This document shows, one piece after another, positions 1 to 64,000 of a stretch of 64,000 nt of DNA. The notes below the pieces were generated by a model. That model made no database searches. It saw only the letters and a list, made by a program, of their open reading frames with translations, and had not been told where the DNA came from. The stretch is from a virus. The stretch is taken from the IMG/VR virus record IMGVR_UViG_3300022928_000019, positions 1-64,000 of that record; one strand, 5' to 3'. Made by a program: the position numbers and the translations under genes. Within the stretch, counting starts at the first letter, position 1; each line of letters begins with the position of its first letter.

Positions 1-2
1 AT

Positions 3-1058
3 AAATCAGTAGTGGATGGATACACGGAAATCTCATCTCCAGAAAGATTCTATGACAGGGCGAGTTCATTTCTTGAAGACAATTTAGGAACTTACACAGG
101 AAATATTGTTTCTCGTTCTGGAAACTCCATTAATGCTGGCTCTTATGATGTAGTGGTAGATGATCAAGCGACAGATGTCTTTGCGTTTGATGGCACTACA
201 ATCACTATCAAAACCGACTATTTTGTCGGAAATATACAAACCACTGGAAGCATTACCCTAAAGAATAATGCAGGAGTTCTTGGAACTTACGGGCCTAATA
301 CTGTCCTTCCTTGGGAGGTTACAAATGTGGAAGCAACTGCTACCCTGCAACTTTACAATATTACTAAAGTCCGAGAGGTTGAAAATGGAATAGTGACAGG
401 AACGGCAGGAAGTAAAGTGACTGCCTCTGGTACATACACAGGACAAGAAGTGAGCGTAGGCGACAACATCCGTTTACGCATTACTTGCCAAGCAGGGACA
501 TCAGCATTCCTCCCTTATGAGACATTTGGCGTGGCAACGAGCGTAGGAATTAGTTTCATAGCTGATCAGCAACCAGATACGATCTACAATCAGAATGGCA
601 TAAACGCAGACAACCTCACTACCCTATCTGCCGATTACCCAAATGTTCAGATCGACATTTCAGATGGGGATGGGATCGCAGATGCCAGAGAGTTCTATGC
701 ATTCTATGTAAAGCAGACCACAACATCCACTGGTATTGAAAAATGGTTTGGTGCAATCGATGCGATTGATCACATGAACTATCGAGTCAATACTGCAATT
801 TCTGACATCAAATTACAGAACAGGGGTAACACTCCACTGGTAATTTCTGGTGCTAGAATATTCCGTGACAATGGAACAAGTATTCTCCATGCGGATGTCG
901 GAGACCAACCTATGACTCAAGACAATGGCGAACTGATCCAGTATATCAAAGGACAAGTGGATAAGTCTTTAGAAATAAATCTGCCTCCTGCCATTGCAAG
1001 TGACCCAACTATTAGTGGAATTGATAAGAACTCCAAACTAATCCCAGCTCTTTTGTAA
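3..1058 (+). CDS. Tail or fibre-associated structural protein, 5' end outside window
   Basis: The frame is open to the left edge, so the gene is probably cut off there. A GTG at 12 is the first possible start inside the window, but it has no ribosome binding site. The visible 350 residues are rich in Thr, Asn, Gly and beta-prone segments, as in virion surface proteins. They have no catalytic motif, signal peptide or membrane segment. The stop overlaps the next ATG (TAATG), and the next two genes are fibre-like, so I infer a tail or baseplate role. No family was recognised. Confidence 0.6.
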   Translation, partial: KSVVDGYTEISSPERFYDRASSFLEDNLGTYTGNIVSRSGNSINAGSYDVVVDDQATDVFAFDGTTITIKTDYFVGNIQTTGSITLKNNAGVLGTYGPNTVLPWEVTNVEATATLQLYNITKVREVENGIVTGTAGSKVTASGTYTGQEVSVGDNIRLRITCQAGTSAFLPYETFGVATSVGISFIADQQPDTIYNQNGINADNLTTLSADYPNVQIDISDGDGIADAREFYAFYVKQTTTSTGIEKWFGAIDAIDHMNYRVNTAISDIKLQNRGNTPLVISGARIFRDNGTSILHADVGDQPMTQDNGELIQYIKGQVDKSLEINLPPAIASDPTISGIDKNSKLIPALL

Positions 1059-1645
1059 TGTCTACATCTGTATTCACAGTAATTGGGCAGAGAGTTAGGT
1101 CTCTTATAGATACAAAGCTTGATAAGTCAGGAGGCTCGATCAGTGGCACACTAACTCTTGCTGTCCCTCCAACAGATGCTACACATGCAGTAAATAAGTC
1201 TTATGTAGATAATGCAGTAAGTGACTTTGATGTGTCGGGCTATGCTCCCCTAGATGGTGCTACATTTACTGGTCCCGTTGCCTCCACCACCTTGACTTCC
1301 AATACACTTACGTTGGATGGTACTGATGTAGGCATAGAAGAGGATTTTATCGGTGGGGCAATAGCATCAGATGATGAGGTATCTGTAAAGAAGACCGAGT
1401 TTGAGGCTATGGCAAATGGCAACATAGCCTCCTTTACAGGGAACACAAGTGCCTTACCAACAACTGTTATAACAACTGTATATACAGACCCCACAGAGAT
1501 AAGCTACAATCTGGAGAGACAGAGAGACGAAAGTACAAATACGATTGTAAAGGTAAAGATTACTCGAGCATCTGAAGGGGCATCAGAATTTCTAACGAAC
1601 GGAGGGTCTTTTAGGGTAGGAGAGACCCCAATAACCTTCTATTAA
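1058..1645 (+). CDS. Tail fibre protein (short)
   Basis: The 195-residue protein starts with a short helical stretch. A block follows (DKSGGSISGTLTL, then DATHAVNKSYVDNAV) that is typical of phage fibre and collar proteins, where it forms trimeric beta structure. A second related block, APLDGATFTGPV, follows at about residue 65. The start overlaps the stop of the upstream gene. Its likely role is part of a trimeric adhesin or of the connector joining fibre to tail. The receptor-binding tip cannot be identified. Confidence 0.7.
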   Translation: MSTSVFTVIGQRVRSLIDTKLDKSGGSISGTLTLAVPPTDATHAVNKSYVDNAVSDFDVSGYAPLDGATFTGPVASTTLTSNTLTLDGTDVGIEEDFIGGAIASDDEVSVKKTEFEAMANGNIASFTGNTSALPTTVITTVYTDPTEISYNLERQRDESTNTIVKVKITRASEGASEFLTNGGSFRVGETPITFY

Positions 1646-1674
1646 ACAGCATCCTTTTTCTTGCCGTTTATTGA

Positions 1675-1696
1675 GTAACCTAATAATGTAAGTAAC
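1675..1696 (+). promoter_or_regulatory. 22-bp GTAACC element upstream of the repeat fibre gene
   Basis: The left half is GTAACCTA and the right half is TAAGTAAC, with half-sites 17 bp apart. The element abuts the ATG at 1697 directly. No Shine-Dalgarno site is present, which suggests a leaderless or near-leaderless message. A TAATAA within the element could act as a -10 box. Confidence 0.6.
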
Positions 1697-2518
1697 ATGA
1701 GCATCAATCCCATCACATTTGGAGTACCTTCATACGATCCCCCATTTAGCGTAAGCACAGGAGATGTAGATAATCTCAAGCTAAGATCTAAAGAAATAGC
1801 ACCGCTTAGCCATGAGTCTTTAGATGAGAATTTTTGCAATTTAGCTAATAAAATCAACGAGATTTTAAATCTTGGAATTTCAGATGTAACAATCACCGGG
1901 GGAGTCATCTCTGCTGCGAACCTCCAGGTATCTGGATCAGGTGTAATATCCGTGTCGGGTACAGGAGTGATTAGTCATGCTAACAGAACTGCAGCAAGTG
2001 GTTACAATATAGCTACACTTGATGGCACCACGGATAAAGTAGTTAATGGATTGATAGCTGACTCACATGGTCATGTGACTGGAATTAAGACTAGAGTTAT
2101 AGATTTATCTCCTTATGCAACTACTGACTCCCTAAGTAATTATGCAACTACTAGCTCCCTAAGTAATTATGCAACTACTAGCTCTCTAAGTGGTTATGCT
2201 ACTACTGACTCCCTAAGTAATTATGCAACTACTAGCTCTCTAAGTAATTATGCAACTACTAGCTCTCTAAGTGGTTATGCTACTACTGACTCTCTAAGTA
2301 ATTATGCACTAACTACCTCTCTAAGTGGTTATGCTACTACGATGGAGTTGAGTACTACAAATGGTAATGTAAACAGTAATACCGCGAACATATCCACTAA
2401 TGCCACGGACATAAGTACTCTTCAGACTTCTATTTCTACATTAGATACTGAAAAGTTAGATGCAGCTGCCTTAAGCTTTGACTCTGGAACTGGAGTTTTA
2501 ACCATAACCACATCCTAA
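1697..2518 (+). CDS. Tail fibre with nine-residue repeats
   Basis: The 273-residue protein has a globular N-terminus (1-135) and a repeat stalk (about 140-220) built of nine-residue units such as YATTSSLSN. A predicted coiled coil (about 220-255, STNGNVNSNTANISTN) follows, then a short C-terminal cap. Repeats of this type are typical of trimeric phage fibre stalks. The gene starts immediately after a 22-bp element. Repeat number could vary by recombination and so alter stalk length. The receptor is unknown. Confidence 0.75.
   Translation: MSINPITFGVPSYDPPFSVSTGDVDNLKLRSKEIAPLSHESLDENFCNLANKINEILNLGISDVTITGGVISAANLQVSGSGVISVSGTGVISHANRTAASGYNIATLDGTTDKVVNGLIADSHGHVTGIKTRVIDLSPYATTDSLSNYATTSSLSNYATTSSLSGYATTDSLSNYATTSSLSNYATTSSLSGYATTDSLSNYALTTSLSGYATTMELSTTNGNVNSNTANISTNATDISTLQTSISTLDTEKLDAAALSFDSGTGVLTITTS
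2114..2356 (+). repeat. 27-bp tandem repeat in fibre stalk
   Basis: Nine consecutive 27-bp units encode YATT(D/S)SLS(N/G)-type nonapeptides. The first units also form an 81-bp higher-order repeat (D, S, S variants ending N, N, G). Near-identical third bases in adjacent units point to recent duplication. Confidence 0.85.
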
Positions 2519-2538
2519 GCTAATAGGCTATAAGCCTC

Positions 2539-5250
2539 ATGGCGTTTGAGTTTACAGAATCTGAGAAATTAAAAATCTCAGCGATTACAGGAGGTCAAGG
2601 TGGCTTAGCTGTATTGACTTCTAGGCTTGGATTAGAGCCTATTCCTAGCGATGCAGTCGAGAACCAGCTGCAGCGTTGGATAAAGTATATCGAGGCTGAT
2701 GCCACTTTAAAAAAGATGGCATATGAAACCAAGGATGCAGATGGTACTATCTGTTGGGCATGCAGGAAAAAGAAAGAGCAACTTGGGAGGAACGGTTCAT
2801 ACGGCCCTATTAAGTTAAATGACTATAGGGATTCAAACGGTAATCTTGAACGAAGCACTTTGGCTGCATTAGAGGCAGCAGTAGTAGGATATGGTCATTA
2901 TCAAGAATACGGAAAGAAAGAGGGTCGTAAGCTTGCTCCAATAGTATCCGATATGGATTCAAATTTTGAGGAGATAAGAAATTCTTTAAATGAATACCAG
3001 TTAGATTCTACTCAAGCAAAATCAATGATGTTTACTAGATTTAAATCCTTAGGCGGATTTAATGAATGGAACCGAACTGTAGATAGATTTAAAAATGCAT
3101 TTAGTGCCAAAAAAGGCTCTATTTCAGATAGTGCTGCTCATGCTTTTGTCTCTGTTAATCCAGAAATTGCAGCCAATATCATAAAAAATTATGCCACATA
3201 TAAGGCAGGTCAAGGCAGAAGAAGGGTAGGTTTTGTATTTAATGATGAAGCTAATGCAGCCTTTGATGCAATGTTATCGGAATCTGGCGATCAGTATGTA
3301 CTTAAGAGTGACTACGAAATAGATGAGCTTACTAAGCTAACTACTCCATATGATTTTGATAGAGGAAGTAGGTATATTGGTAATACAGAAAAAGGTGCAT
3401 TTGATAGCAACGGACATTTAAAAGAAACCGATTCATATGTAGTGGCAGCAGATTCAGGGAAGTGGTTCTCTCACTCTAAGCTTGGTTGGATGTTACAGGC
3501 AGGAACTGAAGACAATTGGCATTATTCAACTGACTATGGGTGGCTCTACATGGACGATCCTGGAGTTGAGGATCGCTACCAATCAGATAGTTGGATATGG
3601 AGTTCAAATACAGATCAGTGGATGTATCCAATTGTTGGTGGTAAAGAAGGTCAAAGTTTGTATTTCGCAACAAATAGTAAGGGCAAGGATGATAAAACTC
3701 AGTTTCTTTATATTGATACTGATGGTTCTACAATGGGGGACGATAACAAATACTGGGTTCACGATGGCGAAACATGGACTTCCCTCAATAATGACGGTGC
3801 ATCTCTAGATTTAGTACAAGATAGAATTGATTTGATCGTTGATTCCGAAGGATTCGTAGACCAGGGAAATGAAATAACTGAGGAGTTAATATCCTTTGCG
3901 CCTGATGGTAGTTACCTAGATGACAAAATAGATGCGATTGCGGCTGAAGTTGCTAAGTCTGATTTGGAGTTTAACGAATACATGGATGAGCAGTTTGATA
4001 CTGTTGCTAGACCAATTGATTATACACCAGCAGGAAGTGTTTCTTCCGGTATTGATGAATCTAATGGAGAAGTTGCAGACCCTATTTCTTACGATATAGA
4101 TGGGGCATATGGAGTAGATGCTGCACTTCTCACTGATTATCAATCGAGACTTAATGAAGTCGCAAGGGATATGCGTTACAAGGGCATTAATGAGGGTCTT
4201 ATACCTAGCTTAATTAAAAAGACTGAGCTATATAAAGATCTTATGGATAGCCTAGGAGGCAGTGATGCTTCCGACGCTGGTCAATTAGTGGATGCGATGG
4301 TTCAAGCTGCAGCTGAGAAAACTGCACAAGATACTAATGTAGCAAAGAACATAACAATGTTTGATTCTAGGGGTGGTGCTATGCTTGACCCAATGATGAG
4401 TCTAGATGAGAAACTTTCAGTAAGGACAGCTAAGCCAAGTAGGTATGCAACTGCAGAGGATGTTGAGAAGGGATATGCCCAGGGGGTTGGTGAGCTTATT
4501 AAGAACCCAGACTTCGATCCAACTTTATCTTATTACTTTGAGTATAGAAATCCTGAGACAGGACAACTAGAGACTAGAGCATTTCGTCCTGACATGGCTG
4601 GGAAACAGCCATTTATGGAGAACCAAGAGCGTCTAATTGATGGTTCTAATGCAGTCATAGATAGTCATATGGATAAAATTTTTAACAAGGGTGAGGATGG
4701 TCTTTCTGACTATGAGAGAAAGCTTAATAAAACGATTAATTTATTAAAGCAGGAAGGCTTGATTGCAGATGAAGGTGGTGATGATCTTTACACCAAAGAG
4801 GGCATGAAGCAGCTGAATTATATCTTTGGTGACGATGAGGATTCTTACACTGGTAAGCGCGAAGATTACAACGAGATGAATAAGTTTCTTCGTGAAAAAC
4901 AGAATTACTATCAAGGCTTATCAGAACAGGAAACATTGGATAGGTCAGCTAAATTGATCTCAGCAATCAATGATACTGAGCCTGTTTCAAATGCAAGGGA
5001 GAGGGCAGCCCAACGCATGAGGCTTGCTAGGTTCGGTGGTGATATAGGTTCTGGTGATACTTTGTTTGATAATAGTCTGAAGGATAAAGTTAATCCTGTT
5101 AACCTAGATAACATAACCGGGGAAGGTACACTTTATACTAACGATCAAATCCAAGAACTTGGGATCGGTGGTGGCCTTGCTAATGCACCTACAATGAGTG
5201 ACGAACTTAAGCAAAACCAATACTCTAAAAATCTTATACTTCCCCAATAG
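2539..5250 (+). CDS. Large virion protein with Trp/Gly/Tyr-rich GW repeat domain
   Basis: The protein is 903 residues, soluble and acidic. An N-terminal segment has a CWAC pair and a YGHYQEYGKKEGR stretch. At about residues 305-420 there is an aromatic repeat (WFSHSKLGWMLQ, then YSTDYGWLYMDD, SWIWSSNTDQWMYP). I associate this pattern with surface proteins of Opitutae and other Verrucomicrobiota; that is recollection, not a search result. The remainder is helical and polar. No Shine-Dalgarno site is obvious before the ATG. The position between fibres and ejection proteins suggests a tail or internal virion component. Confidence 0.55.
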   Translation: MAFEFTESEKLKISAITGGQGGLAVLTSRLGLEPIPSDAVENQLQRWIKYIEADATLKKMAYETKDADGTICWACRKKKEQLGRNGSYGPIKLNDYRDSNGNLERSTLAALEAAVVGYGHYQEYGKKEGRKLAPIVSDMDSNFEEIRNSLNEYQLDSTQAKSMMFTRFKSLGGFNEWNRTVDRFKNAFSAKKGSISDSAAHAFVSVNPEIAANIIKNYATYKAGQGRRRVGFVFNDEANAAFDAMLSESGDQYVLKSDYEIDELTKLTTPYDFDRGSRYIGNTEKGAFDSNGHLKETDSYVVAADSGKWFSHSKLGWMLQAGTEDNWHYSTDYGWLYMDDPGVEDRYQSDSWIWSSNTDQWMYPIVGGKEGQSLYFATNSKGKDDKTQFLYIDTDGSTMGDDNKYWVHDGETWTSLNNDGASLDLVQDRIDLIVDSEGFVDQGNEITEELISFAPDGSYLDDKIDAIAAEVAKSDLEFNEYMDEQFDTVARPIDYTPAGSVSSGIDESNGEVADPISYDIDGAYGVDAALLTDYQSRLNEVARDMRYKGINEGLIPSLIKKTELYKDLMDSLGGSDASDAGQLVDAMVQAAAEKTAQDTNVAKNITMFDSRGGAMLDPMMSLDEKLSVRTAKPSRYATAEDVEKGYAQGVGELIKNPDFDPTLSYYFEYRNPETGQLETRAFRPDMAGKQPFMENQERLIDGSNAVIDSHMDKIFNKGEDGLSDYERKLNKTINLLKQEGLIADEGGDDLYTKEGMKQLNYIFGDDEDSYTGKREDYNEMNKFLREKQNYYQGLSEQETLDRSAKLISAINDTEPVSNARERAAQRMRLARFGGDIGSGDTLFDNSLKDKVNPVNLDNITGEGTLYTNDQIQELGIGGGLANAPTMSDELKQNQYSKNLILPQ

Positions 5251-5252
5251 TT

Positions 5253-7214
5253 ATGAGCCTAGGTTTATTTGATCAATCAAATCCTCATACCCCGACATTA
5301 TTCGAGGAACGTAAAAAACGCTACGATGATGATTCATTTTTCACCAATCAAGGCTTTGATTTGCAAGGAGAGAACAGTTACGATTGGATGCCTGAAGGCA
5401 CGAAACTATTTTATAACAAAGATAGTAATCGATATGGTTTTAAGGATATGTCTGGTGCTGGCTATCAGGCTGACGCAGGCAACTTACTAAAAGATGGATC
5501 AATCGATGGTGACTTATTTAAGAAAGAATATGATTCTTTGAGAGACAGAGGCAAAGCGAAACTCACGAGTGATCGCTTTTCGGAAATGTACCCTTACTAC
5601 TCAGCAGAAGGTAGGGGGCAAAGTAATCTTCATGCTGGATCGCTGCGAGATAAGCCATTTGCTGGGACTTATTCTCAGATCGGCGCAGATGATACTTATG
5701 GTGGTTATAATTTAACAAACCGCAGGCGTGGTAGTGGCTTCATTACGGATGTAAGGGATAACGATGGTAATGTATTACACTCTTATAGTTCACCTAGTTC
5801 CAATCATTTTGGTGGAGCTTTAGACTGGATCGACAATCATAGAAAGAATGAGTACTCAAACCTTAATGGGGCTTTACAAGAAACTGATGCAGGTACTTCA
5901 GTCAACTCAAACCTCGAAGGAGCCTTGGCTACTCAGCCTACTGCATCGGAGGTCATTACTGAAACAATTAGTCCTACTGACTTATCTTTAGAAACCATCG
6001 ACTACAAAGGCCTCCCCGCTGCAGAACAGGCCTTACTAATTGAGCAAATTGAGGATGCTGCCACGAGGCATGATTGGCGAAGTATGGCAGCCGAGGATAA
6101 GTTCAATTTACTCAAGGAATACCTGCCTAATCTTACTAGTGCTAGATTGGCTGTGTTAACCGAGCAAATTACTGATGCACAAAGCGCGTATAATATTTTA
6201 ATTCAAGGTTCCCTCACTAAAGAGAATGAGATCACCAAGGCTTCTTCTGATCTAGCTCAAGCTGAGATGGACTCAAATCTTGCTAGGTATAGAAACATTA
6301 CTGATACACTTAGGGGAGACAGGCTAAGTTCAGAGCGAGCAGGAGAAGGTAGAGGAAATAATTTTGCAGATAGACTTTTACTTCAAGCAGAGATGAGTGC
6401 TGCAGATAAGTATGAGCAGTTAGAGAATGCCTCTAAACTATCAGATGCACAACGTAAGTATGGTGCTACCGTTTCAGGGGCAGGAGAAAGGGCAGAGGCT
6501 GTTAAGCTTCTCGCAGATACAACCCTAAGTAATAATGTATCACAGGTTGCACTAGAGGAGAAAACTTCGATATTCCAAGCCCTGCAGGACAAAGCCACCG
6601 CACAGCAGGCAATAGCCGATGAATTAGCTCAAGTATTAGGCACTACTCAGGAGAAGACATTACCTGCAGTTAAGATGGCAGAGTTGATCATCGAACAGGC
6701 ATCTCAGGAGGGCAAGATGGAGATAGCCAATGCAGAAGAAAAGAGTGCGGCAGTAATAGATAGTGCAAGGGAGCTATTATCCAACTCAAGCCTACTCCAG
6801 TCGCTTTCTGAGCAATTGGGAGACGAAGCCCTTGTATTAGGCGCAGAGTACACCGAAGAACAGAAGGACTTCGTGCAGAGGATACAAAATCTTAAGAACA
6901 TTCCTGGTCTCGTTAATGCTATTCTTGATAGAGTTCCTGCAGATATGTTCGCAGTCTACACATCTCTGTACGAGCAGATTGGTGCTATTTGGGCTGCTGG
7001 TGTTGTTGCTGGGCTAGTGGATCAAGATGGGTATTTAATACCTGACACTTCGTTTGCTGAGACCGTAGCAGGAGATTCGGCATTTGAAGAGTTGTTTGCA
7101 ATACAGGAGCAATCAGGAGAAGATGGAGTAGAGGGTGCAGTAAATACTGGAGTTGATATGTTGGGAGATGTAATTAATGGACTATTTAAAAACTTTGGGA
7201 AAGGAGACGAATAA
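5253..7214 (+). CDS. Virion structural protein, helical, unknown function
   Basis: The protein is 653 residues and starts two bases after the preceding stop. The N-terminal 200 residues are rich in Tyr, Gly and Asp. Residues of about 250-560 are long, Ala/Glu/Gln-rich and strongly helical, with coiled-coil character. The C-terminus has a short hydrophobic patch (AVYTSLYEQIGAIWAAGVVAG) and an amphipathic tail. This architecture is common in internal head or ejection proteins of podoviruses. No enzymatic motif is visible. Confidence 0.5.
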   Translation: MSLGLFDQSNPHTPTLFEERKKRYDDDSFFTNQGFDLQGENSYDWMPEGTKLFYNKDSNRYGFKDMSGAGYQADAGNLLKDGSIDGDLFKKEYDSLRDRGKAKLTSDRFSEMYPYYSAEGRGQSNLHAGSLRDKPFAGTYSQIGADDTYGGYNLTNRRRGSGFITDVRDNDGNVLHSYSSPSSNHFGGALDWIDNHRKNEYSNLNGALQETDAGTSVNSNLEGALATQPTASEVITETISPTDLSLETIDYKGLPAAEQALLIEQIEDAATRHDWRSMAAEDKFNLLKEYLPNLTSARLAVLTEQITDAQSAYNILIQGSLTKENEITKASSDLAQAEMDSNLARYRNITDTLRGDRLSSERAGEGRGNNFADRLLLQAEMSAADKYEQLENASKLSDAQRKYGATVSGAGERAEAVKLLADTTLSNNVSQVALEEKTSIFQALQDKATAQQAIADELAQVLGTTQEKTLPAVKMAELIIEQASQEGKMEIANAEEKSAAVIDSARELLSNSSLLQSLSEQLGDEALVLGAEYTEEQKDFVQRIQNLKNIPGLVNAILDRVPADMFAVYTSLYEQIGAIWAAGVVAGLVDQDGYLIPDTSFAETVAGDSAFEELFAIQEQSGEDGVEGAVNTGVDMLGDVINGLFKNFGKGDE

Positions 7215-9898
7215 TGCCAATAGCAGTTATGGATCCAGGTCAGATGATAAGGCCGAAGCAAGTAGTCGCACCAGTTGCCCCTTCTGCTGGCTCTGGCATA
7301 ATGTCTCCTGGCACACCTATTAGAGTTGACCCTAAAGGCACTGCTCGCCAAGCAGCACGAGATAGAATCTTACGTCGGCAAAGAGTTTCAGATGCTGAGC
7401 TTGCTCGTCAGCAAATGATTGAAGATGCAATCCTAGCAAGAAGACAGAAAATAGAGGACGATAAGTATTTAAGGCAGATACAGATCGATGATGCCGCCTA
7501 TGAAGATGAAAAATTTTTAAGAGACCAAGAGTACAAAGATGAGAGAGCAGATGACATTGCTAGAATCAAAAGAGGAGAGGATTTAGCTGACGATATAACA
7601 AATCGAGGTCGTGTTTTATCGGATAGAGATGACCTCCGAGGCTACAAAAGAGAAGTCCTTGAAGATGAAAGAGGCTATAATAATGATCAGCGTGATGAAA
7701 AGTATAGAAGAGAAGATGCCCTGCGTGATGAAAAGTATAGAAGAGAAGATGATCAGCGTGATGAAAAGTATAGAAGAGAAGATGAGGTAGATCTAAAAGA
7801 CTACAATCGTGGTGCTACTGACCGAGATCAGCAAAGAGCGAAGCATAAACTCTGGGTAAAAGAGTCTAAGGCTAGACTTAGGGAGAGTCGGTTAACGCAA
7901 GAGCAGATAAAAAGTGATGCACTTTTTAAAACTAAACAACTATATGCTGAGTTTTTAAATGATGTTGCATCTAATGAAGAAACTAGCGGTTACAGAGAGA
8001 GGCTAGATGCGGTCATTGATTCCCTTAGTGTAGAAGAAAAGGCTTTGCAGACCTACGCTATGGAAAGAACCATTGGGGCATTGAATAGCGCCATAGAAGT
8101 ATACATAGATGTAGGCTTAGATTCTGACGAAAGTGAAGAGTGGTTGGAGAATCTGTTTTCCCAAGCAGGACTTCAAGAAGTCACTGAGATTAGCACTGAA
8201 ACTATAGAGGAACTGGCCTTTAAAGTTATGTCACAGGTTGAGGCTGATTCAAGTATAGCTTTGGGAATTGCTCCTCTTACTGAAGTAAAGACTGCAATTG
8301 AAGTTGCTGCTAGAGATCAGAAGTTACTAGTTGAGCAGAAAAAGCAATTCGAGATTGCTCGATCAAAAGTCTCAAACGAGGCAATGGATCCTAAAGCAAT
8401 CGAGTACATGAAGAGAGCATTTAGGACGAAGATCGGTAACCTAGGTGAGGATGCATTTGAGGAAGTTGAATCAAAGACAAAGTTAGATGAAGATGGTAAG
8501 CCTCGAGATATTCCTAGTGATAATCCAACAGAAGACGTAGGTGGTAATAGCATCGATAAGGATCCTCCTCTAGTAACAAAGGGGGACACAAAAGCCTTCC
8601 TTGATGACTTGGGCAACGAGAACCCTACGGAAGAGGCAATTAAAGATACTGAGGATATTGACGAATCCAATAGCTCTGCAACCATTGCCCCTGCCCCTGA
8701 GGGTGCATCAACCTTTATTGAGCCAAATGCTACTGAGGGTGAGTCTAATAGCTCTGCAGTAATTAATCCTGGTGCATCATCTTTCATAGATGAAAATGCG
8801 ACAGACGATGACAACATGACTGAGCCTGATGACTTCGATCCTCGATCCATGACCCTTAATGCAGTTGATCTTGCTGGTAAAGGAATAGATGTTTTGGACA
8901 GAATGGCTAATACCCAAGTAGATGTTGTTGGGCCTCTTACGGATGCAGCAGAATTTGTAGGAGAGAATGCAGAGATTATTGCCCCGGCTGTAGTTGCTGC
9001 TCGTAAACCACTCGGAAAAGGAATTAAGAAAGGTTACGAAGGTCTTGAGAATGTAATTGGGAAAGCGGGAGATGCAGTTGCGAACACTGCTCCAGTTCAA
9101 GCTTTAACTGCACCAGATCCTAGCGTTGGAAATATTGATGATTTAGTTCCAGATGTTGACCCGAATAAACCAGTTGCACAGAGATGGAAAACTCCTGATG
9201 GTGTGGATGTAACAGGGCAAAAGGGAGTTTCTAATGCAAGGCCAGTAAAGGTCAGTAATCTTATGTCTGAGGAATCAGTAGGTAGGGCTAATCAACTTCT
9301 AGAGAGCAAGGGATTCAAGCCATTTACTGAACCACTGCCCGATGCAGATCCTAATAAGAAGTTAGATTTAAAACAAAGAGCCGAATGGCAGTTAAGGTTC
9401 AGAGATCACATTAACCAACAAGTGGCAAGCGGTCGTACTACTTTAAGAACTAGGTTAATGAATGCCTTAAAGGCAATGAAGCCAGGAATGCCACAGGGTA
9501 AACTCGGTAAGTTTTTGAAAGTTCTAGCGCCTGCTGCTACTGCATATGAAGTGATTGCACTTGGTAAGGATATTTACGAGTTACTTAGTAGAGAAGATCC
9601 TGAAGCTGCTCAAGCAGTAAAGGAGCAACTTGAGGTAGAAGAGGCAGGTATTATAGCAGAGGAAAGTATGGCTCCGATCACTGAAGAGATTCAGAACTCT
9701 ATGGGTACTTCAGAAGAGGTTTCCATGCCAATTGAAGAAATGAATAACTCTGCAGACTTTTCCTCTGGTGAGGCTGGAACTTACAACCTTCCACCAAACT
9801 TAGCCGAGGCGCTAAAAATGGATAATTTAGAAAACTTAGAGAAGAAGGATTCTCTTTCTTCTAACGAGATGGTTGACCTAATAATGGGAAGCCAATGA
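7214..9898 (+). CDS. Coiled-coil virion/ejection protein
   Basis: The protein is 894 residues, and its ATG overlaps the upstream stop (TAATG) after a GGAGA ribosome binding site. Residues of about 45-240 form a highly charged coiled coil with an 11-residue repeat (QRDEKYRREDA and variants, three copies). An acidic Pro/Thr/Ser linker with two SNSSA blocks (about 460-540) follows. The C-terminal helical domain includes a hydrophobic GKFLKVLAPAATAYEVIALG stretch. The position just before the giant polyvalent protein suggests DNA ejection or an internal core. The specific role is not known. Confidence 0.5.
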   Translation: MPIAVMDPGQMIRPKQVVAPVAPSAGSGIMSPGTPIRVDPKGTARQAARDRILRRQRVSDAELARQQMIEDAILARRQKIEDDKYLRQIQIDDAAYEDEKFLRDQEYKDERADDIARIKRGEDLADDITNRGRVLSDRDDLRGYKREVLEDERGYNNDQRDEKYRREDALRDEKYRREDDQRDEKYRREDEVDLKDYNRGATDRDQQRAKHKLWVKESKARLRESRLTQEQIKSDALFKTKQLYAEFLNDVASNEETSGYRERLDAVIDSLSVEEKALQTYAMERTIGALNSAIEVYIDVGLDSDESEEWLENLFSQAGLQEVTEISTETIEELAFKVMSQVEADSSIALGIAPLTEVKTAIEVAARDQKLLVEQKKQFEIARSKVSNEAMDPKAIEYMKRAFRTKIGNLGEDAFEEVESKTKLDEDGKPRDIPSDNPTEDVGGNSIDKDPPLVTKGDTKAFLDDLGNENPTEEAIKDTEDIDESNSSATIAPAPEGASTFIEPNATEGESNSSAVINPGASSFIDENATDDDNMTEPDDFDPRSMTLNAVDLAGKGIDVLDRMANTQVDVVGPLTDAAEFVGENAEIIAPAVVAARKPLGKGIKKGYEGLENVIGKAGDAVANTAPVQALTAPDPSVGNIDDLVPDVDPNKPVAQRWKTPDGVDVTGQKGVSNARPVKVSNLMSEESVGRANQLLESKGFKPFTEPLPDADPNKKLDLKQRAEWQLRFRDHINQQVASGRTTLRTRLMNALKAMKPGMPQGKLGKFLKVLAPAATAYEVIALGKDIYELLSREDPEAAQAVKEQLEVEEAGIIAEESMAPITEEIQNSMGTSEEVSMPIEEMNNSADFSSGEAGTYNLPPNLAEALKMDNLENLEKKDSLSSNEMVDLIMGSQ
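7689..7788 (+). repeat. 33-bp tandem repeat, three copies
   Basis: Three near-identical units encode (Q/L)RDEKYRRED plus one variable residue within the coiled coil of the surrounding gene. Nucleotide identity is high, so the array is recently expanded or maintained by conversion. Confidence 0.8.
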
Positions 9899-10299
9899 AT
9901 AATGCCGAGTTCAATGAGTGGGCTAAATCTTACCTTAACCAAGTAGAGACAACCAAGCTTAAGCCTTTCAATCCTCAGGAATTACTTGATAATCAAGAGA
10001 GGATTCAGGATAAAAGAGACAATCATCTTAAGCACAATATTGCTAGTGGGTCTTTAGGTTTAGCAGGGACTGCTCTTGCGTACACCAATCCAATTGCGGG
10101 TACTGCCTTGGGGCTTTCGTCATTCCTTCCCCAAATAAAACATAGGGCAGAGAACGCAGGAGACATGAGCTTGGGGTATGGCCCAAGTATATCTAGTCCA
10201 GATCAATTTAAAAACCCCAACGAGAGAGAAGATTACTACCGAACAGATAGTAAATCTACTGCTCCACCAGCACAAATAATTGCACCAAAAATGCCATAA
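9895..10299 (+). CDS. Small virion-associated protein with hydrophobic hairpin
   Basis: The 134-residue protein starts at an ATGA overlap with the preceding gene. An N-terminal amphipathic helix is followed at about residues 45-80 by a Gly/Ala/Leu-rich segment (SGSLGLAGTALAYTNPIAG) that could be a membrane hairpin. A polar Pro-rich tail follows. Its place between two large putative ejection proteins suggests it joins the same virion complex. No family was recognised. Confidence 0.5.
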   Translation: MNNAEFNEWAKSYLNQVETTKLKPFNPQELLDNQERIQDKRDNHLKHNIASGSLGLAGTALAYTNPIAGTALGLSSFLPQIKHRAENAGDMSLGYGPSISSPDQFKNPNEREDYYRTDSKSTAPPAQIIAPKMP

Positions 10300-10304
10300 T
10301 CTTT

Positions 10305-10326
10305 ACAACCTAGATATCTAGGTTAC
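10305..10326 (+). promoter_or_regulatory. 22-bp element upstream of giant polyvalent gene
   Basis: The left half is ACAACCTA and the right half is TAGGTTAC, around a central GATATC. This copy is almost a perfect palindrome. It lies nine bases before the ATG at 10336 and has no Shine-Dalgarno site. Confidence 0.6.
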
Positions 10327-10335
10327 AATATAAGC

Positions 10336-13300
10336 ATGGCAAGCAGCATTATCGCTAAATATCGGGAGCATTTAGCCTCTCAAGGAAAAGACTCAACTCA
10401 AACTACCGATAAGGATCTAGCATTGGAGTTATACTCTGCACTCACTGAGCAGAAGAAGGACTTCGAGAAGTTTGCCGAGAACAGAGGTGACCCTGAGTTT
10501 GCACAACTTGTAAGAGATGCCTACGAAGAGAATAAAACCTTTAAGGGCAGTGCAGTTGATTCCATACCGGCAGAGTATTACAATCGTAAGACAGGTCTGC
10601 AGAGAGGTCTATCGGTGGGTGCAGGTGCAGTTGGGATGGACGATACTGCTAGGGACTTGATGCGAGACGCTAATCGAAACGAACGCAAAGCTAACAAGTA
10701 TCAGAAGAATATATTTAATGACATACAGATGATCGATGATCCCATCGATGGTCTTAAGTATGTGACTCAAGCTATAACAAGCACTGCAGTAAGTGTCGTA
10801 CCCGACATGGCTTTATCTCTGATTACAAGAGGAGCAGGAGGCAAGATTCAAAAGAGCCTAGAGAAAGGCGGGAAACTCAAGGATGTTCGCAAGAAACTTG
10901 AGAAGACCATGGGAGAAGGCTATGGCAAGAACATAGGTACAGTAGCAGGTGCATTTGGAACTTCTGCAGTCGAGAACACAGGTCATGTCTACGGAGACTT
11001 GTATGAGTATACCAAGCTAGATCCTAGCGATGAGAAGTATCTGTCTCCTAGTGAAGCTCGAGCATTATCAATGGTAGGTGGTGGTGCTTCTGCTACACTA
11101 GATTCCGTTCTGCCTGTATGGTTGGTGGGTAAGTTGTCTAAGAGCATTGGGGCAGATGCTGCTCAGAAGGAAGTCACCAAGATGTTTAATGGCATGCCCG
11201 AGGGTATGGTTCTATTGGCAAAGGGTACTGCTGGGGAGGGCGTGACCGAGGGTCTTCAAGAAGTTGTACAGATGCTCACAGTCAAGTATCATACTGACGA
11301 GGAGTGGTCTCCGCAGGATTGGAACAGATTGATAAATGCATCTGTCATGGGTGCAATTGGAGGTGGTGCAGTAACAGGTGGTACGGCTGCTATAGGAAGA
11401 ATGCTTGAGGCTCCTGAGACTAGACCATGGGATCCTAAGCTTGAGGAGGTGGACACAAAGAAAGAGCGTGAGGAGATAAGGAATCGCAATGCTCTAAGGA
11501 GATATGCAGACCTTGAGGTCGGTACAATTGTTAGCCCTGCAGGATCCGACAAGCTTGCCCGAGTGGTATCAAAGAATGAGGAGGATTCAACAGTAGTAGT
11601 AGAGTTCAGAGACGGACTCACTCAGCGCATGGATCCAACAAAGCTTAATGTAAAGCAGGATAAGAAAAGGGTAATTAAAGAAGAAGACCTGGAGAGCTTT
11701 TCAGATCAGAAGCTAGAGGAATTAAAAATATACTCACCGAAACTAACCTCAGCTATTGAGAAGGAGCAGGAAAGAAGAAACGTTGAGGTAGAGAAAGATA
11801 ACACACTAAAAAGATTAGACACTGCCATAGAGGTATCTGAAAAGGGCAACCAAATCATAGCTGTAGATAGCTCGAGCAAAGAGCGTATACACTCAGCAAC
11901 ATTTACCGAGGAGGATGGCTTACTTGTACTAGATAACGAGTCTAAGGATAGCGAGAACGATCAAAGGGGAGACCAGGCAAGAGAACTTATACATAAGCAA
12001 TTAAAAGCCAAAGCCAAGAAACTTGGTATGCCCTACAAGATTGGGGACGTTATCGAGTATCCACTAAGCGCTAGTGAGATTAATCAGATCGACTCAAAAG
12101 CTGATTTGCTTGTCGAGTATGGCAGACTTAGGGCTAGATACAATCTACTTGGCAGGAGGGAACCTGAGACTGAAGAGCGTTTAATCGCTCGAATGCAAGA
12201 ACTAGGCATGATTAGCCTAGACCGAAACAACAGGCCAATCCTTGGGGAGGTAGAACTAAAGAAGGGTAGTAATAGTAGGTTACTAACTACAAATCCTGAA
12301 GTTGCGAGCGTACTGTCGGGTTCAATATTTACCGACTTGGAGGCAAATCTTGTTGGCTATGAAGATACACTTAATGCCTCACAGATAAACGATAAGTTTA
12401 TTCTTAAGGAAGCAAAAGCAATGCTAGGAGATATGGCTGAGACCATTGATGGCCTTAATCATTCTGATGTTGCTAGGATTGCAGAAGGAGCGACCGAGTT
12501 ATTTAAGAAGCACTACCTCGATGAAGATGGTGGGTGGAAGGCCGGTAAGACAAGAAAGGACATCGAAGACGAAGAGGCAGAGAGGCAAGAGATTGCCTTG
12601 ATGCGTAAACAAGAGTCAAAAGATAGATTCGATTTAATCAAACCGCAAGTTGGTAACTTTGTACAAATTGCAAAGGGACAAGCTCCTCAAAAGATTACAA
12701 GTGTAGATGAGGAGAATTTTACTGTTAGAACCACAGAGGGTGGGGATAATGACATATCAGCTAGATCCATAATTAGGCAGGCCGAAGAAAGACCACTTGA
12801 GAGAAATGGTGAGTTTGTTACTGAGCTTAATAGCGGAAAGGTAAGAAAGAAGGTCGTAGTAACAGGCAGTGATACAAATGGGGAGTATCGAGGAAGGAAG
12901 TCACTAACTGTAACTTTTGAGAAGAATGGGGATATCATATCGGTTACCGATTCCGAGAATAATTACTACTCCGATGCCAAGGGACTGTCGGTTGATGATG
13001 ATGAGTTTCAATCTACCTTAGCAAGTATTACGCTCACTAAGGTTGAGCAGAAGGATCCACCAACCCCTAAACCACAGAAGGTTGCTGATAATATTTTTAG
13101 GATCGGTAACACAATCGAGGGTTCAGTGCTTCAAGTTAATGGATCCAAAAAGATTGGTAAGCATGAGTTAGTCCCAGTACTCACGGATAATACAGGTCGG
13201 GTCTCGGGCATCAAGGTTGGTGATGAAGAACTGACATTCGATGATCCTGTTCCTGCAAGTGAGTGGGTTGAGACTGCTAGGACTAAGCTTAAGGCAGAGG

Positions 13301-16300
13301 GCATGTATGGAAGACAGACCTTGAAGCCCACTCGTGTATTCAGGAAGCCAAAGAATGAGCTATTGTTTAGGAGCAGAAATGACTCCATCATAACTCCTCC
13401 AATAAATATCAAAACAGTTGAGGTGGATGAAGAGGATCCTGCGAAAGGGTTCGATGAGCTTTTAGCTGATGTAGATAAAAGCAAACTTAGTGAGAGCAAA
13501 AGCACTAAGACATTGATAGCCCTAAGGTACTTCTACCCAGGGTCTGATCAGCCAGCTATTCTTTTGAGAAGAGTAGCATCCTCTAAGGGGGATGTTGTCA
13601 TTAGGGATATGAAGCGTAAGGGCGGTAAGACTTTAGACCCCCTTACAGATACATCTAGTTATTCCATTAAGATGAATAGCGATCAATATTATGATGCGCT
13701 AGAGGGTGACGAGAGAATTGAGCCAGTAGCATTATTAGAAGTAACAGAAGAGGTTAATGTAAATACCGACTTTGATACGGAGCAGGAATTTAACTTAGCA
13801 CTAGATCCATTCTTGGATAAGTCTAAAGTAAGGCTAGACCCAATGGGTATATTGGAGGGCATCGATACTTCTATCGAGCAGACGGATGACCCCGAGGTAG
13901 AGGAAAGACTTAGACTCCAAAGGAATAGGATAGAGACCATGGTTCAGGATGAAGATGGTCAATTCAATCCACTGCTAGAAATCTTTGGGTTTGTTCCTGA
14001 TAATACAATTTCCTCATTCAAGGAAGAGATCGAAAAGAGGCTTCCGGCAATTAAGGATAAGCAATTAAAAGCAAAAGGTAGGAAGATACTTAAATCCGAT
14101 CAACTTAGGATACTTGATGTTACTGAGTTCTTGGGTGGTATTGCTGAAAAGAAAGGTTCTTGGCGAGTAGGAATAAGAGCCTTGGGTGATAATGGTGAAG
14201 AGTATCAGTCTTTAGATAAGGTTATTACCACAGCTCTAAATGAATTCTCAAAGAGAGGGTACAAGCCCCGAGCGGAAAAGGGTACAGGCACGGATGCAAT
14301 GTCTCGGGCAGTAACCTCACTGCTAGATGATGAGAGAGTTAGTGATCAGACTGGAGATAAAGGATTTAGTGACTCGGGTGACATCCAGGATGAAAATGAT
14401 ATTGAGGGCAGTCAGCTACAAGATTCTATAGAACAGTCAGAGGCAGATGAGGTCACCTTAAATGATGGCTTGGACTCATACATGGGAGATGGTGGCGATG
14501 AGCAACCCATGGTTATCAGTGATGTGGAAGAGCCTATCGATCAGATTTACGTGGAAATGGCAGAGAATGCCATCGCTAATCCGAAGGTCAGGCCTGAGGA
14601 TAAGGAGCAGATAAAGTTTTCACTTTCGGTGTACAAGAACTCTAATCCTACTGAAAGAGAATCTAAGAGAGAAGAGCTTGTTATGCTCCTAGTTGAGGCA
14701 ATTAATATGGCTAATTCTGAGTCTGTTGGTGAGATTGCAAGTACCCCTGATGTAATAGAGAGGGAGATAGCATCTTCAATAGAGAAGCCTACATCGCCTC
14801 CGCCACTAGCCCAAGAGTTGATCGAGGAGAACTCAGTCTCACTTCAGAAGTTTTTTGGTGGTGCAGTCATGGATGGCGAGCCGATACGGCTAGAGGCATA
14901 TATCAATCGAATGCTCAATACCATAGTGGGTGAGGGTTCTGTTGATTCAGATATCTTAGACATGGCTCAGCAGTTAATGTCCCATCCTTATGCCAAAGAC
15001 CTTAATGTAAAGTTTGAGTCTTGGGACAACTTCAAGAAAGGTGTCAGTTCGGACGGTAGGAATGGTAAGATCACGAGGGCATATCTGCGTGGCAACACTA
15101 TTGTTATGGGGCCATTCTATAAGCTTAAGCTAGATAGTGACTTAACTGCTGATGACCATATAAGGGTCACCTTGCTCGAGGAGATTGCCCACAGTGTTTT
15201 AGACAAGGCAGTAAATGTTGCTGTTCTCACCAATAGGCTAGGAGAGTTGCCTGCTGATGTCAGGGGAGTCATATCCAAGGAGAAGGCAGACAAGCTATAT
15301 AGAGAGACTGAAGAAATCATGTCTTGGCTCAGAACCCAAACGGATGGCAGGTACTACCAAGGGCTACTGAATAAAAAAGAGTTTTGGGCAAACTTTGCAA
15401 CTAATCCTGACTTCAGGAAATTCTTAAATCGCCCGATGCCACCTCAGTTAAGGCGTAAGTTTCAGTCTAGATTCGAGAGAGTAATAGACTGGCTCTTAGA
15501 TTTAGCTAGCAAGATTTTCGATGCCGACTTCACTAGACAAGCTTCTACCTTAGATGTTATCAGAAAAAGATACCGTACGGTATTGCGTACGGCTGATAAG
15601 TTAGCAGCAGCTGATGTTGACATATACGCTACAATGAACAGCGAGAGCAGGGGGAACATCAACTCTGACCTCGGAATAAATTACAATATACAAGATGGAA
15701 AAACCCAAGATAAAACCTTTTCGTCCCTCCCGAAAATTATTGCCACCACGGAAAACCTCAGCGGAAGAGATGGCAAAGATTCCTTCTACCGTGCCGCTGT
15801 CGATAGCGGATACGAAATCACTAGACAAAATCTTAGGAAAAAGCTCGAAGGACTCCCACAAAAAATAGGCACCGAGCATGGTGCGTACTTTGATCACGAT
15901 GCAGGTCGTGCAATCAAGGTAACTAGGATTCCTGAAAGCATGATGTCCTTCGGGCATTTTTACGATGTCGGGAGATACATTAGGGATAAGCACAATATGA
16001 ATCTCCTCTTTGGGGATGATATTCAATTTGTTGGTGTTAGCCCTAGGGAAGACGGAGATTATGCGATCATCACATCACAACCTTTAATACTAGGAAGGGA
16101 AGCTACATCTGATGAGATCATAGCAGATTTAGAGGGCAGGGGGTACAAGATAACAATGACCCCAAATTGGGAGGACAATGGGGCTACCCAGGAGATCAGT
16201 GCTATTTCCGAAGATGGAACAATTGAACTATCTGATATTGCTCCCAAGAATGTTTTAGTCGATAACGAAACTGGCGAGCTTGCTTACATAGATGTTCATG

Positions 16301-19300
16301 TTGAAGCTCCTAACGATTTAGCATCGAGGGTTGAGTCAGCAGATACGTTCGATCCTGAAGAGGCAAGTGTAGCCCAAGGTACGATCCGCGCGCATATGAC
16401 CGCACTAATGGATCTCGGTAATGTAATTTCTTCTGCTCTAACTGAGGTGGGGGAAGAGTCCTCAATGTCGGTTGAGAAAATTAAGGAATATCAGGTCGTA
16501 AAAGACGGAAGCACACCCGAGGTTATTGCTAAGGTGCTTGCGGATAAGGCAGCCTCGGTTGATGAAGTTCTAGCTCAATATAGACAAGCTCTTCCTGAGC
16601 AGTCTCAGGCTACTGCAGGCTTAGATAATATCAACAATCTTGAGTCCATAGCAAATAGAGATACTGCTGCGAGAAACCTAATGAAGTTGCTAGTAGGCAC
16701 TAGGGAGAGTGCCTCTGATCTACTAGGTTCCTCACTTAAGAATTATGAGAAATTGAACTCTAAGTTAGAGAGTTCATCAGATGCAATAGCTAGGCTTACA
16801 TCCCCTAAGACAATGTTTGATGCAAGTAAAACTCAACGCCAGTTAGCCAAGGCAATGAGGGATTCACTTTATAAGCAGAATGACTCGGGTGAAGGTTCGA
16901 AGGTTAATTCATTTGAGGCTGCATTAATAGCTGAAGGCAAAGATATAAATCTCACGGACTTTAGGAAACTGAGGGGAATGGAGATCGATGAGGGCAAGCT
17001 ATTTTCCCTGTTAGAGAAGCTGTCAGTCGGTTTTAAGGGGGTAAGGTTCATCGAGCAATTAACAGCCGAGGAAATCTTTGATGCACTTACCCCCATGAGT
17101 AATGCTCATTCTCTCGTCACTAATTCAGATCCAGATACAGAGCTAGACCAAGCAGTAAAAATTGGCATTGCCCTAATCCTTGGAAGGGATCAGAGGAACT
17201 CAGTTCCCCGCAGTGCATTTACAACAAGACTAAGGTTAGCTAAAGGAGAAGTCAGTCATGAGATAGCAGATGCAGTTAGGCTTATCAAGGATGCTGCAAA
17301 TGGTAGACCTGTCAGGGATATCAAGGATAGATCCATGAGGTCTATTATTGAAAATGTTAAAAGCATCAAGGCTGACATTGATGAATATAAAGCTGACCTT
17401 GAGAAAGTTAAGGAGGAGATACGAGTAGGAGAGATACACTTAAAGGTATACGATGAAAGAATAGCTGACCTTGACGAGTATTTTGAAACCTCTGCCCCAG
17501 TAGAACTTAGAGAAGGTGGGCAATACTCTATGCTCGAGATTGATGCCGATGGAAAACTTCAAGAAACATTATTTACATTCCGACTAGGAAATGGGGAGAG
17601 TTCCGAAGAGGCAAAATATACTGCAGCCAAGGCATCTGAACTTAACAAGATAATGCAGACGGAGTCTTACAAACAAAAGTATGGGGGGACTCCAATGGAT
17701 AGGTATTTCAAGCAACTTGTTACTGAGCTAAGAAAGCCTAATTTTGGTATTCAGTATCATACTGCTCACGTAGGGTTTCTCCATGCAATGGCTCAGTCCC
17801 TACAGGAAAGGCTGTCAAATCTTGGCCCTGCAGGAAAGCTAGCAGCCTCACTTCTAAATACATACAATAGAGACTATAATGCCGAGGTAGGAGCAATATC
17901 CTCACAAGGTAAGAAAGTATCTAAGGCAATCAAGAGGCTTCATGGGGAGATGGCAAGGGAGTCGGGCGAGAATTTAAATCAGTTCATAAAAGGTTTTGGC
18001 TCCAAGATGTTCGACTGGTTCAACGAAAGACCTGACCTACAAGGACAAGAGGAGCAAGCGATCAATAAGGTTTGGTCTGACTTAAAGAAGGAAGATCCAA
18101 CAAGGCAGTACACTGAGGAAGGTAAGCGAGCCTTGAGGGCTTACCTAAAGCAATGGGGTATACAGAACGATAACTTCAGGAGACTCTATAAGAAGTACGA
18201 CATAAAGGTTGAGGACGAGAATGTACCTCGTGGTGAACTAGCCCTAGGTGTAGATTCTCCTAACCTATTCAGAGACTTCGTTGAGCAGGGTGTTTTCACA
18301 ACCCCACGTAAACTTAATCGCACAAAAATATTTCGAGTCGTATCACTTCTAGATAGTAAGTTCGCAGAGAAGGATTACGTAGATGAGGAAAGTGATGGTA
18401 ATTTCTTCGGGAAAGCTCTTGCAAGCATGCAAGAGGCTAGGGCTTCAGGAGTAGACATGGAGGAAAGCTTTCAACAGATCTTCGGTAAGTCAGTCAGCCC
18501 TGAGTTGTCTAGTCTGTTCTTCAGTCCGATTTTCAATGGTAAGTCTGCACACAATATCCCATTTGTATTACAATCGCAGGACAACGAGGGCCGGAAGAGC
18601 AAGCGCATATTACTTCCCGAAGAACTCCAAAGAGCATGGAGAAATGCAGATGGAAACAATGAGGGTATACGAGTTGCAAATGCGATCCTTTCTTTATCCA
18701 AGATCATTCCTGGTTCTAATGAGGACACCCTATTTAATCTTGTTGGTCAGATGAAACATAGGGCAAGTGCCTTGATAAAAGTTGAAAGAGAATCTAGGCA
18801 GGAGGATACAGCAATCGATAATAATGCTGACCTAATGAGGATGCTTAAGGGTTCTGACTTTCATCATTCGATTCATGGTCGAGCATTGTACAATGTTTTG
18901 CCTGGTGAGTTCTTTGAGTACGAGATGTATGATGAGACATCTTCCTCTCAGCACTTATCAAAAATAATGATGACTGCTCACTTTGGTCGCAAGGGTGAGA
19001 AGCTTGCCGACAACTTCAAGGCAATCAAGGAGCAGTATGTGGCATCGAAGGATGCGTATGCAGATTATGCACAGGCAGCAGGCGTATCACTTAGGGGAGG
19101 AAGACCTCCATCTAGGAATATTTTCGGGTATGCTATTAAGGTTAGGAAAATAAAAGCCGAGATGGCAAACAGAGGTAAGGATCCGAATACATACTCAGAC
19201 CTAGAGACTAAAGCTAAAGCTTTTTATGAGGCTGAAAACTCTATAGCTGCAACGAGTGCTGCATTCACATCAAGGAGTTCCAACAATGCAGATCTTTCTA

Positions 19301-21234
19301 TGGGGCTTGATGCACTTAGGGCATTAGCATTCGGATTGGTTAACACCATGAAGGGTGCATGGACATCTATTATGTCTATGCCTGATATCGTAAAGAAGAT
19401 GGGTCTTAATCCTACTGCATTTAGGACTCTTGGGGGAGCAGTTAAGAACTTACCTCAAGAGATAGCAGGGTCATTCTTGGAGTCATTTGGGATAGAGATG
19501 ATTAGACCTGATAAGTACAACGAAGAACTTCGTGATATGTATGGACGCGAGCAAGGCATGCTAGGGTTCGATGAGTTTACTACCGAGATAGGTAAGGAAG
19601 GTTCACTTGGGGCAGGGCAAGGGACTTTTAGGAAAATCGTTAATGTAGTACAGGGTCTCTCTCAAGCAGGTGGAAGTATGAGATCCAAGACTAGCGTTAA
19701 CTTTATTCCAGGATCTGTACTAACGCCATTCACTGCCCCATTTAGTTATCTTGCTCAGGCAGTTAATAAATCCATTTCCTTATCCATGGCAGAGACAATA
19801 GAAAGGTTTGTCCTTAGGGCTGTTGAGGCAATGGAAACCAAGGGCATAACGATAGACAATAATACCTTTGAGGTATCTGCCAAAGACCTTGGATACGAAG
19901 ATTCCAAGCTAGACTCCTGGGTCTTCGGTAGTGTGGACATGGTGGAGAAGCTGAACCAAAGACTGACTGCTGAGGGTATGTCATTTGCTCAGCTTGCACA
20001 AGACTACAGGAGAAGAAAGGAACTAGATCCTAATGCTAAGGTTCTGAGTGTAGATGCAGTTAGGGCTTCCCAGAATATTGCTATGTCTGAGGTGACCTAT
20101 GATACTATGGCCGGTAAGCCATCGGCAGCACTATCGGGAGTTGGTCAATTTTTCTCTCCTCTCCTTAGCTGGTCGGCATCTTCCTATAGTAAGGGTCTTG
20201 ATCAGATGAGAAACAAGGAGGGTCGTCTTGCTATGAGGGAGAGTGTTAGGTATATGCTCACTGCCTCGGCATGGCTCATGCCTGTTGGTATTGCCTTCAC
20301 TATGTTTATGGATTGGTGGGATGAGGAAGTACTTGGTAAGCCGTCATCTCTTAGAAAGGTTCCACCAATAGCTATGGTTCCTGGAATAGGTACATTTATG
20401 GCAATGACTGACCCAAGGTATGATGTTGCTGCTATGCTGGAAAGGGCAGCTCGAGCAAATAATATACTTGGTCTCGGGCAAGAGTTTATAACTCCTATGT
20501 TAGTCGGGCAACTTGACCCATCTTCCTTGGGTGCAAAGTTCGATCCTACCCGAAGAGTGCTTGGTATCTCAACTGTTATGAATGCCTACGCTGTGGCAAC
20601 TAACTACTTCAACGCTATAAGGACAGGAGGAAAAGAAGAAATAGTACCAGACTATGCTACAGTTGTCAGACCATTAATGTATCTAATGGGACTCAATGCA
20701 GTAATACAAAATACCCAAGCAGCAACAAACTTAACAAGCATAGAGGATATAGAGCCAACAGGCTTCATGACCAACGAAAGGCAAGTAGCTGACATCACAG
20801 GAATGAGGAACTCATTTAGGGTATTCGCAAAAGCCATAGGCATGGAGATGAGAAGAGGAGGAATAATGCAATTCTCGGCTACTGCCATGGGAAATGCTCT
20901 CAAGAGAATGGAAAGGGCAGCCTATGCAAACGATAGGCAAGCATTTAAAGATGCCTATAGGAGGGCTATCGAGCTATCTCAATCTGATGATAAACGAAAG
21001 GATGTATCCGATAAATTCAAGAAAAGACATATTCGCAATGGTGTCACTAGGTACTCAATGAGTGATGCAGACATACAAGCTATACTATCCGTGATGGATC
21101 CTGACCAAAGGTCAAAAATCCTCACTGCAATGAGGAATCACGATTTTTATCTTAAAGCTATTGGAGGCACACCATCCAAGCCAAGAAAGGATGTAGGTCA
21201 GTATAAAGAGGCGCTTAGAAAGCTTGCGTTATGA
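10336..21234 (+). CDS. Giant polyvalent virion protein with kinase-like and metallopeptidase-like domains
   Basis: The protein has 3632 residues in one uninterrupted frame. The N-terminus (about 130-360) has Gly/Ala-rich hydrophobic helices like injected phage proteins. At about 1600-1760 a metallopeptidase-like region carries EEIAHS (residues 1615-1620), where a classical zincin has HExxH. Its first His is Glu, so activity is doubtful. At about 1775-1995 a region resembles the kinase domain of polyvalent proteins: AIKVTR, then DIAPKNVLVD and ELAYID, like a catalytic loop and metal site. Helical domains and a hydrophobic C-terminal part (near 3307) follow. I infer co-injection with DNA and action on the host. 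T7-like RNA polymerase motifs were looked for because of the N4 precedent and not found. Confidence 0.7.
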   Translation: MASSIIAKYREHLASQGKDSTQTTDKDLALELYSALTEQKKDFEKFAENRGDPEFAQLVRDAYEENKTFKGSAVDSIPAEYYNRKTGLQRGLSVGAGAVGMDDTARDLMRDANRNERKANKYQKNIFNDIQMIDDPIDGLKYVTQAITSTAVSVVPDMALSLITRGAGGKIQKSLEKGGKLKDVRKKLEKTMGEGYGKNIGTVAGAFGTSAVENTGHVYGDLYEYTKLDPSDEKYLSPSEARALSMVGGGASATLDSVLPVWLVGKLSKSIGADAAQKEVTKMFNGMPEGMVLLAKGTAGEGVTEGLQEVVQMLTVKYHTDEEWSPQDWNRLINASVMGAIGGGAVTGGTAAIGRMLEAPETRPWDPKLEEVDTKKEREEIRNRNALRRYADLEVGTIVSPAGSDKLARVVSKNEEDSTVVVEFRDGLTQRMDPTKLNVKQDKKRVIKEEDLESFSDQKLEELKIYSPKLTSAIEKEQERRNVEVEKDNTLKRLDTAIEVSEKGNQIIAVDSSSKERIHSATFTEEDGLLVLDNESKDSENDQRGDQARELIHKQLKAKAKKLGMPYKIGDVIEYPLSASEINQIDSKADLLVEYGRLRARYNLLGRREPETEERLIARMQELGMISLDRNNRPILGEVELKKGSNSRLLTTNPEVASVLSGSIFTDLEANLVGYEDTLNASQINDKFILKEAKAMLGDMAETIDGLNHSDVARIAEGATELFKKHYLDEDGGWKAGKTRKDIEDEEAERQEIALMRKQESKDRFDLIKPQVGNFVQIAKGQAPQKITSVDEENFTVRTTEGGDNDISARSIIRQAEERPLERNGEFVTELNSGKVRKKVVVTGSDTNGEYRGRKSLTVTFEKNGDIISVTDSENNYYSDAKGLSVDDDEFQSTLASITLTKVEQKDPPTPKPQKVADNIFRIGNTIEGSVLQVNGSKKIGKHELVPVLTDNTGRVSGIKVGDEELTFDDPVPASEWVETARTKLKAEGMYGRQTLKPTRVFRKPKNELLFRSRNDSIITPPINIKTVEVDEEDPAKGFDELLADVDKSKLSESKSTKTLIALRYFYPGSDQPAILLRRVASSKGDVVIRDMKRKGGKTLDPLTDTSSYSIKMNSDQYYDALEGDERIEPVALLEVTEEVNVNTDFDTEQEFNLALDPFLDKSKVRLDPMGILEGIDTSIEQTDDPEVEERLRLQRNRIETMVQDEDGQFNPLLEIFGFVPDNTISSFKEEIEKRLPAIKDKQLKAKGRKILKSDQLRILDVTEFLGGIAEKKGSWRVGIRALGDNGEEYQSLDKVITTALNEFSKRGYKPRAEKGTGTDAMSRAVTSLLDDERVSDQTGDKGFSDSGDIQDENDIEGSQLQDSIEQSEADEVTLNDGLDSYMGDGGDEQPMVISDVEEPIDQIYVEMAENAIANPKVRPEDKEQIKFSLSVYKNSNPTERESKREELVMLLVEAINMANSESVGEIASTPDVIEREIASSIEKPTSPPPLAQELIEENSVSLQKFFGGAVMDGEPIRLEAYINRMLNTIVGEGSVDSDILDMAQQLMSHPYAKDLNVKFESWDNFKKGVSSDGRNGKITRAYLRGNTIVMGPFYKLKLDSDLTADDHIRVTLLEEIAHSVLDKAVNVAVLTNRLGELPADVRGVISKEKADKLYRETEEIMSWLRTQTDGRYYQGLLNKKEFWANFATNPDFRKFLNRPMPPQLRRKFQSRFERVIDWLLDLASKIFDADFTRQASTLDVIRKRYRTVLRTADKLAAADVDIYATMNSESRGNINSDLGINYNIQDGKTQDKTFSSLPKIIATTENLSGRDGKDSFYRAAVDSGYEITRQNLRKKLEGLPQKIGTEHGAYFDHDAGRAIKVTRIPESMMSFGHFYDVGRYIRDKHNMNLLFGDDIQFVGVSPREDGDYAIITSQPLILGREATSDEIIADLEGRGYKITMTPNWEDNGATQEISAISEDGTIELSDIAPKNVLVDNETGELAYIDVHVEAPNDLASRVESADTFDPEEASVAQGTIRAHMTALMDLGNVISSALTEVGEESSMSVEKIKEYQVVKDGSTPEVIAKVLADKAASVDEVLAQYRQALPEQSQATAGLDNINNLESIANRDTAARNLMKLLVGTRESASDLLGSSLKNYEKLNSKLESSSDAIARLTSPKTMFDASKTQRQLAKAMRDSLYKQNDSGEGSKVNSFEAALIAEGKDINLTDFRKLRGMEIDEGKLFSLLEKLSVGFKGVRFIEQLTAEEIFDALTPMSNAHSLVTNSDPDTELDQAVKIGIALILGRDQRNSVPRSAFTTRLRLAKGEVSHEIADAVRLIKDAANGRPVRDIKDRSMRSIIENVKSIKADIDEYKADLEKVKEEIRVGEIHLKVYDERIADLDEYFETSAPVELREGGQYSMLEIDADGKLQETLFTFRLGNGESSEEAKYTAAKASELNKIMQTESYKQKYGGTPMDRYFKQLVTELRKPNFGIQYHTAHVGFLHAMAQSLQERLSNLGPAGKLAASLLNTYNRDYNAEVGAISSQGKKVSKAIKRLHGEMARESGENLNQFIKGFGSKMFDWFNERPDLQGQEEQAINKVWSDLKKEDPTRQYTEEGKRALRAYLKQWGIQNDNFRRLYKKYDIKVEDENVPRGELALGVDSPNLFRDFVEQGVFTTPRKLNRTKIFRVVSLLDSKFAEKDYVDEESDGNFFGKALASMQEARASGVDMEESFQQIFGKSVSPELSSLFFSPIFNGKSAHNIPFVLQSQDNEGRKSKRILLPEELQRAWRNADGNNEGIRVANAILSLSKIIPGSNEDTLFNLVGQMKHRASALIKVERESRQEDTAIDNNADLMRMLKGSDFHHSIHGRALYNVLPGEFFEYEMYDETSSSQHLSKIMMTAHFGRKGEKLADNFKAIKEQYVASKDAYADYAQAAGVSLRGGRPPSRNIFGYAIKVRKIKAEMANRGKDPNTYSDLETKAKAFYEAENSIAATSAAFTSRSSNNADLSMGLDALRALAFGLVNTMKGAWTSIMSMPDIVKKMGLNPTAFRTLGGAVKNLPQEIAGSFLESFGIEMIRPDKYNEELRDMYGREQGMLGFDEFTTEIGKEGSLGAGQGTFRKIVNVVQGLSQAGGSMRSKTSVNFIPGSVLTPFTAPFSYLAQAVNKSISLSMAETIERFVLRAVEAMETKGITIDNNTFEVSAKDLGYEDSKLDSWVFGSVDMVEKLNQRLTAEGMSFAQLAQDYRRRKELDPNAKVLSVDAVRASQNIAMSEVTYDTMAGKPSAALSGVGQFFSPLLSWSASSYSKGLDQMRNKEGRLAMRESVRYMLTASAWLMPVGIAFTMFMDWWDEEVLGKPSSLRKVPPIAMVPGIGTFMAMTDPRYDVAAMLERAARANNILGLGQEFITPMLVGQLDPSSLGAKFDPTRRVLGISTVMNAYAVATNYFNAIRTGGKEEIVPDYATVVRPLMYLMGLNAVIQNTQAATNLTSIEDIEPTGFMTNERQVADITGMRNSFRVFAKAIGMEMRRGGIMQFSATAMGNALKRMERAAYANDRQAFKDAYRRAIELSQSDDKRKDVSDKFKKRHIRNGVTRYSMSDADIQAILSVMDPDQRSKILTAMRNHDFYLKAIGGTPSKPRKDVGQYKEALRKLAL

Positions 21235-21653
21235 GTGACAATAAAAAGTCAGGTACTTACTATGAACAATTATTTATATGCGAGTGCCTAAATAAGGGAA
21301 TGGATGTTTCAGTACCCATAGGTGACTACAACCAATACGATGTAATAATAGATACAAGTAAAACCCTCTTTAGGGTTCAGGTTAAAGGTACAGCAAGTAA
21401 AAGGAGGGACAGAAGAAGTGGCTATAGTATAACCACAGGAATGGGTCGGCATACATCCAAAAAGACTAGGTACCAGGATGATGCATATGATATACTAGCT
21501 GCTCTTGTTATCAGTGATGGTTATCAGTATTGGTATATAATACCCAAGGATAAAGTTGGCACAAATTTAACACTAAAATTATTCCCATCTCCGGACAGTA
21601 AAGCAAAGTGGGAGAAATATAGACATGGGTGGGATTTAATTTGTAAGATGTAA
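21231..21653 (+). CDS. PD-(D/E)XK nuclease-like protein
   Basis: The 140-residue protein starts in an ATGA overlap with the giant gene. It has a conserved Glu near residue 13 (GTYYEQLF), Asp in YDVIID, and QVKGT, in the order E, D, (E/Q)xK of the PD-(D/E)XK fold. It is closest by eye to the PD-(D/E)XK endonuclease family seen in phages and group I introns. Gln replaces the usual Glu in the last motif, which many active members also show. It could resolve or nick DNA, or protect injected DNA. The stop codon lies inside the next 22-bp element. Confidence 0.6.
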   Translation: MSDNKKSGTYYEQLFICECLNKGMDVSVPIGDYNQYDVIIDTSKTLFRVQVKGTASKRRDRRSGYSITTGMGRHTSKKTRYQDDAYDILAALVISDGYQYWYIIPKDKVGTNLTLKLFPSPDSKAKWEKYRHGWDLICKM

Positions 21654-21671
21654 CCTAATAATCTAGGTTAT
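21650..21671 (+). promoter_or_regulatory. 22-bp element upstream of small basic gene cluster
   Basis: The left half is GTAACCTA and the right half is TAGGTTAT. The stop of the upstream nuclease-like gene is inside the element. The next ATG (21679) is seven bases downstream. Confidence 0.6.
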
Positions 21672-21678
21672 TTTATAT

Positions 21679-21810
21679 ATGAAGTGTCCAGTTACCAAAA
21701 AAAATTGTAGCAACCCCAAGTGCAAAAGTGGATGCATGATGAAAAAGAAAAAGGCCAATGCATCTAAAAGGGGCAAGCCTGCTCGTAAGATCAAAAAGAA
21801 GGGTTACTGA
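21679..21810 (+). CDS. Tiny Cys/Lys-rich basic protein
   Basis: The 43-residue protein begins with MKCPVTKKNCSNPKCKSGC and ends in a Lys/Arg-rich tail (KARKIKKKGY-like). Four Cys in two pairs (CPVTKKNC and CKSGC) could bind one zinc or form disulfides. It starts seven bases after a 22-bp element and overlaps the next gene (ATGA). It may bind DNA or coat nucleic acid in the virion. No family was recognised. Confidence 0.6.
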   Translation: MKCPVTKKNCSNPKCKSGCMMKKKKANASKRGKPARKIKKKGY

Positions 21811-21902
21811 TGGCCTGTGGATTATGTGGAGGGAAACGTAAGGTTTCCAAGGGAAGACCAGTCAAGAAGCTCAAGGTAAAAAAGAGGCGTGGCAAGGGCT
21901 AG
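21810..21902 (+). CDS. Tiny basic protein with CxxC
   Basis: The 30-residue protein has MACGLCGGKRK at the start and a Lys/Arg-rich remainder. It shares the character of the preceding protein but is half a zinc motif shorter. It overlaps the gene before (ATGA) and the gene after by 14 bases. Translational coupling is likely. Alternatively it is only a bridge ORF between its neighbours. Confidence 0.45.
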   Translation: MACGLCGGKRKVSKGRPVKKLKVKKRRGKG

Positions 21903-22128
21903 AAGAGTATACAAGTCTGGTAGAGCTAAGTCAGAGTATGATGCTTACCATGGCAAGGCCGAGCAGATAAAAAGAAGGTCTGCTAGAAATAAGGCTCGAA
22001 GGAAGGCTAAGTGTAAAAAAGGACAAGAGGTTCACCATAAGGACATGAATCCTAAAAACAATAAGAGGAGTAATTTAAAATGCGTTTCCAAGAAAACGAA
22101 CAGAAGAAAACAGCCGAAGAGAAAATGA
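21889..22128 (+). CDS. HNH-like small basic protein
   Basis: The 79-residue protein has a basic N-terminus (Arg/Lys-rich, about 1-45). The segment EVHHKDMNPKNNKRSNLKCV follows, which matches the VHHkDgNpxNNxxxNL core of short phage HNH proteins. The conserved His pair, Asn and final Asn are present, but no zinc Cys pairs flank them. Related proteins occur near structural genes in marine phages (recollection). The start is GTG at 21889. It could be a nicking enzyme used in packaging or a DNA-binding derivative. Confidence 0.6.
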   Translation: MARARRVYKSGRAKSEYDAYHGKAEQIKRRSARNKARRKAKCKKGQEVHHKDMNPKNNKRSNLKCVSKKTNRRKQPKRK

Positions 22129-22328
22129 TGTCTTCCTATCACGAACAGGTTGATGCGTTTTCTATGGATCTTGATAACCTAATAGCTAGGTATCAACAGG
22201 AGTTCGATTTGACTGTGGAGACAATGGTCGGGTGCTTGGAGTGTACGAAGACTGCATTAGCTCAGCCAATGATAATAGATATGGGTAGTGAGATGCTAGA
22301 TGATGATGAGACCGAGACTCTAAACTAA
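22125..22328 (+). CDS. Small acidic protein, unknown
   Basis: The preferred start is the ATG at 22125, which overlaps the upstream TGA (ATGA). An earlier in-frame ATG at 22080 would force a 49-base overlap. The 67-residue product is acidic and helical (YHEQVDAFSMDLDNLIARYQ), with two Cys in GCLECTK. It is the only acidic member of a very basic cluster, so it might chaperone or neutralise its neighbours; that is speculation. Confidence 0.5.
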   Translation: MMSSYHEQVDAFSMDLDNLIARYQQEFDLTVETMVGCLECTKTALAQPMIIDMGSEMLDDDETETLN

Positions 22329-22351
22329 CTAACAACCTAATAATAATCATC

Positions 22352-22750
22352 ATGTTCGGTAGAAAAAAAAGAAAAAAAAGAGCAAGAGCTAGAAATGCTG
22401 CTGCTAGAAATACTGCTAAGAATAAAACTAGCAATAAAACCAAGCAAGCACCGCCTCCCCCACCTCCTAATTTCGACACAAAGGCAGTAGAGAAACAGAT
22501 TAAGGGAACTTTTAAGAAAAAAGGCTTAGGGAAACTTAAGTTAAACGCGCCAAAGGGTACTCCTAAAGCAAGTCCCAAGAAAGCAAGTCCCAAGAAAGCA
22601 AGTCCCAAGAAAGCTATTACTCCAAAGCGTACTACTCCAAAGCGTACTACTAGAAACTCGAGAGCAACCAGGGGTCTTGTTAATAATGCAAGAGGAAGAG
22701 CCATGAGAAGCCCAAAATTTCGTTCAAGATTCGGACGCAGACGTAGATAA
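22352..22750 (+). CDS. Histone H1-like very basic protein with KASPK repeats
   Basis: The 132-residue protein has an N-terminal Lys/Arg block, then a six-Pro run. A central KASPK repeat (three 15-bp units near 22565-22612) is followed by TPKRT repeats and an Arg-rich C-terminus ending in GRRRR. Composition and the S/T-P-K motifs resemble histone H1 tails and protamine-like proteins. It probably condenses DNA in the head or binds DNA after entry. A degenerate half-element (ACAACCTAA) lies just upstream at 22332. The gene overlaps the next by one base (TAATG). Confidence 0.6.
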   Translation: MFGRKKRKKRARARNAAARNTAKNKTSNKTKQAPPPPPPNFDTKAVEKQIKGTFKKKGLGKLKLNAPKGTPKASPKKASPKKASPKKAITPKRTTPKRTTRNSRATRGLVNNARGRAMRSPKFRSRFGRRRR

Positions 22751-23070
22751 TGGCCAAGAGATCTAAGAGGTCTCGCAAGAAAGCTTCCCCTAAAGCTTCC
22801 ATGAAGTGTGGGCAGGTCAAAAAATCTAGTAGACCTGGCAAGAAGATAATGAAGAAGTATTGCACTGGCGGAAAAGAAAAGCTAGTGCATGCAGGTGCTA
22901 AAGGGTATGGTAATAACTATTCTCGTAAGGCAAGGTCTTCATTTAAGAAAAGACACAAATGTGGAACTGCAAAGCCTGGGACTGCAAGGCATTTAGCATG
23001 CACTGAACTTTGGGGCGGGAAGGGTAAGAGAAAAACTTCCTGCCCCAAGGGGCGTAAGTGCAAGGCATAA
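22750..23070 (+). CDS. Basic Cys/His-containing small protein
   Basis: The 106-residue protein has an N-terminal KASPKASMK stretch related to the preceding protein. The central VHAGAKGYGNNYSRKARSSF segment leads to spaced Cys and His residues (RHKCGTAKPGTARHLACTELW) and a final KTSCPKGRKCKA. The conserved-looking core suggests a real fold with a metal site. I have seen similar small proteins in other phages but know no function. It lies between the histone-like protein and a membrane protein. Confidence 0.55.
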   Translation: MAKRSKRSRKKASPKASMKCGQVKKSSRPGKKIMKKYCTGGKEKLVHAGAKGYGNNYSRKARSSFKKRHKCGTAKPGTARHLACTELWGGKGKRKTSCPKGRKCKA

Positions 23071-23282
23071 TGGACTACTACATTCTCATAGGAATTGGTG
23101 TGGCTCTTTCAGTGTTAGGATTTTTCCTGAAAAGAATGAAGGAGGATATTGATATCGTGAAATCTAAGAATGCAAGAGTCGAAATCAACCAAGCAAGAAA
23201 CCACGAGAGAATCAATAACTTAGAGAAGGTAGTAGAGGATCGGAGAGAAGATATTAAAAGGCTATTCGAGATTATGAAGTAA
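23070..23282 (+). CDS. Single-pass membrane protein, holin- or spanin-like
   Basis: The start is the ATG at 23070, overlapping the upstream stop (TAATG). The 70-residue product has an N-terminal membrane segment (YYILIGIGVALSVLGFFL, about 3-20), then a charged coiled coil to the end. This N-in hydrophobic plus coiled-coil layout fits small holins, o-spanin-less Rz-like proteins or superinfection proteins. No endolysin was found beside it, so a lysis role is unproven. Confidence 0.5.
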   Translation: MDYYILIGIGVALSVLGFFLKRMKEDIDIVKSKNARVEINQARNHERINNLEKVVEDRREDIKRLFEIMK

Positions 23283-23833
23283 TGGAACAGTCAAGCCCAT
23301 CCTCTAAACCTGATCCAACACTTATAGAACCCCGGAGGAATCTCAAGGAGTTTATAGTCTGGGATCAAAGTTCTACATCACCACCAATACTACCAGAGGG
23401 GTATAGCCCTGGCTCAGCCGAGTCTGATAATTTAGCGACAGCGCAATACTTGGATTTGACAAAAAAGATGTCAGATGGTGACCCACTATGGGAGAATATA
23501 GTCGAATTTGTCGATATTACTGGCGTTGCTTCATATGATGATGCATGGCGAGCATACGAAGATTACAAGAATGGTGATATTGGTGGGCTAGAGTTTATGA
23601 TAGAAGGGGTGGGTGCTTTGCCTGTAGTTGGAAGAATAAAAAAAATTATCGCAACGAGTAGGATGGCCAACAACCCCCTACAAAGGATGACTGCCAAGGC
23701 AATAGATACCTATGGGAAAGCAAGAACCCCTGTAAATATTATAAATAAAGGAGATGCATTACAGGATATAGATGAGGATCAGAATAATGGGAGGGTATCA
23801 GATACTCTTAATAGGTTGCTTTATGGAAAGTGA
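23282..23833 (+). CDS. Virion-associated protein with pretoxin-like segment
   Basis: The 183-residue protein has a Pro/Ser-rich N-terminus. The segment EFVDITGVASYDDAWRAYED, followed by GVGALPVVGRIKK, resembles the helical hydrophobic region found before toxin domains in secreted proteins and in phage polyvalent proteins. No toxin or enzyme domain follows. It overlaps the upstream membrane protein by one base. It is the last plus-strand gene before a converging recombinase. Confidence 0.45.
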   Translation: MEQSSPSSKPDPTLIEPRRNLKEFIVWDQSSTSPPILPEGYSPGSAESDNLATAQYLDLTKKMSDGDPLWENIVEFVDITGVASYDDAWRAYEDYKNGDIGGLEFMIEGVGALPVVGRIKKIIATSRMANNPLQRMTAKAIDTYGKARTPVNIINKGDALQDIDEDQNNGRVSDTLNRLLYGK

Positions 23834-23853
23834 GTAAGTGTTTTTCCATCTAG

Positions 23854-24894
23854 TCACTTATGGACATAGCCTTCGGTTGTCTTGGTATTTGAGTGACCGA
23901 CTGCCTTACCAATATCCTCTAGGCTTAATCCTGCTTTATCTAATCTAGTAATACAAGAGTGCCTAAGGCAGTGAAACGACCTGCCATATATGTCTAATCT
24001 CTCGCACAACCTTTTGAAGTAAACACTAGGCTTAGATCTAGTCTTTGGGTTGGTTATAATATCATGCCATTCAGGAAAGCAGTATACCTTATCTTCAACA
24101 TCTATCTCACTGAGTACTTGTTGTATTATGCCCGAGCCAAAGTACTGACTAGTAGTATCAATTGATACCAACTTGTCTCGCTTTATCGTCCATACCACCA
24201 TCTTCTTTCTATTCCTAATGCTGTCCCACTCAAGGGATGCAATGTCTGCTAGCCTAAGACCTGTCCAATAGGATATGGCAGTAGCCTGTCTAAAGAAATA
24301 TGGTGCATTCTTGATTATTTTATCTACCTCTTTCTTGAGGAATATATCTCTTTCCTTGGGGGTCTTTTGTTTGTGGGTAAGCTTGGAATTGTCTATCTTA
24401 AGAAACATAAGTGGGTTAGTCATTACATACATCTTTATCTGAGCAAAGTTCCATAGCTGACTCATGGTTGATTTACGTAATGCCCTCATGCTTAATGAGG
24501 TTCCATCATTCTTATTCAAATAGTCGTAGATATCTTTTTCAGATATACTAGCAATTGGCTTATCAATACATTTGTAAGCCTTGCCGAACTGCTCGTATAT
24601 CGATGTCATCGTGTAGATGGAATTCTGTGATGTTGCACTAAACTCCATGTGCTTCTTGTATTCCTCGACAACATCCCAGAACTTCATGGACTTACTGCCT
24701 ACGATCTTTGTTATAACATCAGCAGATAAAACGCCTAGCTTACCAGCATCCTCAAGCTCTGATATCCTAAGATCTTTCACGAGCTTGTTTGCTTCTTTGC
24801 GATCCCTTGTCCTCAGGTGGGTGGATCTCAATGTGCCATTGATATCCTTGTACTTGACTGAGTAGTCACCGCTCTTGTTTTTCACTATTTTCAT
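23854..24894 (-). CDS. Tyrosine recombinase (second integrase)
   Basis: The protein is 346 residues, with an N-terminal AP2-like arm-binding region and a core-binding domain (about 65-170). The catalytic domain has Arg in TGLRLADIASLEW, HCLRHSC with the HxxR pair, VGHSN and the Tyr in GYVHK at the very end. All canonical residues are present. It should cut and rejoin DNA through a 3' phosphotyrosine. No tRNA-like att core was seen beside it, unlike the recombinase at 53.0 kb. It may resolve multimers, or it may be an integrase from a second element. A spacing variant of the GTAACC element lies upstream. Confidence 0.85.
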   Translation of the reverse strand: MKIVKNKSGDYSVKYKDINGTLRSTHLRTRDRKEANKLVKDLRISELEDAGKLGVLSADVITKIVGSKSMKFWDVVEEYKKHMEFSATSQNSIYTMTSIYEQFGKAYKCIDKPIASISEKDIYDYLNKNDGTSLSMRALRKSTMSQLWNFAQIKMYVMTNPLMFLKIDNSKLTHKQKTPKERDIFLKKEVDKIIKNAPYFFRQATAISYWTGLRLADIASLEWDSIRNRKKMVVWTIKRDKLVSIDTTSQYFGSGIIQQVLSEIDVEDKVYCFPEWHDIITNPKTRSKPSVYFKRLCERLDIYGRSFHCLRHSCITRLDKAGLSLEDIGKAVGHSNTKTTEGYVHK

Positions 24895-24897
24895 TTT

Positions 24898-24924
24898 GTT
24901 ACACTCCTATGGGTTAGGTTACAC
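24898..24924 (-). promoter_or_regulatory. Variant GTAACC element with longer spacing
   Basis: On the minus strand GTAACCTAAC is followed 20 bases later (start to start) by GTAAC and then by the recombinase ATG. The usual distance is 17. The helicase stop codon overlaps it. An AGGAG in the spacer gives a normal ribosome site, so this could be a decayed copy. Confidence 0.3.
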
Positions 24925-27168
24925 ATGAGCAAGCTCTAAACTCTTAGCTTGCTTAGCGAGTTTGTCTCGCAGTTCCATCCACTCGAGTTCCATCTCTATC
25001 TCACTCTTAGTCTCAATGAGATCCTCATCAAAACTAAGGAAGTGGTCAGCCATTATATCATCAACACTACCATCTTGGTAATCCACTGGCACATACTCGC
25101 CTAGTATGCACATGGTGGCAGCGTCTCGCTTGTCTGCTAGCTTGTCAAACATGGACTCCTCAATTGTATCTTTGCTAAGAAGCACAGTAATATCTGCATC
25201 CCTCTTAGAGTTTACTCGGTACACCCTACCTAGGGCTTGATGGAATGACCCATAGCTCCATTCGAATGATCCGATTATCATATTGGGGCAATCAGGAAAG
25301 CTATGTCCAACTGCACACTTAGCACCCATGAGCAGTACTTGTGTATCATGCCTCCTGAATTGATTAGCCTCCCGAGCATGGTCTGATGCATTTGAGTCTA
25401 TCCTAGAGAACGAAACATCTGCGTCCTCTAGTCTGTTGGACAGTTCATCTGTCTGACCTATGCATGATGATATATGAATGACCTGCTCACCTTGTGATAT
25501 GTACTTATGTACAAGCTCGAGCGTGGTGATAAGCTTGGGATTGAAGTTAGATGACACCACTCCTTCATTAAATGATCTACCTGCAGGATCTGCACATATA
25601 CCACGTAGCCTCTGCAACTGAACTCCATAACATGTCTTTGGATCCTTGTATGGTATATTCTTAATATCTAGGTTGTGGGCATATAGTTTCTTTTGGGCAT
25701 ATCCCAATGGCACTCTGAGTGTCTTTACATTACACTTAACTACATCAGGGTTACATTGCTCCTTGGATATGAAAGCAACGAGTGACTTAAGGACTTTGAG
25801 TAATCTCTGAGCCTGACTGATAATTGGACTAGTCTTAATACATGAGGATCCATTTCCCCTGATAGCCTCCTCGGTGTAGTCTCTCTCACGTGTAAGGAAT
25901 GTGCTACAAAATGTAGCCTCATCCTCTAGTGCATATGGCCACCTAGGATTACTCTTCTTGCCATGAAACCAATTCGGTACTGCGAGCCATCCTAGTATAG
26001 GGAATATGTTCGGTAGGATATTAGGTATGGGTGTAGCAGTTAAGGCATACCTATACTTAGGTTGAAGTCTAATGATTGCCCGAGTTATCGCTGAGTCTAG
26101 TGACTGCATGATGTGAGCCTCATCGAGCATAACACAATCAAAGTGGTGTCCTGCTATGCTAGATAGACTAGGCTTCAGCACACAAGTGAATCCATTGTGA
26201 GTTTGCCCGATGCCACAATGATATTCGTTATCTACCGATGGAGGGTTATCGGGATCCCATGGTGCATTGTAGCCAAGGTCTCGCATCTTTGACCTAAGCA
26301 ATCTCTCACGATCCTGTGCTGCCCATGATCTAGGTATAGTTTCTATACCACCATTGAGGAAGAATGCAGTCGGGTAGGTTATATAAACACCTGTCGGCAG
26401 TGTGCCATCACTACGAAGATGTTTGTAATAGTCATCAGCAGAGAAGATTGTACGCACTTTTGTGTCGGGTGAGAACTTAGCCATCTCTGCGATCCATTGA
26501 GCGGGGTCATACTTCTTCAGCCTACCATCGGAACTTTTGACAGTACCCTTGGGTGCTACCAAGAGAGTACGCCTAGCATTCTTTAGGGAGTTCAATGCGA
26601 TTGCCATGCATGTCTTACCTGTACCTACATCTCCACACACTAGTGCCTGATCAACACATGCCACTCGAGCAATGTAATCAAGCTGACCAGGATAGAAGGT
26701 AAAGTCATTTATTTCTTCTAGTACTCTGCATTTATCCTTAATCCGATTGAATGCCTTGGGTCTAAGTTCAGCAACAGTCTTAACCTCGGGCATCTCAAAG
26801 AAGTCCCACATCTGAATAGATGTAAGTTCGTAATCTCCAATAGGATTATCCCGAAAAACGAACTGCCTCTTTCTGTCATCAGTGAATGCATATCCGGCAT
26901 CAACGCCCGATCTCTCGATGTCATGATCTACCACATAGGTTCGACCACTCTTCTCGGTGTGCATCTTCTTCTTGGACACTGGTCTAGTGTATGAATACTT
27001 GAGTCTCTTAAAGGTGTAATCTTTACCTGCAGTTACGCGAGGTAACAATGTCTTGGTCTTAGAGCTAGGTGTTTGCTTAGCAGTCAAGACCTTCAACTCA
27101 TCCACCATCCCGACCAACTCATATGGGGTCAGAGGGAGTAGGGGAGGAGAGGTATACTTATACTTCAT
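24919..27168 (-). CDS. SNF2-type superfamily 2 helicase
   Basis: The protein is 749 residues. Walker A GDVGTGKT lies at about residue 180, DEAH in CVMLDEAHIM and motif III ALTATP. The C-terminal helicase lobe has motif V-like CAVGHSF and motif VI QALGRVYR. Residues 1-150 form an accessory N-terminal region. Phage SNF2-like proteins translocate on duplex DNA during replication, recombination or promoter clearance. The ATG overlaps the stop of the upstream gene (ATGA), so the two are translated together. No nuclease domain is fused. Confidence 0.85.
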   Translation of the reverse strand: MKYKYTSPPLLPLTPYELVGMVDELKVLTAKQTPSSKTKTLLPRVTAGKDYTFKRLKYSYTRPVSKKKMHTEKSGRTYVVDHDIERSGVDAGYAFTDDRKRQFVFRDNPIGDYELTSIQMWDFFEMPEVKTVAELRPKAFNRIKDKCRVLEEINDFTFYPGQLDYIARVACVDQALVCGDVGTGKTCMAIALNSLKNARRTLLVAPKGTVKSSDGRLKKYDPAQWIAEMAKFSPDTKVRTIFSADDYYKHLRSDGTLPTGVYITYPTAFFLNGGIETIPRSWAAQDRERLLRSKMRDLGYNAPWDPDNPPSVDNEYHCGIGQTHNGFTCVLKPSLSSIAGHHFDCVMLDEAHIMQSLDSAITRAIIRLQPKYRYALTATPIPNILPNIFPILGWLAVPNWFHGKKSNPRWPYALEDEATFCSTFLTRERDYTEEAIRGNGSSCIKTSPIISQAQRLLKVLKSLVAFISKEQCNPDVVKCNVKTLRVPLGYAQKKLYAHNLDIKNIPYKDPKTCYGVQLQRLRGICADPAGRSFNEGVVSSNFNPKLITTLELVHKYISQGEQVIHISSCIGQTDELSNRLEDADVSFSRIDSNASDHAREANQFRRHDTQVLLMGAKCAVGHSFPDCPNMIIGSFEWSYGSFHQALGRVYRVNSKRDADITVLLSKDTIEESMFDKLADKRDAATMCILGEYVPVDYQDGSVDDIMADHFLSFDEDLIETKSEIEMELEWMELRDKLAKQAKSLELAHV

Positions 27169-28049
27169 GCTGCCTCCTTATGTTTCTTTACTTTGTATAT
27201 GATCTTAGGATACCGACCTTGGGCGTCAGGTATCGGTGGGATAAGAATATCTTGCCCCTGTTTGTTTACGAAGTAGTCGCTATGCAAGGTACGCAAGTGA
27301 CCGACTCTGCCATTTTTAAGCGGACTAGATTTCTTCTGTCCATTTTTTTCTTGGTATTCCCTAATAACTTTAGGCAAGTAGACCACGCGATAGAGTGATT
27401 GCTTTGAGTCTATCTTGTACTTCTTCTTGATCTGCTTCATTACCTTCTTGTTGCTCCGATCAATTCTACTTGGAGCAAAGTATGGTATAGCCGAGTAGTT
27501 GATTACCTTGAGTGCCATAAGCACAGTCTCCATTACTTTAATGGCATTATCATCATAGCCTGCGAACTCTATGAACTCTGAGATCTTCTTTCTGAGTTCA
27601 CCCTCGCCACACTCACTCGGTAGGTTGCCTCGGATATGCCCGGATGGATGCTTGATTGTGTATATGATTACATCATCAAACCATACAGGTATTCCTGTTG
27701 CATCTGGCCCCCACTGCATTGACAGCTTGCAGAGTAATTCCTTTGCTGCTTCATCCTCCAATTTGCATGCATATTCCCAAGCATGTTGAATTAAGTTTGC
27801 CTGGTGTCCCTTGCTAATAACTATCTCATGGTATTCCTTATCCTCGAACTTAATAGTCAAACTTTCGCTAGGCCACTTTGACTTAGAAAAGTTATTTGTA
27901 ACATGGGTTGCTTGCATGGCATCTGTCACGCTTTTATCTACGAGCATAGTTTGCCCATAGTGGTTATTCCATACTTCATTGATAATACCTACTGCAGTGG
28001 TTGAATCATCATACTCTGCACCTTCACTTCCGAATATTCTCTCAGTCAT
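27165..28049 (-). CDS. Conserved-looking phage protein of unknown function
   Basis: The protein is 294 residues and soluble. The C-terminal segment KNGRVGHLRTLHSDYF, followed by an IPPIP turn and YKVKK, recurs in hypothetical phage proteins near replication genes (recollection). No catalytic signature is evident. An AGGA-type ribosome site precedes the ATG. It is the first gene after a strongly structured RNA candidate and is coupled to the helicase, so its expression may be controlled by that leader. Confidence 0.55.
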   Translation of the reverse strand: MTERIFGSEGAEYDDSTTAVGIINEVWNNHYGQTMLVDKSVTDAMQATHVTNNFSKSKWPSESLTIKFEDKEYHEIVISKGHQANLIQHAWEYACKLEDEAAKELLCKLSMQWGPDATGIPVWFDDVIIYTIKHPSGHIRGNLPSECGEGELRKKISEFIEFAGYDDNAIKVMETVLMALKVINYSAIPYFAPSRIDRSNKKVMKQIKKKYKIDSKQSLYRVVYLPKVIREYQEKNGQKKSSPLKNGRVGHLRTLHSDYFVNKQGQDILIPPIPDAQGRYPKIIYKVKKHKEAA

Positions 28050-28085
28050 CTCTCATCCTTTCTTTGTTGGTTGTTTAAAATAAAT

Positions 28086-28252
28086 TCAGTCGGGGGCAGG
28101 TTTTTGGTCATCACGTGGATTTGTTGCCCACGCTCGCATTATCCCTTGCGACCTTGCCCGAAGGCTTCTCCACCTTAGATGCACTGAATATAGATGCACC
28201 TAAGGCTCAAAATGGAGGCATTAAAGATCGCTCCCTAAGAACCCCCGACTGA
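28086..28252 (-). ncRNA. Structured RNA candidate, possible leader of helicase operon
   Basis: An 11-bp perfect stem (28086-28096 with 28242-28252) closes a 167-nt region. Inside are an 11-bp hairpin (28173-28183 with 28195-28205), a C(UUCG)G tetraloop hairpin (28156-28165), and a branch with CGTGG/CCACG (28114-28132) and GGTC/GACC arms. Two details favour the minus strand: the A-C mismatch of the plus strand becomes a G-U pair, and the tetraloop reads UUCG. A U-rich stretch follows, then the start codon of the next gene 36 bases on. No known RNA family was recognised. Confidence 0.6.
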
Positions 28253-28268
28253 TATGTCACCTATGATA

Positions 28269-28517
28269 CTAGGTTACTTTCTTGTGAAGAGCGTAACCCA
28301 TGCAATTCTTATTCGAGTCCCACACTAGAAACATTTGCCCCTGCTGTAGTGCGACAGTCGTCAGAGGTATTAACTCCTGAGGAAGATGTAGACTATTAAA
28401 CCTTAGTGCTATGTCCTCGGCTAAATCACCATCTTGCTTGACGGACTCTGTTTCAAACACCTCATATGCTTTATCAATATTAAACGGAGGTGGTTTAAAT
28501 TTTTCTAGCCTACTCAT
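28269..28517 (-). CDS. Small protein, unknown
   Basis: The 82-residue soluble protein has an ATG that overlaps the upstream stop (ATGA). It contains HLPQELIPLTTVALQQGQMF and a C-terminal LHKK. No motif was recognised. It is co-translated with the acidic protein upstream and ends 17 bases before the structured RNA candidate begins. Confidence 0.5.
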   Translation of the reverse strand: MSRLEKFKPPPFNIDKAYEVFETESVKQDGDLAEDIALRFNSLHLPQELIPLTTVALQQGQMFLVWDSNKNCMGYALHKKVT

Positions 28518-29011
28518 GATATAGCCTTATTAAGTATCCTTGCCAACTCATCCTTTACTATAAAGCGTACACGATCTTCTGTCAGATTATTGTTAAGAAG
28601 AGTAGCAATGGCATTGAGCCTAGGGTCAGGTCTCGGGCTATTGCGCTGCCTTGGAGGCTGCGGTGGGGTATCCTCATCCTCATCCTCATCCTCGTCCTCT
28701 TCCTCGTCCTCTTCCTCCCAAACTGCCTCGATTGAGTCACGACTTATGTTTGGTTCTGCTAGTTTTGCAATGGGTACTAGCATCTTGTAGATCTTTTGCT
28801 TGGTTGAGTGGATCTCGTCATCCCTCATGTCCTCATCCTCAGCCCAGTCATCACCGAAGAAGCTCTTTAATAGTTCTCCCTCGTCTAATACCACTGACTG
28901 AAGTGAGTCACAGTCGGCATCAACGTTTTCTTGAAGCCATTGGTTAACCGCATCCCTAGCATTAGGGTTAGCGCGTTGTAGTTTTAATATTTCTTTGTAG
29001 TAGTCACTCAT
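28514..29011 (-). CDS. Acidic helical protein with Glu/Asp run
   Basis: The 165-residue protein has a helical N-terminus with Asp/Glu-rich segments. An 18-residue Glu/Asp run (about 101-118, EEEDEEEDEDEDED) is followed by a Pro/Arg-rich hinge and a C-terminal helix (VRFIVKDELARILNKAI). The repeated GAGGAC codons are a slippage-prone microsatellite. It starts three bases after a 22-bp element. A role as DNA mimic or scaffold is possible from the charge alone, but nothing else supports it. Confidence 0.5.
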   Translation of the reverse strand: MSDYYKEILKLQRANPNARDAVNQWLQENVDADCDSLQSVVLDEGELLKSFFGDDWAEDEDMRDDEIHSTKQKIYKMLVPIAKLAEPNISRDSIEAVWEEEDEEEDEDEDEDEDTPPQPPRQRNSPRPDPRLNAIATLLNNNLTEDRVRFIVKDELARILNKAIS

Positions 29012-29014
29012 GAT

Positions 29015-29036
29015 GTAATACAGGTATATAGGTTAC
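29015..29036 (-). promoter_or_regulatory. 22-bp element upstream of acidic protein gene
   Basis: On the minus strand the left half is GTAACCTA and the right half is TGTATTAC. It is three bases before the ATG at 29011. The methyltransferase stop codon falls inside it. Confidence 0.6.
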
Positions 29037-30505
29037 ATTATAAAATGTGCAAACAAAATTCTGTATGCACGTTCAGCTTGGGTTGGCACAATGCCATTAC
29101 CCAAAAGTCTTAGTCTTGGAACTCGCTGAGCCATGACTTCGGGAGAAGCGTAGTATTCTTTGGTAGTCCCATCAGGGATTCTACCCATGTAGGGTTGAGC
29201 TTCCCCGACTGTGAAAGAAGAGCTAGGTCTCTGCCCAAGCATTTCTGATTGGATTCCACTGATGTCCTCGCTCCCTCCACATGATCCGATGCTTGAGGGG
29301 TTCCCCATGTGCTGGCTACCTTCCGCCCCAATGTCTCCTGGGATCCCTCGGGTACTGTCCCCATGGTATCCTTCCAATCCCTCGACATTGGAGTCGGCCA
29401 CTTCTGCATTGTCTCCACTGCATCTCTCAGCTTGGGAGTCCACTTCTCCCCCTTGGCATTCGTCCGAATGAATCGTCCGTTCTCTAGGGTCACATTCGGT
29501 GCTAGTCCTCCCTCGGCATCGACTGTCCTCGGTGTGGGATACATTATCTCGGGGTTCATCTCGGGGTTCACTACATCCTCCCTCAGATTCTTGCACCCTC
29601 CCTTCTTCTTGTTCCGAGCTAGTGCTTCCCCTGTCTTCGGTGGGAGTACATCCATCGTGTTGGGAGTTGCCCAACTCTTCAGTGCCACTGCTGACAGACT
29701 CGGACTCTGCCTGTTCTTCTCCGACTCGGGAGTTCCGTCCGTCTTCCCTGTCCTCGGGGTAGGCCATGATGACTCTTGGTTCTTCCCATCCGTACTGAGC
29801 TTCCCCTGGACGTGAAGGCCATGTACCTGCTCGCCAAGGTTGCTTTTCCCCCGATCCGTCATGCAAGCTCGGGAGTCTTGCTCTTTCGGAGTCCCCCAAC
29901 CTTCGTTCAATTTCAGTGTCAGGGTTTGTGTTACGGAAGAGCATGAAGACTCGCTTACGTTGGTGAGGCGCGCCTTCTTCACTCGCACTGACCAATGTGA
30001 ACGCACCCTCGTAACCAATTTTTTCCATGTATCCCATGACATATTTGAGAACGCTTGTGTCCTGCTCGCCACCGAACTTACAACTGATGATCCCTTCGAC
30101 ATTTTCGAGGGCAACCCAGTTTGGTCGGCAAAGCTGAACTCCGTCTGCAATGAAGGGGAACAAGTGCCTTGGGTCTTCAGTTCCCTTCCGAATGCCTGAC
30201 GATGAGAAGGGTTGGCAAGGGAATCCCGCAGATAAGATGTCCACGCATCCACGGAACTTTCCGTATGGGAACTCTTTAACATCCGTAAAGATAGGTGCTT
30301 CAGAAAGTTCACCCTCTTCAATCTTCGCAACCAAGTTGGCGCAAGCGTATCCTTCCCGTTCCACGTATGCGATTTCTCGCAAGTTTGGGAATAGTCCTCG
30401 AAGTCCTCTCCCCATCCCTTCATATCCACTGCACATAGAGAGGTGAGTGACGACGTTCTCGGTAAGTATACCCTGTAATTGTTCTTCTTCATAATCTAGA
30501 TTCAT
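29033..30505 (-). CDS. dcm: C5 cytosine DNA methyltransferase
   Basis: The start is the ATG at 30505, one base after a 22-bp element (490 residues); a longer frame reaches 30565. In order: motif I HLSMCSGYEGMG, motif IV ILSAGFPCQPFSSSG with the catalytic Cys, motif VI ALENVEG, motif VIII PHQRKRVF, and motif IX/X LRLLGNGIVPTQ near the end. It should methylate cytosine C5 from S-adenosylmethionine. Between motifs VIII and X lie about 260 hydrophilic residues with repeats such as LGNS, VADS and MGNP, in place of a normal target recognition domain. That stretch is also read in another frame (see next entry). It may protect phage DNA from host restriction. Confidence 0.85.
   Translation of the reverse strand: MNLDYEEEQLQGILTENVVTHLSMCSGYEGMGRGLRGLFPNLREIAYVEREGYACANLVAKIEEGELSEAPIFTDVKEFPYGKFRGCVDILSAGFPCQPFSSSGIRKGTEDPRHLFPFIADGVQLCRPNWVALENVEGIISCKFGGEQDTSVLKYVMGYMEKIGYEGAFTLVSASEEGAPHQRKRVFMLFRNTNPDTEIERRLGDSERARLPSLHDGSGEKQPWRAGTWPSRPGEAQYGWEEPRVIMAYPEDREDGRNSRVGEEQAESESVSSGTEELGNSQHDGCTPTEDRGSTSSEQEEGRVQESEGGCSEPRDEPRDNVSHTEDSRCRGRTSTECDPRERTIHSDECQGGEVDSQAERCSGDNAEVADSNVEGLEGYHGDSTRGIPGDIGAEGSQHMGNPSSIGSCGGSEDISGIQSEMLGQRPSSSFTVGEAQPYMGRIPDGTTKEYYASPEVMAQRVPRLRLLGNGIVPTQAERAYRILFAHFIM
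29110..30492 (-). CDS. WPTP-repeat protein encoded in alternate frame inside the methyltransferase gene
   Basis: The 460-codon frame lies on the same strand, offset by one register, and starts at an ATG 13 bases after the methyltransferase ATG. It carries regularly spaced W-x-T-P motifs: GWGTPKEQD, SWPTPRTG, SWATPNTMD, MYPTPRTVD, KWPTPMSRD and TWGTPQASD. It ends with KLNPTWVESLMGLP. I recall proteins with WPTP repeats and an LNPxWVEWLMGxP end in many phages. Each WxTP in this frame is the LGNS/VADS repeat of the methyltransferase frame. Independent expression is inferred, not shown; a frameshift fusion is an alternative. Function is unknown. Confidence 0.6.
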   Translation of the reverse strand: MKKNNYRVYLPRTSSLTSLCAVDMKGWGEDFEDYSQTCEKSHTWNGKDTLAPTWLRRLKRVNFLKHLSLRMLKSSHTESSVDAWTSYLRDSLANPSHRQAFGRELKTQGTCSPSLQTEFSFADQTGLPSKMSKGSSVVSSVASRTQAFSNMSWDTWKKLVTRVRSHWSVRVKKARLTNVSESSCSSVTQTLTLKLNEGWGTPKEQDSRACMTDRGKSNLGEQVHGLHVQGKLSTDGKNQESSWPTPRTGKTDGTPESEKNRQSPSLSAVALKSWATPNTMDVLPPKTGEALARNKKKGGCKNLREDVVNPEMNPEIMYPTPRTVDAEGGLAPNVTLENGRFIRTNAKGEKWTPKLRDAVETMQKWPTPMSRDWKDTMGTVPEGSQETLGRKVASTWGTPQASDHVEGARTSVESNQKCLGRDLALLSQSGKLNPTWVESLMGLPKNTTLLPKSWLSEFQD

Positions 30506-30506
30506 T

Positions 30507-30528
30507 GTAATATAAAAATATAGGTAAC
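30507..30528 (-). promoter_or_regulatory. 22-bp element upstream of methyltransferase
   Basis: On the minus strand the left half is GTTACCTA and the right half is TATATTAC. It stands one base before the ATG at 30505. It is the only obvious signal for both overlapping frames. Confidence 0.55.
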
Positions 30529-30533
30529 ATTTG

Positions 30534-30602
30534 TTAGCGATAGAGCGACATTGCCATAAGGACAACCCCCACCCAAAATAGAATAATTAGTAGGTCATTC
30601 AT
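30534..30602 (-). CDS. 22-residue membrane micropeptide
   Basis: The start overlaps the upstream stop (ATGA). The product MNDLLIILFWVGVVLMAMSL ends two residues later (YR) and is one hydrophobic helix. It lies in the short gap before the methyltransferase element. Length alone makes it uncertain, but the coupling and the hydrophobicity favour a real peptide. Confidence 0.35.
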   Translation of the reverse strand: MNDLLIILFWVGVVLMAMSLYR

Positions 30603-30991
30603 TTTGCCCACACCATTGGTAAGATTAGCCATGCACGAGAGGCATTTAATATGGGTTCACCCTTATGCGTTACGAAGCTCTCGTTTTCCATCGGGTTGTA
30701 CTTTACCCTTTTCCATGTCTCATCCCCCAAAGCCCGAATAGACGTTGGGTTCGGGTGAAGGATTCCCCTTAGCCATGCATGAACCTCCTTCCTCTTGTTA
30801 GCCACTACCTTTAGACGAGTCTTATCTCGAACAACAAAAGAAGGCTTATCAAGGTGAGCAATATCGGCATGAGCCTTAACCAAACCATCCTGACGAATAC
30901 TCCAGCAATCCTGATGCAGGTTTCGATACACATCAAAAGGTCTATTAAAATCCAAATGATAACGTGGGTCATGTTGTTTTAGTAGTTTCAT
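30599..30991 (-). CDS. Phage protein of the VYRNLH/CWS type, unknown function
   Basis: The 130-residue protein contains VYRNLHQDCWSIRQDGLV, then a basic KVVANKRKEVHAWLRGIL segment. I recognise this combination from many prophage hypothetical proteins. No enzymatic role is known to me. The ATG overlaps the upstream stop (ATGA). Its basic second half could contact nucleic acid. Confidence 0.6.
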   Translation of the reverse strand: MKLLKQHDPRYHLDFNRPFDVYRNLHQDCWSIRQDGLVKAHADIAHLDKPSFVVRDKTRLKVVANKRKEVHAWLRGILHPNPTSIRALGDETWKRVKYNPMENESFVTHKGEPILNASRAWLILPMVWAK

Positions 30992-31293
30992 ACTTCCTCC
31001 AGTGATTCTAAGATCTTGTCGTGGTCTAGCTTTGCTGCGATAGACTCCAAGACTTTGTCGTGATTAGTTATAAAGTGAGAGATATCTGATTCCTCGTCAT
31101 GTAGCAGAACGCTACACAACTTGGTTACTCGGATATCCTCCACATAGTCAGGGCAGTGGTGGGTACTACTGATACTTCCATAGTCGTAGTCGAATGAATC
31201 GTTGCCGACACCGAACTCAGCAGTTCCACTCACTGTTACATTAACACCGAGGACATTCATTTCTTCGTCCTCAAACTCATACTCATAGCTCAT
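30988..31293 (-). CDS. Small acidic protein, unknown
   Basis: The 101-residue protein is very acidic at the N-terminus (YEYEFEDEE). A middle section has HCPDYVEDIRVTKLC, and a C-terminal helix is repeated in part (DHDKILESLEEV). It begins one base after a 22-bp element and so is the first gene of a short cluster running to the methyltransferase. No family was recognised. Confidence 0.5.
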   Translation of the reverse strand: MSYEYEFEDEEMNVLGVNVTVSGTAEFGVGNDSFDYDYGSISSTHHCPDYVEDIRVTKLCSVLLHDEESDISHFITNHDKVLESIAAKLDHDKILESLEEV

Positions 31294-31294
31294 A

Positions 31295-31316
31295 GTTATA
31301 TAATATATTAGGTTAC
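31295..31316 (-). promoter_or_regulatory. 22-bp element upstream of small acidic gene
   Basis: On the minus strand the left half is GTAACCTA and the right half is TATATAAC. It is one base before the ATG at 31293 and has no Shine-Dalgarno site. Confidence 0.6.
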
Positions 31317-31341
31317 AATTATTGTCGCTAAAAAACGTAGG

Positions 31342-31599
31342 TTATTCCTCGTCTTCGTCTTCGTTACGGATAGAGTCATAATAAATAGCATCTTCATCTA
31401 GTTTAGTGACAATGGATCCATGTCTATCAAACTCTAGTCCGAGTCTATCCATTATGATGTTCATTGATAGCTTCACATCATCCTCTGTTGGTTCTCTATC
31501 CTTGGGTTCATTGCTTTGGAGGTCGGCTGCCCATTGATGGACAGCCTCCCACACTACTTCTACTGATTCTCGTACACTGCCGTGCGTAGGTTTACTCAT
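31342..31599 (-). CDS. Small acidic protein, unknown
   Basis: The 85-residue helical protein has WEAVHQWAADLQSNEPKDRE and an acidic end (IRNEDEDEE). The ATG overlaps the preceding TGA. It is the last gene of its run before the element at 31295. No motif was recognised. Confidence 0.5.
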   Translation of the reverse strand: MSKPTHGSVRESVEVVWEAVHQWAADLQSNEPKDREPTEDDVKLSMNIIMDRLGLEFDRHGSIVTKLDEDAIYYDSIRNEDEDEE

Positions 31600-31769
31600 G
31601 ATTCACTTTCCTCTTCATCTATTTCAATGCAATAGTCATGTACGCCAGCGTCATAGCCTTGCTTATAATGGACTCTGTTTATATCGTTATGGTCATAAGG
31701 ATTTTCTTCCACGCCATGTTCATAGCCATGTAAATATCCTATTTGGTAAGCTTCTGTTTTATTACTCAT
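31596..31769 (-). CDS. Small protein with GYxxG repeats
   Basis: The 57-residue protein has paired GYxxG-type motifs (GYLHGYEHGVEENPY and YKQGYDAGVHDY). This pattern recurs in tiny phage proteins of unknown role. It is preceded by AAAGGAAA and overlaps the next gene by an ATGA. His, Tyr and acidic residues dominate. Confidence 0.5.
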   Translation of the reverse strand: MSNKTEAYQIGYLHGYEHGVEENPYDHNDINRVHYKQGYDAGVHDYCIEIDEEESES

Positions 31770-31781
31770 AGTTTTCCTTTC

Positions 31782-32408
31782 TTATTTTAGGTTAGTTATT
31801 TTATCCATTACTTGATCGAATGTCTTGCTACCGAATCGTAGCATTTTAGCCGTTATCTTTCTCTTTGCATAGTTCTTGAACTCCCAAGAGAACAATCCAT
31901 TAGCTACGCTGAATGCGAAGTACATAGGATCTTGATTCCATCCTCTCCTAGTGTGCTTGACATCATTATCGAAACACCAATCGACTGCTTGATCAACCAT
32001 CCTACAGGCTTTACACCATGCATCGATCTTCTCTTTGTCTGTGTTGGTCGGGAGAATATGATACCCTCCACACTCTATGAAACAACCAGTCTCGGAGTTA
32101 AGCGTGGAATCCAATATGATAAACTTGCCCTTTGCACCTGCATTTATTTTTGCATAGTCAAAGCAATAGAAGTCATCACCTGATCCACACGCATAGTAGA
32201 GATGCCCATAAGGACTTGTAAGGTTGTATAGCTCAATGTCATTAATCTTATAGTGTCCTTGGTCATCCTGTGGTATGAGCCATGGTTTCAGACTGCCATC
32301 TCTGTGGTCGTAAGGATCAAGTAATCGCTTGTCCTCACTCATTGGGTAGTCTGTTATGTGACATTGGTATGCCACCTTGCTAGTTCCTAGGTCTTTGTAG
32401 TATCCCAT
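31782..32408 (-). CDS. Soluble protein, unknown
   Basis: The 208-residue protein has mixed alpha/beta composition with many Tyr and Asp (YGHLYYACGSGDDFYCFDYA) and a GCFIECGGYHILP segment. The C-terminus is basic and helical. It contains seven Cys, but no clear zinc arrangement. It is two bases from the gene upstream and part of the minus-strand accessory run. No family was recognised. Confidence 0.5.
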   Translation of the reverse strand: MGYYKDLGTSKVAYQCHITDYPMSEDKRLLDPYDHRDGSLKPWLIPQDDQGHYKINDIELYNLTSPYGHLYYACGSGDDFYCFDYAKINAGAKGKFIILDSTLNSETGCFIECGGYHILPTNTDKEKIDAWCKACRMVDQAVDWCFDNDVKHTRRGWNQDPMYFAFSVANGLFSWEFKNYAKRKITAKMLRFGSKTFDQVMDKITNLK

Positions 32409-32410
32409 TA

Positions 32411-32686
32411 TTAGTTCTCCGTTTGCAGTTCATACTCAACATCCTCAGCACACATCCTAATCGTACCAAGCACTCCCTGGATTTCAGCTAGAGCTTCTCT
32501 TGCGGTCATCCACCCTTCTTCACCCCTTGGGTAATGGTTACGCCCATGGAATGAATGACTAGGTATCTTTTGGATAGCACTATCAATAGCAGAATAAAAC
32601 TCCTGCCACTCATTTATTAATGTTTGTTTGTCATCACCATTCATATGTACGAATGGCATGACTGCGTCCTTGTATATGTATTTCAT
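32411..32686 (-). CDS. Small helical protein, unknown
   Basis: The 91-residue protein has a GGAGG-type ribosome site upstream. The core HSFHGRNHYPRGEEGWMTAR is followed by an amphipathic C-terminal helix. No motif was recognised. It is two bases from both neighbours, consistent with one message. Confidence 0.5.
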   Translation of the reverse strand: MKYIYKDAVMPFVHMNGDDKQTLINEWQEFYSAIDSAIQKIPSHSFHGRNHYPRGEEGWMTAREALAEIQGVLGTIRMCAEDVEYELQTEN

Positions 32687-32688
32687 TA

Positions 32689-33114
32689 TTAGTCCTCCGT
32701 TTCTATTCTAGTTGGTTCATGTTTGATTTCTTGTGGTGCATGATACCACTGGGTGTGTTCAACAGTTCCTTTCTCAAGGTCATATGTGAAGTCATCACCA
32801 TAGTCAGTGCCATCACCGGCCCCATTGTAGTACCCACCAGGGTAGTCAGCCCAACGATCAATCATATCCCCGGCCTTTTGGACGGCAGCCTTGGTAAGAT
32901 CTCCATGAGGCTTACCATCAAGCAGAATATCATCATGCTCGTTGATATCACCATAGTAGTATCCCTCATCGGATCCACCTGAGTACGATATCGTGAACTT
33001 AATTACGCCATGCTCCTTGAGGTAGTTTAATAGTTCCTTGGTCAATGGCTTAGGCCCATTGCTCCAATCCCACTCTTCTTGTCCTAGGTTAATGCTTGGT
33101 TTGTCTTCACTCAT
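32689..33114 (-). CDS. Acidic Gly/Tyr-rich protein, unknown
   Basis: The start is chosen at 33114, where ATGA overlaps the upstream stop and AGGAG lies upstream. An in-frame start at 33195 would overlap by 85 bases. The 141-residue product has a beta-like core (KFTISYSGGSDEGYYYGD) and Gly/Asp/Tyr-rich turns (YPGGYYNGAGDGTDYGDDF). The spacing of acidic residues hints at calcium binding, but no EF-hand is present. Confidence 0.5.
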   Translation of the reverse strand: MSEDKPSINLGQEEWDWSNGPKPLTKELLNYLKEHGVIKFTISYSGGSDEGYYYGDINEHDDILLDGKPHGDLTKAAVQKAGDMIDRWADYPGGYYNGAGDGTDYGDDFTYDLEKGTVEHTQWYHAPQEIKHEPTRIETED

Positions 33115-33485
33115 AGTATTTCTATCTCCTTTTTGGTTTTGTAGCCGACTTTTAACATCCAATCGGCAGGTTGTTGTTTGATTCCCCTTAGCCAATCTTG
33201 TGGCGTGGGGATAAATCCGCAGTCCTCCATCACATGTTGCTCGGCAACTAGCTTGGTAGGTACTATTCTGAATTTGTCTCCATTATCATCTTGATCAATT
33301 AATATCTCGTGACCGAGTATGCTACAGCACCACTCAATCCCGGCGCTATGATGTCTTAATGCGCGATGAGTCCAATCACCTGTAAAGGCTTTGGTCTCAT
33401 CGAACCAGTTATGTACATAAAGATATTCATCGGGTTCTCCTCCGAACTTCTTTGCTGATGATTCTGCGTGTTTATATGGTGTCAT
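33111..33485 (-). CDS. DUF6915-like phage protein
   Basis: The 124-residue protein shows the pattern HAESSAKKFGG, then YVHNWFDETKAF, HRALRHHSAGIEWC, VAEQHVMEDCGFIPT and DWL. I associate this with the DUF6915 family, a widespread phage protein of unknown function with several conserved His residues that may bind metal. It has good length for the family. It is coupled to its neighbours by ATGA overlaps on both sides. Confidence 0.7.
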   Translation of the reverse strand: MTPYKHAESSAKKFGGEPDEYLYVHNWFDETKAFTGDWTHRALRHHSAGIEWCCSILGHEILIDQDDNGDKFRIVPTKLVAEQHVMEDCGFIPTPQDWLRGIKQQPADWMLKVGYKTKKEIEIL

Positions 33486-33616
33486 TTATTTTCCTCCTTT
33501 AGTAGTTCTGTGTATCTTCTGATGAAGTGCCTAGCTGCGTAGTACTCCTCTGTGGTAAGTTCATTCTTTCTCCACATAGATTCAGCTTCAGCTTCTAGTT
33601 TCTCTTGTATATTCAT
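33482..33616 (-). CDS. Small helical protein
   Basis: The 44-residue protein MNIQEKLEAEAESMWRKNEL continues into YYAARHFIRRYTELLKEENK. It is amphipathic helix throughout. The stop overlaps the next ATG. It is the first gene downstream of the dyad-like element at 33655. Confidence 0.5.
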   Translation of the reverse strand: MNIQEKLEAEAESMWRKNELTTEEYYAARHFIRRYTELLKEENK

Positions 33617-33654
33617 ATATTTGATCCTTCCTATCATCGCCCCCAACCGTAGTA

Positions 33655-33676
33655 GCAACCTAGAGAACTAGGTTAC
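33655..33676 (-). promoter_or_regulatory. 22-bp element, nearly palindromic copy
   Basis: On the minus strand the left half is GTAACCTA and the right half is TAGGTTGC. The first following ATG (33616) is 38 bases away, the second longest leader among the copies. It lies between two small gene clusters. As a near-palindrome it could also serve as terminator or operator. Confidence 0.5.
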
Positions 33677-33693
33677 TACTAGGGGGGTGTTTG

Positions 33694-34488
33694 TTATCCC
33701 TGAATATTAAACTCTGCTGCTAACTCTTCGAACATCTTGTCCCATGTGGAACTGCTCTCGTAGTAGGTGAGGGCAAAGCGTATAGCCTCATCTCTTGCAC
33801 TATGATTTTCCCAAGATAGAAGCTCGGTGTGCAACTGAAACACGGTATAGTTGTTGCCCCATGCCTTAATCTCATCCTTGAGTTCCTCGGGGATTGTTTC
33901 CTCGGGTAGTAGTTTTGCTAAATCCCTAAAGTGACAGCTAAGATTCTCGGCATCGCAAAGGTCACTATCGGGTGATGAGACATCAAGGCACTCCTCTATA
34001 GCATCAGGCTCACAGAATTCGAAGTCTCCTTCCCCTGACTCCGTTGCATTGACAAGTAGTTGCCTAAGAGGGTCTGGGGTAATCTTATCGGATGTCTCTT
34101 TCTCTAGTGTATACTGGAATTTCTGAAGTATACCATCTACCTCTTCTCTACTCTGCTCTAGTTCTTCACATGCACTCGTGAATTTGTCTCTAGCCCAATT
34201 ATACTCACAAGCCTTTTCGGAGTACCAAGACTCTAGTTCATCGTATGCTTCCTCTAGGTCGTTGTACTTTCTAGAAGCATTATCTTGTGCGTCGATGTAA
34301 TCCTCGATGCCCTTGCGTTCCTCTGCGGTAAGAGTCAAGCCATACTCTCGGCATGCCTTCTCAGCTTGGGCTATTTCCCTGAGCCTCGATTCGTTGGCTT
34401 CTCTTATCCTCGCTTCCTCGGCTTGTTTAAGTAGCTCTTCAGAGCTTGCGTTAACTACTGCGGTTTCTTGGTTATTTTGATCACTCAT
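33694..34488 (-). CDS. Acidic coiled-coil protein, unknown
   Basis: The 264-residue protein has a charged coiled coil through about residue 150 (NASRKYNDLEEAYDELESWY). A globular C-terminal part follows, with Cys in EFCEPDAIEECLD and DLCDAENLSCHF. It has no membrane segment. The start follows a 22-bp element by 17 bases. It might form filaments or multimers, but no function can be assigned. Confidence 0.5.
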   Translation of the reverse strand: MSDQNNQETAVVNASSEELLKQAEEARIREANESRLREIAQAEKACREYGLTLTAEERKGIEDYIDAQDNASRKYNDLEEAYDELESWYSEKACEYNWARDKFTSACEELEQSREEVDGILQKFQYTLEKETSDKITPDPLRQLLVNATESGEGDFEFCEPDAIEECLDVSSPDSDLCDAENLSCHFRDLAKLLPEETIPEELKDEIKAWGNNYTVFQLHTELLSWENHSARDEAIRFALTYYESSSTWDKMFEELAAEFNIQG

Positions 34489-34505
34489 GGTTATATCTTT
34501 CTTAT

Positions 34506-34527
34506 GTTATTTGGTTATTTGGGTTAC
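34506..34527 (-). promoter_or_regulatory. 22-bp element upstream of coiled-coil gene
   Basis: On the minus strand the left half is GTAACCCA and the right half is CAAATAAC. It is 17 bases before the ATG at 34488. The stop of the upstream gene overlaps it. Confidence 0.5.
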
Positions 34528-34758
34528 ACTTAGTTCCCTTGTATTGCATTTAATATCAAGGGTTATATCGTCCTTCTTGAATCGGAGGACGAAAGGTTTC
34601 TTTTTGAAATGGATGAACTCACCGCCATCCTTCTCTACTGCTTTGCGAGCATGATCTTCATAGTCAGACCAATCCTCGTACATCCATTCATCTCTCCACC
34701 TATCGAAGAGATACTCAATGGTTCCAGTTAGTTTTTTGGCTAATTCTTCAGCACTCAT
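34507..34758 (-). CDS. Small protein, unknown
   Basis: The 83-residue protein has an N-terminal helix (YLFDRWRDEWMYEDWSDYED) and a beta-like C-terminal half (KPFVLRFKKDDITLDIKC). The ATG overlaps the upstream stop. It ends within the 22-bp element. No motif was recognised. Confidence 0.5.
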   Translation of the reverse strand: MSAEELAKKLTGTIEYLFDRWRDEWMYEDWSDYEDHARKAVEKDGGEFIHFKKKPFVLRFKKDDITLDIKCNTRELSVTQITK

Positions 34759-34961
34759 CTGTCTTCATCCTCCTTGTCGAAGTATTGGGTTACGAAGTAA
34801 TGGTAATCAGAGCTACACTGCTTGTCTGATGCTGCATAATCGAAGGCACCCTCTTGCTCTTTGAACATACCGATCACGCCTTTGAGGCTACCATCGAATG
34901 GGCAGGTAAGAACTATCGCCCATCTATTACTCGGCTTGCACTTGCACTCGCACTCAGTCAT
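34755..34961 (-). CDS. Small Cys-containing protein
   Basis: The 68-residue protein begins MTECECKCKPSNRW, giving C-x-C-x-C spacing, with further Cys at CPFDG and KQCSSDY. The segment IVLTCPFDGSLKGVIGMF looks like a compact beta domain. A zinc site is possible. It overlaps both neighbours by a few bases. Confidence 0.5.
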   Translation of the reverse strand: MTECECKCKPSNRWAIVLTCPFDGSLKGVIGMFKEQEGAFDYAASDKQCSSDYHYFVTQYFDKEDEDR

Positions 34962-35394
34962 TGTGTATACCCTCCCTTGCTTCTGCTACCTCGATGCCCG
35001 ACTCCTCATCCTCATCCTCACCCTCATCTGATGCCGTGCCTCCCTCCTCATAGTGGTAGTAGTTCTGCTTGCGAAGGAACTTGGCACACTCAATCCATAG
35101 CTCATTAGATATGAGAGGGATAGTGAATGACTCACGAGATCCATCATGCTCTAGTCGCTTCTTCTCTTCGGCTAGTATCTCTTCCTCCTTGGCAATCACT
35201 TGATCGGCAAACTCATTGATTGCCTGGATGATGAATGGCCCGATCATCGGGTTAGTGTAGTTGCAAAGGTATCTGAGATACTCACCATTGCTCATGCTAC
35301 CACCCATCTCGGGGTCTTGTGACTTGATTGGTTTTCTTTCCACAGCGTGTAAGCCTGGAATCCTTTTAAGTTTAATGTTACTTGGATCACTCAT
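34954..35394 (-). CDS. Helical acidic protein, unknown
   Basis: The start is taken as the ATG at 35394, which directly abuts the 22-bp element; an ATG nine bases upstream lies inside the element. The 146-residue product has a central helix (QVIAKEEEILAEEKKRLEHD) and an acidic C-terminal region (SDEGEDEDEESG). No family was recognised. Confidence 0.5.
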   Translation of the reverse strand: MSDPSNIKLKRIPGLHAVERKPIKSQDPEMGGSMSNGEYLRYLCNYTNPMIGPFIIQAINEFADQVIAKEEEILAEEKKRLEHDGSRESFTIPLISNELWIECAKFLRKQNYYHYEEGGTASDEGEDEDEESGIEVAEAREGIHND

Positions 35395-35416
35395 GTTATT
35401 CATATATCTAGGTTAC
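35395..35416 (-). promoter_or_regulatory. 22-bp element abutting start codon
   Basis: On the minus strand the left half is GTAACCTA and the right half is TGAATAAC, immediately followed by the ATG at 35394. The stop TAA of the upstream gene is part of GTAACC. Confidence 0.6.
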
Positions 35417-36120
35417 GCTAACGCCATAGCGATAGCTTTGTTTTTCTTAGCACCATGTGGGTTGATCCACACAGACTTAGCGTTCTTGTTGTTGCCATCA
35501 CACAGTCCACAATCCTTACACTCCTTGCCATGCGTATCGGATAGGCATTCGATTGTATCGATTGGGCGTACAGGTGAGACATGGAAGTATCTAAGACCAA
35601 GTGACTTTGCAGCCTTGCGAGAATCCTCCGTCTCAGTACTAGCCATAAAGTACTTACCATACTCAGTAGCTAGGGTAGGGGACATCATATGCCAATCATG
35701 GAAGTATCCTGTCCAACCGGCACAATGGTCAGTCACCATCTTAATCTTCTGCAAGGGAATGATACTAGGGTTACCATAAGCACCGAACCTCACATACCGA
35801 TTACGGAATGCTACCTTATATGCACCAAGGGCAAGGAAAGGATAGCTACCCTTATGGTATGACTTGTACACAGCCATAGGTGCTTGCCCTACATTGACAT
35901 AGCACCCATTGCCATCAGCGAATGGGCATCCATTGCAGTTAGTCTTAGCATCTAGTCCTGTTGCAACAGACTCAACAGGATTGGTGAATCTATTTAAGAT
36001 CCATATCTGAGCCATGTTACCTGTCTTAGCATTAGCTGACTTCCAAGTAACGATAGCTACATAGTCATCGTCCTCATAGATACAATGCCCACCACTTGTG
36101 AATGAATTTTTTACATACAT
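35413..36120 (-). CDS. Cys-rich conserved phage protein, unknown function
   Basis: The 235-residue protein has IWIL near residue 40, then CNGCPFADGNGCYVNVGQAP and a GSYPFLALGAYK stretch. VRFGAYGNPS, TGYFHDWH and a C-terminal cluster CKDCGLCDG follow. I recognise this order of motifs from a common phage family, probably one of the recent DUF entries (DUF7227 is my best recollection). The two Cys clusters suggest zinc or iron-sulfur binding. A strong AAAGGAGG site precedes the ATG. Function is unknown. Confidence 0.65.
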   Translation of the reverse strand: MYVKNSFTSGGHCIYEDDDYVAIVTWKSANAKTGNMAQIWILNRFTNPVESVATGLDAKTNCNGCPFADGNGCYVNVGQAPMAVYKSYHKGSYPFLALGAYKVAFRNRYVRFGAYGNPSIIPLQKIKMVTDHCAGWTGYFHDWHMMSPTLATEYGKYFMASTETEDSRKAAKSLGLRYFHVSPVRPIDTIECLSDTHGKECKDCGLCDGNNKNAKSVWINPHGAKKNKAIAMALA

Positions 36121-36124
36121 AATT

Positions 36125-36298
36125 CTAGTCCTCCTTTAGTTTAGTGTTAATGAAGTCATAGGTTATCCCATGCTTCTTTGCTTGGTTTACTGCTATTTGT
36201 GTAGCCCTCTCGTGTGCATCAGAGTCTGACTTCTTAGCTATGTAGCTGAAAGAATACACGAGTTGCTTGTCCTTGATAATTGATACTTCGATAGTCAT
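36125..36298 (-). CDS. Small protein, unknown
   Basis: The 57-residue protein MTIEVSIIKDKQLVYSFSYI is followed by a basic helix (HERATQIAVNQAKKHG). The ATG overlaps the upstream stop (ATGA). A GGAGG in its last codons serves the next gene. No motif was recognised. Confidence 0.5.
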   Translation of the reverse strand: MTIEVSIIKDKQLVYSFSYIAKKSDSDAHERATQIAVNQAKKHGITYDFINTKLKED

Positions 36299-36612
36299 CA
36301 GAACTCCGTATTTATAACTACTCCACCATCATAGCTAATGACTGTCGTATGATTACTTAAGATATCAATGATTTCATCATCATCATACTCTTCATCTTCA
36401 TCAAAGAGATGCTCGTAATCATTTTGCAGATCACCTATCGAATTGTAGTCAGAGTATTGGCAATCAAGTGCCACTACATCTAACTCATAGTTAGGGTCTA
36501 CGTCCTCGAGGAAATCATATAGAGCCTCGAGTCCTCTTAGAGACCAAGAGCTTCCCCTTGCTCGCTGATCGAATGCGTTAACGAATAGTCCTTGTGTTAT
36601 TGTTTGTATCAT
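36298..36612 (-). CDS. Small acidic protein, unknown
   Basis: The 104-residue protein has NAFDQRARGSSWSLRGLEAL at the N-terminus and acidic runs (LFDEDEEYDDDEIIDIL) further on. A strong AAAGGAGGAAA ribosome site precedes the ATG. The N-terminal part resembles other phage small proteins with a FDQ..G.GFS start. No function is known. Confidence 0.5.
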   Translation of the reverse strand: MIQTITQGLFVNAFDQRARGSSWSLRGLEALYDFLEDVDPNYELDVVALDCQYSDYNSIGDLQNDYEHLFDEDEEYDDDEIIDILSNHTTVISYDGGVVINTEF

Positions 36613-36627
36613 AATTATTTTCCTCCT

Positions 36628-37074
36628 TTATTTGTTGTGATAATGAATGCCCGCATGCCCTTTGGTGTAAGCCTTTGCATCTTCTAGTGAACTGAATCCA
36701 CGATAGATGGATTCCACGCAGTCCTCTTCTCTGTCAGGGTAGTACTTGACTACATCGAATGTTCCATCCTCTTGGTCTGTTACATAGTAGTCACCTTCCC
36801 AAAGGTTAGGTCTTCTGAATCCGTAATGGTATGCTTGCACAGACCAATCACCATTCAGCCCACACTCTTGCCAAGCGAAGTAATCAAAGATCCGATCAAT
36901 CGAATCCATCAATCGATTATGGTGAGAGTATTCGGTTACCAACTCCATGCCCTTGACATGCTTGTCGTGCATGTAATCTTTATGAATACACCCAAGTTCG
37001 ATGAGCATAAGATTCTCATTTAACCCTTCGGCTAATGTCTCAGATATTGTCTCTATGTAGTATGTAGGATTCAT
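36628..37074 (-). CDS. Soluble protein, unknown
   Basis: The 148-residue protein has mixed composition and is rich in Tyr and His (VTEYSHHNRLMDSIDRIFDY, YHYGFRRPNLWEGDYYV). The C-terminus has a short helix and HYHNK. It is three bases from the next upstream gene and belongs to the same run. No motif was recognised. Confidence 0.5.
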   Translation of the reverse strand: MNPTYYIETISETLAEGLNENLMLIELGCIHKDYMHDKHVKGMELVTEYSHHNRLMDSIDRIFDYFAWQECGLNGDWSVQAYHYGFRRPNLWEGDYYVTDQEDGTFDVVKYYPDREEDCVESIYRGFSSLEDAKAYTKGHAGIHYHNK

Positions 37075-37077
37075 ATG

Positions 37078-37278
37078 TTATTTATTATTCTTGGTTACTT
37101 TATGGTAGTACTCACGAGCATCCTCGTAGTTGAATGTATTGATAAGCCCACGCTTGGAATGGGTGACGATAGCTATTTGCCAAGGCTTAATGTTTGGATA
37201 CTTGTGCTTGGCTATCTTGCCTAGGTAGTACACATAGTTATCCACCTTCTGATCCATTTGAGCATTAGTCTCAATCAT
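37078..37278 (-). CDS. Small basic protein, unknown
   Basis: The 66-residue protein has a basic centre (KIAKHKYPNIKPWQIAIVTH). The ATG overlaps the upstream stop by four bases. No motif was recognised. Confidence 0.45.
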   Translation of the reverse strand: MIETNAQMDQKVDNYVYYLGKIAKHKYPNIKPWQIAIVTHSKRGLINTFNYEDAREYYHKVTKNNK

Positions 37279-37997
37279 GCTACCACCTCCTTGTAGAAGG
37301 TGTAAAAGTCACCGATTGGTACTTTCATATTGAAGGCTTTGCCTCCACTCCCACTCCCCTTGCTATTAGCTCTACTAAACCACTTGGTTACCTCGATATA
37401 CTCACTGCCGATAGAGAACCACCACTCTCCATACTCAGCCCCTCGAGCATCAATAGCAGTGTAGACCCAACCTTCAGTATCTTTATTCCATGTTGCCCAC
37501 TCTGGAAAGCGCTTGGCTACAAGCCCGAGCCTTTCCTCCATAAGCAATCGAACCTTTTCACCATGAAAATCTAGATGATTGGGGTGAAAGGAACTAGCTA
37601 AGTACTGAGGGTCACCGAAACAACTCTCACCATAAGCAATGAGGTTGTTGACCCACTTGAACAAGCCACACTCACCCTCGAGTATGGCATCGTTGCCCAT
37701 GATTAAGGCATCATCTAGTTTATCATCGGCATTGCGATCCTTGTGAGCCTCGAGTAGATGCTCATCATATGGAAAGCCAAACCAATGAGTGGCTTTATCC
37801 CCACAAGTAGTCCCAATGTAGTATTGGAACTCAACGATATAGTCATTGATAACATCCATGCACTCCTCGGCACTTAAGTCACGAGCTTGTGATGAACTGA
37901 CATAGTCTAAGTGCCTAAGCATCTTGCGTGTAAGTTTGATAGCCTTGGTTTGCAAGGTCATCTTTGGGTAAGGTTTGTATTTGTATTCTTCAGTCAT
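37275..37997 (-). CDS. Soluble protein, unknown
   Basis: The 240-residue protein is preceded by an AAGGAGG site three bases from the ATG. It has a helical N-terminal half, then a Trp-rich middle (KRFPEWATWNKDTEGWVYTA, EYGEWWFSIGSEYIEVTKWF) and a GSGSGG linker near the C-terminus. No enzymatic motif is visible. It is coupled to the next small gene. Confidence 0.5.
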   Translation of the reverse strand: MTEEYKYKPYPKMTLQTKAIKLTRKMLRHLDYVSSSQARDLSAEECMDVINDYIVEFQYYIGTTCGDKATHWFGFPYDEHLLEAHKDRNADDKLDDALIMGNDAILEGECGLFKWVNNLIAYGESCFGDPQYLASSFHPNHLDFHGEKVRLLMEERLGLVAKRFPEWATWNKDTEGWVYTAIDARGAEYGEWWFSIGSEYIEVTKWFSRANSKGSGSGGKAFNMKVPIGDFYTFYKEVVA

Positions 37998-38006
37998 GTT
38001 ACCTCC

Positions 38007-38777
38007 TTAGTTGAGTGTTAATTTCATTTGATTAGGGTGATCCCTAAAGACATAGAGCATGCGAGGCTCATCCTCGCAGTCGAAGTGTGCAGTAGCCTCG
38101 GCATCAGTGATGCGTGATATCTCCCATGATCCTTCGATGATTGACTCACCGACTGCTAGATCCCTAGCAATATCGATGACCCTATCCTTGACATAGCATT
38201 CCCACATAGCTTTCTGAATCTCGGCAGATGATGGGTAGCAACCCTCGCTATGGTAGTACCCATTCTCATTGAGATAGAATGCAATGTCATCCCAATCATC
38301 GAAGTCCTCACCGACATTGAAGTCATCATCGTACTCCAATTCAATCAGTTGAAGGAGATCCTCGTACTCACGCCTCGAGTGATCTTCTTCATCTAGGCAA
38401 GGATAATTGGCTAGCGATGCTTCAATCTCCTCACCCATCTTGAATGCCTCCTTGTCATTGATATCTACAGATAGATACTCAATCCACCCACATAACCAAT
38501 GACCCACACGAGTAATGTCATAGGGTAGCTCGGCATCTTCAAACATCTGCACCGCACAATCCCAATTAGAATTGGTGAGCATAGATGAGTCACGATTCCT
38601 ACCGAGTACACAATACAAGGTATCACTAGGCTTCTCGCCCATGTAGTTGCTCCAAGAATCGAAGGCACTTGGACTGCCTAGTTCATCAATTAGCTTAGGT
38701 AGGTTGGTAGAAGGAAAGCGCTTAGCAAGATAGGCATCAAGCTCAGCACCTTCAAGTTTGATATTATTTTCACTCAT
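38007..38777 (-). CDS. Acidic protein, unknown
   Basis: The 256-residue protein is strongly acidic. A middle section alternates Asp, Trp and Tyr (EYDDDFNVGEDFDDWDDIAF), and CSS-like turns are absent. The central Trp-rich acidic part could mimic DNA, but that rests on charge only. It starts three bases after a 22-bp element. Confidence 0.5.
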   Translation of the reverse strand: MSENNIKLEGAELDAYLAKRFPSTNLPKLIDELGSPSAFDSWSNYMGEKPSDTLYCVLGRNRDSSMLTNSNWDCAVQMFEDAELPYDITRVGHWLCGWIEYLSVDINDKEAFKMGEEIEASLANYPCLDEEDHSRREYEDLLQLIELEYDDDFNVGEDFDDWDDIAFYLNENGYYHSEGCYPSSAEIQKAMWECYVKDRVIDIARDLAVGESIIEGSWEISRITDAEATAHFDCEDEPRMLYVFRDHPNQMKLTLN

Positions 38778-38780
38778 AAT

Positions 38781-38802
38781 GTTATTTAGTATAATAGGTT
38801 AC
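38781..38802 (-). promoter_or_regulatory. 22-bp element inside end of upstream gene
   Basis: On the minus strand the left half is GTAACCTA and the right half is TAAATAAC. It is three bases before the ATG at 38777. The last codons and stop of the upstream gene are encoded by the element itself. Confidence 0.6.
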
Positions 38803-39219
38803 GTTTAGTTGAAGTTTGGTAGGGTTATAGTCGCGGACATGGAACATTAGTTCATCACCAACTTTAACTCCATCCCATGGGGCATCATCTTTATGTAAGA
38901 ATCCCATACGCCCATGATCTAGATCAATCTGCCAACCATCACCCACATAGTCATACACCATCCCACGTACATCCTTACCAAGGATTTCCTTGAGCTTGCG
39001 TGTATAATCCCATTCCCCTCGGTGATACCATATGTTGGTTTCGTATTGATACTTTACTCCGTTAGCTTCACATAACTCACGAGTATACTTCTCGGCATCT
39101 AACTTAACCTTGAAGTAAGGAGTCTTTACATAACACCTACCACTCCCATCATCTATGAAGATAGATCCGAAGTATCCTCTGTCTTCTCCATCCTCTAATT
39201 TTGTAAATAAATTTTCCAT
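38782..39219 (-). CDS. Cold-shock/OB-like small protein, unknown
   Basis: The 145-residue protein starts directly after a 22-bp element. The C-terminal third (GYDVG-like DGWQIDLDHGRMGFLHKDD, GVKVGDELMFHVRDYNP) alternates short strands in the manner of an OB or S1-like domain. The N-terminal part is similar (GYFGSIFIDDGSGRCYVKTP). A nucleic-acid-binding role is possible. I do not recognise a specific family. Confidence 0.45.
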   Translation of the reverse strand: MENLFTKLEDGEDRGYFGSIFIDDGSGRCYVKTPYFKVKLDAEKYTRELCEANGVKYQYETNIWYHRGEWDYTRKLKEILGKDVRGMVYDYVGDGWQIDLDHGRMGFLHKDDAPWDGVKVGDELMFHVRDYNPTKLQLNVTYYTK

Positions 39220-39241
39220 GTTATATAGATATATAGGTTAC
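39220..39241 (-). promoter_or_regulatory. 22-bp element abutting start codon
   Basis: On the minus strand the left half is GTAACCTA and the right half is TATATAAC, immediately followed by the ATG at 39219. A TATATAT run in the middle could be a -10 box. Confidence 0.6.
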
Positions 39242-39243
39242 TT

Positions 39244-39360
39244 TTAGATTATGCAGCACATTTCTAGTACTACCGCGATGATGCAGACTAGGAAGCCTCC
39301 ACCTAAAACAATTTTGTCCATGGTACTACCCATGAACTGAGGGTCATTAGCATTCTTCAT
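39244..39360 (-). CDS. 38-residue membrane peptide
   Basis: A GAGGAGG site lies about eight bases before the ATG. The product has a polar start and one hydrophobic helix (KIVLGGGFLVCIIAVVLEM), ending CCII. It overlaps the upstream small gene by 14 bases. It is too short for family assignment and may act at the inner membrane. Confidence 0.45.
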   Translation of the reverse strand: MKNANDPQFMGSTMDKIVLGGGFLVCIIAVVLEMCCII

Positions 39361-39487
39361 GTAAGACCCTCCTCACTTCAGCTTCATCGTTACGTTTGAT
39401 TGCATCCACAACCATGCCATTTTCCATGGCAATATCGGGATCAATAAAGAACTCACCACATATGGCGAGGAATGTTAAGTAGTTCAT
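39347..39487 (-). CDS. 46-residue small protein
   Basis: The protein starts MNYLTFLAICGEFFIDPDIA after an AAAGGAAA site and ends in EVRRVLHEEC. It is mildly hydrophobic at the N-terminus and charged at the end. It is the first gene after the terminator-like hairpin at 39539. No family was recognised. Confidence 0.4.
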   Translation of the reverse strand: MNYLTFLAICGEFFIDPDIAMENGMVVDAIKRNDEAEVRRVLHEEC

Positions 39488-39529
39488 AGTTATTTCCTTT
39501 CGTTGTTTGGTTAACGTTGAGTCGAATTT

Positions 39530-39574
39530 AAAAAGTAAAGCCCATGCCCAAGGAATAAGCCTCGGACATGGGCT
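39530..39574 (-). terminator. Rho-independent terminator (minus strand)
   Basis: Arms AGCCCATG (39539-39546) and CATGGGCT (39567-39574) extend inward with partial pairing (CCGAGG with CCTTGG). On the minus strand the stem is followed by TTTACTTTTT. It would stop transcription coming from the noncoding block or from the gene at 40242. Confidence 0.65.
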
Positions 39575-39593
39575 GAAAGTTTACGTCTAGGTG

Positions 39594-39634
39594 ACGTAGT
39601 TTTAACGTAGTTATGACGTAGTTCACACGTAGTT
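39594..39634. repeat. Iteron-like ACGTAGTT repeats, four copies, 11-bp phase
   Basis: ACGTAGTT occurs at 39594, 39605, 39616 and 39627, with start positions exactly 11 bp apart. The copies therefore lie on one face of the helix. The same repeat recurs at 52859. Such arrays usually bind an initiator or repressor. Confidence 0.65.
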
Positions 39635-39639
39635 CTAAC

Positions 39640-40241
39640 GGATGAGCTACATCGGGTTGCATTGCGATAAGTATGAACATCCTCTAGGGAATACATACTA
39701 TACTGCTTCCATGTGTTGACTATTCTAACCCCTTCGCTCCATGACAGAGAGACCTAGTTTGTTCCGAGTAGTCATTGACAAACTAAATCCGAGGCACGCC
39801 TCCTATCGATCAGATTACACACTCTTTCGCATACATGAATATCCTCACGGCTCCTTACACGCTTCGTCTGCTTCCACGACTCACCCCGAACCACTTCGGT
39901 TGGCTACTCGCTTTGTGACTAGGCTACACATTCGCCTTGTATGGTACTTGCCTGCTCGAAATCGAACCGCTCACATGTGCATAGCTTTGTAAGAGCTAGA
40001 GCATGGTCTACGTCCGTAATCCCGAATTGACAGCCTCAGTTTTTCACCCTTGGCACAGGTACTTTTTTGAAATGGAAAAGCAGAAAACCATGAGAACTAA
40101 AAAACGAAGTTAGGCATTGATGCGTTGCACGTCTCACCGAGACACTAAGCACAATCTGTGCGTCTCACGCTAGCCTAGGTTAGGCTTAGTTTGCTAAGGT
40201 GGTTTATATATCATGGCTAGGTTAGGTTAGGTTAGGTTAGG
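39640..40241. other. 600-bp noncoding block with hairpins, no convincing gene
   Basis: No credible coding sequence is seen; a plus-strand frame at 39741-39992 lacks a ribosome site and has abnormal composition. The region looks more GC-rich than its surroundings. It contains short inverted repeats such as CCGAA/TTCGG near 39890 and GCACA/TGTGC near 40150. It also has a tRNA D-arm-like stretch on the minus strand near 39650. It could specify a structured RNA or hold replication signals. Confidence 0.4.
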
Positions 40242-40245
40242 TTAG
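40217..40245. repeat. GTTAG pentamer array
   Basis: Five perfect GTTAG units (40221-40245) are preceded by a partial one. On the minus strand the array directly follows the last sense codon of the gene at 40242 and includes its stop. It resembles the TAGGTTA core of the 22-bp element. Confidence 0.7.
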
Positions 40246-40673
40246 AATTCTAAGCCCATTGCCTCGCGTTGCTCGGGGGTAAGGTTTGCTACAATTCTCT
40301 CGAGTTGATCTAGCCTTGTAGCTTGTTTATTAATCACGTCTTGCTTTGTGATCTTGGGCTTATTGATAGAGATATTTAGCTTATTAGACGTCTCAGAGAT
40401 CTTGTCAGTCACGCCGTCTTGCAAAGCTTTGTTTACCATTGCAATTGTAACCGCGTCTCGCATGGTTTTCTCACCGCTTAGAACATTATGAACGGCTGCA
40501 GTTAAAGCTTTGCCTTTCAAGAGCGGATTTGCTTTGCGAAGGTTTGCTTTTATTTCTGAAGCGCTAGCACCTTGCTTGCCGAATACAACTTCGTGTCGTA
40601 TTACTTTGCCGTTTTTATTTAAGACTTCACGACGTGCTTGGGTATGGGATTGAATTAAGGATAGGTTGCTCAT
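40242..40673 (-). CDS. Basic helical protein, unknown, divergent from structural cluster
   Basis: The 143-residue basic helical protein has KVIRHEVVFGKQGASASEI at about residue 24 and a coiled-coil C-terminus (KQATRLDQLERIVANLTPEQ). It stands alone between a noncoding block and a divergent intergenic region full of dyads. This layout suits a regulator, although no HTH is evident. The translation stop lies in a pentamer repeat. Confidence 0.5.
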   Translation of the reverse strand: MSNLSLIQSHTQARREVLNKNGKVIRHEVVFGKQGASASEIKANLRKANPLLKGKALTAAVHNVLSGEKTMRDAVTIAMVNKALQDGVTDKISETSNKLNISINKPKITKQDVINKQATRLDQLERIVANLTPEQREAMGLEF

Positions 40674-40728
40674 TGTTATTTTGATATTTGATTGATTAAT
40701 ATTTGCGCCATAATTGACATACTATTTA

Positions 40729-40796
40729 ATGCCATGCATACCCATTGATTATCAATGACTTATGGCATAAGTGTTACCTAATGACCATTAGGTTAC
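40729..40796. promoter_or_regulatory. Nested dyads between divergent genes (operator candidates)
   Basis: CATTGAT/ATCAATG around a single T (40743-40757) is nested in ATGCCAT/ATGGCAT (40729-40768). A further dyad, GTTACCTAAT with ATTAGGTTAC (40773-40796), reuses the GTAACC half-site but with wider spacing. Their position between divergent genes suggests control of one or both. Confidence 0.5.
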
Positions 40797-40908
40797 AAAG
40801 GGGGGTGCCGGGGGGAAGCAACCTGGCGTCTTATACAATTATATACACCCTTTCTGAACTTTCTGGGATCTGATCCGATTCGGGTTTATAGGATTTGACC
40901 GAATGAAA

Positions 40909-40930
40909 GAAACCTAGTAAACTAAGTAAC
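40909..40930 (+). promoter_or_regulatory. 22-bp element upstream of Ala/Asp-rich gene
   Basis: The left half is GAAACCTA and the right half is TAAGTAAC. It is 11 bases before the ATG at 40942 (seven before an out-of-frame ATG at 40938). Confidence 0.5.
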
Positions 40931-40941
40931 AGCATTGATGA

Positions 40942-43233
40942 ATGAATCCAGCAATAGAACAGGCACGAGCTATAGCCAGGGCAGAGGCATCCAGAATTGC
41001 AGCACAGGCGAAGGCACAGCAGCAAGCAGCAAGCGATGCTGCTCGAGAAGCTGCACAAAGAGCAGCCAACGAGGCTGCTAGGCAGCAAGTAATAGAGGCA
41101 TCAAGACAGGCAGCAATAGACCATGCAAAAAACCAAGCAGCAGAGCAAGCAAGACTACAGGCAGCAGAGGAAGCTAAGCGTATTGCAACAGAGCAAGCTC
41201 AGCAAGAGGCAGCAAGGGTAGCTCAGCAGGAGGCAGATAAGAATATGGATTTTAATGCATCTGATCGTTTTAGGGACTTTAACGATAATTATGGAAGTGA
41301 TTATGGTTCATCATACAACTACACCGATACTTATTCGGCTCCCTCATACGACACATACACACCATCATTTGATACCTTTGATTACCTAGATACGATAAAC
41401 ACTTATGATGCCTTTGATACTGCATCAAACTATGCAAATTCAGTAGCATTAGATAACTACAACTACTCGGATAATGTAAGTGACTTTCTAGACACATACG
41501 ATTCGGACTACTTTGACCCCAACACATATATTGATTTAAGCACAGACGCCATCGATACTGACTTTAGTCAATCAATCATAGACAATTCATACGGAGGTGA
41601 TTTTGATGCAGGTCTAGATATCGGGCAGACCTTCGATTATCTTGACGGAGTAGATATTAATTCTGACGACTTTAGTAATTACGATGCATCTACTCAGTTT
41701 GCAGCACAAGATGTTAGCACATTCGATGAAAAAGAATTAGATATTCTTAAGAGTGTTGGAGCGATTGAAATTAATGAAGATGGTGCAGTAACTGACTTTG
41801 ATTCACAGAATGCCCTTAGGCAGATTGAGGATCAGTTAATTGAGTATAGAGGGGATCTTTCAGATGAAGAAATTACTAATCTGACTAGTTTAAGAAATGA
41901 AATTCTTGCTGCTGAAGATTTAGGCTTGGATGCATTTAGCATTGATATAGCAGATCAGCCATCATCTGCGCTCGCAGGTGAGGGCGGCTCGGTCGGTCTA
42001 GTAGGCACTGATTTCAGCAATAAGTTCTTGTTCTCTGGTGATCCGGATTATGAAGAGAGTAAGCTAAACTCTCTCAGTGCTGGTTACATTAACGAAGGCA
42101 ATGCTGCAAAGAATAGCCAGATATATGGCAATACAGGTGGCAAATTTAATATTTATGGTGAGCCAGTAGACATGAGGACTAACCCTGCTTTACAGGGAAT
42201 GAGTTTTCAGGCTACACCGAACGCAGCTGGATCGGTCATCCAGGGTGTAGACACATTCACTGATTATCTTCGTAACGGAGCCGGAATGCTCCTTAAGCCA
42301 GTTAATTGGCTTTCTGATGGCATTGGAGGTGGCTTGGATGCCATAGGTGGTGCTTTGGGTAACAACCCCATAGGTAGAGGCTTCTCGAGCTTTGGTAACA
42401 TCGTAGACAACACAGGTGATTATCTTTTTGGTAGTGGTGATCGAGATAGTTTATTAGGCACTGTTTTCAATGTACCCGATAACCTTACCAAAACGGTTGC
42501 AGGTGGGCTTTCAGGGAATTGGGACGTTGCGAAGCAAGGATTAAAAGGATTGGTTGCTGCTCCCTTTGAATTAGCAGGTAATGCGATAAGCGTTCCTGTT
42601 GCGATTGCTAAAGATGTATTTGGGGTGGATGATATATCACTTAGTGTTGGTGGTGGTTCCGGAGGCGGTGGAGGCGGTGGGGGTCGCAGGATGCCTAGTC
42701 GTCAAGCTCCACAGAGAAAGAAGATAAGCAGGGTACTTGGCTCAGGAAACTCTAGGGAGGGCATCAGTTCAGTGAGCGGGTCTACGGTAGGATATGCAGG
42801 CAATGAGTATGATATGTCTACTGCTAGTGGTCAAAAATCGCTCCTTAATGATTCTGACTTTCCCACACTTGCTGACGCTATTGCTCAAACTGGTGGCAGT
42901 AGTTTATTGTCCGATGATCAAATTAGGGGTCTCGTAGGTATGGGTAATTCTCCTGGTGCAGGGCCTAGCTCAGGTACTGCTGATGACCCGATTGGATCTA
43001 CTGATGTAGACAGAAGTTCTTTAGCCGAAAAATTTGAAGAAAAACAGGGTGGTGAAAAACCTAAGGTAAAGAAGACTGCCCAAGTCGAGAGCATAGAAAA
43101 CATTATAGACAAGTTAGCTAATGGATCTGTTAGAAAAACTAAAGCTGCTCCTGCATTACCTACTACTTCTACCGGGAGCGAAAACTTGGATATATTTGAC
43201 AATGATGCGCCTTTGATTGGTGAAAAGGATTAA
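40942..43233 (+). CDS. Virion-like low-complexity protein (Ala coiled coil, Asp/Tyr-rich, Gly hinge)
   Basis: The protein is 763 residues. Residues 1-105 form an Ala/Gln/Glu coiled coil (QQQAASDAAREAAQRAANEA). Residues of about 108-245 are rich in Asp, Tyr, Ser, Asn and Thr. The middle has Gly-rich amphipathic helices (LSDGIGGGLDAIGGALG). A Gly run near 575 (GGGSGGGGGGGGRR) precedes a basic, then acidic tail. There is no catalytic motif. The composition resembles internal virion or head-fibre proteins. It heads a plus-strand cluster with small genes and an HNH protein. The strong codon repetition suggests recent expansion. Confidence 0.5.
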   Translation: MNPAIEQARAIARAEASRIAAQAKAQQQAASDAAREAAQRAANEAARQQVIEASRQAAIDHAKNQAAEQARLQAAEEAKRIATEQAQQEAARVAQQEADKNMDFNASDRFRDFNDNYGSDYGSSYNYTDTYSAPSYDTYTPSFDTFDYLDTINTYDAFDTASNYANSVALDNYNYSDNVSDFLDTYDSDYFDPNTYIDLSTDAIDTDFSQSIIDNSYGGDFDAGLDIGQTFDYLDGVDINSDDFSNYDASTQFAAQDVSTFDEKELDILKSVGAIEINEDGAVTDFDSQNALRQIEDQLIEYRGDLSDEEITNLTSLRNEILAAEDLGLDAFSIDIADQPSSALAGEGGSVGLVGTDFSNKFLFSGDPDYEESKLNSLSAGYINEGNAAKNSQIYGNTGGKFNIYGEPVDMRTNPALQGMSFQATPNAAGSVIQGVDTFTDYLRNGAGMLLKPVNWLSDGIGGGLDAIGGALGNNPIGRGFSSFGNIVDNTGDYLFGSGDRDSLLGTVFNVPDNLTKTVAGGLSGNWDVAKQGLKGLVAAPFELAGNAISVPVAIAKDVFGVDDISLSVGGGSGGGGGGGGRRMPSRQAPQRKKISRVLGSGNSREGISSVSGSTVGYAGNEYDMSTASGQKSLLNDSDFPTLADAIAQTGGSSLLSDDQIRGLVGMGNSPGAGPSSGTADDPIGSTDVDRSSLAEKFEEKQGGEKPKVKKTAQVESIENIIDKLANGSVRKTKAAPALPTTSTGSENLDIFDNDAPLIGEKD

Positions 43234-43633
43234 GGAATTCTTAAGAGTTGTTAGGGAGGAGCGTGGGTCTATTAGCCTACCTTCTGCAATACTAGTTTTA
43301 GCAAGGCTTACTATAAAGCTGTTGCCTTATTGGTATCTTGCCAAAAAGCCCGAGAAGCTTGAATGGATGAGGAGGTACAAGGTATGTTATAACTGCCCTG
43401 TATTCGATCCCGAACTTAAGAGGTGTAGACCTTACGGTAACTCAGAGCAAGGGTGTGGATGCTACACTCCTTTCTCGAACTTAGTTTATGATGAATGCTG
43501 GGGAAGAATTAACTACGGAAAAGCTATCGGGTGGTCAGTCCATGATCACGAGTCGTGGATTGTCCGTATTCGTAATGGACAGAGAGGTATCTCTCGAAGG
43601 GGATCAGTGGAGAAACGAGACTGGACTATTTGA
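43220..43633 (+). CDS. Cys-rich small protein, possible zinc binding
   Basis: The start is GTG at 43220 (TTG at 43217 is the alternative), overlapping the upstream gene end by 14 bases. The 137-residue product has a short hydrophobic helix (AILVLARLTIKLLPYWYLA). A compact Cys array follows: CYNCPVFDPELKRC, then GCGCYTP and DECW. The array resembles small zinc-binding domains in phage proteins that end near GCGC. A role at the membrane or in the virion is possible. Confidence 0.55.
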   Translation: MKRIKEFLRVVREERGSISLPSAILVLARLTIKLLPYWYLAKKPEKLEWMRRYKVCYNCPVFDPELKRCRPYGNSEQGCGCYTPFSNLVYDECWGRINYGKAIGWSVHDHESWIVRIRNGQRGISRRGSVEKRDWTI

Positions 43634-43742
43634 TAGCCTAGAAGAGGCAGTAAAGGACTGCTTGAGGCTCGAGGTTGAGGCAAATGCACCCGAAGACCTT
43701 AAGGGTTTATATGATGTTAGTATACAGTTAGACGCCAAGTGA
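43542..43742 (+). CDS. Small protein, unknown
   Basis: The ATG at 43542 follows a GGTGG and gives 66 residues; an upstream ATG at 43488 would enlarge the overlap with the preceding gene. The C-terminal half (GLFDSLEEAVKDCLRLEVEA) is a convincing helix. It overlaps the next gene by four bases (GTGA). No function was recognised. Confidence 0.45.
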   Translation: MITSRGLSVFVMDREVSLEGDQWRNETGLFDSLEEAVKDCLRLEVEANAPEDLKGLYDVSIQLDAK

Positions 43743-44056
43743 AGGGTCTGAATGCTCCCGATTACATCAGGGAAATAAGAGCAGTAGAAGGGGAGGGGGA
43801 AGTTTATTTAAAGTACTACTCTGAACTCATGGGTTATCAAAATATCGGGCTTAGATTAAGCAAAACAGGCAAATTGCCAAATATCCCTACAAAAGCCGAC
43901 AATATGGCAGATGCTACGCTATTGTTAGAGGCATGGAACAAGTGGTTAAGAAAGGAATCCATACATTCATATGGCAGTCAGAAGAAACGCTCATCATCGC
44001 GGAAGTCAAAGGACAAAACTTCGACTGGAGAACCTTTTTTCACCTTTATGAGTTAG
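43739..44056 (+). CDS. Small protein, C-terminal half overlaps another frame
   Basis: The GTG start overlaps the upstream stop. The 105-residue product has a plausible N-terminal 80 residues (YLKYYSELMGYQNIGLRLSK). Its last 25 residues are Ser/Lys-rich and may be read over the start of the next gene. A frameshift joining it to the frame at 43933 is possible. No family was recognised. Confidence 0.45.
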   Translation: MKGLNAPDYIREIRAVEGEGEVYLKYYSELMGYQNIGLRLSKTGKLPNIPTKADNMADATLLLEAWNKWLRKESIHSYGSQKKRSSSRKSKDKTSTGEPFFTFMS

Positions 44057-44124
44057 GACATGAATATGTCTTTGCTGTTATGCCACACCTTAGGAACTTC
44101 ATAGATATACATGCAGAAGAATGA
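43933..44124 (+). CDS. Small protein overlapping the preceding gene
   Basis: The 63-residue product has a natural-looking core (TFIWQSEETLIIAEVKGQNF, then FFHLYELGHEYVFAVM). It overlaps the preceding gene by 124 bases in another frame. The last four bases overlap the HNH gene (ATGA), which supports translation. The IIAEVKG could be a remnant nuclease strand, but the rest of that fold is missing. Confidence 0.45.
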   Translation: MEQVVKKGIHTFIWQSEETLIIAEVKGQNFDWRTFFHLYELGHEYVFAVMPHLRNFIDIHAEE

Positions 44125-44426
44125 AAAGAAACACTCCACTAAAAAGAAAAAAGCCGATGAGGAGGGTATCCAAGAAGAGGCAAGCAGAGTCCAAAGAATA
44201 TTCGAGGAAACGCTCGAGCTTCCTAGCCACATTGCCATTATGCGAGGTCTGTGCAAAATCAAAAAGTACAGACATTCATCACCGAAAGGGAAGAGGCAAG
44301 TATTACCTAGATGAAGGTACTTGGCTTGCAACATGCCGAGGATGCCATGATCGGATTCACAGGAATCCGACTTGGGCTAGGGAAAAAGGCTTTATACTAG
44401 ATCGATACGTCGATAAAAATCAATAA
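44121..44426 (+). CDS. HNH endonuclease-like protein
   Basis: The 101-residue protein has a basic N-terminus (LKRKKPMRRVSKKRQAESK). The zinc/HNH core follows: LCEVCAKSKSTDIHHRKGRG, then WLATCRGCHDRIHRNP. The Cys pairs, the His pair IHH and the final CHDRIH fit the HNH fold. Such proteins assist packaging or recombination in many phages. It is the last plus-strand gene before a convergent one. Confidence 0.7.
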   Translation: MKRNTPLKRKKPMRRVSKKRQAESKEYSRKRSSFLATLPLCEVCAKSKSTDIHHRKGRGKYYLDEGTWLATCRGCHDRIHRNPTWAREKGFILDRYVDKNQ

Positions 44427-44447
44427 TGTAACCATGTATAGAATTAT

Positions 44448-44479
44448 ATGTTCACAGCTCATACATGTTCATAGCTCAT
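44448..44479. repeat. 15-bp direct repeat between convergent genes
   Basis: ATGTTCA(C/T)AGCTCAT occurs at 44448-44462 and 44465-44479. The second copy includes the stop codon of the minus-strand gene at 44469. No clear terminator hairpin was seen here. Confidence 0.6.
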
Positions 44480-44669
44480 TATCATCTTCCTCTAGGGAAG
44501 TGCCTTTGAGCCTTCTGATATCTTCTGTTGCTTGAACGGCTTTTTGCCGAGCATCAGATTCGACATCGATACATAAGTTACGCCATTGCTCTAACGAGTG
44601 AATTCGATCCTGTACCGTCACCCCAAGGGTGTCGGGAGCATAATCCCCATATGTCAATGCATACGTCAT
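44469..44669 (-). CDS. Small helical protein next to adhesin
   Basis: The 66-residue product is MTYALTYGDYAPDTLGVTVQ, followed by a charged helix (DRIHSLEQWRNLCIDVESDA) and an acidic end. The leader from the element at 44711 is 41 bases and contains a 10-bp dyad. It may be an adhesin chaperone because of its position, but nothing in the sequence shows that. Confidence 0.45.
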   Translation of the reverse strand: MTYALTYGDYAPDTLGVTVQDRIHSLEQWRNLCIDVESDARQKAVQATEDIRRLKGTSLEEDDNEL

Positions 44670-44675
44670 TTAGAT

Positions 44676-44702
44676 AATTGGTTATCAATACAATAACCAA
44701 TT
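44676..44702 (-). promoter_or_regulatory. 10-bp dyad in leader
   Basis: AATTGGTTAT (44676-44685) pairs with ATAACCAATT (44693-44702), with a seven-base loop. It lies between the 22-bp element and the ATG at 44669. It is either an operator or an mRNA hairpin. Confidence 0.45.
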
Positions 44703-44710
44703 TACCTAAA

Positions 44711-44732
44711 GTAATCAAGATAAATAGGTTAC
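44711..44732 (-). promoter_or_regulatory. 22-bp element upstream of small gene
   Basis: On the minus strand the left half is GTAACCTA and the right half is TTGATTAC. The ATG is 41 bases downstream, the longest leader among the copies. The adhesin stop codon touches the element. Confidence 0.55.
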
Positions 44733-45790
44733 TAAGTTATCCCGTAAGTTCCTTTTTGAGTGTCGTAGATAGATAAAGCTTCTGCAGCGCTTAAAGCTTT
44801 ATTCGTGTATACATCTACCTGCCCAATGTGACCATGAAAGTTTACACCCTTGAGAGTGTAATACTGTCTGCCTCCAATCATAAAAACATCATTATTATAC
44901 CAGTTAAAGGTAGTATCAGTTCTCCCTATGTAAGGTCTCAACCTCTCCTCGTCAGTGAGACCTGCAGTTATAGTTGTCTTTGACTCATATTGTCCATCAA
45001 GCCATAGATCAATAGATCCAAGTGAATTACCAGGATCTATGCTCCAAGCCATATGGTGCCATGAATCTACGACAAAATCACTAGCTAATTGTGTTTTTAA
45101 AACTTTTGCTGTGACGGCATTACTGTTTCCACTCATCTGTACACCTGCCCCAGTGAATGTTGTGCGAAAACCGTGAGGGTTGTACTTATAGCAGGTTAGC
45201 GAAAATACGGTGTCATAAGAACCCATACTAGCAAAGTTGCTCAAAGGTTCCATTGATACTAAAATGCCATTATTGAGGGTAGAAAAATACCCATTTATTC
45301 GCAGACTATCGCAAAGGAGATACTGGCTTCTCGTACTATGATCGAGTCCATCAGCAAGGCCTAAGTTTGGCTTAAACCAAATAGATCCAGATTTTGGCAC
45401 TTGTTTTCCCACGGAGGTATACTCTTCTCCAATTCCTTTATTTGAAAGGAGGTTGATACTGTTTTGAGCAGGCGAGCCAGCATTGTTCGCAGTTACATGA
45501 CCTGGAAAGAAGACGGTTCCATCTGGTTCCACTGTGAATTCCTTTTGTAGACCAAATGTCGCAGGACTGAAACGAATACTTTCGGTAGTGTCAGTAATAG
45601 GAACACTTACAGTATTTCCTGCATTGATGTCGTCTATCTGTGATGCACTAAGATTACTTGTGTTAAATGCATAGTGTTCTCCGGCGGGGGCTGAAGTGTA
45701 TACTGATGATCCGTTGTAAACTAGTTCGTTTACCGTATTCCCATTGTAAGTCAAACTTGTGACGTCGACCCCATTGTATTTAATTCCCAT
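44732..45790 (-). CDS. LamG-like tail fibre/adhesin, detached from tail module
   Basis: The start is the ATG at 45790 (352 residues); an upstream TTG at 45826 would read through a 22-bp element. The N-terminus has repeated YNG motifs (KYNGVDVTSLTYNGNTVNEL) typical of phage fibre attachment ends. The C-terminal 200 residues look like a concanavalin/LamG jelly roll: SWHHMAWSIDPG, SIDLWLDGQ, YIGRTD and GHIGQVDVYTNKALSAAEA. It probably binds a surface glycan. It lies on the opposite strand from, and far from, the other fibre genes, with its own element. Confidence 0.7.
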   Translation of the reverse strand: MGIKYNGVDVTSLTYNGNTVNELVYNGSSVYTSAPAGEHYAFNTSNLSASQIDDINAGNTVSVPITDTTESIRFSPATFGLQKEFTVEPDGTVFFPGHVTANNAGSPAQNSINLLSNKGIGEEYTSVGKQVPKSGSIWFKPNLGLADGLDHSTRSQYLLCDSLRINGYFSTLNNGILVSMEPLSNFASMGSYDTVFSLTCYKYNPHGFRTTFTGAGVQMSGNSNAVTAKVLKTQLASDFVVDSWHHMAWSIDPGNSLGSIDLWLDGQYESKTTITAGLTDEERLRPYIGRTDTTFNWYNNDVFMIGGRQYYTLKGVNFHGHIGQVDVYTNKALSAAEALSIYDTQKGTYGIT

Positions 45791-45818
45791 AAGGTTTATT
45801 TTAAGCTTAAGCGAATCT

Positions 45819-45840
45819 GTTATCAAGTATATTAAGTAAC
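45819..45840 (-). promoter_or_regulatory. 22-bp element upstream of adhesin
   Basis: On the minus strand the left half is GTTACTTA and the right half is TTGATAAC. It is 28 bases before the ATG at 45790 and overlaps the end of the upstream nuclease-like gene. Confidence 0.5.
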
Positions 45841-46299
45841 ATTAAATGCCTTCAGATTCCTTTGGTCTAGGCAGTATCCTTTCCCATGACCCAAGTCCTT
45901 AATATTCTCTTGTCGAATCAAGTCCTTCTTCCATGCCCAACCTTTAATGTCTACCGACCTTCCATCGACTATTGCGAGTACATAGAAGTCAATATCTTGG
46001 TTAACTTTAAGTGTACTTAGAAGCCTAGCATTAGGGTAGTTAGATGATTTTATATCATACCTATTCCCTTTAAGAACTCCATCGTAACTTCCGCTTCTAG
46101 CTTCGGGAGCAAAGTCAGGGAAGCAATTAAACTTCTTAGCGAATGCATACTCAGCTACTGCTCCCATTACATCTGCTTCCGAGCCATCTTGTTTCCCCAT
46201 CTTGGCATCCTTTACGCCTGTGCCTCTACTTATAAGGCTCCTCATCCTGCCTAGGATTTGGCAGAGGTTGTACTCTGCTTCTGTAAGCTCTAGTTTCAA
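45832..46299 (-). CDS. PD-(D/E)XK-like nuclease, putative
   Basis: The 155-residue protein has MGAVAEYAFAKKF (Glu near residue 50), SYDGVLKGNRYDIKSSNY with the D-x(n)-DIK arrangement, and a following strand FYVLAIVDG. This is the core of the restriction-endonuclease fold. A C-terminal segment GWAWKKDLIRQENI looks like a substrate lid. It may act in DNA degradation or recombination. The ATG overlaps the kinase stop. Confidence 0.55.
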   Translation of the reverse strand: MKLELTEAEYNLCQILGRMRSLISRGTGVKDAKMGKQDGSEADVMGAVAEYAFAKKFNCFPDFAPEARSGSYDGVLKGNRYDIKSSNYPNARLLSTLKVNQDIDFYVLAIVDGRSVDIKGWAWKKDLIRQENIKDLGHGKGYCLDQRNLKAFNVT

Positions 46300-46829
46300 A
46301 CTATTATTTCCTTATCAATTTGATCCTCTGGTAACCCACACTCACTTGAGTGACTATCTTCTAATGGCTTAAAGCTATCTCTCTTGATTCTCCATACCTC
46401 TCCCCCTAAATCGTGGATCATCTTTGCCTCATTCGGGAATCGGATGTCATCTACTACGCATCTGAAACATTGGTGATCTGTAGCACTTGCCCAGGCTATT
46501 AGGTCTGCGATCCTGTCGTGAACAGGAGCGATCCATATGTCTGGATGCATCGCTCGTCCCCACTCAGTCCCCAAGGTCTGTAAACAGTGCCTAGCTGTTA
46601 TGCCCTCGGGGAACCCTGGAATCTGTTCTTCCTTTAAGTTGTATAAATACTTTGAGGGTATGATTACCTCCAGCATCTTCTTAATCGGTAAAGAAAGACT
46701 TAAAATTTCTCCGCCAATCTTTTGCGCGAATGTTGTTTTACCAACACCTTTGGGGCCGGTAAGTCCTATTACTGAGGGGAGGGTAAATTCTTCTGAATTA
46801 ACTGCCTCACTGATCTTATATGTCTGCAT
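46296..46829 (-). CDS. Deoxynucleoside monophosphate kinase
   Basis: The 177-residue protein has P-loop GPKGVGKTT at about residue 25, ARHCLQTLGTEWGR near 80 and WIAPVHDRI. CVVDDIRFPNEAKMIHDLGG and a WRIKRDS lid follow. This is the phage dNMP kinase pattern (T4 gene 1-like). It should phosphorylate dNMPs for phage DNA synthesis. The N-terminal 20 residues overlap the preceding gene by 61 bases, so a later start is possible, but no better ATG precedes the P-loop. Confidence 0.75.
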   Translation of the reverse strand: MQTYKISEAVNSEEFTLPSVIGLTGPKGVGKTTFAQKIGGEILSLSLPIKKMLEVIIPSKYLYNLKEEQIPGFPEGITARHCLQTLGTEWGRAMHPDIWIAPVHDRIADLIAWASATDHQCFRCVVDDIRFPNEAKMIHDLGGEVWRIKRDSFKPLEDSHSSECGLPEDQIDKEIIV

Positions 46830-47014
46830 ACTTTAAATGGTTTTTTTCCTGCCTTTAGTTTAGGGCCAATTTTAAAATGGAAATACTCACATGAACATTC
46901 ACCGAATCCGTCATATTCTTCTAGATCCACTAGATGTACATTTTGTGGGTTTTGGAGTGATGTTAAGAGAAACCTTTGTGCCTCAAGATATTGTACCTCA
47001 AATTGAGTACTCAT
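46769..47014 (-). CDS. SWIM-like zinc finger protein
   Basis: The 81-residue protein contains CSCEYFHFKIGPKLKAG, then FKVCRHI, giving C-x-C-x(n)-C-x-H of the SWIM domain. SWIM proteins bind DNA or proteins, often in recombination. It lies within the replication operon. The start is the first ATG after the upstream gene and overlaps it by 17 bases. Confidence 0.65.
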   Translation of the reverse strand: MSTQFEVQYLEAQRFLLTSLQNPQNVHLVDLEEYDGFGECSCEYFHFKIGPKLKAGKKPFKVCRHIRSVRQLIQKNLPSPQ

Positions 47015-47237
47015 TGTTTCTTAGAAAACTAGGTTTCACTCTGGGAATACCTGTTCCTATTCTTTCGCCATTTTTATCCCAACCGCGGATTTGATCTTTT
47101 GCCCAGAATTTATCTACTGCTTGATCAATCTCTAACCTTATTTTGTGAAACTCCCCGGGCGAGAAATAAAGGGGCAGGGGAATTTCCCCCGCCCCATATG
47201 ACCCTACCCCAAGGTCATGAAGTAGATTCTTGTCCAC
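46998..47237 (-). CDS. Small protein, unknown
   Basis: The 79-residue protein is Gly/Pro-containing at the N-terminus (VGSYGAGEIPLPLYFSPGEF). A helix (HKIRLEIDQAVDKFWAKDQ) and a basic end follow. It overlaps both neighbours. No motif was recognised. Confidence 0.45.
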   Translation of the reverse strand: MDKNLLHDLGVGSYGAGEIPLPLYFSPGEFHKIRLEIDQAVDKFWAKDQIRGWDKNGERIGTGIPRVKPSFLRNNEYSI

Positions 47238-47454
47238 CTTCGATTACCTGAAGCTTACTTTTAAGCTCTAGGTTTTCTACCTTGGTGGCAATTGCCTCAA
47301 TTTTCTCCAAAATAGACTCAAGTCTTTGATACGCCTCGCTTCGAGACATGGCATTATTTCCAACAACATTAAGCTTTTGCTCCAAAGTGAGTGAGTCCCA
47401 CTTTTTAGCTGCTTCTTCTTCTGCAGTTTGTTCTTCTGTTTTTTCTTCGCTCAT
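47215..47454 (-). CDS. Small coiled-coil protein
   Basis: The 79-residue protein has a Glu-rich start (EEKTEEQTAEEEAAKKWDSL) and a coiled coil to the end. The ATG overlaps the upstream stop (ATGA). It may bridge replication proteins. No family was recognised. Confidence 0.5.
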   Translation of the reverse strand: MSEEKTEEQTAEEEAAKKWDSLTLEQKLNVVGNNAMSRSEAYQRLESILEKIEAIATKVENLELKSKLQVIEGGQESTS

Positions 47455-47639
47455 TGTGCGTTTTTTACTAGTTGATAAATTTTCGAGATTGGTAGCCTAA
47501 CTATAGCTTTTGCTGTCCTACCTTTCGGTTTGAAATCAATGGTCTGAAGCTCGGCATTGAGCGTGACAATTAAGTCACGCCCATTGCCGTCATCAGAGTT
47601 AGTTTCTCTCGATAGGTTTTTGAGAAGTTTTGTAGCCAT
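47451..47639 (-). CDS. Small basic protein next to SSB
   Basis: The 62-residue basic protein has beta-like strands (DLIVTLNAELQTIDFKPKGR, KAIVRLPISKIYQLV). It could be a small DNA-binding partner of SSB. It overlaps the SSB stop by one base. Confidence 0.45.
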   Translation of the reverse strand: MATKLLKNLSRETNSDDGNGRDLIVTLNAELQTIDFKPKGRTAKAIVRLPISKIYQLVKNAQ

Positions 47640-48040
47640 CAGTAGGGTACATCCTCGTCATCTTCAGGGACATTAACTGCTACCTTAGCAGGAGCCTTAG
47701 GTGCAGCAGCATTATCATCCTTATTACCAGCTGCAAAGCCGAAGCTCATTGGTTTCACAACGAACTTAACTTTACGCTGTGGTTTACCATCCTTGCCCTC
47801 AAACTTGTCCTGTTTGATGTCGGCATCTAGATAAACAGCATCGCCCTTTTTGGCATACTTAGCGATGTAGTCACCAGCCTGTCTCCATGCCTCGAAATCA
47901 TAAAAGGAAGCAGTCCGCTCACCTTTAACTGTTTCGTTAATGGCTAGGCTGAAGGTACACAGGGTAGCATCGCCAATCGTTTTAGTTGTAGGATCGGCTG
48001 TTAACCGTCCCATGAATTGTGCTTTGGAGTAAGAACTCAT
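47639..48040 (-). CDS. ssb: Single-stranded DNA-binding protein
   Basis: The 133-residue protein has an OB fold typical of SSB: FMGRLTADPTTKTIGDATLC, a WRQAGDYIAKYAKKGDAVYL core and KVKFVVKPMSF. A Lys/Ala/Pro linker and an acidic tail DDEDVPY follow, close to the DDDIPF tip that recruits host replication proteins. It protects single strands during phage replication. The ATG overlaps the helicase stop (ATGA). Confidence 0.9.
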   Translation of the reverse strand: MSSYSKAQFMGRLTADPTTKTIGDATLCTFSLAINETVKGERTASFYDFEAWRQAGDYIAKYAKKGDAVYLDADIKQDKFEGKDGKPQRKVKFVVKPMSFGFAAGNKDDNAAAPKAPAKVAVNVPEDDEDVPY

Positions 48041-49308
48041 GATAATTTGGGTCGTGGTGTGAATTTTTGGATTTTTGGTTTAAAGCAGACCTCGACGTCA
48101 CCACACCGTCCTTGGCGCTGCTTACTTATTGAAATTACTGTTTGATCGGGGTCATCATTCTGCCTCCATAGAAGAGCAACCACATCTGCATCCTGCTCAA
48201 TGGCTCCCGACTCCCGAATATCGGAAAGCCTAGGCTTACGATTTAATTCATCTGCACCCCGATTTAGCTGACTGAGCATTATAATCGGAATATTAAGTTC
48301 CATTGCTAGTGCCTTCATGGATCCTGCGATCTCGGCAACCTGTTGTTCACGAGGCATGCGAGGATCAATAGCTGACATCTTTTGCGCATAATCTACTACG
48401 ATAAAATCCAATCCTTTACGCGCTAGCTTCCTAGCTTTGGATCTTACTTGGGCTGAGTTGATCATACCTCTGTCATCGATCCAAAAATTCTTAGACTTCA
48501 TCCACATCATAGCTTCCTGATACTTGTTTAAGTCCTCAGGTCTTGCTGTCTTGTCTATTATGTATCCTAATGGAACTTCAGATACATTAGATATGAGTCT
48601 TTGCATGACTGCTTCTGCCTTCATCTCTAAACTAAAGAATAAAACATTCTTGCTGTTTTTAAGTGCAGATAATGCTAGTTCGCATCCAAATGCAGTCTTA
48701 CCTACCGAAGTTCGTGCTGCCAAAACTACAAGGTCACTTGGCTGCCAACCAAATGTCATGCGATCTAATTCGCCTATACCTGAAGGGATCCCCGACATAC
48801 CATCAACTTCCATTCGTTTTTTTATGTTTACCCACATAGAATCCACGACATCGGAAGCTGATCGAGTCGGATCCTTAGTTTCGAGACTCATGCTAGTTAA
48901 GTCACGATCAGCTGCCTCTATAATAGAGTCAGTGGGAACTTGCTCATCGATGAGGTCACTGACCTCAAGAACGATTTTACGGAGTTGCCTACGCCTAAAG
49001 TCGTCTTTGCACTTCTCAAAATATCTATTAAATCCTGTGCTAGTGTCGCAAGAATGGATGATGTCAGTCACCCACGACCGCTCCTCGGAATCAAATTGAA
49101 GCATAATATCCACATCGATTACTTCACTAGTTTTGTCGCAGTCCTGAACAGCCAGCCAAAGTTGTTGGCAGTGAGGGTCAGAAAACCACTCCGTGGAAAC
49201 ACCAGCATCAATGCAGTCATCAATCAAATTAGCATCTTTCAACATGGTGCTAATAAGACCCCTCTCAGCTTGGTAATCAGTTTTTATCTCTGTTGTCGCA
49301 AAATTCAT
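48037..49308 (-). CDS. dnaB: DnaB-like replicative DNA helicase
   Basis: The protein is 423 residues, with an N-terminal DnaB domain (about 10-110) and a linker. The RecA-fold domain has Walker A ARTSVGKT (about 200), FFSLEM, DFIVVDYAQ as Walker B, and MLSQLNRG. SDIRESGAIEQDADVV and RQGRCGDV follow. It should encircle the lagging strand at the fork. No primase or polymerase is encoded in the window, so it probably works with the host replisome. The upstream gene may load it. Confidence 0.9.
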   Translation of the reverse strand: MNFATTEIKTDYQAERGLISTMLKDANLIDDCIDAGVSTEWFSDPHCQQLWLAVQDCDKTSEVIDVDIMLQFDSEERSWVTDIIHSCDTSTGFNRYFEKCKDDFRRRQLRKIVLEVSDLIDEQVPTDSIIEAADRDLTSMSLETKDPTRSASDVVDSMWVNIKKRMEVDGMSGIPSGIGELDRMTFGWQPSDLVVLAARTSVGKTAFGCELALSALKNSKNVLFFSLEMKAEAVMQRLISNVSEVPLGYIIDKTARPEDLNKYQEAMMWMKSKNFWIDDRGMINSAQVRSKARKLARKGLDFIVVDYAQKMSAIDPRMPREQQVAEIAGSMKALAMELNIPIIMLSQLNRGADELNRKPRLSDIRESGAIEQDADVVALLWRQNDDPDQTVISISKQRQGRCGDVEVCFKPKIQKFTPRPKLS

Positions 49309-49819
49309 CTATATAAAGTTGGTCAATTTCGTTAATGTCTGTAGTGCCTCTGTATTTCTCAAATACAGGCTTTCTGTTATTTGAAGCCCAATCCATGAAC
49401 TCATCGATGGACACATTTTCTTTTTTGTGACTGATGACAGGCCTCCATTCAGCATTATTTCTAATCCATGAGGTAAGGCACTGCCCCCATTGCTTTATGG
49501 GGTTTTTCCCCATGACCCACCCTTTAGCTTCATAGTGGCTAAAGAAAAGTTGAGCTTTAGGTTCAACTGGCTCAGGAATGTCCTTTGATTTAAAAAACTT
49601 AACTACCTCTTCTAAGTTTTTAGGCTTATTTCCTTCACCCAATGTTTTCTCAGCCCTTGGCTTACGAGTACGCTGTGGCTTAACTTCAACCTTAATCTCA
49701 GGATGGTAGCTAGCTAGTGCAGCAAGAAACAAACCTTGTCGATCTAGACCACTAAAGTCAGACAAAGCATCAAGCCTAGCTTCAATGTTAGGAGATAGTC
49801 TAATTTCTAAGCGCTTCAT
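49277..49819 (-). CDS. Replication protein with ribbon-helix-helix N-terminus, possible helicase loader
   Basis: The 180-residue protein has an N-terminal segment RLEIRLSPNIEARLDALSDF shaped like a ribbon-helix-helix, then a basic linker. A C-terminal domain (FFSHYEAKGWVMGKNPIKQW, LTSWIRNN) resembles the ssDNA-binding end of phage replisome organisers and DnaT. It lies directly before dnaB and overlaps it by 32 bases. I infer origin recognition or helicase loading. Confidence 0.55.
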   Translation of the reverse strand: MKRLEIRLSPNIEARLDALSDFSGLDRQGLFLAALASYHPEIKVEVKPQRTRKPRAEKTLGEGNKPKNLEEVVKFFKSKDIPEPVEPKAQLFFSHYEAKGWVMGKNPIKQWGQCLTSWIRNNAEWRPVISHKKENVSIDEFMDWASNNRKPVFEKYRGTTDINEIDQLYIDEFCDNRDKN

Positions 49820-50237
49820 CTTCCACCTCCCTTAGCCAAATATAAATACCTGCATTCTGTGATCTTATCTTTTGAATCTGCAGATCCACGACTTGAGCAT
49901 CCGAGTTGTAAAAAAGCAACTTGCCCATGCAGTCCTGAAACATTTTGACCAAATTGTCAGCATCAGGCTTAGTAAAGTGCCAAGTCCAACCCTTATCTTT
50001 GACTGCTCGTTTCTCAGACTTAAGAAAAGGGAACTTATAAATGATTGTAAGTGCCAAAGGGCCTTCCAGAGGTCTCTCAGGAACATAAGGCATGAGGAGG
50101 CTAGCAAAGTCTGCTTCCTGTTGCTTTCCCTTGGCGGTGGTATACGAAAATGGGATTCCATTCTTTTTAACTCCTACTCGTTTTGATGATTGTGCAGTGG
50201 ATCTCGGTGGATTGCATCTAATGGTAAATGCCTTCAT
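49800..50237 (-). CDS. rusA: RusA-like Holliday junction resolvase
   Basis: The 145-residue protein has the RusA core: N-terminal NPPRSTAQSSKR and WHFTKPDADNLVKMFQDCM with the paired Asp and Lys. LFYNSDAQVVDLQIQK follows with the next Asp residues. It should cut four-way junctions before packaging or during recombination. It overlaps both neighbours by a few bases and sits among other recombination genes. Confidence 0.85.
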   Translation of the reverse strand: MKAFTIRCNPPRSTAQSSKRVGVKKNGIPFSYTTAKGKQQEADFASLLMPYVPERPLEGPLALTIIYKFPFLKSEKRAVKDKGWTWHFTKPDADNLVKMFQDCMGKLLFYNSDAQVVDLQIQKIRSQNAGIYIWLREVEDEALRN

Positions 50238-51316
50238 GCTGCCGAAACCGACTTTGCTTTTTCCTTACGGAACATGACCTGTTCCAACCGTGTGCGAAGA
50301 TCCTTCTTTGCATCCCCCTTAGACTGATCAGTATGCTCAGCCCATATCTTTATTAGGTCTGGTTCAGAAATCTTCGTAGCTTGGAGGAATTCCTTAACAG
50401 GTAGATTCGCAGAAAACAGAATTTCAGACGCACCCACAGCATCAAAGGAAGTAACACTTCCAGTATTACGCAGCTTCCAACCAGGAATATCAATACCACT
50501 CTCAAGACGACCTTTCGCAGTCGATTTAACGCTTTTGCCAAACCTTTCAATAAGTCCGACCCGCTCCATTTTTTCAGCCAATTCTTCGTTTGAAATATTT
50601 TCCATATCAGTTTCTTTATCAATTTCATCTTTAATTAATTTAAATGCAGCAGGGCAGTGTGCTAGAGCCTTGCAGTACTTGCATTGTAGGTGACCTGCGG
50701 TCATCGGTGCATCCTCTGCCTCTACCTCGATAGCTAACTTTCTTAGTTTAATTGCTAGCATGTCAGATAGATCACGACCCATTACTCCCTGAGTCCACTT
50801 TCCAATGGCAGGTTGTAGAAGAGCTACCCTCACGCGTTTCACCTGGGGGTAGTTTTGCATCACAAGTGTAGCATAAACCTGCAACTGCTTATTCTTCGAC
50901 GCCTCTTCGTAATGACCATAGAGCATTTTGTAATCGATGACGCTGGCATCCTCTCCATCGATTTCTAGATAATCGATCTGACCAGAGAGGACACCAATGC
51001 CTTCATCATTGAGTAACCACAACCTAAGTTCCCTAATCACTTCACCCTGCAACCCAAAAATCTTGGTTACTTCTGCCTCCATTCTTCGGCACTCTTGAAT
51101 GATGAACGCATGACTAGAATCAAGTATATCATCAATCGGAGTTCCGTTTTCCATATAAGAGTGCAATTCTGTGCCTTGGGTTGCATCGGATGTGTCGTAA
51201 TCCTTAAATTTCTGTGAGGCTTTAAAGCGAGCTTTGCACAGCATATTTTCGTAGACTGATGAACCCGACATCTTCGGGACACCCTTCCAAGCTCGCTCGT
51301 TTTTTACTATTCCCAT
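50234..51316 (-). CDS. RecB/Cas4-family PD-(D/E)XK exonuclease
   Basis: The 360-residue protein contains GTELHSYMEN, then VLSGQIDYLEIDGEDASVIDYKM with the D-x(n)-(E/D)xK residues, and QLQVYATLV. A C-terminal QCKYCKALAHC cluster follows that could bind iron-sulfur with an N-terminal Cys (NMLCKARF). This resembles the DUF2800/Cas4-like group that pairs with annealing proteins in phages. It would resect DNA for the Rad52-like protein encoded just upstream. The last 100 residues are helical and basic. Confidence 0.75.
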   Translation of the reverse strand: MGIVKNERAWKGVPKMSGSSVYENMLCKARFKASQKFKDYDTSDATQGTELHSYMENGTPIDDILDSSHAFIIQECRRMEAEVTKIFGLQGEVIRELRLWLLNDEGIGVLSGQIDYLEIDGEDASVIDYKMLYGHYEEASKNKQLQVYATLVMQNYPQVKRVRVALLQPAIGKWTQGVMGRDLSDMLAIKLRKLAIEVEAEDAPMTAGHLQCKYCKALAHCPAAFKLIKDEIDKETDMENISNEELAEKMERVGLIERFGKSVKSTAKGRLESGIDIPGWKLRNTGSVTSFDAVGASEILFSANLPVKEFLQATKISEPDLIKIWAEHTDQSKGDAKKDLRTRLEQVMFRKEKAKSVSAA

Positions 51317-51774
51317 CCCGACAAATCCGCCACTTTGTCAGTTTTAGGCTTAGGTAATGCCCATTTAGGTAATGTAGGTGGAGTAACAATCCTACGATTT
51401 TCGACAGCTACCCACTTCACAGGAAGATAGTAAAGATACCTTCCGATTCCCCACTTAACAGCTGCACGTTTAAATGCATCACTGATTCCACCCTTAACAC
51501 CCTCGATGTTAGTGTCTCCAGCCCCATCGACTTTAGACACCCATCCATCACCAATATTTAAAGAAAGAGTGCATAGAAGCCTGCCCGTTTTGGTTTCGTA
51601 GTAATCGTCTGACCAATTCTCAAACCCAACCACATCATCGAGTCGTTTCATTACGTCTCTTGCATCAATGTAAGCTAATGCTGAACCTTTTTTTCCATCT
51701 TTAGTCATTTGACCAACGCGCCAGTGTACTACCTTCTCCTCGAACGGAGCCTTCAATCCTTGATAAATATCCAT
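51307..51774 (-). CDS. Rad52/22-like single-strand annealing protein
   Basis: The 155-residue protein shows the Rad52_Rad22 pattern: YIDARDVMKRLDDVVGFENW near residue 38, then VKGGISDAFKRAAVKWGIGR and YLYYLPVKW. It should anneal complementary strands with SSB. It is short, as usual for phage versions. It is coupled to the nuclease downstream and to the small HTH gene upstream. C-terminal Pro/Lys-rich residues may contact SSB. Confidence 0.85.
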   Translation of the reverse strand: MDIYQGLKAPFEEKVVHWRVGQMTKDGKKGSALAYIDARDVMKRLDDVVGFENWSDDYYETKTGRLLCTLSLNIGDGWVSKVDGAGDTNIEGVKGGISDAFKRAAVKWGIGRYLYYLPVKWVAVENRRIVTPPTLPKWALPKPKTDKVADLSGWE

Positions 51775-51983
51775 TAGGCTTCCTCCAATTCTGTTAGTGC
51801 CTCAACTTCTTTTTTGAGGACGCGCTGATATTTCGAAAACTTAGTCTTATAGGATTTCAAAACTCCTTTTTTGACCAAGTGTTTCACACTGCGAAATGAG
51901 TCGAAACCTAGCTTGGTTGCTGCCTCGGTAAGGCTGTAGGTTTCGTTCAATCGCACTATCCCATTCACTTTTGTACCACTCAT
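51774..51983 (-). CDS. Small HTH protein (excisionase or regulator type)
   Basis: The start is set at 51983 (69 residues) with AAGGGT upstream; an in-frame start at 52037 adds 18 atypical residues. The sequence TYSLTEAATKLGFDSFRSVK, followed by HLVKKGVLKSY, is a MerR/excisionase-like winged helix. A basic helix follows. It heads the recombination operon and may autoregulate it or act as an excisionase. Confidence 0.6.
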   Translation of the reverse strand: MSGTKVNGIVRLNETYSLTEAATKLGFDSFRSVKHLVKKGVLKSYKTKFSKYQRVLKKEVEALTELEEA

Positions 51984-52159
51984 TGAGTTACCCTTTTGGC
52001 GGTTAATGACACCTCGGTCAATAGATAATATTCGCAAAGTGCAAAAAAAATTAGCAATCTGTTAATTTTGGTGTAATAGGGTGAAAATAATGTATTGACT
52101 TTAGTAAAAAAATATTTCCTTTAGTAGGTCTTAACAATTAATTAGTTCCAGAAATCCCT
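51984..52159. promoter_or_regulatory. AT-rich divergent intergenic region
   Basis: It separates the replication operon (minus) from two plus-strand genes. It is very AT-rich. A TTGACT at 52096 could be a -35 box, but I see no good -10 at the right distance. No 22-bp element is present here, unlike most cluster heads in the window. Confidence 0.4.
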
Positions 52160-52384
52160 ATGAATAAATCAGATAAATCAATAGGCATTCGCGTTACTGA
52201 CGAATGTTACCAAAAAATCCAAGAGATGTGCGAAAGACTTGGGGGAATACCAATTAATAATTTCGCACAAAATTCGATTGAGACTTGCATCGAAATGCTT
52301 GAATCAAAAACTTTAACAACACCGAAGTGGATAGCAGTAGGTCGTTATTCATTGGAATTTACAATAGGAAACAAATTGAAATGA
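52160..52384 (+). CDS. Small ribbon-helix-helix-like regulator
   Basis: The 74-residue protein has a strand IGIRVTDECYQKIQ followed by two helices (EMCERLGGIPINNFAQNSIE, TCIEMLES). This resembles Arc/MetJ-type DNA-binding proteins. It is divergent from the replication operon, a natural place for its repressor. The C-terminal 20 residues are beta-like. It overlaps the next gene by four bases. Confidence 0.5.
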   Translation: MNKSDKSIGIRVTDECYQKIQEMCERLGGIPINNFAQNSIETCIEMLESKTLTTPKWIAVGRYSLEFTIGNKLK

Positions 52385-52698
52385 ACCGAATTGAAGTGCA
52401 GCTTGCTAGTGATAAACAAGTATTAGAATTTGATGAACCTGTAAAGTCAGTCGAGATTCTTAATTCTAAATATTACTTGAAATCGTATATCCCTCTAGCT
52501 GCTCTTTTTGTGGGGCTTTTAATCGGACATATATATTCAAAACCTAAAGGATTGGTATATGATCCTCTCACTCATCGGTGTATACCTAAGGCTACTGCTA
52601 AACTCATGTTAAATCATGGATTGCATTGGTGCCGTGAACATAAAAGATTGGAAAAGAAATATGATTCTCCCAATTTCCCTGTACTAGATTTTGAATGA
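52381..52698 (+). CDS. Single-pass membrane protein
   Basis: The start is the ATG at 52381 (ATGA overlap, 105 residues); a longer frame from 52327 is less likely. It has an N-terminal cytosolic beta-like part and one membrane segment (YIPLAALFVGLLIGHIY, about 38-54). The C-terminal domain has two Cys and several His (HRCIPKATAKLMLNHGLHWC). It may be a lysogeny or exclusion factor, but this is a guess from its position. Confidence 0.5.
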   Translation: MNRIEVQLASDKQVLEFDEPVKSVEILNSKYYLKSYIPLAALFVGLLIGHIYSKPKGLVYDPLTHRCIPKATAKLMLNHGLHWCREHKRLEKKYDSPNFPVLDFE

Positions 52699-52858
52699 TT
52701 ATACTTAACTTAAAAGTATAGTACTTACTTTACCCAAGGCATTGCCTCCTTAAATCCCCCCCCTATAGTCCCCCCCCTTTGATGGTTCCATGCCAAGTCG
52801 GAAGATGAGTAAATCCGTACGCTTTTACTCATTCACAAAATACCCAATCGGAACTTTA

Positions 52859-52888
52859 ACGTAGTTTTAACGTAGTTCATACGTAATC
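52859..52888. repeat. Iteron-like ACGTAGTT repeats, second locus
   Basis: Copies start at 52859, 52870 and 52881, again exactly 11 bp apart; the third is imperfect (ACGTAATC). The unit is the same as at 39594, 13 kb away. Confidence 0.65.
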
Positions 52889-52989
52889 CACTAATTTCGG
52901 TAGTTGGAATTTGTTATATAGGTATAGGCATAGGATATAGACATAGTCATAGATACAGAATCAGATTCAGATATATAAAAATTTGCAAG

Positions 52990-53021
52990 CGATGGCTAAA
53001 GGGGGCCGGCTTTAGCCATCG
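52990..53021 (-). terminator. Terminator hairpin after integrase
   Basis: A 12-bp perfect stem (52990-53001 with 53010-53021, arms CGATGGCTAAAG and CTTTAGCCATCG) has an eight-base G/C loop. On the minus strand it is followed by TTGCAAATTTTT. It lies 20 bases past the integrase stop. Confidence 0.75.
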
Positions 53022-53041
53022 GCTTGAATGTCAGTATTTAT

Positions 53042-53968
53042 CTAGCCTACAGGCCGAATCTTGAAAAAGTTTACTGCATCTTTTTTCTCGGCTACAGAAC
53101 TGCAGTAATGTCGGTGAAAAGTTTTATAATTTGAATGACCTGTGTACCTCATAGTCTGCTCCATACCCATGGTAAAGTATGCATAGGTGCAGAAGGTATG
53201 ACGCATCGCATCATGGGCAATTCTACCGAAATATCTGCGCCTTGCGATTCGGTAGGCATTGTAGGTGAATTTTTCCCTTATCCCATATTTCCTAACCCAT
53301 GATATTAGATTATCAGGAAGATCATGGAGTACCCGAGTCGTCCGAAGCTTAGAATTTGCACCGAGGATATAGAGCTTCTTACCTTGCAAATCTAAATCCT
53401 TACTTTCGATTTTCAAGGACTCGTATGGTCTGACACCTGCGAAAAGTTGTATGGCTATTCTGCCTTTAAACTTATCGGGCATTTTATTAAGTAGATCCTT
53501 AGCCTGGTTAACTGACAGAATCTCAATGGGGTTCTCATCTTGTAAAACCTCAAGGATTTTAACATTGGTAAACTTTCTTTCGGGGCAGAAGCCTTGGTCT
53601 CCACACCAATTCAGAAAGCCACAAACATCATTTCTGTGACCGATCCTAGACCATCTCCCATCGAAACTTTCAGCAAACCGTTTGACATCTTGCCTAGTTA
53701 TTTGGTCAACAGTTTTACAATCTGTCCAATTTAGGAAGCTAGTAAGCCTAGTTTTATAGGTCATCAAGCTTGCTTTACGGAGGTTCCTTTGACCGCATGC
53801 CTTCATATACATAAGGTATGCATCAATAATGCTCACATTATTGCATAACCCATTAGCCTCTTGAGGCTTATGAGTGGTGGGAGATGGCAGATTCGAACTG
53901 CCGACCTCATGCGTGTCATGCATGCTTGGAACCCCCTTTTTGAATAGGTTCAAGAAGGGAATTTTCAT
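53042..53968 (-). CDS. int: Tyrosine integrase with attP inside its 5' end
   Basis: The 308-residue frame opens at an ATG three bases after a 22-bp element. Residues of about 15-32 (MHDTHEVGSSNLPSPT) are the translation of the tRNA-like attP. A SAM-like core-binding domain (about 45-135) follows. The catalytic residues come next: Arg in FAGVRPYESL, HDAMRHTF, TGHSNY and the Tyr in HRHYCSS. All active-site residues are present. Recombination within the core would separate the promoter and first codons from the rest of the gene. A GTG at 53836 (residue 45) could start a shorter protein in the prophage. Confidence 0.85.
   Translation of the reverse strand: MKIPFLNLFKKGVPSMHDTHEVGSSNLPSPTTHKPQEANGLCNNVSIIDAYLMYMKACGQRNLRKASLMTYKTRLTSFLNWTDCKTVDQITRQDVKRFAESFDGRWSRIGHRNDVCGFLNWCGDQGFCPERKFTNVKILEVLQDENPIEILSVNQAKDLLNKMPDKFKGRIAIQLFAGVRPYESLKIESKDLDLQGKKLYILGANSKLRTTRVLHDLPDNLISWVRKYGIREKFTYNAYRIARRRYFGRIAHDAMRHTFCTYAYFTMGMEQTMRYTGHSNYKTFHRHYCSSVAEKKDAVNFFKIRPVG
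53875..53924 (-). other. attP: attP core: 3' half of tRNA-Val(GAC)
   Basis: Read on the minus strand: anticodon stem CATGC/GCATG with loop ATGACAC (anticodon GAC), variable loop AGGTC and T arm GGCAG-TTCGAAT-CTGCC. The 3' acceptor strand ATCTCCC, discriminator A and CCA follow. The D arm and 5' acceptor are absent, so this is not a working tRNA. It is the identity block that would rebuild a host tRNA-Val on integration. Confidence 0.8.
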
Positions 53969-53971
53969 TGT

Positions 53972-53993
53972 GTTACTTAATTATTTTGTTTAC
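53972..53993 (-). promoter_or_regulatory. 22-bp element upstream of integrase
   Basis: On the minus strand the left half is GTAAACAA and the right half is TAAGTAAC. It is three bases before the ATG at 53968. It lies outside the attP core on the side that integration would separate from int. Confidence 0.5.
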
Positions 53994-54008
53994 AGGTTGT
54001 TGTTTCCA

Positions 54009-54248
54009 ATGTCAGTATTGGAGAATCAAAATATGAAGGATGAAGATATTCTAAATCAGGTCGAACCAAAACTTAAAGAGTACTATTCAACATTTCTGTT
54101 AGTTGGATTTAAAGCAGACGATGGTGAGATTAGTTGCATCGGAGACATGGGTTGTCCTAAGGAAAAATTTAACGAAAATCTTAAGCTAAGACCTTTGCAT
54201 CGACAGATAGCTAGAATGATTAAAAGAGAAAATGAGAAAAATACGTAA
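54009..54248 (+). CDS. Small protein before terminase
   Basis: The start is taken at 54009 (79 residues); the frame is open further upstream only through the antisense of attP. The product has NMKDEDILNQVEPKLKEYYS, a short beta segment (TFLLVGFKADDGEISCIGD) and a basic C-terminal helix. It overlaps the next gene by 17 bases. No family was recognised. Confidence 0.5.
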   Translation: MSVLENQNMKDEDILNQVEPKLKEYYSTFLLVGFKADDGEISCIGDMGCPKEKFNENLKLRPLHRQIARMIKRENEKNT

Positions 54249-54624
54249 AGGCTGGGCATGCTTTGACGAGTTTCCACCGATATTCGTAAGGCTTTTAGCA
54301 CGAGAAAAGATTCGCAACAAGAACGGAAAAACTAGTGCAGTTAGAGTTCTCACTGATGAAGAAATTGCGATCAATTCAGGCATGGATCTATTTGATGTTC
54401 AATCTATCTCACAGATGCACGACTGGTCTGATATAAGCGTTGGTGAGGCTAAAAGGTTTTGCCAAGGCTGCAACTTCGATTTATTTGACTGGCAAGTGAG
54501 AAATGGTGCTTATGCATTAGCTTCAAATGGAAGCTTTGCGTATCTTCGAAGTAGTCCTGATTGGATTAAAAAATATAAACCAATGCTAATGTCATTTTTC
54601 AATGCCCAGACGAAAAAAGTATAG
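54232..54624 (+). CDS. HTH-like protein before small terminase, unknown
   Basis: The 130-residue protein begins MRKIRKGWACFDEFPPIFVR. The region RVLTDEEIAINSGMDLFDVQ, with SISQMHDWSDISVGEAKRF, looks like a helix-turn-helix. FCQGCNFDLFDW follows. Its place between a regulator-sized gene and the terminase suggests a DNA-binding partner in packaging. It overlaps the small terminase start by 23 bases. Confidence 0.5.
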   Translation: MRKIRKGWACFDEFPPIFVRLLAREKIRNKNGKTSAVRVLTDEEIAINSGMDLFDVQSISQMHDWSDISVGEAKRFCQGCNFDLFDWQVRNGAYALASNGSFAYLRSSPDWIKKYKPMLMSFFNAQTKKV

Positions 54625-55270
54625 TACCGAGGAGTTAGCTACTGCGATGCGACGTCATGACGGCAACTATGCCGATGCAGCTAAAGAGTTAGGCATGACT
54701 GAGGGGAATATGCGAGAGCGTGTTCGTAAGGATCCAAGGGTTAAAAGTATTTGGCAAGTAGCCGGGAACCAAGGACACGAGCCTTCCGATGTTGAACTTA
54801 TGGTCAGGAAAGACCCTCCACCTGCGCCAGACCACAAAGAGTTTCTAGGAGCATTAAAGGAAAATGGTAAGGAAGAGTTCATGGGTGAACTCGAGACAAT
54901 GCTTAGGAACCCTGAGAACATTGAGAAGTTAAAAGTATTTCAGAACCTGAAGGGTGGCATCGGGCAACTAATGTCTAATGCCTTGGATGTAACTCAGAAA
55001 ATAGCCATTCGACAGAATATGGCTTTATTTGAAGTAGGGGAAAAGCTACGAGACGATATTTCTAGTGGGATATTGGATCCCGAGGAGGAGATATTAAGGA
55101 CTAAGCTATTTCTGCAGACGACCGAGCAACAAGGTAAATTTTACGACAGGTTACTTCATGGTTTAGACTTGATGATTAAAATGTCAGAAAGGGATAAAGT
55201 TAAAGAAAAGAAAAAGCCTGGATTCAGACCTTTGAAGGAGATGCAAAGTGCCGAGGCTAAAGAAGATTGA
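54602..55270 (+). CDS. terS: Terminase small subunit
   Basis: The 222-residue protein has an N-terminal HTH (YSTEELATAMRRHDGNYADA, AAKELGMTEGNMRERVRK). A helical oligomerisation middle and a basic C-terminus (KVKEKKKPGFRPLK) follow. Length and location directly before the large subunit support the call. It should recognise the packaging site and load the motor. It overlaps the large subunit start by 23 bases. Confidence 0.75.
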   Translation: MPRRKKYSTEELATAMRRHDGNYADAAKELGMTEGNMRERVRKDPRVKSIWQVAGNQGHEPSDVELMVRKDPPPAPDHKEFLGALKENGKEEFMGELETMLRNPENIEKLKVFQNLKGGIGQLMSNALDVTQKIAIRQNMALFEVGEKLRDDISSGILDPEEEILRTKLFLQTTEQQGKFYDRLLHGLDLMIKMSERDKVKEKKKPGFRPLKEMQSAEAKED

Positions 55271-56786
55271 TCCTAAAGCTTTCCTCGATGCCTTTACCGA
55301 GGATGAAGAGGTTGGAGCAGAAGAAGAAATATGGTCTCCTTCTTTGTCGGGATCCCAAAGTGAACTTTTTAATTCTACATCAAAGTACATTTTAGCGTAT
55401 GGAGAACGTGCTTCGGGTAAGACTTTTGTATTGGGTGGGCATAAGCTTGTTAGGCATTGCTACGAAAACTTTAATGCCTTGGCACTAATTATAGTTGGAG
55501 TTAAGTCACAAGCCACACAGGGTGGAGTTTGGCACAAATTGCAGACCGAAGTACTACCCGAGTGGAAAGAGGGTTTAGGGATAGACTATACAGACGAAAA
55601 GATGGACTTACAGAAAGCTCCATATATTGATATTCAGAATCGATATGGTGGTTGGTCGAGGATAAGTCTTATGTCTGCTCCATTCGGGACAATGCTTATT
55701 GACCGGATCAAAGGTTTTGAACCTAGTTATGTCTTTGTCGATGAGCTTACTAACCTAGATTCTCCCTCTTACTTCGAGGCTGTGGTTCAACAACTTGGTC
55801 GTAGGCAAGGCATTGAGGGAATCCAACAGTATTGCGCTGCATGCAACCCTGACGGGCCAAGTCATTGGGTGTATAAAAGATTCTTTGAATCACCGCTAGA
55901 CGATGAAGGTAATTATAATCACGATTATCATGTAGTACATGTAAAGATAGCAGAGAACGAAAAAAACCTTCCTGAGGGTTATTACTCGCGAGTAATGCAG
56001 GCTGTTTCAAATGACCCAATCGAGGCGAAAAGGATGCTAGAGGGTGAATGGATAGATAGACCATCGGGCGATGCTTTATTAGCTCCCTACTTTTCGAAAC
56101 CTCTTCATGTTAAGGGAGATGCAAAATCAGGCATAATCCCTAACCCTAGTTTCCCTATAATAATTGGATATGACCCAGGCTCAGTAAATAATGCTATGGT
56201 GTTTATGCAGTGCCTAATTGGTAAGGAAAAAAGCATGTGGATAGTGTTCGATGAATTGATTTTTATTAATCAAAAGATTCCTTACACGAAAATTGTTCCG
56301 TATTTGTACCGGAAGATGAAATACTGGAATAATTTGGTGGGTACAGACTTCAAATACATCCACATCTCAGACAACTCTGCATTCAATCAGTATCGTGCAA
56401 AGACAGGCTCTTATGACGTGAAGGACTTTGAGGATATATCTAAGGAGAAATGTGAAGTGTTCGGCTTGGAGCCTATTCGAATGAAGGCAGCACCAAAGTT
56501 TTCGGGGTCTGTTGAGGGCCGAGTACGGCTACTAATATCAAAGTTAGTTCAGGAGGAAATTGTATTTTCTGCACAATGCACGGATGTAATCAAGAGTGTA
56601 AGGAATCTTTCTTCTGATAAGAGTAAAGATGGCAAATACGATCCTAGCTTGGCTATGAAGCCAAAGAGAAGTGTATACATTCATTCATTTGATGCGCTGA
56701 CCTATCCCATTATGTTTTATGATGTTAAGACAACTATGCCTACGCCCAATGTAAGGACATCCTCAATAATAGAAATAAATGCTTGA
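55248..56786 (+). CDS. terL: Terminase large subunit
   Basis: The start is GTG at 55248 (512 residues). The ATPase has Walker A GERASGKT (about 52-59) and Walker B SYVFVDEL (about 160). The coupling region CAACNPDGPSHWVYKRF follows. The nuclease domain begins at IIGYDPGSVNNAMV with the first Asp, followed by WIVFDEL, and later Asp residues at HISDNS. It packages DNA into the prohead and cuts it. A 22-bp element follows the gene. Confidence 0.9.
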   Translation: MPRLKKIDPKAFLDAFTEDEEVGAEEEIWSPSLSGSQSELFNSTSKYILAYGERASGKTFVLGGHKLVRHCYENFNALALIIVGVKSQATQGGVWHKLQTEVLPEWKEGLGIDYTDEKMDLQKAPYIDIQNRYGGWSRISLMSAPFGTMLIDRIKGFEPSYVFVDELTNLDSPSYFEAVVQQLGRRQGIEGIQQYCAACNPDGPSHWVYKRFFESPLDDEGNYNHDYHVVHVKIAENEKNLPEGYYSRVMQAVSNDPIEAKRMLEGEWIDRPSGDALLAPYFSKPLHVKGDAKSGIIPNPSFPIIIGYDPGSVNNAMVFMQCLIGKEKSMWIVFDELIFINQKIPYTKIVPYLYRKMKYWNNLVGTDFKYIHISDNSAFNQYRAKTGSYDVKDFEDISKEKCEVFGLEPIRMKAAPKFSGSVEGRVRLLISKLVQEEIVFSAQCTDVIKSVRNLSSDKSKDGKYDPSLAMKPKRSVYIHSFDALTYPIMFYDVKTTMPTPNVRTSSIIEINA

Positions 56787-56792
56787 CCTTTT

Positions 56793-56814
56793 GTAACCCA
56801 AAAGATTAAGTAAC
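56793..56814 (+). promoter_or_regulatory. 22-bp element upstream of head gene cluster
   Basis: The left half is GTAACCCA and the right half is TAAGTAAC. It is three bases before the ATG at 56818, without a Shine-Dalgarno site. Confidence 0.55.
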
Positions 56815-56817
56815 ACT

Positions 56818-57018
56818 ATGCCGATTATTACTATTACTGGAGAATTAGACGAAGAGGCAATTAATGCGCTTCCTTCATTAGAGCATAATGACAATATTAC
56901 AATTACTTTGACTGCTAATGTGGATGGAAAGGTAACAACTGAGGCTGGAACTATAGAGTCTTACATAATCGGGCAAGCAGGTGCAGAATTCTCAGTCGAT
57001 AACATAACCGTAAATTAA
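56818..57018 (+). CDS. Small beta-rich protein, unknown
   Basis: The 66-residue protein alternates short strands (IITITGELDEEAINALPSLE, NITITLTANVDGKVTTEAG). The composition suits a small capsid decoration or head protein. It starts three bases after a 22-bp element and ends one base before the next ATG. Confidence 0.5.
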   Translation: MPIITITGELDEEAINALPSLEHNDNITITLTANVDGKVTTEAGTIESYIIGQAGAEFSVDNITVN

Positions 57019-57019
57019 G

Positions 57020-57295
57020 ATGCAAGACTTAGTACAATTGAATATATCCGAACCTGAAGTCTCTGAATTATTTGAGGGAATTTCAGCAGGAAGTAAAGTA
57101 AAGCTTACCCTCGAAGTTACGGTTTCAGAGTTAGATGACGAAAGGTTCATTGCTACTATCGATGAAGTCCATGACAATGTGAGTTCAGAAGACGATATCG
57201 AAATGGAAGATGAGGATGATTACGAGGATGATGACGAGGATGATGACGAGGATGATGAGTACGAAGAGGAAGAGGACGAAGAAGAGGAGTCTTGA
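57020..57295 (+). CDS. Small protein with acidic tail
   Basis: The 91-residue protein has a beta-like domain (SEVTVSELDDERF-like, EGISAGSKVKLTLEVTVSEL). A 35-residue Asp/Glu tail is made of repeated GAGGATGAT codons. It resembles the preceding protein in fold propensity. The acidic microsatellite overlaps the start of the next gene in another frame. Confidence 0.5.
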   Translation: MQDLVQLNISEPEVSELFEGISAGSKVKLTLEVTVSELDDERFIATIDEVHDNVSSEDDIEMEDEDDYEDDDEDDDEDDEYEEEEDEEEES

Positions 57296-57623
57296 TAAGT
57301 ACTCTCCTGCAAGTCTAATAATCAAAGCTCATTATAACGAGGTTGGAGTAAACAAGGTTTGGAACCGAAATCGTATACAGAGGTTAATAGGATACCTCCG
57401 TATCACAGAGGAGGAACTAGTATCTTTACTGAACTCAAACATATCTGCCTTCAAGGCCTCTTATCTAAGAGGCTCAGTTACTGGCCCCTGTGCATTACTC
57501 CTAACAGTCTTAGAAGCCACATACATGAGTGAGTTCATAAAGGACTCAATTCCAGACATATTTAACTTTTATGGTACATCCCGACATACTCAAAAAGACA
57601 GGCACGACACAGCAGCGCCTTAG
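57255..57623 (+). CDS. Small helical protein before portal
   Basis: The ATG at 57255 is preferred (122 residues), because the frame upstream is only the antiregister of the acidic repeat. The core (RIQRLIGYLRITEEELVSLL, NSNISAFKASYLRG) looks like an HTH helical bundle. I recall similar proteins next to phage portals. It overlaps the portal by 53 bases. Confidence 0.5.
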   Translation: MSTKRKRTKKRSLDKYSPASLIIKAHYNEVGVNKVWNRNRIQRLIGYLRITEEELVSLLNSNISAFKASYLRGSVTGPCALLLTVLEATYMSEFIKDSIPDIFNFYGTSRHTQKDRHDTAAP

Positions 57624-59880
57624 GGAAGTTTTTACCTGCAAAAAGTCAGACTCCAAGGATTGGAAGATCAAGGAGAGATTGACTGATTTAGTACGCAGTC
57701 GTGTACATGAGGGCATTTATCATTCATGTAAAAATCACTCTCTGTACCTAGCAGTCGATTTAGCATGGGACTCTCTTCCTATTAATAAGTTTTCGATTCC
57801 GTTATTACAGTACGCACAGGGAAAAATAAATATTCAGCAGTGTGCCACAAAGCTAGATGGAATAGATCCCGAACTTGCTGAGCAGTATACTACATATGAT
57901 GATGAGGGGACAGTTAAAGATATTAACTTACTTCGTCTGTATGAGGTGACTGTAAATATTATTCGGTCGTACATAACGCGGCGAGTTGCTGCGCAAGTTA
58001 GTAGGTTCAGCAATCTATATCCTTACCTTAAATTCGATGCAAGAGGTACAGACACTCCATCTAAGGTTAGGGCAGAAGTATTGTCACAACGCGTAGAGAT
58101 GATGACCGAACAGTTCGGATTTAGAACAAAGTTCGAGCAGGCTATAAGATCTATGTTTATGTATGGCTATGCGATTATGTTTCCGTCTGAGCCTTGGACT
58201 AGGAAAGTTCAGTGGCGTGAAGATGAGGATGGGGACTTAGAAAGCTATGTTGAGAAAGAGGGTATACACTTTGATTTGCCACATCCTACTAGAACATTTT
58301 GGGATAACTCAGAGCCGATCTCTGCTATAAATACTGATCTTGGCCCTAATTGGATTGGATATTGGGATATCGTAAGGTTTTCCGATGTGAGGGATGATGC
58401 AGCATATTGGAATCTAGACGACATTGCTTACACCAATAGCTTGCATGGCTTAGTTAATTCATACAAGGATTTCTTTGATTACTACTTTGATGGATCTGTT
58501 TTAGCTTTTCCAAAGAAGACAGATTGGTTTCCATTTAATAACGACAGGACTTCTAGTAAGGGAATTTATGCTGGGGAGGATGAAGATAAAGCAATGTTTG
58601 TTTCTACTATCTTCATGAGGCTTAACCCTAAAGCAGAAGGATTAGGAGACTACCCATTTGATTGTTGGCTCAAGCTAGTCGTAGCTAGTGATGAAACAAT
58701 TATCTATGCAGAATGGATGCCTTCTCTACCTGCTATTTATGGAGGCATCAATCAAAACGATGACCGAATGGCTAATTGCTCTTTTGCTCATGACCTGATG
58801 CCATTCCAAGATCAGCTTAATAATATAGTATATTCTATGCTGCATCACATGAAGGTTTCAATGTTTAAGGTCATGATGATTGATCAAGATGCCTTAGATC
58901 CAGATGTTCAGGAGTACCTGCAAGATTCACTAGCAGAAGACACATTCTACCAAAAGCCTAAGGCTGTATTTTATTCAGGTGCTAGGGCAGCTGACTTAGG
59001 CATAGATACTAAGAATATTCTTACCGTGGTAGACGCATCCAACGAGTTATCACAGGGTATAAACAATTCACTGAACTCTTTGTTTCAGCTTTTGAGCTTA
59101 GTTGAGAAGCTAATGATTCTGTCTCCTCAAGAATTAGGTCAGACAGCTGAGCGTGAAATATCAGCCACAGAAGTCTCGGAAATTGCTAATAGTACAAATG
59201 CAATTTACTCCTTTATATCTCAAGGCATTGATGACATGCGCGCTGCAGCAAAGAAGATGATCTACGAGCATCTTGTTACCTGTTCTACAACAGAGTTCAA
59301 TGTTCCTGTTAAAAAGAGATTCACTTTAGCTTCCATAACAGAAGCAGGTTTAGAGATAGAAGATACTGGGGATCAAGATGAGAATCCCAAAGGCAGAAAC
59401 ATTATAGGATTACCGAGCAACCTCGTACACGAGTATTTATTTACAAGTCGAGACGGATCGGAGCGGACACAAAACATACAGGCAGCAGGAGCATTGACTC
59501 AGTTATTCCAGCAGATTATGTCGGTTCAGCCTATTGCTGAGGCTTTGGGCAAGGAGCGTATGTTTGAAATGCTGAATGAGATTTTTAGAATGTCGGGTGC
59601 TGGGTATGATCTAAACTTAGAGATGGATGAGGCAGACGAGGCTGAAGAATTAAGCATGCAGGACGAGCAATTTATGGCTGAGCTTAAGGTTAAAATGCCA
59701 CAGATTGAGCAAATGCTCATGATGTTATCTCAACAAATAGGAGGTCAACCAGGTCAACCAGGTCAACCAGGTCAACCAGCTCCAGGAGGAGAAGGTATGC
59801 CTATGCCTATGCCTATGCCACAGGGTGAACCGATGCCGGCTGAAGGGCAAGCTCCCCCACCCGAGCAAGCACCAGTTTAA
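57571..59880 (+). CDS. Portal protein
   Basis: The 769-residue protein lies between terminase and scaffold. A helical N-terminal part is followed by RVAAQVSRFSNLYPYLKFDA, then a long alpha/beta body. The segment AHDLMPFQDQLNNIVYSMLH and a coiled SAISQEISATEV-like helix are typical of podovirus-type portals. The C-terminal 60 residues are low complexity, with GQP repeats (9-bp units) and MP repeats (6-bp units). It should form the dodecameric channel for packaging and ejection. No sequence family was confirmed. Confidence 0.7.
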   Translation: MVHPDILKKTGTTQQRLREVFTCKKSDSKDWKIKERLTDLVRSRVHEGIYHSCKNHSLYLAVDLAWDSLPINKFSIPLLQYAQGKINIQQCATKLDGIDPELAEQYTTYDDEGTVKDINLLRLYEVTVNIIRSYITRRVAAQVSRFSNLYPYLKFDARGTDTPSKVRAEVLSQRVEMMTEQFGFRTKFEQAIRSMFMYGYAIMFPSEPWTRKVQWREDEDGDLESYVEKEGIHFDLPHPTRTFWDNSEPISAINTDLGPNWIGYWDIVRFSDVRDDAAYWNLDDIAYTNSLHGLVNSYKDFFDYYFDGSVLAFPKKTDWFPFNNDRTSSKGIYAGEDEDKAMFVSTIFMRLNPKAEGLGDYPFDCWLKLVVASDETIIYAEWMPSLPAIYGGINQNDDRMANCSFAHDLMPFQDQLNNIVYSMLHHMKVSMFKVMMIDQDALDPDVQEYLQDSLAEDTFYQKPKAVFYSGARAADLGIDTKNILTVVDASNELSQGINNSLNSLFQLLSLVEKLMILSPQELGQTAEREISATEVSEIANSTNAIYSFISQGIDDMRAAAKKMIYEHLVTCSTTEFNVPVKKRFTLASITEAGLEIEDTGDQDENPKGRNIIGLPSNLVHEYLFTSRDGSERTQNIQAAGALTQLFQQIMSVQPIAEALGKERMFEMLNEIFRMSGAGYDLNLEMDEADEAEELSMQDEQFMAELKVKMPQIEQMLMMLSQQIGGQPGQPGQPGQPAPGGEGMPMPMPMPQGEPMPAEGQAPPPEQAPV
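59740..59820 (+). repeat. 9-bp and 6-bp microrepeats in portal tail
   Basis: Four GGTCAACCA units (encoding GQP) begin near 59745. ATGCCT units encoding MP follow near 59796. Both are in frame, so copy change would not shift the reading frame. Confidence 0.8.
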
Positions 59881-59883
59881 TTT

Positions 59884-61203
59884 ATGAGCGAAGAAAAGAT
59901 TGAAGAACAAGTAGAGGAAACGCCAGCGGTAGATGCTCCTGAGGAAGAGTCTAGCAACCCAATTTTCGATGCCTTATTTAAGGCAGTTGAAGAAGAGGGT
60001 ACTGAAGATGAGGCAGAGCAAGAATTTGTTCCACCGCAGTCTCTCCATGGTGCTTTACATGAACTTGAATCAGAAGAGCCATCTGAGCAATCGGAGCAAT
60101 CAGAACCAGAACAACCAGAAGAATCTGCAGGCAAAGAAGTTCAGCAAGAGGCTTCATCTAGTCCAAAGAAGGTTAAACGAAAAAGAAGGGTAGTTGATCC
60201 TGTATTTGATAGTCCACATAAACGACCTACAAAGCAACCTACAGAACCACAAGATGACCTTACTGGTTTAAACTCAGATGAGCGTAAAAGATATGAATTG
60301 GCAAAGTGGGCTTCTGAAAACCTAGAAGGATACAAGAATAAGCATAAATCCTATCTTTCATTTTTTAGGAAGCACCAAGAGTTTCTTAATAAAAAGCTAT
60401 CAGATGACCCCGAATCTGATTTATCTCAAGATAGTGAATATAGGAGTTTTTTGGTTCAGAATCAGCCAGCATTTAATGTTGATGAGGTTAAGGATAAAAG
60501 AATTACAACAGAGGCAGAAAAGAAAGCTCTCGATAAACTTCAGCCAGAGCAACAAAAACTTGAGCGTCAGATCAAAGCCTTAAGGAATGAGCCTATTGCC
60601 AAAGAACTTAAAGCGAAAAAGAAGAAGCTAGTCTCTGATAATATCCCTAAGGAAGTAATGGATCTTTTTAGATCTAACCCCAATTTTTCTAAGACACATG
60701 CTTTAGAAGCAAAGATTGTAGACCGTGTTCTTGGAGATGCTTATTCGATGATTGATGCATTTTATGATATATCTCATGAAATTGCAGATTATAATGAGAA
60801 AAATCCAGTTCATGTTAAGCTCTCGAAGTGGATCGATAATGAGCAGACAAACTACATTAATTCTGGTAAAACAAAAAAGGGAGGTCGTCTTTTTGTAAGA
60901 AGAGAAAGATTCCCAGGTGTCCCAGATGCAGAGAAGTCAAAGTATTATACATTTTCGGATGATGATGTTATGAAGCTTCTAGCAGCACGAGCAGGGCAAA
61001 GTGTTGATACTCAGATCAAAAAAACACTAAAGAATTTGCAAGAGTCTGGGTTCGTTAGGGGAAGTGGGGGCAAGGCAAGTCCTGCCCTTGAACCAAATCC
61101 ATCTCCTTCGCCTAGGAGGTCACCTTCACCTAGACCTGGGCCTTCGGCGCCACAGGCTGAACCTAAATCTGACAACCCAGTGATATCCCTTTTGGGACTA
61201 TAG
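59884..61203 (+). CDS. Scaffold protein
   Basis: The 439-residue protein has a very acidic N-terminus (EEKIEEQVEETPAVDAPEEE) and Ser/Glu/Pro repeats. A long charged helical middle follows (about 190-250, EKKALDKLQPEQQKLERQIK). The C-terminus is Pro/Ser-rich (SPSPRRSPSPRPGPSAP). This is the usual design of a phage scaffold placed between portal and major capsid. It would guide prohead assembly and be expelled. It is followed by a hairpin structure. Confidence 0.7.
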   Translation: MSEEKIEEQVEETPAVDAPEEESSNPIFDALFKAVEEEGTEDEAEQEFVPPQSLHGALHELESEEPSEQSEQSEPEQPEESAGKEVQQEASSSPKKVKRKRRVVDPVFDSPHKRPTKQPTEPQDDLTGLNSDERKRYELAKWASENLEGYKNKHKSYLSFFRKHQEFLNKKLSDDPESDLSQDSEYRSFLVQNQPAFNVDEVKDKRITTEAEKKALDKLQPEQQKLERQIKALRNEPIAKELKAKKKKLVSDNIPKEVMDLFRSNPNFSKTHALEAKIVDRVLGDAYSMIDAFYDISHEIADYNEKNPVHVKLSKWIDNEQTNYINSGKTKKGGRLFVRRERFPGVPDAEKSKYYTFSDDDVMKLLAARAGQSVDTQIKKTLKNLQESGFVRGSGGKASPALEPNPSPSPRRSPSPRPGPSAPQAEPKSDNPVISLLGL

Positions 61204-61206
61204 ATC

Positions 61207-61288
61207 GATCTTTTGGTAATCAATTAACAGCCATGCTTGCTGTGGATTTATAGAAAAATACCAAAAGATCAGTAGTTCAGCTTTTTTT
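61207..61288 (+). terminator. Hairpin plus T run between scaffold and capsid
   Basis: A 12-bp perfect stem (61207-61218 GATCTTTTGGTA with 61259-61270) encloses a small ACAGC/GCTGT hairpin (61227-61242). A run of seven T follows at 61282-61288. It could terminate the upstream message so that the capsid gene is driven by its own element. Confidence 0.55.
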
Positions 61289-61311
61289 GTAAAAGTTACG
61301 CTATTTTGAAT

Positions 61312-61333
61312 GTAACCAATTAATCTTAGTTAC
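61312..61333 (+). promoter_or_regulatory. 22-bp element upstream of major capsid gene
   Basis: The left half is GTAACCAA and the right half is TTAGTTAC. It is eight bases before the ATG at 61342. Confidence 0.6.
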
Positions 61334-61341
61334 AAAACATT

Positions 61342-63204
61342 ATGGCAAACGAAATACAAAGTTCAGGACAATTTACTACTTCTGGTTATCAGAACACGCA
61401 GATGTCAGTACCAACTGCATCTAATGCTAGTTCTTTAATCCCGGGTGGTGGATCAGGTTACGAGGCACTTCCTCGTATTATTAAGGTAGATAGCTCAACA
61501 GGCTGCACCCTTACCAAGGCTCATGTTAAAGGTTTAACACCTGGCGAGTTCGAGGCACTTGGAAATAAGGAAGTTGACCTTGCTCGTGTTATTGCCTCTG
61601 CAGCTGAGGCTAAAACTCTTGGCGTTGAGGAGCGTGGACTCGCAACCTTGCTTACATCCTCTGTTCAGAATATTAAGCCTTTAATAAATAAGCAGAATAT
61701 CGCAGAACAATCGATTATTCTTCCTTATGTTCAGCGTCGTCAGCGTTCAGTTATCAATGCTAACTACTTTGCCGTAGAAGGAGGGCTTGCAGCAACTTCT
61801 TCAGATGCATATGATGCTTCTTTTAGCAGTCAATCTGGTGACTACAAAGTAACTGTTAACTTGGGTGGTTCTGATTGGGTAACTCCTCTTCAGAATATTG
61901 AGCGTTACTTCCTCCCTGGTGGTTATGTTATCGTTAATCACTGGACAGCAGCAGGTGCTGTTCAAGAAGTACAGTTTATGATCGTTGGGGCTGCTAATGC
62001 AGATGCAGGTAGCATTGCTAAAGCAACTGTTATTCTTCGCCCTACTGGAAAAGATATCCCTGCATCGGCAGCATTCTCTACTCTTCCAGCTGGCGTTCAA
62101 GCAAAATGGCAGCCAACTGCAGGTATCCTTCAAACGATTGCCAACAATGTAAACGACTATGAGTCGTGGTGTCGTAACCAACCAACTGACCTGAGCGTAC
62201 GTCTCTTGGTTAACTGGTTGCAAACCACTCGTGAATCTCGTGAGGTCAATGACTCTTACAAGAAGACCCTCGAGTCGATTATGTCTGGCAAGGTTAATCC
62301 TTATCTCTCTTCCATGGTCTATCAGCCGCTTCAAGAGCAAAACAAAATTGCTTCCAAGATTAGCCAAGATCAATGGACACGATCCGTATGGTACAACCAA
62401 GCCATTAACGACGCTCAGAAACCTGAGACTTACATGAATCTTCCTGCGGTTACTGACCCAGAGGACACCAATTGTACACTCGAGTACAAAGCCAACGCAC
62501 TTGGTATTAAGTCTCTGCTTCGTGAAGGTAATCGTATTAAGGACAATGCTGGAAATGCCCTTGACCTTGATTCTCTCTTCTCTGACTTGTACCATCTCAA
62601 GCGGAATCGTGAACAAGATGGTGATACTATCTCAACCATCGATGTCATGACTGACCGTTTGACTGCAGTCAAAATCTTTGAAGCTTTCAATTCTTACTAC
62701 AAGCTTCGTTACGGTTGGGAAACTCAGCGTAATGCCAACATCAATCAAACGATTGAGCATAACGGCATCATACTTTTCAACTACAATGTTTACGACATTC
62801 CTGATGTTGGAGTACAATTGGCAGTCTTCCATGACCCAATGTTCGATGACTTCTTGAATGTAAGTGCTGGGAAAAAGTATCTTCTCGATGGAACTCGTTC
62901 TGGGGACGATGTATTCAGTGGAGACGATGCAGGATTCTCTCAAGCTACAAGTCGTATGTTGTGGCTCGTTGACTGGTCTGACGTAAAGATCGGTATTGCT
63001 GGAACCAACAGCATTACTCGCACTCAACCTCATCCTGAAGTTGATCGCTTGTATAGCTGCCGTATGGACTCTGTGAAACGCACATTCAATCTGCGTTCTA
63101 CAAAGTGGACTACCATGATGGATCGTCCCCACCGTCACCTCATCATCGAGAACATCTCCGATGAGGTACAGTTTACTATCGGCACTACGACCCACAAGTT
63201 CTAA
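61342..63204 (+). CDS. Major capsid protein
   Basis: The 620-residue protein comes directly after the scaffold. It has a flexible Ser/Thr/Gly N-terminus (about 1-45), then a long mixed fold with no enzymatic motif. Codon use differs from neighbours: Arg is mostly CGT/CGC and many codons are GC-ended, as expected for the most abundant protein. It has its own element upstream and a strong terminator downstream. The length is large for a plain HK97 capsid, so an inserted or decoration domain is likely. Confidence 0.75.
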   Translation: MANEIQSSGQFTTSGYQNTQMSVPTASNASSLIPGGGSGYEALPRIIKVDSSTGCTLTKAHVKGLTPGEFEALGNKEVDLARVIASAAEAKTLGVEERGLATLLTSSVQNIKPLINKQNIAEQSIILPYVQRRQRSVINANYFAVEGGLAATSSDAYDASFSSQSGDYKVTVNLGGSDWVTPLQNIERYFLPGGYVIVNHWTAAGAVQEVQFMIVGAANADAGSIAKATVILRPTGKDIPASAAFSTLPAGVQAKWQPTAGILQTIANNVNDYESWCRNQPTDLSVRLLVNWLQTTRESREVNDSYKKTLESIMSGKVNPYLSSMVYQPLQEQNKIASKISQDQWTRSVWYNQAINDAQKPETYMNLPAVTDPEDTNCTLEYKANALGIKSLLREGNRIKDNAGNALDLDSLFSDLYHLKRNREQDGDTISTIDVMTDRLTAVKIFEAFNSYYKLRYGWETQRNANINQTIEHNGIILFNYNVYDIPDVGVQLAVFHDPMFDDFLNVSAGKKYLLDGTRSGDDVFSGDDAGFSQATSRMLWLVDWSDVKIGIAGTNSITRTQPHPEVDRLYSCRMDSVKRTFNLRSTKWTTMMDRPHRHLIIENISDEVQFTIGTTTHKF

Positions 63205-63241
63205 GCGCTAAGCCTCTCACATCTCACATCACTCATGACGG

Positions 63242-63273
63242 TCGGGAGGCACTGCGTATGCGGGGCCTCCCGA
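63242..63273 (+). terminator. Rho-independent terminator after capsid gene
   Basis: A nine-bp stem TCGGGAGGC (63242-63250) pairs with GCCTCCCGA (63265-63273), followed by TCTATTTT. It lies 37 bases after the capsid stop. Confidence 0.8.
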
Positions 63274-63289
63274 TCTATTTTACAAAGAT

Positions 63290-63685
63290 ATGAAGTTACA
63301 TTTTGAAAACGCAGATATTAAGTATAATGGATTTGATAGTTTTATCAGAGTCCAAGTAGGGGCTTCCTGGGAAGGCATTGCAGAGGTTGAAGATAAGCTT
63401 GGCAGTGACCTAGTTGAAATCCCTGGCGTAAGTGAGCTATCTGATTCTGATTGGGATTGGTATAAAAAAAAATCCGTAGAGGATCCAGTAGCCTACCGTC
63501 AGTTCGGAGTAATCAAACAGGATTCAACTCAAAACCCAAATGCCGTGTATGCTCAGGAAGCTGGAAGTCCTACGGATACTCCTACTTCGGGTGACAGTGA
63601 AGTCATTGAAGTAGAGGTAGAAGATGTAGCTCCACCTACTGCTGAGGAAGAACCACCTACTCCGAAAAGGAAAGGTAAGAAGTAA
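63290..63685 (+). CDS. Small head or connector-associated protein
   Basis: The 131-residue protein has a beta-rich N-terminus (KYNGFDSFIRVQVGASWEGI) and an acidic middle. The tail is Pro/Thr/Glu-rich and ends in KRKGKK. It lies between the capsid terminator and a small membrane peptide. No family was recognised. A head-completion or decoration role is possible. Confidence 0.5.
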   Translation: MKLHFENADIKYNGFDSFIRVQVGASWEGIAEVEDKLGSDLVEIPGVSELSDSDWDWYKKKSVEDPVAYRQFGVIKQDSTQNPNAVYAQEAGSPTDTPTSGDSEVIEVEVEDVAPPTAEEEPPTPKRKGKK

Positions 63686-63834
63686 TGGATCAGCACACTG
63701 CAGTCGGGACATTCGGCTGGGTTTGCTCTTGGGGTCTTGCTGAATTTCATTTGATTGCAGCTAGCTCTGCTGCAACACTTACATGTGTCTACATGATACT
63801 GGCGATTAGATCCAAACTGAGGGATACTAAGTAA
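63685..63834 (+). CDS. 49-residue membrane peptide
   Basis: The start overlaps the upstream stop (TAATG). The hydrophobic stretch LIAASSAATLTCVYMILAI (about 23-41) could span the membrane, and the end is basic (RSKLRDTK). The size fits small holins, but its place in the head cluster leaves the function open. Confidence 0.45.
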   Translation: MDQHTAVGTFGWVCSWGLAEFHLIAASSAATLTCVYMILAIRSKLRDTK

Positions 63835-64000
63835 TGAACACTATTTCCATAGATGCCGTAGGTAGGGACAAGCTATCTGCATCTGCTTTTAATATACCAG
63901 TCGCAGTAGTATCTAACCGTTTGGCAACATTCGAGCATGCGGCCTTCTCGGGTGTGTTTCAACAGACTGCAGCCGGAACACTTCCCTCATATAGTGCTAA
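63834..64000 (+). CDS. Start of a head/connector protein, 3' end outside window
   Basis: The ATG overlaps the preceding stop (TAATG). The visible 55 residues (MNTISIDAVGRDKLSASAFN and onward) show no known motif. Its place after the capsid gene suggests a head-tail connector. Confidence 0.45.
   Translation, partial: MNTISIDAVGRDKLSASAFNIPVAVVSNRLATFEHAAFSGVFQQTAAGTLPSYSA

Follow-up and report, generated by a model that had tools for sequence, protein, structure and literature searches.

Does the gap at positions 28,086-28,252 of the viral DNA analyzed here (a stretch of 64,000 nucleotides, hereafter the window, taken from the 72,883-base virus record IMGVR_UViG_3300022928_000019) encode a structured RNA on its minus strand, and, if so, what might such an RNA do in the midst of a run of protein-coding genes? 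The original prediction had placed in this gap a 167-nt RNA with an 11-bp closing stem, an 11-bp inner hairpin and a C(UUCG)G hairpin, whose fold it did not recognize. It had named comparison with shuffled sequences and covariation among homologues as ways of checking the proposal, and had offered a riboswitch-like leader, a small phage RNA or a packaging-type RNA as possible readings.

The fold and its constituent helices

Inspection of the window copy bears out the coordinates and structural elements of the original prediction. The arms of the closing stem are complementary at 11 of 11 positions, the inner hairpin (28173-28183 with 28195-28205) is complementary at 10 of 11 with one G-U pair on the minus strand, and ORFs inside the stretch do not exceed 45 aa. 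The C(UUCG)G hairpin is present in the sequence and is supported by the alignment, although it is not formed in the minimum free energy (MFE) structure of the single sequence. Further, the MFE of the minus strand is -70.9 kcal/mol as against a mean of -49.5 for shuffled sequences (z -5.07), with none of the 200 shuffles being as stable; the plus strand folds more weakly (-60.6, z -4.08).

In a stability scan of the window (160-nt segments in 40-nt steps, 3192 segments), the RNA site is among the more stable places without being the top one, and is outranked by 47161(-), 36401(-) and 23001(+). Hence, folding energy alone would not single out the RNA, and homologues were sought instead of relying on energy. 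These other stable stretches are the principal argument for a chance structure or a coding artefact, a reading of vanishingly small probability, which is already refuted by the covariation in six distinct sequences described below. On the coding side, the sole frame that most homologues keep open through the conserved core is interrupted by a stop codon in G015, at +17 from the core start. A conserved peptide, considered on account of a QGIMRAWATNPRDDQKP-like frame in several homologues, was likewise rejected on the basis of this stop codon and the compensatory changes in the stems.

The top segment of the scan falls at 47080-47330 (-), where a GGGGCGGGGGAAATTCCCCTGCCCC hairpin lies near the junction of two 79-aa ORFs. 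Elsewhere in the window, an intergenic gap at 33486-33693 (-) carries a long near-perfect hairpin (CUAGUAGUAACCUAG/CUAGGUUGCUACUACG within C/G-rich arms; fold z -3.16), possibly an operator or terminator, and a 15-bp terminator-like hairpin at 39539-39574 (-) is followed by TTACTTTTTA, with several AACTACGT-like repeats just upstream.

The RNA spans about 167-178 nt across the homologues. Its closing stem, P1, leads to a junction with P2, which branches into a variable arm (P2b) and a UNNG-tetraloop hairpin (P2c), and with P3, an irregular hairpin in which the internal loops and the loop of 7 nt hardly vary (Table 1). The P2b arm is capped by a sequence-variable hairpin, which in the window copy is the 11-bp inner hairpin with its single G-U pair. 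The P2c loop is UUCG, UGCG or UGAG and its closing pair is always C-G, while the P3b loop reads CANNAAA, and CGGCAAA in G015.

Table 1. Coordinates in the window of the RNA, its parts and the adjoining genes, with the basis of each assignment
Feature	Positions	Strand	Basis
Whole structured RNA, P1 to P1'	28086..28252	-	fold z -5.07, homologues, covariation
P1 closing stem, 5' arm	28242..28252	-	11/11 complementary
P1 closing stem, 3' arm	28086..28096	-	complementarity, covariation
P2, 5' arm	28226..28231	-	covariation
P2, 3' arm	28148..28153	-	covariation
P2b arm (base 28214-28217 with 28168-28171)	28168..28217	-	complementarity, covariation
P2c hairpin, GCC(UUCG)GGC	28156..28165	-	stem covaries
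Conserved core: P3a AGG/CCU, two internal loops, P3b hairpin and loop	28097..28147	-	conservation
P3b hairpin, CGUGG/CCACG	28114..28132	-	stem covaries; two invariant G-U pairs flank the stem
82-aa protein, upstream gene (stop codon 16 nt before the RNA)	28269..28517	-	coordinates
294-aa protein of unknown function, first downstream gene	27165..28049	-	homologues in G005, G006, G009
SNF2-type helicase, second downstream gene	24919..27168	-	PF00176; homologues 64-65%
Tyrosine integrase, final gene in the same-strand run that follows the RNA	23854..24894	-	PF00589

Homologues, covariation and the conserved core

Searches with the DnaB-like helicase of the window (48037-49308) recovered 13 loci, 11 at 60-76% identity and two at 100%. 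Four of the records found in this way (G003, G005, G006 and G009) also encode the SNF2-type helicase at 64-65% identity, and all four possess a clear homologue of the RNA in the gap that precedes the 294-aa homologue or the helicase; together with the window they constitute clade A. Patterns from the shared core uncovered the RNA in a second clade, clade B, which includes G014, G015 and G016. A scan of 84,980 species genomes with core patterns returned three stretches, of which L058 alone is a homologue of the RNA, the remaining two (L057 and L059) having the appearance of chance matches. When a covariance model was run against 18 records, 10 proved to have exactly one copy apiece (136-164 bits) and eight to have none. 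Five of the latter (G004, G007, G008, G011 and G012) end, as reckoned from the DnaB coordinates, less than 20 kb downstream of DnaB and would thus stop short of the RNA site, and the other three (G002, G010 and G013) are 5-9 kb fragments; being fragments, these records speak neither for nor against the presence of the RNA. Several copies are identical (G001 and the window, G005 and G006, G015 and G016, G014 and L058), so that six distinct sequences remain; they fall into two clades, and between these the integrases share only 37-38% identity.

No match was obtained by blastn with the window copy against 50,697 phage records, with G014 and G009 against phages or with G003 against plasmids. Relatives sought via the 294-aa protein or the helicase alone yielded the same virus only, and exact 16- and 18-base patterns of the window copy recovered that virus again, any further matches being due to chance and lying in unrelated surroundings. 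When viral contigs were scanned by way of the integrase, no RNA-bearing records were added to the known ones, and the RNA model found no copy in 300 genomes from the phylum of the L058 metagenome-assembled genome (MAG) other than in that MAG itself. L058 is contig CALIKS010000021.1, binned in an 'uncultured archaeon' MAG; the genes in the 8,000 bases examined are viral, so that an error of binning may lie behind the archaeal host assignment. Bacterial hosts are favoured by the occurrence of DnaB in this virus group. In G014 (L053/L054) the helicase gene is split across both contig ends, and no shared terminal repeat was found; in view of this split, the record, of 79,741 bases, probably represents a full circular map.

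Covariation was assessed on three alignments. In the alignment fitted to the model (A5), which leans towards that model, 96.7% of 180 cells (30 pairs in six distinct sequences) are standard pairs, and 19 of the 30 pairs show changes on both sides (33 such cells). None of 500 shuffles reaches any of these figures, and pairing drops to 34-52% when the 3' partners are slid by 1-3 columns. The unfitted MAFFT alignment (A4) is 93.5% paired, with 17 of 26 pairs changed on both sides, and RNAalifold returns the same architecture from it, 25 of the 39 predicted pairs being compensated. The third alignment was made by hand and covers five helices; 137 of its 138 positions are paired, a figure reached only by the true assignment of 3' to 5' arms (one of 720).

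Considering the individual helices, all five inner base pairs of P1 (5' arm 28242-28246), which are modelled in all homologues, have changed on both sides, as have five of the six pairs of P2, where 100% of cells are paired. P2b has support in most sequences, with 83% of its cells paired, but is ambiguous in G014 because the check on arm order put one of its arms at a nearer duplicate. As judged from these alignments, P1, P2, P2c and P3b have firm support from covariation, whereas P3a (AGG/CCU) is invariant, so that covariation cannot speak to it. An extra helix at columns 115-116/147-148 shows one compensatory change, common to G003 and G009. A kink-turn in P3 was considered in view of neighbouring G-A/A-G positions, but the extra helix is better supported and no kink-turn is claimed. 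With just six distinct sequences in two clades, several of the compensatory changes may be single events. The covariation nevertheless provides strong support for the original prediction in its central point, indicating that the stretch is a real structured RNA on the minus strand.

The conservation of the 51-nt core is of a different order from that of its surroundings: outside the 5-bp P3b stem, 31 of 41 positions are invariant in the six sequences, as compared with 2 of the 10 that make up the P3b stem and, in the rest of the RNA, 12 of 110. Between the window copy and G014, whose integrases share about 38% of their residues, a single one of these 41 positions differs, and within P3b 6 of 10 positions differ, all of them compensated. 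Additionally, G014 and L058 show no difference over the 237 nt made up of the RNA and the gaps on either side of it, while their divergence amounts to 6% in the adjoining DpdA gene and 4% in the integrase gene. This retention of the core in the face of diverging integrases and adjoining genes is taken here to mark a site of recognition, whether the partner is a protein, a small molecule or the RNA itself, and not a mere stem. It also bears on the notion of a passive mRNA element, i.e., a processing site or exonuclease barrier between the two halves of the operon. Such an element would accord with a very stable fold amid a same-strand gene run; however, a barrier has no need of a nearly invariant unpaired core maintained across viruses with 38%-identical integrases, and this explanation is unlikely.

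Gene neighbourhood and comparison with known RNA classes

In all six distinct genomes the RNA fills an intercistronic gap on the same strand, its distance from the preceding stop codon being 11-29 nt and from the following start codon 19-71 nt. The gene order in clade A is an 82-92-aa gene, the RNA, a 290-310-aa gene, the helicase and the integrase; in G003 the counterpart of the 294-aa gene is missing at this place and the RNA is retained. Where the original prediction placed the RNA upstream of the helicase operon, the next gene in the window is that of the 294-aa protein, followed by the helicase and then the integrase. The clade A gene run also includes a C5-cytosine methyltransferase (PF00145 in the window). 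In clade B the order is DpdA (PF23859), the RNA and the integrase, the DpdA gene lying directly upstream of the RNA (L053 3436-4284, L055 2826-3710).

Wherever this can be checked, the RNA lies on the same strand upstream of a tyrosine integrase, directly in clade B and via other genes in clade A, where the coordinates place the two about 2.6-3.5 kb apart. An integrase was found in seven of the seven RNA-bearing virus records searched (E <= 8e-69) and also in the MAG contig L058. As all RNA-bearing viruses belong to one family, the association may be a matter of shared descent. A packaging-type RNA, such as that of phi29, is unsupported by this context, the RNA being about 27 kb from the terminase gene (55248-56786) and beside the helicase and integrase genes.

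The proximity of the integrase raises the alternative of a DNA element, namely an attP site or a single-stranded DNA hairpin used by the integrase. In its favour, the clade B RNA lies directly upstream of the integrase gene with GTTACAC/GTGTAAC sites on both of its sides, and the strand also folds as single-stranded DNA (z -4.26). However, the distance between the two in clade A, the use of G-U pairs on this strand, two of them invariant, and the C-G-closed UNNG tetraloop, an RNA feature, all weigh against a DNA element, and by eye the flanking sites are not seen around the window copy. On balance, this alternative is very improbable. The GTTACAC/GTGTAAC sites in clade B (L053 4287, 4499 and 4514; L055 2598, 2613 and 2817) include an inverted pair just before the integrase start, and they could possibly be integrase arm sites or a repressor operator.

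As to known classes, no Rfam 15 family matches the window at its gathering score, and the five homologue loci examined (four distinct RNAs) have no match at E <= 1, in agreement with the earlier failure to recognize the fold. The best sub-threshold match of the window copy is the C/D-box sRNA sR36 (RF01124; 19.6 bits, E 0.0064), far below the gathering score of 55 and confined to the window copy. An archaeal C/D box sRNA was rejected, as the D-box-like CUGA of the window copy lies in P1 and is not conserved in the homologues. A retron ncRNA was similarly rejected, given that the neighbouring genes encode a helicase, a methyltransferase and an integrase or have no match, with no reverse transcriptase among them.

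The bridge RNA of IS110 elements (PMC11208160) is likewise a structured RNA beside a recombinase gene. It was rejected as an identification, the neighbour in the present case being a tyrosine integrase (PF00589) and not an IS110-type recombinase; further, the 11-mers that the RNA shares with its own genome lie scattered. These matches number 10 in the window copy, 7 in G009, 9 in G014 and 4 in G003, compared with 2-5, 1-6, 2-9 and 0-8, respectively, in five shuffles of each. The window copy and G009 exceed their shuffles, partly via overlapping 11-mers at one place, and one of the 30 matches is near the integrase gene, in G014, where it lies 0.5 kb beyond the gene end. The large phage-borne RNAs, GOLLD among them (PMC2864571, PMC12286853), are similarly orphan structured RNAs from environmental comparative genomics; unlike them, the present RNA is about 170 nt long, has a different architecture and matches no Rfam family. 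A literature search at the level of summary records found no description of this RNA.

Candidate modes of action

The RNA shares several features with riboswitches and protein-binding leaders: it is intergenic, lies on the strand of the next gene, and combines a closing stem and junction with compensated stems and an aptamer-like core of invariant unpaired positions. It departs from them in lacking a conserved terminator or RBS-sequestering arm, in the variability of the first downstream gene and in having no Rfam match. Inspection of the homologue flanks revealed no conserved expression platform, be it a terminator or an RBS-sequestering helix, and in clade A the next RBS is in an A/C-rich spacer outside the fold. 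The U-rich tail noted after the closing stem is indeed seen in the window copy, but is absent from the other five distinct homologues; since it is not conserved, the RNA is not an intrinsic terminator, and its site is not among the 15 terminator-like sites called. A riboswitch-like leader is a candidate reading, though one devoid of a conserved expression platform.

Among the readings considered, the most likely, to which we assign a rough probability of 0.45, is that of an element acting in cis, which belongs to the transcript with the integrase as its last gene and binds a ligand or a protein. A cis control element appears to be the best fit because a sealed domain with an invariant, receptor-like P3 precedes the integrase segment. 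The RNA would be transcribed within the integrase-ending operon, of whose transcript it is presumably a part because there is almost no room for a promoter of its own and no terminator. A protein or small molecule would bind to P3 as its receptor, and the amount of downstream transcript made or kept, for the integrase at the least, would depend on whether P3 is occupied, either via read-through by RNA polymerase or via altered processing or translation of the mRNA. In addition to the covariation and the conservation of the core, this reading draws on the same-strand intercistronic context, the integrase in all records searched and the persistence of the RNA in G003; the lack of a conserved expression platform counts against it.

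The put RNAs of phage HK022, which let RNA polymerase read on (antitermination), offer a parallel for such an output. Like them, the present RNA is structured and phage-borne and lies within an operon, where it could act on the polymerase with no terminator or RBS nearby. However, put sites are short paired stem-loops near the operon start, whereas here a three-domain junction RNA is situated near the operon end; as for sequence, the two were compared through Rfam only.

The first downstream gene varies, coding for the 290-310-aa protein, the helicase or the integrase, and this would fit equally well with an RNA that acts in trans. Such a stand-alone RNA, or part of an RNP, would be cut from the operon transcript and stabilized by its closing stem, with P3 binding a host or viral protein. 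Consistent with this are the long closing stem, which seals both ends and is kept by compensation, the absence of coupling to a terminator or RBS, and an unpaired core far more constant than the integrase. On the other hand, there is no recognizable promoter or terminator belonging to the RNA, with just 11-29 nt separating it from the upstream stop codon. Nor does the genome carrying the RNA show a surplus of complementary sequence that would point to an mRNA target: non-self complements of 10 nt number 1 in the window copy, 10 in G009, 4 in G014 and 8 in G003, as against 0-15 for shuffled cores. The cis-acting element is placed ahead, with the trans-acting RNA, a tentative but serious contender, close behind. 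A small phage RNA, as named in the original prediction, is likewise a candidate reading.

The comparative data give strong support to a new RNA family, although its general kind, the structured viral RNA, is already known. To our knowledge, few structured RNAs of temperate viruses outside the model phages have covariation support. The present one lies outside all described families and preserves a near-invariant core, within an integrase gene run, across viruses with 38%-identical integrases. Its defined sequence, secondary structure and covariance model permit direct tests of a ligand, a protein partner and an effect on integrase expression. A more far-reaching and rather doubtful proposal is that the RNA represents a viral regulatory class of its own. 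It would be an aptamer or RNP platform of three domains, reserved for the integration module of temperate viruses, and would sense a cellular signal (a metabolite, a host protein or RNA polymerase) and so gate integrase expression and the choice between lysis and lysogeny; in the boldest form of the proposal, the RNA would work with the integrase itself.

The window also encodes a second tyrosine-recombinase-like gene at 53042-53968 (-), which matches PF02899 above the cut-off and PF00589 weakly.

Follow-up and report, generated by a model that had tools for sequence, protein, structure and literature searches.

A C5-cytosine DNA methyltransferase divided between two polypeptides is quite probably encoded at a single locus of a virus contig, in overlapping reading frames on one strand. 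The first polypeptide, referred to here as alpha, would provide motifs I-VIII and X, and the second, beta, the target-recognition array and motif IX. The contig, that of a bacterial virus, is 72.9 kb in length, and among its genes are those for a portal-like protein, an integrase, and a helicase. The first 64,000 nucleotides of it, which were analyzed in this study, are referred to as the window.

Results

Architecture of the locus

The gene for alpha, in frame A, lies on the minus strand, as do all features described below unless otherwise indicated. It begins with an ATG at position 30505 and its stop codon ends at 29033, corresponding to a C5-cytosine DNA methyltransferase of 490 residues (490 codons). 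Frame B, which is displaced by +1 from frame A, begins with an ATG at 30492, 13 bases from that of frame A, and its stop codon ends at 29110. It encodes beta, a 460-residue WxTP protein overprinted on alpha. Two overlapping open reading frames at 29110-30505 with start codons 13 bases apart had been reported in an initial annotation of the sequence, and those coordinates are correct. In the +1 arrangement, the first, second, and third codon positions of frame A (A1, A2, and A3) coincide with the third, first, and second positions of frame B, respectively.

The hallmarks of the C5 methyltransferases, namely motifs I, IV, VI, VIII, and X, are all found in frame A. Motif I (HLSMCSGYEGMG) is located at 30410-30445, motif IV with the catalytic cysteine of its PCQ sequence (GFPCQPFS) at 30203-30226, and motif VI (ENVEG, with the characteristic ENV) at 30092-30106. 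Motif VIII (HQRKRVF, 29945-29965) is the final portion of alpha ahead of the WxTP array of beta. From there, alpha continues through the beta-coding region as a long linker that leads to motif X and the C-terminus (RVPRLRLLGNGIVP..., 29036-29125), nearly all of which lies past the end of beta. Within the linker there is an island, WPSRPGEAQYGWEEPR (29774-29821), that is conserved in frame A and overlaps GKLSTDGKNQES of beta. The N-terminal part of alpha matches the Pfam family PF00145 with an E-value of 1e-27, and its closest relative in the PDB is M.HhaI (E-value of 6e-11).

Residues 1 to 178 of beta (29959-30492) are overprinted on motifs I-VIII and are predicted to be helical. An array of six WxTP modules, which are candidate target-recognition cassettes, extends from 29898 to 29200 with the individual modules starting at WGTP 29898, WPTP 29766, WATP 29673, YPTP 29541, WPTP 29400, and WGTP 29307. 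The array is followed by LNPTWVESLMGLP (29161-29199), a motif IX-like segment that is near-invariant in beta and has a pattern like that of LTPRECARLMGF in Dcm. This segment occurs only in frame B, and so it is not in the same chain as motifs I-VIII; similarly, the WxTP modules belong to frame B and the catalytic motifs to frame A. The repeats of alpha noted in the initial annotation do indeed share their DNA with the WxTP motifs, with LGDS (29888-29899) paired with WGTP, LGNS (29663-29674) with WATP, VADS (29390-29401) with WPTP, and MGNP (29297-29308) with WGTP.

Adjoining the methyltransferase gene is an open reading frame of 165 codons (28514-29011) whose product contains an alternating Glu/Asp run (EEEDEEEDEDEDEDED). 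The largest gene in the window is a single open reading frame on the plus strand (10336-21234), which encodes 3,632 residues.

Translational starts

In 76 of 119 loci, there is a start near the sequence [AG]TGTGGAT, where the ATG of beta (MWI[LI]PK...) contains the GTG of alpha nested two bases inside (ATGTG). The GTG lies in the frame of alpha in all 68 loci that were checked in register, and a Shine-Dalgarno-like core is found upstream of the nested start in 40 of these 68, compared to a mean of 14.5 for shuffled sequences. In the window itself, neither the ATGTG start nor an obvious Shine-Dalgarno sequence is present. An internal start directly before the first WxTP motif was considered and rejected, given that most loci have no start codon at that point. 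An ATG occurs there in L005, L090, L091, and L093, which are close relatives, and the corresponding codon in the window is CTG.

Openness of frame B

When the protein encoded by frame A was held fixed and phage codon usage was applied, 20,000 simulations led to a mean of 15.7 stops in frame B and a minimum of five, whereas none is observed. Likewise, fixing the protein of frame B over the variable region predicts 23.5 stops in frame A, where none is observed. For comparison, the +1 frames of eleven further large genes of the window contain one stop per 15.4 codons, and the longest open run is 122 codons. The overlap of frame B is beyond chance.

A sample of 74 relatives was obtained solely via the N-terminal half of frame A. 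In the first half of these genes, 16 stops are observed in frame B versus 228 expected from synonymous shuffling, and in the third frame, which served as a control, 592 versus 644; note that the sequences are related and not independent, such that the counts across loci, here and below, are descriptive. There are no frame B stops in this half in 63 of the 74 loci. After motif VIII, the first frame B stop falls within the last ∼31 codons in all 74, and past motif IX wherever that motif was recognized. Frame B is open in all of the close relatives. The initial annotation had named homologous methylases with a WPTP frame broken by stops as evidence that would speak against its proposal, and in the 74 loci fetched through frame A this test did not refute it. 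Codon bias as the cause of this openness is ruled out by the synonymous shuffles with their third-frame control.

Selection on the two frames

A comparison of the window with a relative of 86% identity reveals 26, 10, and 35 changes at A1, A2, and A3, respectively, for A codons 1 to 210. Across codons 211 to 450, the variable region, the corresponding values are 69, 18, and 7 (A1 versus A3, p = 6e-14), and for the final 40 codons of frame A they are 3, 3, and 6. A four-genome comparison agrees with this pattern, and the third positions of frame A vary again in motif X. These phase counts identify frame B as the product under selection in the variable region of the methylase, with frame A selected at both ends.

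In a half-length subfamily (L037-L058 and relatives), frame B is closed upstream, and the controlling frame switches at motif VI. The differences at fourfold degenerate sites are 0.255 where frame B is closed, 0.088 where both frames are open, 0.008 in the variable region, and 0.235 in motif X. The A3 positions are free to vary up to motif VI, fall to about 0.01-0.12 between motifs VI and VIII where both frames run, drop to near zero across the variable region, in which A1 is variable, and rise again in motif X. For the full-length subfamily, which includes the window, the fourfold differences are 0.23 and 0.20 under beta (motifs I-VIII) versus 0.54 in motif X past the end of beta.

Additional evidence is provided by 39 conserved fourfold degenerate columns in 89 loci, for which the third-base entropy is 1.13 as compared to 1.72 when pooled. 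The preferred base differs by column, as exemplified by A26 (GCT in 73 of 77) and A154 (GCG in 82 of 89). Codon bias cannot give rise to column-specific third bases, and the N-terminal residues of beta are therefore constrained in their own right.

As judged from these substitution patterns, frame B is a genuine protein, and both frames are under protein-level selection. The phase, fourfold, stop-avoidance, and column tests agree on this point, as the initial annotation had proposed. Its further suggestion that frame B constrains the target region of the methylase is, however, the reverse of what is seen: selection in that region acts on frame B, and the LGNS- and VADS-type repeats of alpha are by the same substitution evidence mostly a passenger reading of it, alpha being the relaxed frame.

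Alternative architectures

Motif X is located in frame A in 78 loci, in which that frame is open from motif VIII to motif X with zero stops. Beta carries motif X in L080 and L149, where frame A has 10 and 9 stops, respectively, before motif IX of beta. A third architecture is observed in L017, L059, L110, and L118, where an open reading frame for motifs I-VIII is followed by a separate downstream one in the same frame (WPxRPG...X) that carries motif X. Beta spans both, and frame A contains 9-34 stops. In the sister loci L049, L191, L224, and L248, alpha stops directly after motif VIII. In these loci, and in mycobacteriophage LHTSCC (gp81/gp80), alpha carries motifs I-VIII and beta carries WxTP-IX-X.

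Bacterial genomes from many phyla were retrieved with the pattern LNPxWVExLM. Frame A carries motif X in 70 of 80; for the five with motif X in beta, frame A is open for only 8-152 codons. The overlapping frame with LNPxWVExLM (L175-L254) occurs in genomes of the Bacillota, Bacteroidota, Pseudomonadota, Verrucomicrobiota, Spirochaetota, and others. The linker island, WPxRPGxxQYxWExPR, is detected by regular expression in 48 of 119 loci and is kept in the separate downstream open reading frame where alpha is split. Judging from the pattern of stops across the architectures, the linker of alpha, apart from the conserved island, stays open chiefly so that motif X can be reached. Among the sequences compared, the overlapping arrangement apparently recurs in hundreds of related viruses and bacteria.

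The WxTP modules

Between zero and eight WxTP modules were recognized per array. The most frequent type (WATPNTMD...NLREQV) is present in 39 loci, where its place in the array ranges from 0 to 5, and the positions of other types vary in a similar way. In L090 and L091, close relatives of the window, there is one extra module and one is replaced. The six tandem modules of the window, positioned between motifs VIII and IX, are exchangeable in that the same types are found at other array positions elsewhere. The distribution of types indicates that the modules are shuffled between phages in the manner of target-recognition cassettes and, by analogy, they may recognize DNA.

Relationship of beta to methyltransferase families

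Frame B of the window matches phrog_1008, annotated as a DNA methyltransferase, with an E-value of 2e-12, and motif X of frame A matches the end of this same family. Those beta proteins that bear motif X match phrog_1008 strongly, and all of the beta proteins tested match it. With respect to phrog_116, frame A aligns with positions 198-410 and the mycobacteriophage LHTSCC gp80 protein (WxTP-IX-X) with positions 409-489. The LNPxWVExLMGxP segment occupies the expected site of motif IX, resembles the Dcm sequence given above, and precedes motif X in the sister proteins; a match to phrog_363 is in keeping with this. An alignment of the IX-X segment with Dcm by hhalign is in register, but at a probability of only 16%. 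Profile searches with beta against the PDB, Pfam, and NCBIfam returned no informative match. Given its order, pattern, and complementarity to alpha, LNPxWVExLMG is best described as motif IX-like.

In an AlphaFold2 model of an A/B fusion, the catalytic domain has pLDDT values above 90, and most of the WxTP region falls below 50 and is not convincingly docked. Alignment of this model with C5 methyltransferases is by way of the catalytic domain, and the placement of the frame B part is unreliable. The model of beta is of low confidence overall, with N-terminal helices of which residues 153 to 177 have values near 90, and a Foldseek search with it gave no significant match. In contrast to the other modules, the one at residues 318 to 362 of beta (29407-29541; YPTPRTVDAEGG...KLRDAVETM) is predicted with high confidence by two separate AlphaFold2 models to form a hairpin and a helix.

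Discussion

Proposed model and alternatives

In the model that we favor, alpha would build the catalytic domain from motifs I-VIII, a mostly non-functional linker, and motif X, which returns to that domain. Beta would supply the small DNA-recognizing domain, with its six WxTP target-recognition modules followed by motif IX, and its N-terminal region, itself constrained, would be read from the DNA for the catalytic domain of alpha. Both chains would be translated from neighboring starts, in most relatives from the ATG of beta and the nested GTG of alpha. Upon assembly, the enzyme would methylate the phage DNA at several targets and protect it against restriction. We infer in this regard that beta is translated and binds to alpha, that its modules recognize DNA, and that the role is one of anti-restriction. 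The locus may have originated from a single-chain enzyme whose A-B-A reading path was broken by two compensating frameshifts, one after motif VIII and the other between motifs IX and X.

The products of the locus can be envisioned in other ways. A programmed +1 frameshift after motif VIII, of the kind raised in the initial annotation, would fuse motifs I-VIII of frame A to WxTP-IX of frame B in a single-chain enzyme, with unshifted ribosomes yielding the frame A product. The array of frame B does start directly after motif VIII, near-cognate in-frame starts just upstream are rare, and the fused path has the natural motif order of the single-chain enzymes. This explanation is nevertheless unlikely. 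Frame B possesses a conserved start of its own, and residues under constraint lie ahead of any point at which a shift would be useful; a frameshift at the VIII/WxTP junction was rejected as the main model for this reason. In addition, frame B is open throughout the gene in 63 of the 74 loci, alpha in the sister loci simply ends while beta begins upstream and overlaps it, and a fusion in the window would be without motif X. Alternatively, beta might be an unrelated overprinted protein, for example anti-restriction or regulatory, and alpha a complete enzyme with the VADS-repeat region as its target-recognition domain (TRD). The extra N-terminal region of beta, constrained and predicted to be helical, would accord with this, as would the assignment of the TRD of M.EcoHK31I to alpha by its authors, as cited in PMC3404938. 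This is quite unlikely, however, since the variable region of frame A is the relaxed frame, since alpha is lost after motif VIII in those loci with motif X in beta while beta keeps WxTP-IX-X, and since phrog_1008 and phrog_116 bring WxTP, IX, and X together within a single family of methyltransferases.

Finally, frame B might be untranslated, its openness and conservation resulting from codon bias, composition, or an RNA or DNA element. Compact genomes can contain long alternative frames, but the avoidance of stops is specific to frame B and absent in the third frame, the substitutions track the codon periodicity of frame B, and both the column-specific third-base preferences and the simulations argue against such an origin. 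An untranslated frame B is very improbable and strongly disfavored.

Returning to the two-polypeptide enzyme, there is perhaps an even chance that a more far-reaching description holds. The whole 1.38 kb would then be true dual coding, with the ∼178 N-terminal residues of beta forming a second functional domain. The array would be a library of shuffling cassettes, specificity being changed by recombination of frame B while frame A merely stays open, and the arrangement would be among the commonest forms of phage C5 methyltransferases, overlooked because annotation gives one frame.

Two phages are relevant here. In Streptomyces phage phiBT1 (L256:2007-2611), the methylase is annotated to after motif VIII with the remark that it "may be inactive", and the +1 frame that follows contains an unannotated WxTP, IX, and X half. 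In Gordonia phage GordDuk1 (L255:2031-2400), the methylase is again annotated to after motif VIII, and WxTP-IX-X in the +1 frame is unannotated or misannotated. It is probable that the WxTP-IX-X protein is the missing subunit in both. The annotation of C75C1 is likewise in frame A only. If the model is true, public annotation misses the second subunit, and methylome or restriction studies in which the annotated frame alone is expressed would find nothing.

To our knowledge, few cases exist of a very long overlap on one strand whose two products are parts of the same enzyme, and the argument for them usually comes from a single genome. In the present case, which frame matters where can be read from hundreds of natural variants, some with the overlap released, and the locus family provides a readable array of candidate DNA-recognition modules.

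Comparison with known systems

A search of the open-access literature revealed no paper on WPTP proteins or on this overlap. In M.EcoHK31I, the small gene is inside the large one in another frame. According to PMC3404938, motif IX of this enzyme, which is specific for YGGCCR, is carried by the smaller subunit and motifs I-VIII and X by the larger; its authors are cited there as having predicted the TRD in alpha. The window is similar in that alpha has motifs I-VIII and X, and its second polypeptide carries a candidate for motif IX. It differs in that beta overlaps 460 of the 490 codons and has both a WxTP array and a constrained N-terminus. A further difference from the cited prediction is that selection in the window would place target recognition in beta, the variable region of alpha being the relaxed frame.

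For M.AquI (CYCGRG), the same paper describes two chains split in the variable region, the smaller having motifs IX and X (PMC3404938). In contrast, motif X of the window belongs to alpha, and the overlap between the two genes is nearly complete; it is the sister loci, rather than the window, that resemble M.AquI in having motifs IX and X in the second polypeptide. The multispecific C5 methyltransferases of the Bacillus phage SPbeta type have a target-recognition array between motifs VIII and IX and exchange their modules (PMC12707154). The window likewise has an array of modules that are exchanged, with a putative cassette role, but whereas the SPbeta-type enzymes are single chains, the array here is in a second polypeptide and a second frame. 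Members of phrog_1008 such as LHTSCC gp80 have WxTP, IX, and X in one chain and are matched by frame B of the window, although those that were checked have the short, slightly overlapping arrangement and not full-length overprinting. What is new here relative to the known split enzymes is the full-length overprinting, the nested starts, the constrained N-terminal region of beta, and the shuffling array.
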